NCBI GenBank assembly: GCA_903845055.1
Contig: CAIMWF010000096.1
Location: forward strand, 1 to 32,496
DNA: 32,496 nt
Source: an uncultured Bacteroidales bacterium
GTDB lineage: Bacteria; Bacteroidota; Bacteroidia; Bacteroidales; FEN-979
Direction of reading: 5' to 3'
Below the pieces are notes generated by a model. The model saw only the letters and a program-made list of their open reading frames with translations, searched no databases and was not told the origin of the DNA. Positions 1 to 32,496 of this stretch are shown here, piece by piece (positions within the stretch are counted from its first letter, which is position 1; each line of letters opens with the position of its first letter). The position numbers were made by a program, and so were the translations under genes.

Positions 1-245
1 ATCAACAGGTTAACCGGGCATTTCATGCAGGGGGTATCCTTGAAATATTTAACGGACAGCGTATCGCGTGGACCGATGGAACCGAGCTGCAATGTTACAG
101 AAGGGTCCCTGGAAGTAGAGGAGAATTTTTCCAGGATGCGGTTGTTGTAAAAAACGTGCCAGTAGTCGATCGTATCGGCATGGACAGCCGGGCAGGACAC
201 CACGAGGAGGAGGATCAGCCAGGAGATTATCTTCATCGTCTTCAT
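1..245 (-). CDS. Secreted hypothetical protein, C-terminus beyond the window
   Basis: This frame opens with ATG at 245 (MKTMKIISW) and stays open to the left edge, so about 81 residues are visible and the stop is missing. Residues 5-23 form a hydrophobic signal peptide (IISWLILLLVVSCPAVHA), so the protein is probably exported. The mature part begins DTIDYWHVFYNN and contains DTLSVKYFKDTPC followed by MKCPVN, a pair of cysteines that could be redox or structural. I do not recognise a named family. It lies 28 bases downstream of the next minus-strand gene and is probably co-transcribed with it. Confidence 0.7.
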   Translation of the reverse strand, partial: MKTMKIISWLILLLVVSCPAVHADTIDYWHVFYNNRILEKFSSTSRDPSVTLQLGSIGPRDTLSVKYFKDTPCMKCPVNLL

Positions 246-273
246 AACACCGAAATTTATTTTGACTGTTGAA

Positions 274-825
274 TTATAGCCACAAACGTGCCTCCGCCAA
301 ACCCAGTCCCGTTGCAATACGGTGACATGCTTCGCGCGCTGCGACGGGGTTATCCCACTTCCCGATGGTCATGATCTCCTTTTGACCGGTGCCGCACAGC
401 AACACCCTGAAATCATCCTGCGGAACATCGAGGGGGCGGTTCCCCTGGCTGAAGGCGCGGTACGATTGTTTTGACTCCCGGGCCCGGAGCGTCATCGAAG
501 GCTCTATGGCAATCCATTTCCCGGTACGGATCAACCCGAAGAGGTTGTTGGAGAACCTCACGCGCCGGCGGTCAAAGTCGATGATGGCGGAGGAATTGGA
601 GAAGCCGGCAAAGGCCCCGAGCACGATCAGCACAACTGCCGACAGGTAAAACCAGGACAGGAGGATACCGGCAATGAAAATGATTCTCCCCGCGGTTGCC
701 CCCACCGGGCCAAAGGATGGATCGAGCTTGTGTTCTTCTATCATGGTGCGGGTTTTGACCTGTTCTTCTTGTAAAGTTCTTGTATCCTCTTGTATTTTTC
801 TTGTATTTCTCTTATAAAAGTACAT
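274..825 (-). CDS. Hypothetical membrane protein with N-terminal coiled coil
   Basis: This is a 183-residue protein of no recognised family. Residues 5-34 are highly charged and coiled-coil-like, with repeating (K/D)TRT(I/L/M)QE units encoded by tandem CTTGTAT-type DNA repeats (seen on the plus strand at about 778-815). Residues 45-78 hold two adjacent hydrophobic stretches, a likely membrane hairpin. The rest (about 80-183) is soluble, resembling membrane-anchored proteins with a PH-like beta domain (IIDFDRRRVRF ... GKWIAIEP), but this is only an impression. The chosen ATG at 825 is preceded by GAGGAATGC. It reads in the same direction as the partial gene to its left. Confidence 0.6.
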   Translation of the reverse strand: MYFYKRNTRKIQEDTRTLQEEQVKTRTMIEEHKLDPSFGPVGATAGRIIFIAGILLSWFYLSAVVLIVLGAFAGFSNSSAIIDFDRRRVRFSNNLFGLIRTGKWIAIEPSMTLRARESKQSYRAFSQGNRPLDVPQDDFRVLLCGTGQKEIMTIGKWDNPVAAREACHRIATGLGLAEARLWL

Positions 826-852
826 GCATTCCTCAGGTAGCCCCTGTCCCGA

Positions 853-1263
853 TTATAGATTGATAAAATCCTGGGCCGTCATCACTGAAATCCGGGCCTT
901 TTTATAATCTTTCAGATTCCGGGTTAAGAGCAATTCAATATCGTTTTCTATTGCGCAGTAGTACTGAACCGCATCCTCAAAATCGTTGAAATCAGAATTT
1001 AACGCCAGGTCAATGATTTTTTCATTTACTGGTAATATATGCACCAGGAGCTTAAATTTCCTGATGATTTGCTTTGCTTCTCCGGCCGAAAGCTGCTTTG
1101 AGATTAAATAATGAATATTGGCAATGGTTAAAGCAGAAATGAAAACCTGGATTTTCACCCCATCGGAAAGCGTAAACAACCGGGCAGCAGCCTGGTAGTG
1201 AGGCTCCCGCCTTGCAAGCAAATCGTAAATTATATCTGTATCTACAAAGACTTTGGGCTTCAT
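853..1263 (-). CDS. PIN-domain toxin (VapC-like ribonuclease)
   Basis: This 136-residue single-domain PIN protein is a predicted Mg-dependent endoribonuclease and the toxin of a type II pair. It starts VFVDTDIIYDLL with the first catalytic aspartate at D8. The central acidic motif is FEDAVQYYCA (E96, D97), and the C-terminal motif is LLTRNLKDY (D119). The second canonical acidic site is replaced: ISALTIANIHYL has N49 where many VapC proteins have Glu, as in the SALTIAN-type PIN subfamily of Bacteroidota. Its ATG overlaps the stop of the upstream antitoxin gene by four bases (ATGA at 1260-1263), the usual translational coupling of such pairs. Confidence 0.88.
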   Translation of the reverse strand: MKPKVFVDTDIIYDLLARREPHYQAAARLFTLSDGVKIQVFISALTIANIHYLISKQLSAGEAKQIIRKFKLLVHILPVNEKIIDLALNSDFNDFEDAVQYYCAIENDIELLLTRNLKDYKKARISVMTAQDFINL

Positions 1264-1505
1264 AAATATTTTTCGGTCAGGTGTTTATAAAAACGCTCCT
1301 TGTGATCGGACCCGGATGGAAGATCAATAACACCACTCACAGACCTGACCAGGGGTGATATTTCCTCCGTTTCGTTCGATTCTGATGTAATCGCAGCCAA
1401 ATAATTTTCAACAATCCGTGACAAACTGGTTTCATGATCTGAAGCATACTTTTTTGCCTGCTCAATGACCTTCTTATTTAGCTTTAAGGTGAGTTTAGTA
1501 TCCAT
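1260..1505 (-). CDS. DUF6364-type antitoxin of the PIN toxin
   Basis: This is an 81-residue protein starting MDTKLTLKLNKKVIEQAK. The beta strand (KLTLKLN) followed by two helices (VIEQAKKYASDHETSLSRIVENYLA) is the ribbon-helix-helix-like DNA-binding layout of DUF6364 antitoxins. The C-terminal half (SPLVRSVSGVIDLPSGSD) matches the toxin-binding tail common to that family. It is the first gene of the operon and overlaps the PIN gene by 4 bases. A canonical promoter with an embedded near-palindrome lies just upstream (1526-1556), the expected place for autoregulation. The call rests on motif layout and gene context. Confidence 0.82.
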   Translation of the reverse strand: MDTKLTLKLNKKVIEQAKKYASDHETSLSRIVENYLAAITSESNETEEISPLVRSVSGVIDLPSGSDHKERFYKHLTEKYL

Positions 1506-1525
1506 TGGTTTTAGTTATAGACGTA

Positions 1526-1556
1526 CAAAGATACGATATTAATACGTACATGTCAA
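1526..1556 (-). promoter_or_regulatory. Promoter and near-palindromic operator of the PIN/DUF6364 operon
   Basis: Reading the minus strand, CTTG (-33) is followed after 20 bases by TATCTTTG (bases 1526-1533), an exact match to the Bacteroidota -7 consensus TAnnTTTG, 20 bases before the antitoxin ATG at 1505. Between the boxes, bases 1532-1548 read TACGATATTAATACGTA, which becomes a perfect palindrome (TACG-TATTAATA-CGTA) if one base is removed. The position suggests binding by the antitoxin. Confidence 0.6.
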
Positions 1557-1620
1557 GAGGGCGGCAAAATTGAGTTTGGCACCAACTTCTTTCTATCTCC
1601 CCTCCTTGCGGCTATCCTCT

Positions 1621-2037
1621 TTAAAATTCATTAAATTTAATTTCAGCAATAACTTCTTGAAATGAATCCTTTCTAAACTGCTGCATCCCAAGGCTGATGA
1701 GGAGTGACTGCATGATGTATGTCCCGGTTTTCTTTGTTTTGAAAAACCACCCCTCTGCAGGGACAAACGCCTCGGTGTTTTTGATTTTACAGCGGAAATA
1801 CCGGTCCCTGTAATTCAGCCAAACACCCTGTTTCAGGCCATGTTGATCGGTATTCCCCACAGAGTGGAAGCCAATGGAATCGGCGAGCTTCGCCTGGCTG
1901 TCAGCCAAAACCGGGGTTAACAATATAACAAACAGGAAACTGTTCCTACAGAAATAAACAACCGGGGCGAAATCATTCCATTTTGTTATCGCAATCCATT
2001 GCCTGGTGCAGGATTCTAACAACCAATATCGTTTCAT
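1621..2037 (-). CDS. Hypothetical protein, possibly 5'-truncated
   Basis: This 138-residue frame is of uncertain integrity. Residues 30-50 (FLFVILLTPVLADSQ) look like the core and cleavage region of a signal peptide, but about 29 residues precede it, which is too many for a normal export signal. The first 22 codons overlap the decayed toxin frame at 1973-2104, so the native start was probably lost at a deletion junction. The mature part contains GNTDQHGLKQGVWLNY, resembling the N-x-x-D-x-x-G-x-K-x-G-x-W motif of Bacteroidota MORN-like or periplasmic proteins. Function is unknown. It could be a translated remnant. Confidence 0.45.
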   Translation of the reverse strand: MKRYWLLESCTRQWIAITKWNDFAPVVYFCRNSFLFVILLTPVLADSQAKLADSIGFHSVGNTDQHGLKQGVWLNYRDRYFRCKIKNTEAFVPAEGWFFKTKKTGTYIMQSLLISLGMQQFRKDSFQEVIAEIKFNEF

Positions 2038-2104
2038 TCTGTTGCTGCTTATAAAAGACTATCAGGATTGAGTGAATGTTGATGACCTCTTTTACTGAAA
2101 TCAT
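1973..2104 (-). pseudogene. Decayed toxin frame: Doc-like start joined to a ParE-like end
   Basis: This short frame (43 codons plus TGA) begins at ATG 2104, overlapping the stop of the upstream antitoxin by ATGA exactly as intact toxin genes do. Its first 15 residues, MISVKEVINIHSILI, look like the N-terminus of Doc/Fic death-on-curing toxins. The remaining residues, ending in ETILVVRILHQAMD, look like the C-terminal strand and helix of ParE/RelE toxins. Neither toxin core is present, so the product cannot be an active toxin of either family. The likely explanation is a deletion fusing two neighbouring toxin genes. The family assignments are by eye over short segments. Confidence 0.55.
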
Positions 2105-2313
2105 TTTGCAAGTTTTTCAAGGAGTTCCTGGTCGTCCTTAAAGATCTGTTTTAAATGCTGTAATAACTCCAGTTCATCGGTCGACCGGTTTTCAACCTCC
2201 TTTAAGTAGGAAAGAATTTCAGTGAGGAAATCATCCGGAACCTTTTCAATAACCCGGCTGATCTCTTTTCTGAGATCTTTTGTTGTCATCTGACGTTTTT
2301 TATTAGAATTCAA
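2101..2313 (-). CDS. Small antitoxin-like protein, probably orphaned
   Basis: This gene encodes 70 residues; the likelier start is the second methionine (MTTKDLRKEI, ATG at 2289), giving 62 residues. It is all-helical and acidic: KEISRVIEKVPDDFLTEIL is followed by YLKEVENRS, a linker, and a second helix ending LLEKLAK. This resembles the small antitoxins encoded immediately upstream of Doc or ParE-type toxins in Bacteroidota. Its stop overlaps the start of the toxin remnant at 1973-2104. With the toxin core gone, it is probably an orphan antitoxin. There is no clear DNA-binding domain. Confidence 0.55.
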   Translation of the reverse strand: MNSNKKRQMTTKDLRKEISRVIEKVPDDFLTEILSYLKEVENRSTDELELLQHLKQIFKDDQELLEKLAK

Positions 2314-2390
2314 TCGTACTTAAAAATACATTTTCATTTTTACCAGCAATTGAATCACATATATACGACGAACAGCATTTAAACTTTTCA

Positions 2391-3506
2391 TCAAAAAGAA
2401 TATCCGACATTCGCGAATATCCCTTCTCCAATCCCGGCCGGGGTGATTTCGATTGCAATAAAGTTTGATCCAGCCCTGATCTTAATGCCGGCACCGATAT
2501 TCAGGGCAGGAATAAAAAGCAACTCCGTTTTCATGCCCAATGCATCACCCCGGGTATACCGGTAATTTCCATCCAGCAATACCTGCATTCCAATCCCCGT
2601 ATAAAAATAGGGTCTCACGGTCTTATGGCCAAAACGGAACTGGATCCCGACAGGAATTGCCGAGATCCACTGCTGCTGGTAGTTCAGGTTATCATTCTCC
2701 GGTGTATTCCCGGCAGTTTTATTGCTTTTCCAGTACCTGTAGGATACCCCGGCCATCCAGGAAAAAATGCTGTTTTTTTCCGGGCGATACCCGTTAAAAT
2801 AAAATGCTGCACGGAAATTGATTCCCCCGGTGGCCCAGAACACCGGGTACCCGATGGTGAGATCATAAAAGCATTTTCTTTCCCTGTAAATTTTTACAGG
2901 ATAATCCTTGTCGTATGCTTTGTCATATTCATAAATATTTTTCAGGATCCGGTGCTCGGAATAACCCGAATTTCCCTCCCTGCCAATAACATTCCCGGTG
3001 TCATTTTTAACATACCTGATCAGGCCGACATGACTTATTTTCTCATAGGTATGTTGCATACCGTTTTCATCCTTTACCACCACTTTTACGGGAGGTGTTA
3101 AATGTACTGAAATCCCGGAGGTCGAATTGATCAAAAAGAAATCGATATTATCCCATGAATTTCTTCTCCACAGGTACAGTCTCAATTTTCCCCCGATGAC
3201 TTTTTTGGCAAATACGTAAACGGTGTCGTGAATGCTGTCGCTGAAGGCAACCCGCTCAAAGATCCTGCCATTCGCAAACGAAAAGCCCGACAGTTCCTTC
3301 ACCGTAAAGGTAACCCGTTGCCCGTTCCTGGCAGCGCTTGAAAATGAAACAGTTGCGGACAGTTCGGAATCCGTTATATCCGGGAGGTAACCATGAAGCG
3401 TGTCTCCGTTGATTTTTACAATGAACCCCTTTTTATAGTTTTGTGCAGATGTATGCCGGGTAATGAGCAGGAAGAAAAAAAGGAGTGTAGTCAAATAATA
3501 TTTCAT
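2391..3506 (-). CDS. Secreted outer-membrane beta-barrel-like protein
   Basis: This 371-residue protein has a clear signal peptide (residues 1-21, ending TSAQ). Residues 24-45 contain KGFIVKINGDTLHGYLPD, a motif frequent at the start of Bacteroidota surface proteins. Residues 220-371 carry alternating aromatic strands (FRAAFYFNGY, SWMAGVSYRYW, GIQFRFGHKTVRPYFYTGIGMQV) and the last residue is Phe (FANVGYSF), typical of an outer-membrane barrel recognised by the BAM machinery. The N-terminal half may be a periplasmic domain. The specific function is unknown. No good -7 box is visible upstream, where repeat copy 1 lies. Confidence 0.72.
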   Translation of the reverse strand: MKYYLTTLLFFFLLITRHTSAQNYKKGFIVKINGDTLHGYLPDITDSELSATVSFSSAARNGQRVTFTVKELSGFSFANGRIFERVAFSDSIHDTVYVFAKKVIGGKLRLYLWRRNSWDNIDFFLINSTSGISVHLTPPVKVVVKDENGMQHTYEKISHVGLIRYVKNDTGNVIGREGNSGYSEHRILKNIYEYDKAYDKDYPVKIYRERKCFYDLTIGYPVFWATGGINFRAAFYFNGYRPEKNSIFSWMAGVSYRYWKSNKTAGNTPENDNLNYQQQWISAIPVGIQFRFGHKTVRPYFYTGIGMQVLLDGNYRYTRGDALGMKTELLFIPALNIGAGIKIRAGSNFIAIEITPAGIGEGIFANVGYSF

Positions 3507-3560
3507 CGTGGAGATATGTTTTTGTTTCCTGTATTTTTAGCACTTCCCTGCTTGTTGCAC

Positions 3561-3900
3561 CCCGAAAATCAGGCGACATATACAAACACCATCCCCGAAA
3601 TGCCCGTATCCATTGCATTACCCAAATTTAACCATTTAAATTGCACGGTATATAACATGTTAATAAATTCACAAATATTTTTTATTGGGAGAATGACAGA
3701 AACGGAAGGGAAACAGTTTTAAGGTTTATTTACAGCAGTTGTCTTTGTGGGAAGGGGTTCAATCCGACTGGATGATCTTCAGAAAAAAATAAAAAACCAC
3801 AGAGACGCAAAGGAAATTACGAAGGGCACGAAGGTGGCTAACCGGAATAGAACCTTTGTGCGACTCTGTGTGAACTTTGTGTACTTTGTGGTGCATGAAT
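3561..3900 (+). repeat. Dispersed repeat, copy 1 of 4
   Basis: This copy of the island repeat fills most of the gap between the genes at 2391-3506 and 4011-4529. Shared landmarks, in order, are AATGCCCGTATNCATTGCAT, CCAAATTTAACCATTTAAA, CAAATATTTTTTAT, CTGGATGAT(C)TTCAG and AAAAAAATAAAAAACCAC. These are followed by an imperfect inverted repeat: the left arm is CCACAGAGACGCAAAGG and the right arm is the ACTTTGTG run ending CTTTGTGGT near 3892. Apparent reading frames inside it are repeat-encoded and not believed. The remaining bases, 3507-3560 and 3901-4010, show no recognisable element. Confidence 0.8.
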
Positions 3901-4010
3901 TTAAAATTAGAGATGAATCGCCAAACCTGTTTCAGCATCTCAATAATCGTGTACAATCATTTTACAAAATCAACGGCTGACCGCGGCTGACGGGTTGCTT
4001 CAGCAAAAAT

Positions 4011-4529
4011 TCACTTTTTCCCAAAACTGTATCCAAAACTGACGCCTCCCGAGGAATAGATGTGATCAAGCGTGATGAAAGGCGTGAAAACGGCCCTGAA
4101 TAAAAACCCGTTCCTGGCCTGCACCCTCAACCCGGCTGCACCTGTGGGGACCGGGTCATATTCATAACTGCTCAGGCCTTCCCCATATTCCTCTTTTTTG
4201 GTGATTTTCATGAAGGAAACACCTAACCCAACCTCGAAGGCCAATGCATGGTATACCTGGAAAATTCCATTGACAAGCATAGGGACGGAGAGAATACTGT
4301 TCGACATGAAATTCCCGTACCCGATCCCGATTCTTCCCGACAGGTAAAAGAAATTCCTTTGCAATAATACCCGGTCATAGTTCAGCGATCCGTAAAACAC
4401 GGAATTCCCGCCCAGTTCAATGAATATGCTGTTGCGCGGGTATGACCTGAAGGGGAGCGATGGATGCTCCTGCCCCTTGCAGAACGATGAAACAATCAAA
4501 AAACAAAATATCAATACAAGGTATTTCAT
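4011..4529 (-). CDS. Small outer-membrane beta-barrel protein
   Basis: This 172-residue protein has a signal peptide (MKYLVLIFCFLIVSSFCKGQ). The mature chain opens with NSIFIELGGNSVFYGSLNYDRVL, a hallmark of a widespread Bacteroidota porin-like family. It continues as alternating amphipathic strands (YLSGRIGIGYGNF, FEVGLGVSFMK, GAAGLRVQARNGFLFRAVFTPFI) and ends GVSFGYSFGKK. The size fits an eight-stranded barrel. It is probably monocistronic, since repeat copies lie on both sides. The ligand or partner is unknown. Confidence 0.75.
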   Translation of the reverse strand: MKYLVLIFCFLIVSSFCKGQEHPSLPFRSYPRNSIFIELGGNSVFYGSLNYDRVLLQRNFFYLSGRIGIGYGNFMSNSILSVPMLVNGIFQVYHALAFEVGLGVSFMKITKKEEYGEGLSSYEYDPVPTGAAGLRVQARNGFLFRAVFTPFITLDHIYSSGGVSFGYSFGKK

Positions 4530-4617
4530 ATTGTTGAATTGCAGGGCTATGCATTGTTTGATGAGCAGGAAGGTGAACCTTTGTCAACAGGGACTTATGC
4601 CTATCCTCTCCTGGTTT

Positions 4618-4953
4618 ATCACAAAAAACAGGCGATACTAACCATCCCCATCACGAAATGCCCGTATACATTGCATCACCCAAATTTACCCATTTAAACT
4701 TCACGGCAAACGCCATGTGAATAAATTCACAAATATTTTTTATCGGGAGATTGATTGAAGCGTAAGGGAAGCAGTTTGACGGCTAATTTACAGCGGGTGT
4801 CCCTGCGTGAGTGTGATCAGGGCTGGCTGGATGATCATCAGAAAAAAATAAAAAACCGCAAAGGCGCAAAGGAAAATACGAAGTGCGCAGAGGCGTATAA
4901 CCAGGAAATCAGGTCTTTGTGGACTTTGTGTGTACTTTGTATACTTTGTGGTT
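4618..4953 (+). repeat. Dispersed repeat, copy 2 of 4
   Basis: This is a second copy in the same orientation as copy 1. It begins around ACAAAAAACAGGCGATACTA, also found in copy 3, and carries AATGCCCGTATACATTGCAT, the CCAAATTTACCCATTTAAAC block, CAGGGCTGGCTGGATGATCA, and an inverted repeat from AAAAACCGCAAAGGCGCAAA to ACTTTGTGGTT. It lies upstream of the minus-strand barrel gene. Bases 4954-5088, between the repeat and yoeB, contain no gene or RNA that I can identify. Confidence 0.8.
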
Positions 4954-5088
4954 AAATTTTGAATAACGCTGCGTAACCTTAAATAATGGATTGGTAATCT
5001 TTAATACCCGCTTCCGGCTTTTTGACGGGACCAACCACAAGAACGATCCGCTTCGATGTGCGATGGCGGGCATGGCATCCGCGATTCA

Positions 5089-5349
5089 TTACCCGTCATA
5101 ATGAAACCTGCATTTTGCAATGAGGATCTCATCCCCGGTATAACAGTAAATCAACCGGTGTTCGTTGTCAATCCGCCGCGACCAGAATCCTTTATACTTG
5201 AATTTTAAGGGATCCTGTTTCCCGATCCCTGAGTAAGGATTCCTGGCGATCTCTTTCAGTAATTCATTGATCCTGGCCAGCATTTTCCAGTCATTCTTCT
5301 GCCAGTAGAGATAGTCCTCCCACGATTCATCCACAAAGGTATATTTCAT
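5089..5349 (-). CDS. yoeB: YoeB mRNA interferase toxin
   Basis: This 86-residue toxin aligns without gaps to the 84-residue E. coli YoeB: ESWEDYLYWQKND, KINEL-like helix, SGIGKQDPLKFKYKGFWSRRI, EHRLIYCYTGDEI and CRFHYDG. Known catalytic positions R65, H83 and Y84 are retained. E46, the usual general base, is Asp here (KQDPLK against KPEPLK). YoeB binds the ribosomal A site and cleaves mRNA. Its ATG overlaps the yefM stop by 4 bases (5346-5349). The E46D change may lower activity, but the chemistry is conservative. Confidence 0.95.
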   Translation of the reverse strand: MKYTFVDESWEDYLYWQKNDWKMLARINELLKEIARNPYSGIGKQDPLKFKYKGFWSRRIDNEHRLIYCYTGDEILIAKCRFHYDG

Positions 5350-5600
5350 GATTCCATCAGGTCATTCGGGAATGAATTGCCTTTTTTCAACTTCTCAATG
5401 GCCGAATCGAGCCGCTGCTCATTGGTCCTGGAAGAGAGTTCATGCTGCGTCGCGCTGAGAGAATTGTATTCATCAAGCGACATGATCACCACGCCCGTGT
5501 CTTTTCCCCTGTTGATGATCAGCGTTTCAAAGTTGTCCGTTACACGGTCGAGATACCTTTTAATATCTTTCCGGAAATCGGAAATTGTGGCTGTTAACAT
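5346..5600 (-). CDS. yefM: YefM/Phd-family antitoxin
   Basis: This 84-residue antitoxin has the Phd/YefM N-terminal fold: MLTATISDFRKDIKRYLDRV, then ETLIINRGKDTGVVIMSLDEYNSL. The C-terminal tail (LDSAIEKLKKGNSF) is the disordered toxin-wrapping segment. It is expected to neutralise YoeB by direct binding and to repress the operon with it. It is the first gene of the pair. A perfect 8-bp-arm palindrome and a Bacteroidota -7 box lie just upstream (5614-5642). Confidence 0.94.
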   Translation of the reverse strand: MLTATISDFRKDIKRYLDRVTDNFETLIINRGKDTGVVIMSLDEYNSLSATQHELSSRTNEQRLDSAIEKLKKGNSFPNDLMES

Positions 5601-5613
5601 ATAGGTCGGTTTA

Positions 5614-5642
5614 TGTACGTTTTAACGTACAAATATATGTAC
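5614..5642 (-). promoter_or_regulatory. yefM-yoeB -7 box and palindromic operator
   Basis: Bases 5614-5631 read TGTACGTTTTAACGTACA, two perfect 8-base arms separated by TT. A further TGTAC half-site lies at 5638-5642. On the minus strand the -7 box TATATTTG occupies 5630-5637, overlapping the palindrome edge, so a bound repressor would cover the promoter. The arms contain the TGTAC core also found in the E. coli yefM operators (TGTACA). No convincing -33 box is seen. Confidence 0.7.
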
Positions 5643-5729
5643 TTTTTTCAATATTGAGGTTCGGAAAGCCTAATTTTTATTTAAAACATCGCTGATATTG
5701 CCAATCATACCTCTCAGTAAGTGTAAGTA

Positions 5730-6440
5730 TTATTTTGGCAATTTATCAAGAAACCAGAGCGTGCCTGTATTTGTTTTAAACCCCACCAATCCCTGCTTTA
5801 TGGAATAATATGCCATTGAAAACCATTCAGGATTACTACCATCAGGGTTGCCGCAGGATAGTTCATAAACCTTTTGAAAGGACCTGGGGCCCAACGAAAG
5901 CATGGGATGGTAGGAAAGAATGGAATCCCGTGAATGGATGATCTTCATGAGTGTGTCAGCCCTGAAGAGGTAATGCCCGTCAAACCCATCTCCTCCGGGC
6001 TGCGAATTAACCTGGGAAAAAAATTCCAGCTCAAATTCCTTCATTGCCATTGGTGCTCCAAAATCATAAAGGAACCTCAATTTTATTGAAAAATAGGTCG
6101 TTGTTGCAGCACCGGACCGGATTTCATACGAATTAAAATCCTCATCGTAGTAATTTCCCGAGCATCCGTTATGGTCCTCCTTTGCCGCATTGGGGCTCCA
6201 TTGATCAACCCTGATGTTTTTGCCTATCCGCATTCCACCGAACAACTGGACAGAGTCACCATTTAAATTTTTAAACGCAAATTCTTCAATACCGTTGTAA
6301 GGATTAATGCTGAGCTCTTCCGGGGAGAACCGCAGAGCCGCCACCTGCTCCTGTACGCACTTGTTACAACTACCTGAAATTGAACAAACAAATAACAAAA
6401 AATAAAAAAGAGGTTTGTTGTTCATGGCAACTTGTTTCAT
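5730..6440 (-). CDS. Putative lipoprotein of unknown function
   Basis: This is a 236-residue protein. The N-terminus (MKQVAMNNKPLFYFLLFV, then CSISGSCNKC) is a signal sequence with a plausible lipobox ending at the cysteine of SGSC, suggesting an outer-membrane lipoprotein. The mature part has no recognised domain. It is rich in beta-type segments (TTTYFSIKLRFLYDF, MKEFELEFFSQ) and ends NPEWFSMAYYSIKQGLVGF. A second methionine, six residues in, could be the real start. A short stretch resembling its C-terminus recurs upstream at 6468-6557, hinting at a lost paralogue. Confidence 0.65.
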   Translation of the reverse strand: MKQVAMNNKPLFYFLLFVCSISGSCNKCVQEQVAALRFSPEELSINPYNGIEEFAFKNLNGDSVQLFGGMRIGKNIRVDQWSPNAAKEDHNGCSGNYYDEDFNSYEIRSGAATTTYFSIKLRFLYDFGAPMAMKEFELEFFSQVNSQPGGDGFDGHYLFRADTLMKIIHSRDSILSYHPMLSLGPRSFQKVYELSCGNPDGSNPEWFSMAYYSIKQGLVGFKTNTGTLWFLDKLPK

Positions 6441-6467
6441 TACATTTCAAATTCATCTTAACACGCT

Positions 6468-6557
6468 TTACCGATCAAGCCTCACCCTCATGATACCCTC
6501 TTCCAACAGGCCCTTAAGCACAAACCACTCAGGGTTCATCCCAAAAAACAGGTGATA
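6468..6557 (-). pseudogene. Possible C-terminal remnant of a paralogous lipoprotein gene
   Basis: In one minus-strand frame, ending at TAA 6468-6470, the sequence reads FFGMNPEWFVLKGLLEEG and then MRVRLDR. The NPEWF motif and following hydrophobic-Gly pattern match the C-terminus of the neighbouring 236-residue lipoprotein (NPEWFSMAYYSIKQGLVG). At the DNA level the plus strand shows AACCACTCAGGGTT here against AACCATTCAGGATT in the gene. The frame is blocked by a TAG at the edge of repeat copy 3. The match is short, so this is tentative. Confidence 0.35.
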
Positions 6558-6872
6558 CTAACCATCCTAATCCCGAAATGCCCGTATACATTGCATCATC
6601 CAAATTTACCCATTTAAACTTCACGGCAAACGGCGTGTTGAGAAATTCACAAATATCTTTATTGGAAGATTGATAGCAACGGAAGAAAAACAGTTTTATG
6701 GGGCATTTGCTCCGGGAGCCCCTGTGCGGGTGTGATCAGGGCTGGCTGGATGATCATCAGAAAAAAATAAAAAACCACAGAGGCGCAAAGGAAAATACGA
6801 AGGGCGCGGAGGCGTTTCAACAAGACATAAGGCCTTTGTGCGACTTGGTGTGTACTTTGTGACTTTGTGGTT
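6538..6872 (+). repeat. Dispersed repeat, copy 3 of 4
   Basis: This full-length copy shares the CAAAAAACAGGTGATACTAA start, the AATGCCCGTATACATTGCAT and AAACTTCACGGCAAACG blocks, and CAGGGCTGGCTGGATGATCA with copy 2. It ends with the inverted repeat (left arm AAAACCACAGAGGCGCAAAG, right arm GTGACTTTGTGGTTAT). Identity with copy 2 is visibly higher than with copies 1 and 4, so copies 2 and 3 are probably the most recent duplicates. It lies 26 bases from the stop of the XRE-pentapeptide gene. Confidence 0.8.
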
Positions 6873-6897
6873 ATGAATTCGTCCCTGCTTGTTGTTT

Positions 6898-7800
6898 TTA
6901 GGACAACAGGGTAATACCTGTCAAATTTGCCTGGTTGCTTTTCAAAAATGCATACGTTATCTTATCCGCCTTACAGTCAACAAACTGCACCCGTTTAAAT
7001 TTCCTGTTGTTTTTAAAGAAGGTGTTTATCAGGGTTGCATCCTGGAATTTAACCCCGTAAAAGGTACAGTTTTCAAAAAAACAGTCCTCCAGCGTACTTT
7101 CAAAAACGGTGTCCTGGATCTGCATGTCGATAAGGGAAGTACCATTCCACCTTGCTTTTACAATTTTATTCTTCAGGAAGTTGCCGGATTTGAAGGTTGT
7201 TTTGGTAAAATCGGCATCCGTGAAATCACAGGCGCTGATATTGCTTTTTGAAATTTCAGTTTCTTTCAGTGAACAGTTTTTAAATACATTGTTGCCTAAG
7301 TTTGAACTCTGAATCCGGCTGTTGCTGATGTCGGAATCCGTGAAGTCACAGCCGTCAATATTATTGCTGTTCAGAAGGAGTCCCGACATATTTGATCCAA
7401 CAAACAAACATCGCTGCATATTGGAGGAACTGAATTTTTCATGCAGATTTGTCAACCCTGAAAAATCAATGTCCACCAGGTTCAATGTTGACATATCCCA
7501 ACCGGTTTTTTTCTTCCGGTCACCAGCAGGCGATTCAGCCGGCTGATTTGTCAATGATTCGATTTTTGCCACTTCTGCGTCACCCGGTTGGAAACTCTCT
7601 GAGAAATAGTTGAGGTCAACGCCGAGTATTTCAGCAAGACGGTTTAAGGTCGCAATATCCGGCATGGATTCACCCCGTTCCCATTTGCCAACTGCCTGGG
7701 AACTGATCGATACCTGCCGGGCAAGTTCTGCCTGTGAAAGATTGACTTTCTTTCGTGCCGTGCCAATTTTATTGCCAATGGATTTTGAATTTAGCATCAT
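6898..7800 (-). CDS. XRE-family HTH protein fused to pentapeptide repeats
   Basis: This 300-residue protein is bipartite. Residues 8-65 form a Cro/C1-type helix-turn-helix: IGTARKKVNLSQAELARQVS, then SQAVGKWERGESMPD and LAEILGVDLNYF. After a polar linker (70-98), residues 100-270 contain many A/C-(D/N)-(L/F)-x-x units (LVDIDF, GCDFTDSDIS, ACDFTDADFTKTTF, FENCTFYGVKF) that should fold as a right-handed quadrilateral beta-helix. The protein is therefore probably a transcriptional regulator with a protein- or DNA-mimicking C-terminal sensor domain. The target is unknown. The second Met at residue 2 is an alternative start. A promoter is visible at 7823-7855. Confidence 0.85.
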   Translation of the reverse strand: MMLNSKSIGNKIGTARKKVNLSQAELARQVSISSQAVGKWERGESMPDIATLNRLAEILGVDLNYFSESFQPGDAEVAKIESLTNQPAESPAGDRKKKTGWDMSTLNLVDIDFSGLTNLHEKFSSSNMQRCLFVGSNMSGLLLNSNNIDGCDFTDSDISNSRIQSSNLGNNVFKNCSLKETEISKSNISACDFTDADFTKTTFKSGNFLKNKIVKARWNGTSLIDMQIQDTVFESTLEDCFFENCTFYGVKFQDATLINTFFKNNRKFKRVQFVDCKADKITYAFLKSNQANLTGITLLS

Positions 7801-7822
7801 ATTTTTTTGTTTTTGGATGCAG

Positions 7823-7855
7823 CAAAGTTATTTTGTACTCTCACGAAAATGCAAG
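7823..7855 (-). promoter_or_regulatory. Promoter of the XRE-pentapeptide gene
   Basis: On the minus strand, CTTG at 7852-7855 is followed after 21 bases by TAACTTTG at 7823-7830, matching the Bacteroidota -33/-7 pattern. The -7 box ends 22 bases before the ATG at 7800. The upstream segment TTGCATTTTCGT is identical to that at the valS promoter. Confidence 0.6.
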
Positions 7856-7905
7856 AATAACCCGCTACTTATCGTTGTAATCAGACCACTTTCAGTTGCT
7901 GTTTG

Positions 7906-7920
7906 ACAACCAGCGGTTGT
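7906..7920. terminator. Small inverted repeat downstream of the arr pseudogene
   Basis: ACAACC-AGC-GGTTGT is a perfect 6-bp-arm hairpin located 13 bases past the arr stop. There is no clear T-run after it on the minus strand, so a terminator role is weakly supported. It could equally be an operator near the XRE promoter. Confidence 0.25.
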
Positions 7921-7932
7921 TTTACAACGCCA

Positions 7933-8179
7933 TCAATCCTCTATTGCCTCAATACCTTGTTCTTTAAGTTTCGCAAGGGCCTCTTTCATTGCAATGACTT
8001 GTCCCTGCGGGTGTCAGGTAAATATATTTCGCCTTTTTCTTACGCCCGTAGTTTGAATGAATACCGGTTTCGATAAAATCTCCAATCTTCAGATCTGCTT
8101 TTGTGCCATGAAGGTACGTCTGTAAAAAAGGGCATTGATTGGCAACAGTCGCGTTGTTCACAGTATTGTCTTTTTTCAT
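7933..8179 (-). pseudogene. arr: Rifamycin ADP-ribosyltransferase with internal deletion
   Basis: The frame from ATG 8179 gives the conserved Arr N-terminus: LQTYLHGTKADLKIGDFIET, then NYGRKKKAKYIYLT, including the HGTK NAD-binding signature. Right after YIYLT the frame loses homology (PAGTSHCNERG) and stops. In the +1 frame the extreme Arr C-terminus appears instead: HPQGQVIAMKEALAKLKEQG, then IEAIED, with stop at 7933-7935. The whole catalytic middle (the family's GAELA and EPTGPFEDDPN region) is absent. About 65 residues remain of a normal length near 135-140, so this gene inactivating rifampicin is dead through deletion plus frameshift. Confidence 0.85.
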
Positions 8180-8300
8180 TGATCAAACTTTATGGTGATT
8201 GATGCCAGTTTCTTTTAATATCCGTTCAGTGGCGAACAAAAACTGCCGGCAGGTCTCCCACGACCAACCTTCCAATGCATCTCCCTGCCCCCCGGTTATT

Positions 8301-8575
8301 CCAGGCATTCCTGCAATACAAACAATGCACCATCCGGACCCGACGTTGACATTGCATCGTCCAAATTTAACCATTAAAATTTCACGGCAATCCAGGGGTA
8401 AAGAAATTCATAATTACTTTCGGGAAATAAGTAACGATACGGATGGACCATTGATTCACAGTAATACCATCGCATGTGCTCTCCCGGGGACGGGATCAGG
8501 ACTGGCTGGATGATCTTCAGAAAAAAATAAAAAACCACAAAGACGCAAAGGAAAATATGAAGGGCACGGAGGCCG
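8301..8575 (+). repeat. Dispersed repeat, copy 4 of 4 (truncated)
   Basis: This divergent copy keeps CATTGCATCGTCCAAATTTA, AAATTTCACGGCAA, ACTGGCTGGATGATCTTCAG and AAAAAACCACAAAGACGCAA, but lacks the right arm of the terminal hairpin: after GGGCACGGAGGC the homology stops. It is the most decayed copy. Bases 8180-8300, between arr and this repeat, contain no convincing gene. A minus-strand frame at 8183-8374 starts inside the repeat and is not believed. Confidence 0.7.
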
Positions 8576-8634
8576 GTGAACGGCAAATGAATCCATGGTG
8601 ACAATTCCCCAGCACCCACCACCCTTCACCTGAT

Positions 8635-8669
8635 ACTCGTCACTTGTCACTCGTCATTCGTCACTCGTA
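8635..8669. repeat. Heptamer tandem repeat ACTCGTC, five units
   Basis: The units read ACTCGTC, ACTTGTC, ACTCGTC, ATTCGTC and ACTCGTA, ending 13 bases before the -7 box of the downstream T9SS cargo gene. Unit length 7 with single-base variants indicates slippage followed by drift. It marks the boundary between the accessory block and the T9SS cargo genes. Confidence 0.8.
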
Positions 8670-8682
8670 ACTTCTTTTTCCC

Positions 8683-8690
8683 TATCTTTA
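8683..8690 (+). promoter_or_regulatory. Probable -7 box of the BNR/PKD cargo gene
   Basis: TATCTTTA, one base from TAnnTTTG, ends 25 bases before ATG 8716. No clear -33 TTTG is seen because the heptamer repeat array occupies that area. Confidence 0.4.
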
Positions 8691-8715
8691 CGATCCTAAC
8701 CAAAACCCATTTCCT

Positions 8716-11700
8716 ATGCGCAGATTGTTCCTCCTCGCTGCCTGGCTTCTCCTCCTTGTTATGGCTGGGAATGCACAACCGGCCGCCTCCCCGGCTGCCA
8801 ATGACACCGCGAATTTCCCCTACTGGATCGCCATGATGCAGAACCCGCAGGCCAATTTTTACAAAACGCAGCGCGCCTTCAACCTCTACTGGAAGGACCG
8901 CAAGATCACCAAGGGCTGCGGCTGGAAGGCCTTCAAACGGTGGGAATACATGATGCAGCCGCGGGTGCTGCCCGATGGCACGATCCCTGCCCCCGACGTC
9001 ACCTACAACGCCATCAGGCAGTCGAACGACAGTCCCCAGTCGACCGGCGGCACCTGGACCAGCCTCGGCCCATCGGTGATCCCCGCACCCGGCCCCGCGG
9101 GCTACGAAGGGCTCGGCAGGATCAACGTGGTGGCCTTCCACCCCACCGATCCGAACAGGATTTATGTCGGCTCCCCCTCCGGCGGGATGTGGCAGAGCAC
9201 CGACAACGGCGCCACCTGGGTAACGCATACCGATACCATCCCCACGCTGGGGGTGTCGGCCATCGTGGTTGACTTTGCCAACCCGAACCACATCCTCATC
9301 GGCTCGGGCGACCGCGACGCAGGCGACGCCGTGGGAATGGGCGTATTTAAAAGTCTCAACGGCGGTTCGTCGTGGACCGAATCGAAGACCGGCATGGGCA
9401 ACCAGACCGTTTGCCGCATCATCCAGGACCCGCTGAATGCGCAGGTCTTCCTGGCAGCCACCGCCGGCGGCGTCTACCGCTCGACCGACGGCGGCAATAC
9501 ATGGACCAGCACCAAAAGCGGCGGTTTCAAGGATATCCTCTTCAAACCGGATGACCCGAACATCGTTTATGCCGCGGCCGGCTCCTCCTTCTACCGTTCG
9601 ACCAACAACGGCGTGAGTTTTGTGCAGGTCACCGCCGGCCTCACCGCCGGGCAACGCATCGTGATTGCCGTTACCCCCGCAAACCCCAACTACGTCTATA
9701 TTCTTGAATCTGACAACACCAGCGCCTTCCAGGGGCTGTTCCGTTCCTCCGACGCCGGGCTTACCTTCACCACCCGGTCGACTACCCCCAACATCCTTGA
9801 GTATTCGTGCGACGGCAGCGGCACCGGCGGGCAGAGCTGGTACGACCTGGCCCTGGCGGCCGACCCGAACAACGCCGAGACCGTCTTCGTCGGTGGCATC
9901 AACGTTTGGAAATCGGTTAACGGTGGTACGAACTGGGCCATCAACTCCCACTGGTACGGCGGGTGCAACGTGCCTTCGGTGCATGCCGACTGCCACTTCA
10001 TCACCTTTTCACCGGTGAACGGCAAGGTGTATGCCACCAACGACGGCGGTTGCTGGAGTTCGGGCAACGGCGGAACTTCGTGGGACTATCTCACCTCGGG
10101 GATGACCATCGGCCAGATTTACAAGATCGGACAGTCGCAGACCATCCGCAACAAGGTGATCAACGGGTTTCAGGACAACGGTACTTATGGGTACACCCCG
10201 ACGGGGTGGATCCAGATCGGCGGCGGCGACGGGATGGAATGCGCAATCGACTATACCGACGCGGCCTACACTTACCATACGATCTATTACGGCGACATAT
10301 ACCGGCGCATCAACAACACCAACGAGGTGCACATTGCCGGGCAGGGAACCAACGGGATCACCGAGAGCGGCGCATGGGTCACCCCCTTCTGCCTGAACGA
10401 GGGAAACCACAAAGGGATGTTCGCCGGGTACGACAACATCTGGCGCTGCAACAACGTGACCGCCCCCCCGATCGTATGGAAAAAGATTTCCGACAACCTC
10501 GCCGGGAGCAATACCACGACCATGTCGGTGGTGGAACATTCGCCGGCCAACACCAACCTCTTTTACGCGGCACGGTCCGACAACAAGTTTTTCCGCACCG
10601 ACGACTGCATGAGCGACAACCCGCTGTGGTACGACCTCACCAGCCATCTTACCGGTTCGGGCACCATCACCGGGATCGAATCGAGCCCGACCGACGAGAA
10701 CGTCGTGTACCTGACCCGTGGCAACGGTGTGCTCAAATCGGCCGACAAGGGACTCACCTGGACCAACATCACAGGCAATCTGCCGGCCATCCACATGAAC
10801 ACGATCGTCTATTATAAAAACGCTCCTGAAGGTTTATACGTGGGCAGCGACGCCGGCGTTTATTACAAGGACCAGACCACCACCGGGTGGATCCCCTTCC
10901 TGCTGGGACTACCCACCAATGCGAAGATAACCGAGCTGGAGATCTATTACGACAACGATTCCGTATCGATGGATGCCATCAGAGCCGGCACTTACGGCCG
11001 CGGCCTCTGGGGCTCGGACCTCTACCATACCCTGCCGCATGCCGACTTCACCACGGCGAATACCACTGTGCCAGCTGGCTGCCCGATCGGTTTCAACGAC
11101 CTTTCGACCGGCGTGCCCACCTATTTCAAGTGGACCTTCCAGGGTGCCACCCCGGCCGTGTCGAATCTCAAGAACCCGGTGAACATCACCTACGCCACTC
11201 CCGGTGTATACCCGGTGAAGCTCAAAGTGTGGAATGAATTCGGGGCCGATTCGGTAACGAAGACGGGTTATCTAACCGTCAGCGGCACCCTCCTGCCCTC
11301 CGCCGCCTTCACAGCCGACAAGAACGTGCTCTGTTTCAGCGAAACAGTTCATTTCACCGACCTAACCAGTAACTGCCCCTCGTCGTGGAACTGGCAGTTC
11401 ACCCCAAACACCGTCACCTTCCTCAACGGGACCTCCGCCGCGAGCCAGAACCCCGATGTGGAATTCGACGCTCCCGGTGTTTACAACGTAACGCTAACCT
11501 GTTACAATGCCAACGGGGGTCCCTCTACCCTCACAAAACCGCAGTACATCATCTACGGGGGTTTCACACTGCCTTTCAGCGAATCGTTTGCGGGAGGATT
11601 CGACGCGCAGCACTGGGAGGTTCAGAACCCCGACCTGGCGATCACCTGGGATACCATCACCGTGGCCGGCACCACCCCCGGCTCCAAAGCGGTATGGCTT

Positions 11701-12384
11701 AATTTCTTCAACTACACCCTGATCACCCACCGCGACCAGCTGATCAGCCCCACGCTCAGTTTCTGGGGTTACGGTACCGTTGCGCTGAACTTCAGGCACG
11801 CTTACGAGCAGCGCACCCGCATTGACTCGCTGATCGTCAAAATTTCGGATGACTGCGGAGCCACCTGGCAGCGCGTGTGGGGCATGGGGCCCAACGGAAC
11901 GCCGAATGTGTTCGTCACCCACCCGACCACCAACAACGCCTTCTACCCCCAGTCGGCCAACGACTGGTGCGGCGGTAGCTACGGCACCGGTTGCTACTCC
12001 ATCGACCTGACTACCTGGGCTGGCAAACCCGACATCAAGCTGATGTTCGAATCGTACGATTTCTTCGGGAACAACCTTTTCCTGAACGACATCCGGGTCG
12101 GCGGAACGGTCGGTGTGCCGGAGGTTAAAAAGAACGAAACGGTAATGAACCTCTTCCCCAACCCGAACGACGGGCAGTTTGTACTGTCGGTGCTGCATGG
12201 CCGCGGACCGCTCACCATGGAGGTGGTCAACGTGCAGGGAGAAGTCCTGGCCACCGGCCATTATTTGTCTGAAAACGGGTCGCTGACCCGCCACATAGAC
12301 CTCAGTGCATTTGCGAAAGGGGTTTATTTCGTGAGGTTAACCGACGAAGTGAGCACACAGGTGCAGAAGGTGGTGGTTAAGTAA
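8716..12384 (+). CDS. Secreted BNR/sortilin-like protein with PKD domains and T9SS sorting signal
   Basis: This is a 1222-residue secreted protein. Residues 1-20 are the signal peptide (ending AGNAQ). About residues 110-770 form a BNR/Vps10-like beta-propeller with repeated Asp-box units: GGMWQSTDNGATW, GGVYRSTDGGNTW, SFYRSTNNGVSF, GLFRSSDAG and VWKSVNGGTNW. Two PKD domains follow, at about 775-855 (FNDLSTGVPTYFKWTFQGA) and 860-950 (HFTDLTSNCPSSWNWQF). A jelly-roll or choice-of-anchor region comes next, at about 955-1135. The last ~80 residues are a type A T9SS sorting domain (NLFPNPNDGQFVLSV ending VQKVVVK), directing outer-membrane export and surface attachment. The substrate is unknown. 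The protein probably binds glycans or acts as a surface adhesin. Confidence 0.92.
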   Translation: MRRLFLLAAWLLLLVMAGNAQPAASPAANDTANFPYWIAMMQNPQANFYKTQRAFNLYWKDRKITKGCGWKAFKRWEYMMQPRVLPDGTIPAPDVTYNAIRQSNDSPQSTGGTWTSLGPSVIPAPGPAGYEGLGRINVVAFHPTDPNRIYVGSPSGGMWQSTDNGATWVTHTDTIPTLGVSAIVVDFANPNHILIGSGDRDAGDAVGMGVFKSLNGGSSWTESKTGMGNQTVCRIIQDPLNAQVFLAATAGGVYRSTDGGNTWTSTKSGGFKDILFKPDDPNIVYAAAGSSFYRSTNNGVSFVQVTAGLTAGQRIVIAVTPANPNYVYILESDNTSAFQGLFRSSDAGLTFTTRSTTPNILEYSCDGSGTGGQSWYDLALAADPNNAETVFVGGINVWKSVNGGTNWAINSHWYGGCNVPSVHADCHFITFSPVNGKVYATNDGGCWSSGNGGTSWDYLTSGMTIGQIYKIGQSQTIRNKVINGFQDNGTYGYTPTGWIQIGGGDGMECAIDYTDAAYTYHTIYYGDIYRRINNTNEVHIAGQGTNGITESGAWVTPFCLNEGNHKGMFAGYDNIWRCNNVTAPPIVWKKISDNLAGSNTTTMSVVEHSPANTNLFYAARSDNKFFRTDDCMSDNPLWYDLTSHLTGSGTITGIESSPTDENVVYLTRGNGVLKSADKGLTWTNITGNLPAIHMNTIVYYKNAPEGLYVGSDAGVYYKDQTTTGWIPFLLGLPTNAKITELEIYYDNDSVSMDAIRAGTYGRGLWGSDLYHTLPHADFTTANTTVPAGCPIGFNDLSTGVPTYFKWTFQGATPAVSNLKNPVNITYATPGVYPVKLKVWNEFGADSVTKTGYLTVSGTLLPSAAFTADKNVLCFSETVHFTDLTSNCPSSWNWQFTPNTVTFLNGTSAASQNPDVEFDAPGVYNVTLTCYNANGGPSTLTKPQYIIYGGFTLPFSESFAGGFDAQHWEVQNPDLAITWDTITVAGTTPGSKAVWLNFFNYTLITHRDQLISPTLSFWGYGTVALNFRHAYEQRTRIDSLIVKISDDCGATWQRVWGMGPNGTPNVFVTHPTTNNAFYPQSANDWCGGSYGTGCYSIDLTTWAGKPDIKLMFESYDFFGNNLFLNDIRVGGTVGVPEVKKNETVMNLFPNPNDGQFVLSVLHGRGPLTMEVVNVQGEVLATGHYLSENGSLTRHIDLSAFAKGVYFVRLTDEVSTQVQKVVVK

Positions 12385-12464
12385 CTCAAAATTCAAAACT
12401 CAAACAGGGTTTAGGGATCATTTGAGGTTACATCCTTAAAAGTATTTTTTTTGTGATCGCTGTT

Positions 12465-12510
12465 CTTCTTTGTGCCGTGGTTAATATTCTCTTAACACAA
12501 AGGCACGGAG
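12465..12510. repeat. Imperfect inverted repeat related to the island repeat hairpin
   Basis: The left part, CTTTGTGCCGTGGTTAA (12468-12484), faces TTAACACAAAGGCACGGAG (12492-12510) across a short loop. It uses the same CTTTGTG/CACAAAG words as the hairpin of the four dispersed repeats, but in inside-out order and without the rest of the element. It could act as a bidirectional transcription stop between the two T9SS cargo genes. The intergenic space 12385-12464 starts with CTCAAAATTCAAAACTCAAA, a low-complexity tandem stretch. Confidence 0.45.
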
Positions 12511-12554
12511 GTGGACATGGAGGAGATTTTCAACCTCCCATTCAAAATCTTTCC

Positions 12555-12562
12555 GATCTTTG
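12555..12562 (+). promoter_or_regulatory. Probable -7 box of the M14 carboxypeptidase gene
   Basis: GATCTTTG differs from TAnnTTTG only at the first base and ends 26 bases before ATG 12589. This supports that ATG over the in-frame ATG at 12511, which would lie upstream of the promoter. Confidence 0.4.
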
Positions 12563-12588
12563 CACAGGAACATCTCCTCATAAACACC

Positions 12589-15087
12589 ATGCACAGAATA
12601 TCATACGCACTGTTTCTTTTGATGATCACCCTCACCGCCACCGCACAGGGCTGGCGGAAGGAAGAGATGGAGGTGAAGGTCTTTATCTCAGATCCGGCGG
12701 GGAGGGCTGCCCTGAACAGCGCGGGAATCGCATTCGAGCCGGTTTCGGCTGACGGCAGCGCCCTTCGGTGTTATGTGACCCCGGCCGAGCTTGCGCAGAT
12801 CCGGTCCGCCGGCCTGCGTTACGAGGTAACCATTGCCGACATGAACCGCCATTTCGAACATTTCTGGGATAACCCCTCCTTTCCTTCGGGATATTATACC
12901 TACGACCAGATCATCGCCATCGCCGACAGCCTGGCCGCCAATTATCCTTTGATCTGCAAAAAAGTCGTCTGGGGAATCTCTGTCGGCGGCCGTCAGCTTG
13001 CCTCGCTGAAGATCAGCGACAATGTTGATATTGATGAACCCGAACCCGAGATACTCTTCGACGGCGGCATCCACGGTGACGAGATCGGCGGATCGCAGAA
13101 CCTGATCATGTTCGCCCGCGAACTCTGCAAAGGCTACGGCACCGACCCGCTTCTCACCGGCCTGGTGAACAGCCGCGAGATATGGCTTTACCTGATGGTG
13201 AACCCCGACGGCAGGGTGAACATGTCGCGTTACAACAACAACAATGTCGACTGCAACCGCGACAACGGCTACATGTGGAATGGCGAGGGCCAGAGCACCG
13301 GCGCCTGTTCGCAGCCTGAGACGAAGGCCCTGCGCAACTGCATGTTCGACAACCAATTCGTAGTCTACACTAACTACCACAGCGGCTACGAGATGCTCAC
13401 CTACCCATGGAGCTACCGGGGCAACCCGACGCGCGACAACGCCCAGATCAGCCAGCTGGCCGGGGTTTATGCCTCCACATCCGGTTATGTCAACCTCGTT
13501 TACGGGCAGGGCTATGGCACCATGTACCCCATCAACGGCAGCACCAAGGATGTGCAGTATGGCAGCCTCGGGAACGTAGGATGGTCGATGGAGATCTCTG
13601 TTGACAAGCAGCCCCCTGCCACGCAGATCATGACCTTTTACAACGACAACCGCCCTTCGATGATCGAGATGATCACCCGCTGCGGCTGGGGCGTGACGGG
13701 AATGGTAACCGATTCGCTTACTGGAGCGCCGGTAAGCGCCTCCGTGTGGGTGAACAACTATTATCCCGTCTATACCGATCCCGTGGTGGGTGATTACCAC
13801 AAGTACATTTTACCCGGCACCTACACCGTTAAAGTGATGGCCAACGGATATAAAACAAAGACAATCACCGGGGTGACGGTACCTGCCACCGGGGCTGTTA
13901 CGAAAGACTTCCACCTTTCGCCTATTTCAAAACGCTATGCATTCAAGGTAATCAGCTGCCAGATCCCCGGCAACAACTTCGACGACGAGGGTTATACGCC
14001 GGGGGCGTTGGGAAAACCCGATTCGGTGCCCTATTCCATGGGAAGGTACGGGTGGATCGTCCTTGACATGGGCGACACCATCTGCGATGGACCGGGGATG
14101 GATTTCACCGTATACCAGGCAGGAACAGCCAACAAGACCTACACCGTTTCGGGAGGCAACAGCAAGGACGGGCCCTTTACCACCATTGGAACCGCTACCG
14201 GCACCGCAAGCTTCGACCTCGGGCAGGTCGGCATGACCCGGGCGAGGTACCTGTATATTGGTGACGATGGTACCGGGGCATCCTTTGGTCCCGGCGTGGG
14301 TTTCAACCTGGATGCCGTCGAGATGCTTACCCCGCCGCTTGTGGCAGGATTCACCGCCGATAACACCCTGCCCTGCGAAGGAACTTCTGTTAATTTCACC
14401 GACCAGTCCACCGGCAACATCGCCTCCTGGAACTGGTCCTTCCCTGGCGGAACGCCCCCCACCTCTACAGCGAAAAACCCGCAGAACATCCTGTATGCCC
14501 TGCCCGGCAGTTACAATGTGACCCTCACCGTCTCGAACGGCACCATCACCAGTTCGAAAACAAAGGTTTCCTTCATCCAGGCCATGGTGCCGCCACAGGT
14601 AAACCTCGGCAACGACACCACCGTCTGCAGTTGGTATTCGCTTACTCTTGACGCGGGTAACCCGGGATCGTCGTACCTCTGGTCGACCGGCGCCACCACA
14701 CGGACCATCCAAGTCGATGCAACCGGGGCGGGACTTGGCACCCATTCCTATTCTGTCGTCGTTACCCGTTCACCGGGCTGCAGTGCTGCCGACACCATCC
14801 GGATCACCTTCGATGATTGCACCGGGATGGCTGGCAACACGATGACGACCGGGATTACCGTATTCCCCAACCCGACCGGGGATCATTTGACCATTGATTT
14901 CGCCGGATTACAGGAAGGTAACTGGCAGTTGTACTCCACTGCCGGGGAAGTTGTTGCCCGCGGGGTTATCCCGGCCCGCCCCGACAGGGCGCAGATTCCC
15001 GTTGCCTCCCTCCCCGAAGGGATCTACCTGTTGCAGGTAAGCTCCGGCAGCCGTTCCATCCTCCGCAAGGTGGTGGTGAACAGGTAG
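12589..15087 (+). CDS. Secreted M14 zinc carboxypeptidase with PKD and T9SS sorting domain
   Basis: The start at 12589 (MHRISYALFLLMITLTATAQ) gives an 832-residue protein with a normal signal peptide; an upstream in-frame ATG at 12511 would add 26 residues and bury it. The M14 catalytic domain spans about residues 95-365. Zinc ligands H162 and E165 lie in GGIHGDEIGG, H264 in TNYHSGYEM, and the catalytic Glu is E335 in WSMEIS. There follow a carboxypeptidase-regulatory-like fold (GMVTDSLTGAPVSASVWVNN), a discoidin-like region (about 445-580), a PKD domain (FTDQSTGNIASWNWSFPGG), an Ig-like segment (NLGNDTTVCSW), and a type A T9SS sorting domain (ITVFPNPTGDHLTI to RKVVVNR). It removes C-terminal residues from extracellular peptides. 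Confidence 0.93.
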   Translation: MHRISYALFLLMITLTATAQGWRKEEMEVKVFISDPAGRAALNSAGIAFEPVSADGSALRCYVTPAELAQIRSAGLRYEVTIADMNRHFEHFWDNPSFPSGYYTYDQIIAIADSLAANYPLICKKVVWGISVGGRQLASLKISDNVDIDEPEPEILFDGGIHGDEIGGSQNLIMFARELCKGYGTDPLLTGLVNSREIWLYLMVNPDGRVNMSRYNNNNVDCNRDNGYMWNGEGQSTGACSQPETKALRNCMFDNQFVVYTNYHSGYEMLTYPWSYRGNPTRDNAQISQLAGVYASTSGYVNLVYGQGYGTMYPINGSTKDVQYGSLGNVGWSMEISVDKQPPATQIMTFYNDNRPSMIEMITRCGWGVTGMVTDSLTGAPVSASVWVNNYYPVYTDPVVGDYHKYILPGTYTVKVMANGYKTKTITGVTVPATGAVTKDFHLSPISKRYAFKVISCQIPGNNFDDEGYTPGALGKPDSVPYSMGRYGWIVLDMGDTICDGPGMDFTVYQAGTANKTYTVSGGNSKDGPFTTIGTATGTASFDLGQVGMTRARYLYIGDDGTGASFGPGVGFNLDAVEMLTPPLVAGFTADNTLPCEGTSVNFTDQSTGNIASWNWSFPGGTPPTSTAKNPQNILYALPGSYNVTLTVSNGTITSSKTKVSFIQAMVPPQVNLGNDTTVCSWYSLTLDAGNPGSSYLWSTGATTRTIQVDATGAGLGTHSYSVVVTRSPGCSAADTIRITFDDCTGMAGNTMTTGITVFPNPTGDHLTIDFAGLQEGNWQLYSTAGEVVARGVIPARPDRAQIPVASLPEGIYLLQVSSGSRSILRKVVVNR

Positions 15088-15143
15088 ATCCCCGCGCATA
15101 TTTTTGCGTACACGGAGTTCCCGTTCCGTTCAGATCATTTGCT

Positions 15144-15151
15144 TACCTTTG
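15144..15151 (+). promoter_or_regulatory. -7 box of rsmE
   Basis: TACCTTTG is an exact TAnnTTTG match ending 17 bases before ATG 15169. The -33 region is weak. This may be the promoter for the whole plus-strand run down to the Hdr-like operon. Confidence 0.5.
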
Positions 15152-15168
15152 TTACTTAAATTTGCTCC

Positions 15169-15879
15169 ATGCAGCTGTTTTATGTCACCGGTATTGAAGG
15201 CAACGCCTGCGTGCTGGGCGAAGAGGAATCGTGGCATTGTGTCAGGGTGCTCCGCCTGAATGTAGGTGCGCTGATCGACATCACCGACGGTCTTGGAAAA
15301 TTTTACCAGGGACGGCTGGCGAAGGTCCACCACAAGGGCTGCCTGGTGGAGATCGTGAAGGTGACTGCCCGCGAACATCGCAGGCCCTGGCGCCTGCACG
15401 TGGCGATGGCCCCCACCAAGAACATCGAACGATTCGAATGGTTCCTTGAAAAAGCGACCGAGATCGGGGTCGATGAGATCGGCATCCTCCTCTGCGAACA
15501 TTCCGAACGCAAGGTGGTGAAGCAGCAGCGGCTTGAAAAGGTACTGGTGGCGGCCATGAAGCAATCGCTGAAATGCTGGCTTCCAAAACTCAACGAACCG
15601 GTGAATTTCAAAAATTTTGTAAAACAACCCTTTACCGGGCAGAAGATGATCGCCTGGTGTGAAACCGGCCTGGAATCGGAGCTGCCCGATCTTTACCAAA
15701 AGGGATCCGATGTCCTGGTCCTCATTGGACCCGAAGGGGACTTTTCGAAAGCGGAGGTCGACCTTGCGCTGCAGTCGGGCTTTATCCCGGTGAGCCTGGG
15801 CGACAGCCGGCTGCGTACCGAAACCGCGGGAATTGTGTGTTGTGACACGATTGAGATACTGAATAAGGTAGCGAGGTAG
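15169..15879 (+). CDS. rsmE: 16S rRNA (uracil-1498-N3)-methyltransferase RsmE
   Basis: This 236-residue SPOUT-class methyltransferase uses SAM to methylate U1498 of 16S rRNA. The N-terminal PUA-like barrel begins MQLFYVTGIEGNACVLGEEE. The trefoil-knot SAM site is seen as LIGPEGDFSKAEVDLA and VSLGDSRLRTETAGI, both family signatures. The length is normal for Bacteroidota. The last residues, KVAR, and the stop codon come from an octamer tandem repeat (15866-15904), so the native C-terminus has been overwritten there. The downstream gene begins 61 bases later on the same strand. Confidence 0.95.
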   Translation: MQLFYVTGIEGNACVLGEEESWHCVRVLRLNVGALIDITDGLGKFYQGRLAKVHHKGCLVEIVKVTAREHRRPWRLHVAMAPTKNIERFEWFLEKATEIGVDEIGILLCEHSERKVVKQQRLEKVLVAAMKQSLKCWLPKLNEPVNFKNFVKQPFTGQKMIAWCETGLESELPDLYQKGSDVLVLIGPEGDFSKAEVDLALQSGFIPVSLGDSRLRTETAGIVCCDTIEILNKVAR

Positions 15880-15904
15880 CGAGGTAGCGAAATGGCGAAA
15901 AGCG
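15866..15904. repeat. Octamer tandem repeat over the rsmE stop
   Basis: The units are AGGTAGCG x3, then AAATGGCG and a partial AAAAGCG. The stop TAG of rsmE (15877-15879) lies inside the second unit. Similar arrays occur at 16613-16642 and 19459-19490. Confidence 0.85.
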
Positions 15905-15913
15905 ACATCTCGT

Positions 15914-15940
15914 AATTTTTAATTTTTAATTTTTAATTAA
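15914..15940. repeat. AATTTTT heptamer repeat before the DUF4159 gene
   Basis: Three AATTTTT units followed by AATTAA end directly at the ATG at 15941. This low-complexity array forms the whole immediate upstream region, so no Shine-Dalgarno site is possible; AT-rich leaders of this kind are common in Bacteroidota. Confidence 0.75.
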
Positions 15941-16618
15941 ATGTTTAACCAAATAAAACATATTTTCCTGTCAGCCCTCCTGTGTCCCCTGATCATGCTG
16001 ACTTTTACGTCGTTTTCTCCGCCTTCGTTCCAGATCGGGCTGCTGAAATACGCAGGGGGAGGCGACTGGTATGCAAACCCGACATCACTGCCGAACCTGG
16101 TGAAATTCGCCAACCGCAACCTTTCCACCAACATCAGCGAAGATGTTGCCACAGTGGATGTGGGCAGCCCGGAGATCGCGAATTATCCCTTCCTGCACAT
16201 GACCGGGCACGGCAATGTGGTCTTTTCCGACCAGGAATTGCAGAACCTGCGGAATTACCTCATCGGCGGCGGTTTCCTGCACATCGACGACAATTATGGC
16301 ATGGACAAGTATATCCGTCCTCAGTTGAAACGGCTCTTCCCCGAACTCGAACTGCTCGAACTCCCCTTCGATCACCCGATCTACCACCAGCATTATAATT
16401 TTCGCACCGGGCTTCCCAAGATCCACGAACACGACGGCAAACCGGCCCAGGGTTTCGGACTCGTTTATGAAGGCAGGCTGGTGGTGTTCTACTCCTACGA
16501 ATGCGACCTGGGCGACGGCTGGGAAGACGCGGCGGTTCACGGCGATTCGGAGGCCACAAGGATGAAGGCGCTGCAAATGGGGGCGAATTTGTTGCAATAT
16601 GTGTTTACAACGAAGTAG
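15941..16618 (+). CDS. DUF4159 domain protein
   Basis: This 225-residue exported protein has a signal peptide at about residues 1-28 (FLSALLCPLIMLTFTSFS). The rest is a DUF4159 domain: QIGLLKYAGGGDWYANPTSL, PFLHMTGHGNVVFSDQE, then LRNYLIGGGFLHIDDNYGMD and VFYSYECDLGDGWED. The GGGFLHIDDN segment resembles the ThuA/GATase1-like fold assigned to this family. Its role is unknown. DUF4159 genes usually sit near MoxR/DUF58 loci, but here it lies between rsmE and an Hdr-like operon. The stop TAG is part of an octamer repeat. Confidence 0.9.
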   Translation: MFNQIKHIFLSALLCPLIMLTFTSFSPPSFQIGLLKYAGGGDWYANPTSLPNLVKFANRNLSTNISEDVATVDVGSPEIANYPFLHMTGHGNVVFSDQELQNLRNYLIGGGFLHIDDNYGMDKYIRPQLKRLFPELELLELPFDHPIYHQHYNFRTGLPKIHEHDGKPAQGFGLVYEGRLVVFYSYECDLGDGWEDAAVHGDSEATRMKALQMGANLLQYVFTTK

Positions 16619-16642
16619 CGAAGTAGCGAGGTAGCGAAATGG
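16613..16642. repeat. Octamer tandem repeat over the DUF4159 gene stop
   Basis: The units are AAGTAGCG x2, AGGTAGCG and a partial AAATGG. The stop TAG (16616-16618) lies in the first unit. It is the same octamer family as at rsmE and hdrA. Confidence 0.85.
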
Positions 16643-16663
16643 AAAAAAAAAATAAAACGCCTG

Positions 16664-17377
16664 ATGGGGAAATTGTTTGAGAGGCTTTCGGGGGATGTGC
16701 GGTTTGTGGAGGGGCTGAAGGCCTGCCTTAATTGCGGCACGTGCACGGCCATCTGTCCCGCTGCTGAATTCTACGACTACCAGCCGCGGCAGGTTGTCGA
16801 CATCCTGCAGACCCGCGACGAAAAGAAGATCGAAGCCCTGCTGAAAAGCGAGACCATCTGGTATTGCGGCGAGTGTATGTCGTGCGTAACCAGGTGCCCG
16901 CGGGGCAACGCCCCGGGGCTGCTGATCATGGCCCTCCGGTCGCTTTCGCAGGAGACCGGGTATTTTACCGAGTCGGAGAAAGGTCGTCAGCAACTGACCA
17001 TCAAACGCACCGTGGGCGAGTGGATCCTGAAATACGGTTACTGCCTTTACCCATCGGAGATCCTCCCTGAGACACACCCCGAGCAGGGGCCCATTTGGGA
17101 ATGGGAACACAAGCACCTGGATGAGGTGATGCACCGGCTGGGTGCCAACTACAGGAAGACAGGCCCAGGGATTCTCCGCAGTATTCCGCAGGAGGACCTG
17201 GACGAGGTGAAGCGGATTTTCGACGAGACCGGCGGCACGGAACGGTTCAGCCAGATCGAGGAATTTTCAAAACAAAAGGCCGGTGAAATGGGGATCACCC
17301 TCGGCGGGGGACTTGACAATGATTACATCCGACACATCTATACCACGAACAACGGGGAACACATACGCAAAAAATGA
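16664..17377 (+). CDS. hdrC: HdrC-like iron-sulfur subunit (sHdrC1-like)
   Basis: This 237-residue soluble electron-transfer subunit carries two [4Fe-4S] motifs: C21-C24-C27-C31 (CLNCGTCTAICP) and C68-C71-C74-C78 (CGECMSCVTRCP). A long C-terminal extension follows (about 90-237), including GANYRKTGPGILRSIP and LDEVKRIFDETGG. HdrC normally passes electrons between HdrA and HdrB. It opens a tightly packed operon: its stop overlaps the hdrB ATG by 4 bases (17374-17377). Length and gene order match the first HdrC of sHdr-type clusters better than the short methanogen HdrC. Confidence 0.88.
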   Translation: MGKLFERLSGDVRFVEGLKACLNCGTCTAICPAAEFYDYQPRQVVDILQTRDEKKIEALLKSETIWYCGECMSCVTRCPRGNAPGLLIMALRSLSQETGYFTESEKGRQQLTIKRTVGEWILKYGYCLYPSEILPETHPEQGPIWEWEHKHLDEVMHRLGANYRKTGPGILRSIPQEDLDEVKRIFDETGGTERFSQIEEFSKQKAGEMGITLGGGLDNDYIRHIYTTNNGEHIRKK

Positions 17378-18453
17378 ACATCGGGGGAAAACGGCATATC
17401 TGGAAAGATTACCAGAAGGAGATCGCGGGCGACCGTTTTTTTTACGTACGCAGCTGCGTGCGCCAGAATTTTTTCCCCGGCTCAGAAAAGACCTTCCTGC
17501 GCATCATGAAGGAGGAACTCGGCAAGGATGTATTTGAAAATGCAGCCCACACCACCTGCTCGGGCATCGGCTACCACAGTGATGTGGTGCCCTTCGAAAC
17601 CACCATGACCATGGTGGCCAGGCAGTTCGCCCTGATGACCGAAGCGGGGTATGAGAATTTCACCACCTCCTGCATCACCTCGTTCGGTCTGTACAACGAA
17701 ATACTCGAAACCTGGCACCATTTCCCCGATGTGGAGGCACGCATCCGCGAACACCTTCACCGGGCCACAGGGCGCACCTTCAACAAGCCCGCCAACGTAT
17801 CACACGCCAGCGATGTCATCTTTAAATTCAGGAAGGAGATCGGGGCACCCGGCAACTTCAGGCTGGTCAGCAAAAAAACGGGCAAACCGCTGCAGGTGGT
17901 TGAGCACATCGGGTGCCACTATGCGAAGATGTTCCCCTCAAAGGGGGTCGGGGGCGCCGAATACCCCTATGTGCTTACGGGCATGATCGAAGAATGGGGC
18001 GGCGAGGTGATCGACTACCCCGAAAGAAGGCACTGTTGCGGGTTTGGCTTCCGGCAATACCTGGTGCAGGCGAACCGCGGCTATTCCATCTCCTGCACCA
18101 AAAAGAAATTTGATTCCATGGCACCGTACAAACCAGATTTCATCCTGACGAACTGCCCGGGCTGCCCTATGTTCCTCGACCGGTGGCAATACGCCCTGAG
18201 TGAGATGAAGGGAACCACCTACGGCGAAAACGGGCTTGGAATCCCGGTGCTGACCTATGAAGAGCTGGCAGGCATGATCCTGGGGTATGATCCCTGGGAC
18301 CTTGGATTGCAGGTTCACCAGGTACCGGTTGAACCGCTGCTTGACAAGATCGGCATCCCCTATGATCCGGGTCGCAAATTCCTGACCATGGATGGAAAGC
18401 CGATGGGGCAGCCATTGGCGCCCTCTCATCTTAAATTCTACAAACATGTATAA
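17374..18453 (+). CDS. hdrB: HdrB-like subunit with one intact CCG domain
   Basis: This 359-residue subunit belongs to the heterodisulfide reductase B family. The C-terminal CCG motif is complete: IGCHY, then RRHCCGFGF and TNCPGCPMF, giving the five cysteines that hold a noncubane [4Fe-4S] cluster. The N-terminal copy is degenerate: only C28 (VRSC), C62 (TTCSGIG) and C100 (TSCITSFG) remain, without the CC pair or the CxxC. One noncubane cluster is therefore predicted, not two. Translation is coupled to hdrC upstream by ATGA and to hdrA downstream by an 8-base overlap. The substrate (disulfide, persulfide or quinone-linked thiol) cannot be read from the sequence. Confidence 0.87.
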   Translation: MNIGGKRHIWKDYQKEIAGDRFFYVRSCVRQNFFPGSEKTFLRIMKEELGKDVFENAAHTTCSGIGYHSDVVPFETTMTMVARQFALMTEAGYENFTTSCITSFGLYNEILETWHHFPDVEARIREHLHRATGRTFNKPANVSHASDVIFKFRKEIGAPGNFRLVSKKTGKPLQVVEHIGCHYAKMFPSKGVGGAEYPYVLTGMIEEWGGEVIDYPERRHCCGFGFRQYLVQANRGYSISCTKKKFDSMAPYKPDFILTNCPGCPMFLDRWQYALSEMKGTTYGENGLGIPVLTYEELAGMILGYDPWDLGLQVHQVPVEPLLDKIGIPYDPGRKFLTMDGKPMGQPLAPSHLKFYKHV

Positions 18454-19480
18454 AAATATCATCATCGTCGGCGGCGGGATTGCGGGGATGGCCGCCGCCG
18501 CGGCACTTTCCGAAATAGGCATGGAGGTAACCGTGCTCGAAAGGGAAAAGCTTCCAGGCGGGCATGTCAGAAGCTGGGACCGGCTTTTCCCGACCCTCCG
18601 TGCTGCCAAGGAGGTGCTGGACTTTCTCAATAAAAGTCTCGGCCTGCTAACCGAGATCATCTGCGACATCGAAGTCGGTTCCATCGTACCGACTCCCGGC
18701 GGGTACACCATCCATTGCACCAATGGTGACATCTTCACAACCGGTTGCCTGGTGCTGGCCACGGGTTATGATCTCTTCGACGCGCGGAAAAAGGAGGAAT
18801 ACGGTTTTGGCATCTACGAAAATGTGATCACCTCCGCCGACCTTGAAAAAATCTTCCGTGAAGGCAATCAGGTCACCACCTGCGGGGGGCAAGTTCCCAG
18901 GCGCGTTGGAATCATCCACTGCGTGGGCTCCCGCGACGAAAAAGTGGGTAACATCTATTGTTCCAAGGTTTGCTGTGTTACCGGGGTCAAACAGGCCATC
19001 GAGATCAGGCAGATGCTTCCCGACTGCGAGATCTTTTCCTTTTACATGGATCTCCGCATGTACGACCGCCATTTCGAAGAGCTTTACTTTGAAGCCCAGC
19101 AAAAGTGGAATGTGAATTTTATCCGCGGGCGCCTCTCCGAATGCGCCGAAAACCCGGATCATTCGATCATCCTGAAAACGGAGGATACGCTCACCGGGCA
19201 TCCACTGAAACTGACGGTCGACCTGGTGGTGCTCCTTGTTGGCTTTGTTCCCGGAAGTTCCGCCAGGAAGATCACCGGGAGCCTCGGGTTGCTACAGGGA
19301 ACGGATGGCTTTTTATTGCCGGCCGATGAACACACCGCCGGCAACAGGACCCTGCTCCCCGGGGTTTTTCTTGCAGGGGCGGTGAAAGGCCCTGCCTGCG
19401 TGGTCGATACCATTGCCGATGGAAGGGCGACGGCGGTGGAGGTGTACAGGTATATGAAACATAGCGAGGTAGCGAAATAG
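18446..19480 (+). CDS. hdrA: Short HdrA/QmoA-like FAD protein
   Basis: This 344-residue flavoprotein starts at ATG 18446, just before the FAD-binding Rossmann motif (IIIVGGGIAGMAAAAALSE). An in-frame ATG at 18392 would lie inside hdrB. VLEREKLPGGH continues the FAD site. The HdrA-specific cysteine motif is present: CVGSRDEKVGNIYCSKVCC, followed by VTGVKQA. The C-terminal signature is GPACVVDTIADGRA. There is no ferredoxin domain and no inserted ferredoxin loop, so it is much shorter than methanogen HdrA (about 650 residues) and matches the length of sHdrA or QmoA. It is expected to be the electron-branching or hub subunit. The last residues and stop come from an octamer repeat. Confidence 0.88.
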   Translation: MYKNIIIVGGGIAGMAAAAALSEIGMEVTVLEREKLPGGHVRSWDRLFPTLRAAKEVLDFLNKSLGLLTEIICDIEVGSIVPTPGGYTIHCTNGDIFTTGCLVLATGYDLFDARKKEEYGFGIYENVITSADLEKIFREGNQVTTCGGQVPRRVGIIHCVGSRDEKVGNIYCSKVCCVTGVKQAIEIRQMLPDCEIFSFYMDLRMYDRHFEELYFEAQQKWNVNFIRGRLSECAENPDHSIILKTEDTLTGHPLKLTVDLVVLLVGFVPGSSARKITGSLGLLQGTDGFLLPADEHTAGNRTLLPGVFLAGAVKGPACVVDTIADGRATAVEVYRYMKHSEVAK

Positions 19481-19490
19481 CGAAAAATCG
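19459..19490. repeat. Octamer tandem repeat over the hdrA stop
   Basis: The units are ACATAGCG, AGGTAGCG, AAATAGCG and AAAAATCG. The hdrA stop TAG (19478-19480) lies in the third unit, and the next gene starts at 19495. It is the same octamer family as the two upstream arrays. Confidence 0.8.
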
Positions 19491-19494
19491 GAAA

Positions 19495-19827
19495 ATGATA
19501 CATTTCGGGTATGGTGTGATGGCGGATGCGACGACGGATTATGACCGGAACGACAGGCGTATTGCCGAATACCTGCTGGAGCATGAGCCTTCGGTGAACC
19601 TGTGCATCGGGTGCGGAAGTTGTACGGCTGCCTGTTCAACGGGCCGGATGGTCGAATTCAACATCCGCAGGCTGCATACCCTGATCCGCAGGGGTGAAAC
19701 CCTGAAATTGAAGAAAGAAATCATGAAGTGCATGTTCTGCGGCAAATGCCAGCTGGTTTGTCCCAGGGGCGTAAACCTGCGCAATGTAATACTTACCATC
19801 AACCGTGCCCTTGAGCAAACAGGATGA
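19495..19827 (+). CDS. Small HdrC-like ferredoxin subunit (sHdrC2-like)
   Basis: This 110-residue protein has two [4Fe-4S] binding motifs: C37-C40-C43-C47 (CIGCGSCTAAC) and C79-C82-C85-C89 (CMFCGKCQLVCP). This is the compact HdrC form without extension. It follows hdrA after 14 bases and overlaps the membrane subunit by ATGA (19824-19827), so the two are translationally coupled and probably interact. Its likely role is wiring the soluble HdrA/B/C module to the membrane protein. Confidence 0.88.
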   Translation: MIHFGYGVMADATTDYDRNDRRIAEYLLEHEPSVNLCIGCGSCTAACSTGRMVEFNIRRLHTLIRRGETLKLKKEIMKCMFCGKCQLVCPRGVNLRNVILTINRALEQTG

Positions 19828-21707
19828 TCAATTTTAACCTTTTCGTTCTCCCCTTTTTCCTGGGACTGATCTACGTGGTGTTCGCCATCGGGCGAAGCTG
19901 GTACCGCTGGATCAGGTCGTTGCCGGCAAGTGACAAGGTCAGGCTGACCACCATGTTCCGCCAACCACGCCAGGTGCTCCTGGCCCTCGGCGAGGTCTGC
20001 ACGGAGGCACTTCTTCACCGGCGGATGTGGAAACGAAATCCCCTGCTGGGCTACATGCACATGAGCTTCGCCCTGGGCTGGTTCCTGCTCATTGTTTGCG
20101 GCAACCTCGAAAGCCGCTATTACAGCGGGTCGCACCTTAACGCACCCTATTACCCGATCTTCCTGAAGTTTTTCATCCATGACCGTTTGGTCATCTTTTT
20201 CGAGGTCTTTTCGGTGCCCGGTTTTTTCCGGTTCCTGATGGACCTTCTGCTCCTGTTCGTCTTAAGCGGGTTGGTGCTGGCCATGGTCAAACGCAAAAGA
20301 TCAAAATGGTTCGGGCTGAAACGGACCGCTGAATTTCAGCTCACCGATGTCGTTTCGCTGACCTGCCTGTGGCTGATTTTTCCCATGCGGTTGCTGGCCG
20401 AGAGTTTTACAGCGGGATATTACGGAAGCGGCGGCGGCTTTCTCACCCAGTCGCTTGGGAACCTTGTGATGACGGTCATGCCCTTTACCTCCGAATACAT
20501 TCCCTACTCGATGTGGTGGGGATATTCGCTGGTGCTGGGGCTGTTTTTCATTACCCTGCCCTATACGCGGTACATGCATATCCCAACCGAGGTTCTGCTG
20601 ATCTTTTTCCGTCATGCCGGCATCCGGCCGAAGAAATGGTATTCCGGATTCTCCGATGCGGAGGTGCTGGCATGTTCGCGCTGCGGCGTATGCATCGACG
20701 TATGCCCGCTCAATGAGGCCGGGATCGTTGATGCCCAGGCAGTCTATTTTATACGGGGCTTGCGCGACCAATATGTGCCGGAATCCGTTTCACGCATGTG
20801 CCTGTTGTGCGGGCGCTGCCAGGAGGCTTGCCCGGTGGGCCTCCACACCGATTCGCTCCGGCTGATCAAACGCAGGGAACTGGTGTCGGGACAGGAAACG
20901 GACTTCTCCTGGCTTGCCAGCGCCGCCCCGGGACCGGTTGCCCTGGAAACCCGCCACATCCCGCGGCAGGCTGAAGTGGCCTATTTTGCCGGGTGCATGT
21001 CGCACCTCACCCCCGCTGTTATCCGGTCGATGCGCAGAATCATGGACCAGGCCGGGATCAACTGGGTACAACTGGATGAAGACGGGAGCGTTTGCTGCGG
21101 GCGGCCGCTGATGGTCGCCGGCAAGGATACACAAGCCAGCCAGCTTATGGAATTCAATAAAAACCAGGTGCTTGCGACCGGTGCAAGACTGCTGGTCACC
21201 TCCTGCCCCATCTGTTACCGGGTATTCCGTGAAGACTACAACCTGCCTGTCAGGATACAGCATCATTCGCAGTTCATCCTTGACCTCGTGAAAACGGGAA
21301 AAATACCGCTGCAGGCACATTTCAGAAAAGTTGCCTATCACGATCCCTGCGACCTGGGTCGCGGCTCGGGAGTTTATGAAGCACCACGGGAATTGCTGAC
21401 AAAAATCGCTGACCTTGTTGAGGTGGGACAGGACGCCCACAACGCACAGTGCTGCGGCGGAAGCCTGGGAATCTTCACGGCAACGCAGGAGCAGCGGAAC
21501 GATATGGCCGCCGCTGCCCTGGATGTGCTTCTTGAAAATCAGCCTGAAGTGCTGGCAACCGCGTGCCCGCTGTGTAAAAAGACCTTTGCAAAACAATCAC
21601 CGGTCCCGGTGAAGGATATCGCCGAGCTGGTGTGCGATGCGATGCCTAACCCTGTTTACTGCTCCGCTTCCGGTCAATCTCGTCGAGCAGGATCTTACGC
21701 AACCTGA
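19824..21707 (+). CDS. Membrane-bound HdrDE/EMO-like iron-sulfur oxidoreductase
   Basis: This 627-residue protein fuses three modules. The N-terminal membrane domain (about 1-260) has roughly five helices, including GYMHMSFALGWFLLIV and YTRYMHIPTEVLL, whose histidines are candidate heme b ligands as in NarI/HdrE. Next is a 2x[4Fe-4S] domain (CSRCGVCIDVCP, CLLCGRCQEACP). Last are two CCG domains: FAGCMSH, SVCCGRP and SCPICYR; then DPCDLGRG, AQCCGGSLG and ACPLCKK. This layout is that of EMO/EtfD, HmeD-type and TmcB-like quinone oxidoreductases, so it probably exchanges electrons between the Hdr module and menaquinone. Its last 20 codons overlap typA on the other strand. Confidence 0.9.
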   Translation: MINFNLFVLPFFLGLIYVVFAIGRSWYRWIRSLPASDKVRLTTMFRQPRQVLLALGEVCTEALLHRRMWKRNPLLGYMHMSFALGWFLLIVCGNLESRYYSGSHLNAPYYPIFLKFFIHDRLVIFFEVFSVPGFFRFLMDLLLLFVLSGLVLAMVKRKRSKWFGLKRTAEFQLTDVVSLTCLWLIFPMRLLAESFTAGYYGSGGGFLTQSLGNLVMTVMPFTSEYIPYSMWWGYSLVLGLFFITLPYTRYMHIPTEVLLIFFRHAGIRPKKWYSGFSDAEVLACSRCGVCIDVCPLNEAGIVDAQAVYFIRGLRDQYVPESVSRMCLLCGRCQEACPVGLHTDSLRLIKRRELVSGQETDFSWLASAAPGPVALETRHIPRQAEVAYFAGCMSHLTPAVIRSMRRIMDQAGINWVQLDEDGSVCCGRPLMVAGKDTQASQLMEFNKNQVLATGARLLVTSCPICYRVFREDYNLPVRIQHHSQFILDLVKTGKIPLQAHFRKVAYHDPCDLGRGSGVYEAPRELLTKIADLVEVGQDAHNAQCCGGSLGIFTATQEQRNDMAAAALDVLLENQPEVLATACPLCKKTFAKQSPVPVKDIAELVCDAMPNPVYCSASGQSRRAGSYAT

Positions 21708-23478
21708 TCGATTTCGGGGTAACCTCCACGTATTCGTCGCCTTTGATGTATTCCATCGATTCCTCGAGCGAAAACTTCGTAGCGGGATAGATCACCGCCT
21801 TGTCGTCGGAACCCGAAGCCCTCACGTTGGAGAGTTTCTTGGTCTTGTTTACATTGATCACGATATCATCGCTGCGGGTACTCTCGCCGATCACCTGTCC
21901 GTTGTAAACATCCTCGAAGGGTTCGATGAAGAATTTGCCGCGGTCCTGCAACTTGTCGATGGCATAGGTGATAGCCAGCCCGGTGTACATCGAAATGAGC
22001 GACCCGTTGTTGCGGCCCTGCATGTCGCCTTTCCAGGGCTGGTATTCCTTGAAACGATGCGCCATGACGGCTTCGCCCTCGGTGGCGGTCAGCACGGGGT
22101 TCCGCAGCCCGATCAGCCCGCGGGCGGGGATGTCGAACTCGAGGATCACCCGGTCGCGCTTGTGTTCCATGTGAACCATGTCGCCCTTGCGCCGGCTTAC
22201 CAGTTCGATGACCTTGCCTGCGAAGGGTTCGGGCACCTGCACTTTAAGGAGTTCGATCGGTTCGCATTTCTGCCCGTCGATTTCACGGGTGAGGATCTGG
22301 GGCTGTCCCAGCTGGAATTCATACCCTTCGCGGCGCATGGTCTCAACGAGGATCGCAAGGTGCAGGATGCCCCTTCCGAAAACCTGGAAACGATCGGGCG
22401 AATCCATCTCTTCAACCCGGAGTGCCAGGTTTTTCTCGGTTTCTTTGAAAAGCCGTTCACGGATATGGCGGGAAGTGACATAGGTGCCCTCCTTGCCTGC
22501 GAATGGCGAGTTATTGATGGTAAAGAGCATGCTCATGGTGGGCTCGTCGACACTGATGGGCGACATTCCCTCCGGGTTTTCGAAATCGGCGATGGTATCC
22601 CCGATGTCAAAATTCTCAGGACCGAGGATAGCGCAGATCTCGCCGGCGCCCACCTCGAATTTGACCTTCTCTTTGCTGAGTCCTTCAAACAGGTAAAGTT
22701 CCTTGATCACCGATTTGACAATGGTGCGGTCGTTCTTCACAAGACAGATCGGCATGCCGGCTTTAACCGAGCCCCGGGTAATGCGCCCTACGGCGATCCT
22801 GCCCACGTACGAGGAGTAATCCAGCGAACTGATCTGCATCTGCAGCGTGCCCGGCAGTTGCACCGGGGCGGGAATATGTTCAATGATCTGGTCGAGCAGG
22901 TAACTCACATCGGTGGTTTCGTTGCGCCAGTCGTCCGACATCCACCCATTTTTGGACGAGCCATACACGGTCGGGAAATTAAGCTGGTCTTCACTGGCAT
23001 CCAGGCTGAACATCAGGTCGAACATCGCCTCCTGCACCTCGTCGGGGGCGCAGTTGGGCTTATCCACCTTGTTGATCACGACGATTGGTTTTTTGCCGAG
23101 TTCAAGCGCTTTCTGCAATACAAAACGGGTCTGGGGCATGGGGCCTTCAAAGGCGTCGACCAGGATCAGTACGCCGTCGGCCATGTTGAGCACGCGCTCA
23201 ACCTCCCCGCCGAAGTCGGAGTGACCAGGGGTATCGATGATGTTGATTTTAATTCCCTTGTACCTGACGGAAACATTTTTCGATAAGATCGTAATGCCTC
23301 GCTCGCGTTCCAGGTCGTTTGAATCGAGGATCAATTCCCCGACATCCTGGTTGTCGCGGAACAGACGTACCTGGTGCAATATCCTGTCAACCAGCGTTGT
23401 TTTGCCGTGGTCGACATGGGCTATGATTGCGATATTTCTGATCTCCTGCATTTTAAATGAATAAGGTGGCTGTTTCAA
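21646..23478 (-). CDS. typA: Ribosome-associated GTPase TypA/BipA
   Basis: This 610-residue translational GTPase has all G motifs: IAHVDHGKTTLVDR (G1), DTPGHSDFGGEVER (G3) and VVINKVDKP (G4). The BipA-specific C-terminal half (VTPKSIRLRKILL, GQVIGESTRSDDI) separates it from EF-G and LepA. It acts on 50S assembly and stress adaptation. The 3' end (21646-21707) overlaps the convergent membrane Hdr gene by 62 bases. A strong Bacteroidota promoter lies just upstream at 23487-23516. Confidence 0.97.
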   Translation of the reverse strand: MKQPPYSFKMQEIRNIAIIAHVDHGKTTLVDRILHQVRLFRDNQDVGELILDSNDLERERGITILSKNVSVRYKGIKINIIDTPGHSDFGGEVERVLNMADGVLILVDAFEGPMPQTRFVLQKALELGKKPIVVINKVDKPNCAPDEVQEAMFDLMFSLDASEDQLNFPTVYGSSKNGWMSDDWRNETTDVSYLLDQIIEHIPAPVQLPGTLQMQISSLDYSSYVGRIAVGRITRGSVKAGMPICLVKNDRTIVKSVIKELYLFEGLSKEKVKFEVGAGEICAILGPENFDIGDTIADFENPEGMSPISVDEPTMSMLFTINNSPFAGKEGTYVTSRHIRERLFKETEKNLALRVEEMDSPDRFQVFGRGILHLAILVETMRREGYEFQLGQPQILTREIDGQKCEPIELLKVQVPEPFAGKVIELVSRRKGDMVHMEHKRDRVILEFDIPARGLIGLRNPVLTATEGEAVMAHRFKEYQPWKGDMQGRNNGSLISMYTGLAITYAIDKLQDRGKFFIEPFEDVYNGQVIGESTRSDDIVINVNKTKKLSNVRASGSDDKAVIYPATKFSLEESMEYIKGDEYVEVTPKSIRLRKILLDEIDRKRSSKQG

Positions 23479-23486
23479 ATGGTTTG

Positions 23487-23516
23487 CAAAGGTACGCTAA
23501 TTATCAACGGAACAAA
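23487..23516 (-). promoter_or_regulatory. typA promoter
   Basis: On the minus strand, TTTG (23513-23516), 18 bases, then TACCTTTG (23487-23494) matches the Bacteroidota housekeeping promoter closely. The -7 box ends 8 bases before the ATG at 23478, so the leader is very short. Confidence 0.7.
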
Positions 23517-23591
23517 CATTTGAGGTAAAACAGCGAAATTTACAGGTTATCAGTCTTTACGTCATTAAATTTTTTTGATTCTTATCATAAC

Positions 23592-23626
23592 ATTTACTTG
23601 ACTTTTCATTTCAAATTATTATATTT
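23592..23626 (+). promoter_or_regulatory. Promoter of the papain-family protease gene
   Basis: TTG in ACTTGACTT is followed after about 19 bases by TATATTTA, a one-base variant of TAnnTTTG. The predicted transcript would start near 23633, leaving a leader of about 95 bases before ATG 23730. This also argues against the in-frame ATG at 23598. Confidence 0.45.
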
Positions 23627-23639
23627 ATCGCCTTCAAAA

Positions 23640-23729
23640 GCAACATGCCGGGCGGGTGAACGCCCCCGGAAACGGAGGAGGCCGAAAATCCTTGAAAGAG
23701 TAGGCAACCCTGAACAAACCTCAATAATT
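23640..23729 (+). ncRNA. Possible structured 5' leader, family unknown
   Basis: Within a predicted leader of about 95 bases, bases 23647-23683 are strikingly GC-rich. They can fold into adjacent hairpins: GGGCG-loop-CGCCC and CCG-GAAA-CGG (a GNRA tetraloop), enclosed by GCC/GGC pairing. The flanks are AT-rich. The rest (GAAAATCCTTGAAAGAGTAG, then GCAACCC) is single-strand-like. It does not match any riboswitch consensus I could recall. It may be a regulatory leader or only a stable 5' stem. Confidence 0.3.
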
Positions 23730-24497
23730 ATGGCACATAATGTAACATGGTACGGGTGGCGTCCCGACCTTCCTGACCAACGGGACTTTGTATACGCCGC
23801 GTCCAAAACGGTAATTAAAAAACTTCCCGTGAAGATCGATCTCCGTCCCGGATGTCCACCGGTGTATGACCAGGGAGAACTTGGAAGTTGCACCGCCAAC
23901 GCGATCGGTGCGGCATTCGAGTATGAGTTGATGAAGCAGAATAAGACTGCCGATTTTATGCCGTCGCGGTTGTTTATTTATTATAATGAGCGTGTCATGG
24001 AAAACACCGTCAACCTCGACAATGGCGCCGAGATCCGCGACGGGGTTAAAAGCATCAACACACAGGGCGTATGTCCTGAAAATCTGCTGCCCTACGACAT
24101 CACGAAATTCGCCGTACAACCCACAGCCGCCTGTTACGGGGAGGCGCTTAAACACCAGGTCCTCTCCTACCATCGCGTGCAGCGTACCCTCGACGATATG
24201 CGGGGCTGCCTGTCCGAAGGTTACCCGTTCGTTTTCGGTTTCACCGTATATGATGCGTTTGAAAGTCCGGCAGTGGCTAAGTCAGGCAAGCTCGACCTGC
24301 CGAAGAAGACTGAAAAAGTTGTTGGCGGTCATGCGGTGATGGCCGTGGGTTATGATGACAAGACAAAGCGGTTCACCGTCCGTAACAGCTGGGGCAGCGA
24401 CTGGGGACTGGCGGGCTATTTCACCATGCCATACAGCTACCTGACCGACGGAAATCTTTCAGACGATTTCTGGACGATCCGCATCGTGGAAGTTTAA
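23730..24497 (+). CDS. Papain-family (C1A) cysteine peptidase, cytoplasmic
   Basis: The ATG at 23730 (MAHNVTWYGWRPDLPDQRD) gives a 255-residue protein; an in-frame ATG at 23598 would add 44 residues of arginine-rich sequence encoded by the leader and overlap the promoter. The catalytic set is complete: Q-x-GELGSC with Cys54, GGHAVMAVGY with His201, and VRNSWGSDWG with Asn219. There is no signal peptide or propeptide, so it probably acts inside the cell or is exported by another route. The WYGWRPDLPDQRD opening is typical of bacterial C1-like peptidases of this type. It is transcribed divergently from typA. Confidence 0.88.
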   Translation: MAHNVTWYGWRPDLPDQRDFVYAASKTVIKKLPVKIDLRPGCPPVYDQGELGSCTANAIGAAFEYELMKQNKTADFMPSRLFIYYNERVMENTVNLDNGAEIRDGVKSINTQGVCPENLLPYDITKFAVQPTAACYGEALKHQVLSYHRVQRTLDDMRGCLSEGYPFVFGFTVYDAFESPAVAKSGKLDLPKKTEKVVGGHAVMAVGYDDKTKRFTVRNSWGSDWGLAGYFTMPYSYLTDGNLSDDFWTIRIVEV

Positions 24498-24541
24498 CCA
24501 CCGGCCCGCACCCGCCATGGGGCACCTCTCTTTCAGGGTGG

Positions 24542-24570
24542 GCGCATTGTTGCGCAGGATTTGTATATTT
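24542..24570 (+). promoter_or_regulatory. Hairpin and -7 box before the FAD oxidoreductase
   Basis: GCGCA-TTGT-TGCGC (24542-24555) is a perfect small hairpin. It is followed by TATATTTA (24563-24570), a near match to the -7 consensus ending 5 bases before ATG 24576. If used, transcription would start at or next to the start codon. Confidence 0.35.
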
Positions 24571-24575
24571 ACACC

Positions 24576-26099
24576 ATGAAAGTAAACATCATCGGGGCGG
24601 GTGTAGCAGGATTGTCGGCAGGTTGCTACCTGCAAATGAACGGGTTCGAAACTGAAATTTTCGAAGGCCAGTCCGCCGCGGGTGGCCTGTGCACCAGCTG
24701 GCAGCGCAACGGTTTCACCTTTGAGAGCGGGTTGCAGTGGATTCTCGGATCCAACAGACACAACCCGTTTTACCATCTTTGGTCCGAACTGATCGACATG
24801 CCGGCCATCCGTTTTGTCAACCACGATGTGCGAATGGAAATAGAGGTCAGGGATACGGTTGATCGCCATGGCAACAAGGTTTTTCACCTTTACACAAATA
24901 TCGGCCGTCTCGAAAAGTACCTGCTTGGCATCGCACCCGAAGACAAAGGCCCGATCGGGCGCCTGGTCCGTTCGATGCGAAAGATGCAGTCATTCGAAAT
25001 CCCTCCCCTGATCCGGAAGGTTCCCCAATTGCTGACATGGAAAGAAAAAAGGGGATACATCAAACACCTGCCGTTACTTCTTTTCCTTTACCATGCAAAA
25101 CGCGAAACCAATTTCAGCTTCGCCGCAAAGCTGAAGAATCCTTTCCTGAAAGAGGCGTTTCGCCTGTTGTTTGATGGCGACGAGATGCCCCTGATGATTC
25201 TTACCCTACCCCTCTCTTTCAACGACCTGGAAAGTACGGGGTACCCCATCGGAGGTTCAGCAGGCTTCGTCGGCCGCCTTGAACGGAAATACCTCGGACT
25301 GGGCGGCAACATTCATTTTGATGTCGCGGTTGATAAAATCCTCTGCGCCCAGGGCAGAGCCGCCGGGCTGCGCCTGGCGTCGGGGGAAGAGAAACTTTCG
25401 GACATCACCGTTTCGGCAGCCGACTGGCACTTTACCATGTTTCATGCCCTGGAGGGTCGTTACGTGGATAAAACCATCCTGAAGCTGGCGAGCCAGGAGA
25501 AGTTGAAGGTCTATTATTCCGTGTTCGCGGTCTACCTCGGGGTTGAAGGAACCTTCGGCGATCTGCCGCCCTTTATGCGTTTCCCGACGGAGACGGAGCT
25601 GGTCTCCCCCGATGGCACCCGGTACACGCGGATGGAAGTCCATATCCACAATTATGACCCGGGCCATGCCCCTGAAGGAAAAACGGTTATATCCATCTCC
25701 TACTATACGAAAAATGGCGAATATTGGATCAACCTGCGCGAAAGCGACCGGGAAAGGTACATTGCTGAAAAAAAACAATTTACCGGGCAGATGATCGCAG
25801 CAGCCGATGCAAAATTGGGTGGTCTGACAAGCAGGATCGAAGTAACGGATATCGCCACGCCCGCCACCTTCCGGCGATACACCGGCAACTGGAAGGGCAG
25901 CGTGCAGGGCTGGCTGCCGGGAGAAAACATCATCGCCCAATCTCCGGTAAAAACCGAACTGCCCGGGTTAAAGGATTTCTATTTCACCGGTCATTGGACC
26001 ATTCCCGGCGGAGGATTGCCTGTTGCTATTAAATCGGCAAGGGATGTGGCACAGACGATCTGTCACCACAAAAAAAAACCTTTTAAGGTGCTTCATTGA
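24576..26099 (+). CDS. CrtI-like FAD-dependent oxidoreductase
   Basis: ATG 24576 directly precedes the FAD-binding motif (MKVNIIGAGVAGLSAGCYL); the upstream in-frame ATG at 24561 overlaps the -7 box. The 507-residue protein has the phytoene-desaturase/NAD(P)-binding Rossmann layout: ETEIFEGQSAAGGLCTSW early, GYPIGGSAGFVGRLERKYL in the middle, and the C-terminal FAD motif FYFTGHWTIPGGGLPVAI. It could be a carotenoid, retinol or other hydrophobic-substrate desaturase/isomerase. No carotenoid synthesis genes are nearby, so the substrate is open. Its 3' end overlaps the convergent GTPase gene by 7 bases. Confidence 0.85.
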   Translation: MKVNIIGAGVAGLSAGCYLQMNGFETEIFEGQSAAGGLCTSWQRNGFTFESGLQWILGSNRHNPFYHLWSELIDMPAIRFVNHDVRMEIEVRDTVDRHGNKVFHLYTNIGRLEKYLLGIAPEDKGPIGRLVRSMRKMQSFEIPPLIRKVPQLLTWKEKRGYIKHLPLLLFLYHAKRETNFSFAAKLKNPFLKEAFRLLFDGDEMPLMILTLPLSFNDLESTGYPIGGSAGFVGRLERKYLGLGGNIHFDVAVDKILCAQGRAAGLRLASGEEKLSDITVSAADWHFTMFHALEGRYVDKTILKLASQEKLKVYYSVFAVYLGVEGTFGDLPPFMRFPTETELVSPDGTRYTRMEVHIHNYDPGHAPEGKTVISISYYTKNGEYWINLRESDRERYIAEKKQFTGQMIAAADAKLGGLTSRIEVTDIATPATFRRYTGNWKGSVQGWLPGENIIAQSPVKTELPGLKDFYFTGHWTIPGGGLPVAIKSARDVAQTICHHKKKPFKVLH

Positions 26100-28051
26100 A
26101 TGGCTTTACGCGCCTTCAGGATGTATTTTGCCGCGTCCAGCGGGCTGATCCCCTTGTAGGGCCGTATCACCCCCTGGTCATCGGTACATTCGCGGTAGCC
26201 GCAGAAACGGGTTGAAATTTTCGCCTTCCCGCCCGACCGGGAACTGAGTTTTACCGGGAAATCGATGGAGGTTGACAGCGGGACTGTCCCGGTAAGGTTA
26301 AACCGGCCATTGTCCATCGAAGGTGTTTCAAAACTGCCGCGCATCCTGGTGATGTCGCCCGCAACCGCCCCCAAAAGTTCCTCAGCGGCATCAATGGTAA
26401 ACCTGATCATGGGTTCCAGCAGGGTGGTGCCGGTCATTACCAGCCCGTTCATGACCCCCATGGGCGTTGCAACGGCAAAATCGCCTGCTCTCGAATGGAC
26501 AGGGTGATCCTCGCCGGCGACCAGGGTGATCTTCAGATCGGTCACCTCCCATCCCTTGATCCCCTGTTTCAGCGCCGCCGGGATGGTCCTGGCAGCCTCG
26601 TTCTGGTACTTTTGCTGTATGTCATTCACAGCGACCGTACTTGAATATACCACGCCGCTGCCCCTTTCACCTGGCTCGATTTGGAACCGCATGATGGCCC
26701 AGCAGGGTTTAGGCATCCAGTATTGTACAAATCCTTCCGCGGTGGCCGATGGGGTCTCCTTATAGATCACCGTGGGATTTTCGAATTTCGCAGCGAGGTT
26801 GAACCGGTCGAGCAGGATGCGCTCCAGCACCTCCATCTGTATCCATCCCATGATCTTCACATGGAGTTCGCCCTCCTCCCGAAGCCAGTCGAGCTCCAGC
26901 GCGGGATCCTCGGCGGCCAGCTGCGTCATGGCAGCTGCCAGTGCCGCGTAGTCCCGGTTGTCAGCGGGTTTGATCTGAACAGTGAGGAGTGGCATGCTCA
27001 TTTTTGCTGATCCCGGGATGTCTTCGCAGGCCGTACCGAGAAAATCCCCGACCTGCACCTTGCCAAAACCGCAAATGCCGGCAATATCGCCGGCCTCCAC
27101 AAACCCGGTATCTTCGTATTTCCAGGCAAAGAGCCTACGCACCTGGGTCACCTTCTCTTCTGCGTGCTGTGTTGCATTCAACACGACCTCCCTGTTGTCA
27201 ATCCGTCCGCTGAAGACCCGCACGTGGGCAATCTTTCCCATGATCCTGTCATGTTCGATTCCGTATACAAGGGCCGATAATTCCTTCCTGCTGCCCGGTT
27301 CCGGCGGGGGGAGGTAATCTGCAACCGCATCGAGCAGCTCTGTCATCCCCGTACCCAGTTTGGCAGACCCGTAAAACAGCGGGTAGACTTCACACCTGCT
27401 CACCATCAGGCGCAGTTGTTTGTCCAGTTCCCTGAATCCGGGCATTTTTCCATCAAGGTAATCACCAAGGAGCTTTTCATCCCCGGCGACGATCTGCTCG
27501 ATCATGGATTCCGGCATCACTCCCGGCTTCCAGGTTTGCCTCAACGATGCATCACCGGACCCTTCGCCCGAAAGTTCCTGCAGGCAAAAGGGGCTGAAAC
27601 CAAGTTCCTTTCCGATCGCATGGATCACCGCTACGCAGTCAGCACCCACCCGATCAATTTTATTGATGAATATGAGCACCGGGATATGGCTTTCGCGCAG
27701 GGCGTTCCAGAGGGTTCCGGTATGGGCCTGCACCCCCTCGACGGCCGAAATAACCAGGATCACACCATCAACGATTCGCATGACTCTTTCCACGTCGGCC
27801 GAAAAGTCGACATGCCCGGGGGTGTCGATCAGGTTGATACGGGTATCCTGCCAATTGATTGAAATATGGGCCGACCGGACCGAAATCCCCCGTTCGCGTT
27901 CTACCGGGAGGAAGTCGGTAAGGGCAGTACCATTGTCAACATTGCCGGGGCGTTTGGTCTGTCCTGCCAGGAAAAGGAATTGTTCGGTAAGCGTGGTTTT
28001 CCCGGCATCGGCATGTGCCATGACGGCGATGTTTCGGATGGGTTGTGACAT
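26093..28051 (-). CDS. EF-G-like GTPase of the ribosomal-protection (TetM-like) type
   Basis: This 652-residue translational GTPase has G motifs AHADAGKTTLTEQFL, DTPGHVDFSADVERV and FINKIDRVGAD. The pattern GNVDNGTALTDFLPVERERG and the domain IV/V features (GWEVTDLKITLV, GTTLLEPMIRF) resemble Tet(M)/Tet(Q)-type ribosomal protection proteins and their uncharacterised relatives rather than EF-G (about 700 residues). The C-terminus (CGYRECTDDQGVIRP, then YKGISPLDAAKYIL) is characteristic of the chromosomal relatives. Whether it confers tetracycline tolerance cannot be judged. It follows the SDR gene by 14 bases and is probably co-transcribed. Confidence 0.85.
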   Translation of the reverse strand: MSQPIRNIAVMAHADAGKTTLTEQFLFLAGQTKRPGNVDNGTALTDFLPVERERGISVRSAHISINWQDTRINLIDTPGHVDFSADVERVMRIVDGVILVISAVEGVQAHTGTLWNALRESHIPVLIFINKIDRVGADCVAVIHAIGKELGFSPFCLQELSGEGSGDASLRQTWKPGVMPESMIEQIVAGDEKLLGDYLDGKMPGFRELDKQLRLMVSRCEVYPLFYGSAKLGTGMTELLDAVADYLPPPEPGSRKELSALVYGIEHDRIMGKIAHVRVFSGRIDNREVVLNATQHAEEKVTQVRRLFAWKYEDTGFVEAGDIAGICGFGKVQVGDFLGTACEDIPGSAKMSMPLLTVQIKPADNRDYAALAAAMTQLAAEDPALELDWLREEGELHVKIMGWIQMEVLERILLDRFNLAAKFENPTVIYKETPSATAEGFVQYWMPKPCWAIMRFQIEPGERGSGVVYSSTVAVNDIQQKYQNEAARTIPAALKQGIKGWEVTDLKITLVAGEDHPVHSRAGDFAVATPMGVMNGLVMTGTTLLEPMIRFTIDAAEELLGAVAGDITRMRGSFETPSMDNGRFNLTGTVPLSTSIDFPVKLSSRSGGKAKISTRFCGYRECTDDQGVIRPYKGISPLDAAKYILKARKAIQ

Positions 28052-28065
28052 GGAAGGGATCGCGC

Positions 28066-29130
28066 CTACTTTTTGGGCCTGGTGAACACCTTGTTGTCAA
28101 CCATCTGCTGAAAAAAATCAACAATCGAATCCTCCACCGGCCTGTATTGGACGCCAAGTTCAGTTATGCTTTTTGAATGGTCGACGCGCCAGGGATATCC
28201 CACGTTCAACCGGATCATTTTTCGCGTGAATCCGGCAGCCGGGGCGATCAGCCAGATGAGGAACTTCGGCACGATCTTTTTTGGAAACGGATAGGCTGTT
28301 CCGAAATGTTTCAGAAGGTAACCCGAAAGGGTCATGAAATCGGTGTTCCCTGCCGAAATGATGTTCCTTCCCTGCGCTGCCGGATTGAACCCGGCAGCAA
28401 ACTGGGCTTCGGCCAGGTCGCGTACATCAACGACGCCGATGCTGAAATCGGGAACACCCGACTTCATGCTCCCGTCGCCCAGCTGGCGCACCAGGCTGAA
28501 ACTTTCGGAAGTCGCATCGGGGTTGATCCCCGGGCCGATAACAAGCGAAGGGTTGATCACCACAAGGTCCCAGCGCTCCTGAACCTTGACCATTTCCCAG
28601 GCGGCCTGCTCCGCAACAGTCTTGGAGTATGAATAAGCCTGGTGGCGTACCGTTGAGGTCAGGTTCCACTGTTTTTCAGTAGCAATCCCGCCCGGGTACC
28701 CCATGCAGTCTTTGGCATCACCAATGATGGCCGCGCAGCTGCTGGTCAGCACCACCCGTTTGACTGATTCCGTGCGGTTAGCCGAGCCGAGCACATTCCT
28801 GGTCCCCTTCAGGGCAGGGTCGACCAGATCCATCTGCGGGTCCTTGATCTTGCTTGTAAAGGGCGAAGCGGTGTGAAAAACAAGTTCACAGTCCTTCATG
28901 GCCTCATCGTACGCACCTTCAGTAAGGAGATCGGCTTTGAAATACCGGATCGTCCCCCCGGACTTCTCCGCCAGGGCATCCAGGTGTTCCAGGGAGGCAC
29001 GGTTCCCGGGGTTCCTTACCGCGGCATGCACTGTGAATCCCTCGTCAAGCAGCTTTTTTATGATCCAGCCGGCAACATAGCCGGTAGCTCCGGTAATCAT
29101 CACCGGCCTGGATTTATCAATGGTTCTCAT
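28066..29130 (-). CDS. NAD(P)-dependent dihydroflavonol-reductase-like SDR
   Basis: ATG 29130 (MRTIDKSRPVMITGATGYVA) gives 354 residues; an in-frame ATG at 29181 would add 17 residues without homology. The extended-SDR cofactor motif TGATGYVAGWI is at residues 12-22. The catalytic set includes VVLTSSCAAIIG and YSYSKTVAEQAAW (YxxxK). VINPSLVIGPG is typical of the dihydroflavonol-4-reductase/cinnamoyl-CoA-reductase branch, often annotated as aldehyde reductase or epimerase. It is likely the first gene of a two-gene operon with the TetM-like GTPase. The substrate is unknown. Confidence 0.87.
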   Translation of the reverse strand: MRTIDKSRPVMITGATGYVAGWIIKKLLDEGFTVHAAVRNPGNRASLEHLDALAEKSGGTIRYFKADLLTEGAYDEAMKDCELVFHTASPFTSKIKDPQMDLVDPALKGTRNVLGSANRTESVKRVVLTSSCAAIIGDAKDCMGYPGGIATEKQWNLTSTVRHQAYSYSKTVAEQAAWEMVKVQERWDLVVINPSLVIGPGINPDATSESFSLVRQLGDGSMKSGVPDFSIGVVDVRDLAEAQFAAGFNPAAQGRNIISAGNTDFMTLSGYLLKHFGTAYPFPKKIVPKFLIWLIAPAAGFTRKMIRLNVGYPWRVDHSKSITELGVQYRPVEDSIVDFFQQMVDNKVFTRPKK

Positions 29131-29230
29131 GGTTGAATTATTAATGATACATGAACTTGAACACCAACTGCCAGTCCGCAATGAACGGGCAGGGATTGGA
29201 TATTTTCACGGGATTGCCGGGAGACGGGGT

Positions 29231-31876
29231 TTACCCCTTCATTCCCCGGAGTTGCTCTTCAAGCACGCGGATGCGGGCCGCGGCATCGTCCTGTTTTCTG
29301 CGTTCCGATTCGACGACGGCAGGCGGCGCATTCTTCACGAAGCTGTCATTGCCCAGTTTTTGCATCACCTTTGCAAGAAACCCTGTGGTGTAAGCCAGCT
29401 CCTCTTCCATTTTGCGGATCTCTTCAGCCACATCGATCTTGCCGGTGAGGGGAACGAAAAATTCGGTGGCACCCACCACGAACGACATGCTTTCGGCCAC
29501 CTTTTCCTCCACATAGGCAATCCCGCTGATATTGCAGAGTTTGGCGACAAGGTCGTCGAAGGTAGTGTCGGGTGTTTCGTTGTTGTTTTTCCTGATAAAG
29601 AGGCTGATGGCCTCCTTCTGCGGAATGTTTTTTTCCTTGCGGACGTTTCGGATGGCCATGATCACCTCCTCTGCAAAACTGAAACGGCTGATGAGCGATT
29701 CATCATAGGCAGCGGCCACCGGCTGGCGGCAGAGCATGATGGATGCCCCCCCACCCCTTTCGCCGAGGATCTGCCAGATCTCTTCGGTAATGAAAGGCAT
29801 GAAGGGATGGAGCACCTTGAGGATTTCCTCGAAAAATGTTTTAACTGCATCGATGGTAACCCTGTCTATCGGTTGCAGGTATGCCGGCTTGACCATCTCC
29901 AGGAACCAGGAGCAGAAATCGTCCCAAACCAGTTTGTAGGCGGCCATCAGGGCTTCCGAAAGACGGTAATCGTCGTAGAGGTTGCTGATATTTTTCAACG
30001 AAGCATTAAACACCGACGAGAACCATTCGACCGAGATCCTGTTCACCGCCGGCTGCGGGAGTGACCCATCCACCGGCCAGCCGTTCACAAGCCTCAGTGC
30101 ATTCCATATCTTGTTGCAGAAGTTCCGTCCCTGTTCGATCAGTGCATCATCGTACAACAGGTCATTTCCTGCCGGGGAACAAAGCAGCATACCCACCCGG
30201 ACGGCATCGGCGCCGTTGAGGCTGATGAGGTTCAGCGGTTCGGGCGAATTACCCAGCGACTTCGACATCTTGCGGCCGAGCTTGTCGCGAACGATGCCGG
30301 TAAAATAAACATTGCGGAAGGGGATCTGCCCGCGGTATTCCATCCCTGCCATGATCATGCGGGCCACCCAGAAAAAGATGATCTCGGGAGCAGTGATCAG
30401 GTCGTTGGTGGGGTAATAATAGTTGATGTCTGCATTATCCGGATGGCGGATTCCGTCGAAAACGGAGATCGGCCAGAGCCAGCTCGAGAACCAGGTGTCC
30501 AGCACATCCTCATCCTGCTTAAGGTCAGCCAATGTAAGTTTTGAATTTTGATCTTTGATTTTTGCATTTGCCATGGCCAGTGCCTCTTCCTTCGACTTCG
30601 CCACAACGAACTCACCGCCGGGCAGGTAATAGGCAGGTATCTGCTGTCCCCACCACAACTGCCGCGAGATGCACCAGTCGGTCACATTGGCCATCCAGTG
30701 GCGGTACATGTTTTTGTATTTCGCGGGATGGAACAGGATGGTATCATCTTCCACCAGTTCAAGGGCCGGTTTCGCCAGGTCCTTCATCTTCATGAACCAC
30801 TGCACCGAGATGCGCGGTTCGATCACCTCGTCGGTCCGCTCCGAATAACCCACCTTGTTGGCATAGGCCTCAATTTTAACGATGTGCCCCTTTTCCTGGA
30901 GCTCGGCGGTTATTTTTTTGCGAACCGTGAAGCGGTCTTCACCGACATATAACTGTGCTGCTGCACTCAGGGTTCCGTTCGGGTTGAAAGTGTCGATCAC
31001 CTCCAGCTTGTACTTCATGCCGAGGTTGTAGTCGTTGACATCGTGTGCCGGGGTGACCTTGAGGGCACCGGTACCGAATTCGCGTTCGACATATTCGTCG
31101 AAAATAACGGGGATCGCCCTGTTAATCAGGGGAACAAGGATCTTTTTGCCGCGCAGGTGGTTGTAACGCTCATCCTCGGGGTGAACACAGATAGCCGTGT
31201 CGCCGAGGATCGTCTCCGGCCGGGTGGTGGCGATGGTGATCCATTCATCCTCCGTTCCTTCAACGCGGTATCTGACAAAATAAAGTTTGGAGTTGACCTC
31301 TTTGTAGATGACCTCCTCATCCGAAACGGCGGTCAGTGCCTTCGGATCCCAGTTGACCATGCGGATGCCACGGTAGATCAGTCCTTTGTTATAGAGGTCG
31401 ATGAAGACTTCGATCACCGAATCGTACAGCGACTGGTCCATGGTAAAGCAGGTGCGTTCCCAGTCGCATGATGCGCCGAGTTTTTTGAGCTGGTCGAGGA
31501 TAATCCCGCCATGTTTGGTTTTCCATTCCCATGCATATTCCAGGAAGGCTTCGCGGGTAAGGCCCGACTTGTCGATCCCTTCATCCCTGAGTTTAGCTAC
31601 CACCTTGGCCTCGGTTGCGATGGAGGCGTGGTCGGTACCAGGAACCCAGCAGGCATTCTTGCCCAGCATGCGGGCACGGCGGACCATGATGTCCTGGATG
31701 GTGTTATTGAGCATGTGTCCCATGTGAAGCACGCCTGTGACGTTGGGCGGGGGGATCACGATGCAGTATGGCTCGCGCCCGTCGGGAACAGAATGAAAAA
31801 ATCCACGGTCCATCCAGTATTTATACCACTTGTCTTCAACTCCCGAAGGATCATATTTTGAGGCAATATCCGTCAT
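29231..31876 (-). CDS. valS: Valyl-tRNA synthetase
   Basis: This 881-residue class I synthetase charges tRNA-Val. The HIGH motif appears as [15 protein letters not shown], the KMSKS loop is KMSKS at residues 536-540 ([10 protein letters not shown]), and the [10 protein letters not shown] signature is intact. The C-terminal anticodon-binding domain and the terminal coiled coil ([16 protein letters not shown]) are present, so the gene is full length. Residues of about 437-448 ([12 protein letters not shown]) are encoded by a low-complexity stretch of the kind usually found between genes in this group (30536-30566). A promoter is visible at 31900-31933. Confidence 0.97.
30536..30566. repeat. Low-complexity CAAAATTC-type repeat inside valS
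   Basis: The plus strand reads AAGTTTTGAATTTTGATCTT then TGATTTTTGC. The reverse complement contains TCAAAGATCAAAATTCAAAA, the same word family as the intergenic CTCAAAATTCAAAACTCAAA at 12387-12406. Here it is translated in frame as KIKDQNSKL. Confidence 0.6.
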
Positions 31877-31899
31877 TTCAGCTACTTTTTAAAGAGCTG

Positions 31900-31933
31900 C
31901 AAAATTAGTAAAATAAGGTGACGAAAATGCAAC
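31900..31933 (-). promoter_or_regulatory. valS promoter
   Basis: The -7 box TAATTTTG (31900-31907, minus strand) is preceded after 22 bases by TTG within TTGCATTTTCGT, a 12-mer also present at the same position in the XRE-pentapeptide promoter. The -7 box ends 23 bases before the ATG at 31876. Confidence 0.55.
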
Positions 31934-31950
31934 AGGAGCGGATGCCCCGG

Positions 31951-32496
31951 TTAAAATAACTTGCTGCGTTTGACGAGATAAGGCAGCAGCACCTGTTCAA
32001 AACCGGCATTGATATCGGCTTCAACCAGGTCGATGTGGTATTGACCGCAACGGAGCTTCAGCTCATTTTTAAAATTCCCGAGGGCCTCCACATAGCGCGC
32101 GCGAAGCTTCGACGGGTGCACGCGAAGCTGCTCCCCACTCTCCAGGTCGATGAATTTATAGGGCCGGTCTTCGAAATCAAAATCCAGCTCCTTGCCCTTG
32201 TCCACCACGTGGAAAAGGATCACCTCGTGCTTGTTGTGCCTGAGGTGCTGCAGTGCCGAGAACAGTTCTTCCGTCCGGGAGGAGGTGTCGAACATGTCGC
32301 TGAAAATGACCACCAGCGAACGCTTGTGAATCCGCTCCGCCAGCTCGTGAATGGCCTGCGCCACATTGGTCCCGCGGTGTTCGTCGGGCGACCTTGAAAC
32401 CAGAAGCTTGTCAAGCTCATTGATGAGGAAGCGGTGATGCACCGTGTTCGATTTGGCCCCGGTGTGCAGTTCAACCCGGTCGGAAAAAACGCTGAT
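31951..32496 (-). CDS. DUF58 protein (vWA-like), N-terminus beyond the window
   Basis: This is the C-terminal ~181 residues of a DUF58 protein; the frame is open to the right edge and reads ISVFSDRVELHTGAKSNTVH, then HRFLINELDKLL. The vWA-like fold is seen in RSLVVIFSDMFDTSSRTEEL, then HEVILFHVVDKGKELDFDF, with FIDLESGEQLRV after it. DUF58 proteins are partners of MoxR AAA+ ATPases in envelope or metal-insertion systems, and the moxR gene is expected upstream, outside the window. A GTG at 32440-32442 could be mistaken for a start, but coding clearly continues beyond it. Confidence 0.88.
   Translation of the reverse strand: MSVFSDRVELHTGAKSNTVHHRFLINELDKLLVSRSPDEHRGTNVAQAIHELAERIHKRSLVVIFSDMFDTSSRTEELFSALQHLRHNKHEVILFHVVDKGKELDFDFEDRPYKFIDLESGEQLRVHPSKLRARYVEALGNFKNELKLRCGQYHIDLVEADINAGFEQVLLPYLVKRSKLF

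Follow-up and report, generated by a model that had tools for sequence, protein, structure and literature searches.

A concrete question is raised by a cluster of five genes from an uncultured Bacteroidales bacterium: which thiol is coupled to menaquinone in these bacteria? The genes lie in a window of 32,496 nucleotides, the whole stretch of DNA that was analysed (contig CAIMWF010000096.1), and encode, in this order, a HdrC1-like protein (C1), HdrB (B), a short HdrA (A), a small HdrC2-like ferredoxin (C2) and an HdrE-HdrD-like membrane protein (M). The complex of the five gene products appears to be an undescribed iron-sulfur enzyme that links thiol/disulfide chemistry to the quinone pool, and its best reading is a thiol/disulfide:menaquinone oxidoreductase with Hdr-type sites in HdrB and M. 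No description or function of the set C1-B-A-C2-M was found in the literature, among the matches listed.

A preliminary description of this DNA had proposed a five-gene operon with links of 4 to 14 bases. Both proposals agree with the present analysis, since all five open reading frames lie on the forward strand with the coordinates and lengths proposed, and the successive junctions measure -4, -8, +14 and -4 bases. The genes exist as described and belong together as a single unit. Pfam and NCBIfam back the identity of each of them, with none of the Hdr, Qmo or Dsr models of NCBIfam reaching its curated cut-off on the five proteins. An alternative start of HdrA, an in-frame ATG upstream at 18392, would give a protein of 362 aa. 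M and a convergent typA gene overlap at their 3' ends by the last 62 bases of M, and the tail encoded there is of low confidence in the predicted model of M.

Table 1. The five genes and their predicted cofactor-binding sites, in positions of the window
Feature	Position	Strand	Basis
HdrC1-like protein (C1), 237 aa, two [4Fe-4S] motifs	16664..17377	+	ORF; Pfam Fer4_8; HdrC NCBIfam match below cut-off
HdrB (B1-type), 359 aa	17374..18453	+	Pfam CCG; predicted model; PDB fold match
HdrB N-terminal CCG site, three cysteines (C28, C62, C100); bridging-cysteine position is serine	17455..17682	+	alignment
HdrB C-terminal CCG site, complete five-cysteine motif C181-CC221/222-C261xxC264	17914..18165	+	motif search
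Short HdrA, 344 aa, FAD domain	18446..19480	+	Pfam; alignments; tree
HdrA [4Fe-4S] ligands C159, C172, C176, C177	18920..18976	+	72/72 family rows
Small HdrC2-like ferredoxin (C2), 110 aa, two [4Fe-4S] motifs	19495..19827	+	Pfam Fer4_9
HdrE-HdrD-like membrane protein (M), 627 aa	19824..21707	+	predicted model; Foldseek
M membrane domain, five long helices, predicted heme-b ligands H79 and H252, family-specific H65	19839..20615	+	model; alignment
M two [4Fe-4S] motifs (C284-C336)	20673..20831	+	Pfam Fer4_7; 67/67 rows
M first CCG site, complete, CPIC vs CPHC of EtfD	20994..21215	+	motif and alignment
M second CCG site, complete motif	21348..21575	+	motif and alignment

The five-gene order is conserved far beyond chance. 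Among 80 related loci, 68 had enough flanking DNA to be eligible (700 bases upstream and 3300 downstream; 12 were too short), and all 68 carry C1-B-A-C2-M on one strand, with gaps allowed. Across 295 genomes of the order, HdrB and M were found together in 89, HdrB only in three, an M-like fragment only in one and neither in 202, so that close to one in three of the genomes sampled carries the unit. M is present in 89 of the 92 genomes with HdrB and in 1 of the 203 without it, there as a fragment at a contig end (genome G430) that is split over two frames and has Cys425 and Ile463, in the numbering of M. Rows for the family alignments were kept by length and identity from the ORF hits (C1, 71 of 77; B, 75 of 78; A, 71 of 77; C2, 59 of 62; M, 66 of 73). 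In keeping with the earlier view, the cluster looks self-contained: further gene families each occur in at most 17 of the 80 loci, as judged from a simple scripted ORF calling, by which genes beneath longer antisense ORFs can be missed. The neighbours that recur are lineage-specific only, for example DUF4159 in 17 loci and, in 8 loci, a gene resembling glutathione peroxidase (166 bits; model cut-off 270), and no substrate hint was found in the gene neighbourhood of the 80 loci. Going by record titles, Lac Pavin, fen, groundwater and chicken samples are among the sources of the relatives.

The predicted model of M has a pLDDT of 88 and a pTM of 0.85. Its best Foldseek match is EtfD of M. smegmatis (9ojn; E 1.8e-20, TM 0.65 over the query), followed mostly by HdrB chains. 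NCBIfam does not separate M from EtfD, as TfrB is preferred by both M (108 bits) and the genome's own EtfD piece (119 bits). Against the HdrB model M reaches no more than 29.5 bits, and it is therefore probably not an HdrB2 with an added anchor. H65, H79 and H252 are kept in all 67 family rows; W86 has no counterpart in the EtfD-like rows of the alignment, so the heme/quinone site was compared by H79, H252 and F241 only. Two complete CCG motifs were found in M of the window and in 65 of its 66 relatives, the ligands of the first site being present in 67 of 67 rows except C461 (66 of 67). An excerpt of PMC13083937 gives Cys81 and Cys234 as the catalytic bridging cysteines of HdrB and His78/His241 as the residues that hold heme b; C464, C584, H79 and H252 of M, their counterparts by motif and alignment, occur in every one of the 67 M rows. 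M looks like a natural HdrE-HdrD fusion with the Hdr cysteine set at both CCG sites.

The model of HdrB (pLDDT 83.8) has HdrB 5odc_B as its closest PDB fold (TM 0.85 over the target). Its three-cysteine N-terminal CCG is shared by all 76 family rows, all 8 pair rows, three rows of sHdrB1 type and the B1 of the cyanobacterial relative, and one full CCG motif is present in HdrB of the window and in each of 75 family rows. Eight cluster cysteines are kept in C1 (72 of 72 rows) and eight cysteines in C2 (60 of 60). For HdrA, the motif proposed earlier, CGSR/CSxxCC, is present in a slightly different form, the true reading being CVGSR...YCSKVCC. The protein could be aligned over its full length to sHdrA 6tjr (205.9 bits) and to the methanogen HdrA core (221.9 bits), and no ferredoxin domain was found in it by Pfam. 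K182, kept in 72 of 72 rows, matches Lys409 of HdrA. In the HdrA tree, which holds three sHdr rows only, one of them on a long branch, the sHdr rows form a clade (100/97), and the family forms another with the protein of Picosynechococcus sp. PCC 7003 (100/99); without PCC 7003 the family has low support (56/49). The HdrB and C1 trees set classical Hdr apart from a side that holds both sHdr and the Bacteroidales proteins, with very long branches between the groups, and clade claims are therefore taken from the HdrA tree only. Family rows in the trees numbered 20 for HdrA and C1 and 26 for HdrB.

Whether M itself is catalytic is the point on which one alternative turns. In this alternative, M is an EtfD-like electron wire and HdrB the sole catalytic site, with electrons passing through M to menaquinone. 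The Foldseek match and the layout that M has in common with the EMO-like proteins of two other loci (L124 and L125) speak for it, as does the Cys that one EtfD-like protein, out of 14 read from the phylum, has at position 425. EtfD is made non-catalytic by Thr539 and His583, according to an excerpt of PMC13083937. M, however, has the Hdr cysteines at both CCG sites, and Cys425 and Ile463 are found in 67 of 67 rows, so the two blocking residues of EtfD are absent from all members. The 14 EtfD-like proteins (of 46 other genomes matched) have a residue other than Cys at 425 in 13 cases and His at 463 in all 14, and these positions are occupied by Thr and His in the EtfD of the genome itself. In the search of the order, 98 genomes matched M at E 1e-40, 89 of these at E < 1e-100, four candidates per genome being scored; eight of the nine weaker matches (1e-40, not < 1e-100) also have His at 463 as in EtfD, and the ninth is the G430 fragment. 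The wire is considered unlikely, though likelier than the other alternatives. The equation of the last gene with EMO/EtfD made in the preliminary description holds for layout and fold and fails for the CCG residues, which are those of catalytic Hdr. Cys425 and Ile463 provide a simple residue test that sets a possible disulfide-active protein apart from an EtfD wire.

A reduced sHdr system, which would oxidize cytoplasmic sulfane sulfur to sulfite, has a low probability. It would account for the sHdrB1-type N-terminal site of HdrB and for the side of the tree split, across very long branches, on which HdrB and C1 fall, and the genome does encode a sulfide quinone reductase (SQR) of NCBIfam type III (626 bits, above the cut-off of 525) in another operon with DsrE2 and a DsrC-like gene, besides one weak DsrE match (25.9 bits vs 22.7). 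HdrA, however, groups with the cyanobacterial protein, apart from both sHdrA and classical HdrA; the five-gene cluster has no Hyp gene, in line with the earlier statement that Hyp is lost; and DsrE2 is found in 45 of 92 genomes with HdrB vs 88 of 203 without (p 0.38, Fisher, ignoring kinship). The lipoate-binding protein LbpA of sHdr systems has two conserved cysteines, as stated in an excerpt of PMC6067878. No LbpA was found among the three GCV_H proteins of the genome (assembly 95% complete), one of which is without any cysteine while in the other two, both large fused proteins, the GCV_H domain has none, and TusA gave no match in the genome. What is left of the label 'sHdr-like' is the three-cysteine site of HdrB; the position of HdrA and the absence of LbpA and TusA from the matches tell against it, and the reading of the cluster as a reduced sHdr core is not supported. 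Very improbable is a DsrMK-like activity of M and HdrB on the disulfide or trisulfide of a DsrC-type protein. The genome has a DsrC-family gene, and DsrC occurs somewhat more often where HdrB is present (39 of 92 vs 55 of 203 genomes; p 0.011, Fisher, ignoring kinship), but DsrC gave no match in 53 of the 92 genomes with HdrB, the DsrC-like protein of this genome has a single cysteine, and the DsrK model scores 57 bits on M against a cut-off of 400. HdrB is present in 13 of 32 genomes with a high-scoring DsrC and in 26 of 62 with only a lower-scoring one. Sulfur trafficking as a partner was rejected, DsrC being weakly and DsrE2 not associated with the cluster and TusA having no match in the genome. 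A complex with flavin-based bifurcation or confurcation, whose HdrA would divide electrons between a low-potential carrier on one side and quinone or the disulfide sites on the other, is about as improbable as the reduced sHdr system; the conserved [4Fe-4S] cysteines and K182 of HdrA are compatible with it, but HdrA is without the beyond-core parts of the genome's own 657-aa HdrA, no ferredoxin domain is recognized in it by Pfam, and the five genes include none for MvhD, Flx, Etf or a hydrogenase.

The reading preferred here, held with modest confidence as probable, is one membrane-bound Hdr-superfamily complex that exchanges electrons between a cytoplasmic thiol/disulfide (or persulfide) and the menaquinone pool. 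For its assembly, clusters, electron path and direction we infer the following scheme. A soluble HdrCBA core would dock on a fused HdrED, and the substrate would bind at the single intact non-cubane cluster site of HdrB. Electrons may pass from C1 to the FAD and [4Fe-4S] cluster of HdrA and on through the small ferredoxin C2 to M, which would contain two cubane clusters, heme b, a quinone site and its own complete twin-CCG (HdrD-type) active site. The direction from thiols to menaquinone is more likely, because common thiol/disulfide couples have potentials below that of menaquinone. Two counterpoints are that the closest solved fold of M, EtfD, is a pure conduit, and that three of the 92 HdrB genomes are without M. 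A bolder version is doubtful: the cluster would represent a new respiratory class, in which an Hdr core with one non-cubane site is joined to an HdrED fusion that brings two further ones, and the HdrA flavin would tie two different thiol/disulfide reactions together and link both to menaquinone, perhaps through quinone-linked confurcation of electrons. If such coupling were true, many anaerobic Bacteroidales would conserve energy from a small thiol or persulfide cofactor.

Among known systems, sHdr type I is described as shdrC1B1AHC2B2 and type II as shdrC1B1AHB3 with etfAB in an excerpt of PMC11582611. The Bacteroidales cluster has the C1-B1-A core order and the sHdrB1-type N-terminal CCG in common with both types. 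It differs from type I by having no H gene and M instead of a separate B2, and from type II by having no H, B3 or etfAB, the etfAB genes of the genome lying on other contigs (C31 and C72). The C-terminal CCG site of HdrB is complete here, whereas one cysteine is lost in the sHdrB1 rows. The sHdr type II-like loci L124 and L125 also hold an EMO-like membrane protein with the layout of M (22-23% identity over 570-575 columns), yet complete CCG sites are kept in M and lost in those proteins.

The nearest relative found outside Bacteroidales is a plasmid cluster of Picosynechococcus sp. PCC 7003 (NZ_CP016476.1, L153), from plasmid searches that gave matches in three organisms. It shares the C1-B1-A order, with HdrB 40.6% and HdrA 43.1% identical to the Bacteroidales proteins, the same three-cysteine and complete CCG sites in HdrB, and an HdrA in the clade of the Bacteroidales family. 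Instead of the small C2 and membrane-bound M, it ends with a soluble C2 (203 aa), a soluble HdrB2 of 290 aa with twin CCG sites and a flavoprotein resembling SQR (83 bits; model cut-off 525), and it too is an Hdr core with a likely quinone module. M thus stands where this relative has a soluble HdrB2, which agrees with the replacement of HdrB2 by a membrane quinone module proposed earlier. No glycine-cleavage-H gene is listed within 12 kb of the PCC 7003 cluster, in a gene table that is incomplete.

Classical HdrABC, of methanogens and of a second cluster of this genome (L121), shares the HdrA core and the HdrB fold with the five-gene set, which differs in its half-length HdrA, the one complete CCG motif of its HdrB and its separate tree groups. 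QmoABC consists of the HdrA-like QmoA and QmoB and of QmoC, an HdrC with a membrane domain. The comparison with Qmo, Dsr and Tmc was by family models only. C1 scores 50.7 bits with QmoC, the one Qmo model to give a score, and thereby stays far below the cut-off (300), as M does with DsrK of DsrMKJOP. HdrDE is the system of methanogens such as Methanosarcina barkeri, and M, as far as sequence and model tell, shares its heme-b membrane domain, two [4Fe-4S] clusters and twin complete CCG sites. M is, however, one fused chain, bacterial and encoded with an HdrCBA core, and CoM and CoB are not expected in Bacteroidales hosts. The likeness of HdrDE to EtfD is stated in an excerpt of PMC13083937. EtfD/EMO and M have the domain layout, overall fold, heme histidines H79 and H252 and F241 in common, and differ in the blocking Thr539/His583, absent from M, and in etfAB, absent from beside M; the genome has a separate operon of etfBA, a split EtfD-like gene and an acyl-CoA dehydrogenase. 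M would be a bacterial membrane-bound HdrED-type protein with catalytic residues, tied to an HdrCBA core, and the cluster joins three systems that are usually treated apart: sHdr, EtfD and the methanogen HdrDE.

An ORF check reproduced exactly the coordinates previously claimed for the five reading frames of the unit, HdrC1 (C1), HdrB (B), HdrA (A), HdrC2 (C2) and the 627-aa membrane protein (M).

Reading frames of the five-gene unit, in gene order
Feature	Position	Strand	Evidence
HdrC1	16664-17377	+	ORF; Fer4 pair (Pfam)
HdrB	17374-18453	+	ORF; one CCG (Pfam)
HdrA	18446-19480	+	ORF; FAD/NAD-binding families (Pfam)
HdrC2	19495-19827	+	ORF; Fer4 pair (Pfam)
M, membrane protein	19824-21707	+	ORF; Fer4 pair and two CCG (Pfam)

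The junctions C1/B, B/A, A/C2 and C2/M measure -4, -8, +14 and -4 bases. The soluble subunits are good matches to NCBIfam Hdr models, yet score under the models' cut-offs. A DUF4159 gene (Pfam; window 15941-16618) lies directly upstream of the unit, and downstream of M the 3' end of a convergent typA overlaps that of M by 62 bases (window 21646-21707).

The five genes C1-B-A-C2-M are one conserved unit. An HdrB scan of named genomes gave 207 relatives, 80 of which were taken for locus reading, and the order C1-B-A-C2-M was found on one strand in all 68 loci with enough DNA. No sixth conserved gene family occurred in more than 17 of the 80 loci in the neighbour survey; the DUF4159 family lies near the unit in 17 other loci and adjoins C1 in 15. 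According to record titles, 79/80 loci belong to Bacteroidota groups, e.g., Prolixibacteraceae, Lentimicrobiaceae, Marinifilum, Rikenellaceae and Tidjanibacter. A full unit with an 82% identical HdrB stands under an Alphaproteobacteria title (L048), which is probably a mislabelled MAG. HdrB was found in 92 of the 295 genomes from the window's order, and M in 89 of these 92 and, as a contig-end fragment, in one of the other 203. That genome, G430, with no HdrB match, holds an M-like protein at the end of a contig, broken across two frames; it is 44-49% identical and retains Cys425 and Ile463. In a phylum sample of 395 genomes, besides the window's own genome only two distant relatives had an HdrB hit at E 1e-20; for M, the best match from any other genome had an E of 2.5e-53, vs 1.2e-279 for M itself.

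The preliminary description regarded the cluster as an sHdr-like core. In the parts of PMC11582611 seen, the gene set defining sHdr type I is C1B1AHC2B2, and that of type II is C1B1AHB3 accompanied by etfAB. L124 and L125, two loci from a Bacteroidota family of another class than the window's, resemble the type II order, with C1-B-A, a 428-aa protein, etfBA (Pfam) and an EMO-like protein of 679 or 701 aa; gene H was not identified there. A GCV_H protein with LbpA-like cysteines, assigned by NCBIfam to GcvH (124.9 bits over 117), and a DsrE-like gene lie nearby. The window cluster lacks their etfBA, EMO-like, GCV_H and DsrE genes. Its short HdrA matches sHdrA (6tjr) and methanogen HdrA about equally, at 205.9 vs 221.9 bits; for the sHdr-type HdrA of L125, 6tjr is favoured (320.7 vs 209.8 bits). 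The HdrA tree has three groups, namely the window family with a plasmid protein of Picosynechococcus sp. PCC 7003 (100/99), sHdr (100/97) and classical HdrA (96/92), with 6tjr on a long branch. In 72/72 rows, HdrA keeps K182 and the four cluster cysteines. Since the type II-like gene set is missing from the cluster, its HdrA falls outside the sHdr group and the genome has no TusA match, the unit is probably not the sHdr pathway.

The proposed genome search for partner genes gave no LbpA among the three GCV_H proteins of the own genome (one without cysteine, two large fused proteins beside NrfD) and one weak match for DsrE. An NrfD-type membrane operon on contig C163 (L149) encodes two proteins in which a GcvH-like, lipoyl-type domain is fused to an unrelated N-terminal part. 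An etfBA pair was found away from the window cluster, in an operon with a split EtfD-like gene and an acyl-CoA dehydrogenase gene (L122). The genome also has a separate HdrCBA cluster with a 657-aa HdrA (L121). An operon on contig C155 (L187) encodes a type III SQR (NCBIfam, selenoprotein-subtype model; 626 bits, cut-off 525), a 227-aa protein with no Pfam match, a single-cysteine DsrC-like protein, DsrE2 and a class-V aminotransferase; by its SQR, DsrC-like and DsrE2 genes, the genome probably handles sulfide. In other genomes of the order, too, DsrC and DsrE2 matches repeatedly lie as neighbours. In the 295 genomes, DsrC is weakly associated with HdrB (39/92 with HdrB vs 55/203 without; p 0.011, kinship uncorrected), and DsrE2 is not (45/92 vs 88/203; p 0.38).

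For the last gene, the suggested EMO/EtfD relationship holds for layout and fold, but not for the CCG residues. The predicted model of M (pLDDT 88, pTM 0.85) has five long helices in the membrane half, followed by two [4Fe-4S] motifs and two CCG domains. Its top Foldseek match is M. smegmatis EtfD (9ojn; E 1.8e-20, TM 0.65 over the query), with mainly HdrB chains ranking next; the best NCBIfam model is TfrB for both M and EtfD, giving no separation. In the parts of PMC13083937 seen, EtfD is described as non-catalytic because Thr539 stands in place of an Hdr cysteine and His583 caps the second cluster, with His78 and His241 as heme b ligands. In an alignment, Thr539 and His583 correspond to Cys425 and Ile463 of M, which occur in 67/67 family rows. 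In 14 EtfD-like proteins of the phylum, taken from matches in 46 other genomes, position 425 is Thr (9), Asn (3), Ser (1) or Cys (1) and position 463 is always His; at these positions, Thr and His are found in the own genome's EtfD, Ala and His in the EMO-like proteins of L124/L125. The window's M and 65/66 relatives carry a pair of complete CCG motifs; of twelve comparison proteins, three soluble HdrB-type ones carry such a pair, and the B3-like and EMO-like ones no complete motif. M has H79 and H252 in common with the EtfD-like rows (His in 12/14 and 13/14), while H65 is specific to its family. With complete CCG motifs and with Cys/Ile in place of EtfD's catalysis-blocking Thr/His, M thus combines a predicted EtfD fold with the active-site residues of HdrD.

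HdrB is modelled with an HdrB-like fold (pLDDT 83.8; 5odc_B, TM 0.85 over the target). Its N-terminal CCG site keeps 3/5 cysteines of classical HdrB, the others being Thr/Ser and Ser (76/76 family rows). Eight paralogues show this pattern too, as do an Acidithiobacillus plasmid protein, two type II-like sHdrB1 rows and the cyanobacterial B1. The full C-terminal site occurs in 75/75 rows, whereas sHdrB1-type rows have lost one of its cysteines. Twelve genomes have two HdrB matches, and the second copies read in eight (L126, L128, L130, L132, L134, L135, L137, L139) are C1-HdrB pairs, the HdrB 63-68% identical, with no HdrA or M directly adjoining. Their neighbours include genes for dinitrogenase-cofactor-like, MrpORP-like ferredoxin ATPase, CGGC, C_GCAxxG_C_C, CobO-like, methionine-gamma-lyase-like and CoA-disulfide-reductase-like proteins. 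On Acidithiobacillus ferrooxidans plasmids (L154:8749-10089), a lone sHdrB1-type protein has GcvH-like, hemerythrin, globin and Hcp genes nearby.

On a modest balance of probability, the unit is a membrane-anchored thiol/disulfide:menaquinone oxidoreductase, a reading drawn from observed residues, gene order and co-occurrence together with predicted folds. We infer that the five proteins would form one complex, in which electrons may pass along B-C1-A-C2-M-heme-menaquinone; thiols would be the more likely donors, judging by redox potentials.

No description of the set C1-B-A-C2-M was found among the literature matches listed, nor in the parts seen of PMC12345210, PMC11582611, PMC6067878, PMC8002359, PMC4053972, PMC7382037, PMC6085437, PMC10266427, PMC10477309 and PMC13083937. 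PMC8002359 reports a cyanobacterial hdrA2B2C2 set and, in the parts seen, does not study it further. In plasmid searches, the nearest relative found outside Bacteroidales was the PCC 7003 plasmid cluster (NZ_CP016476.1), C1-B1-A-C2-B2 with a flavoprotein of 428 aa, matched best by the NCBIfam SQR model (83 bits vs a cut-off of 525). Identity to the window's proteins is 40.6% for its HdrB and 43.1% for its HdrA. B1 has one complete CCG and B2 has two, which equals the 1+2 set of the window's HdrB and M; thus, two lineages combine this core with a twin-CCG partner and a likely quinone module, through different proteins.
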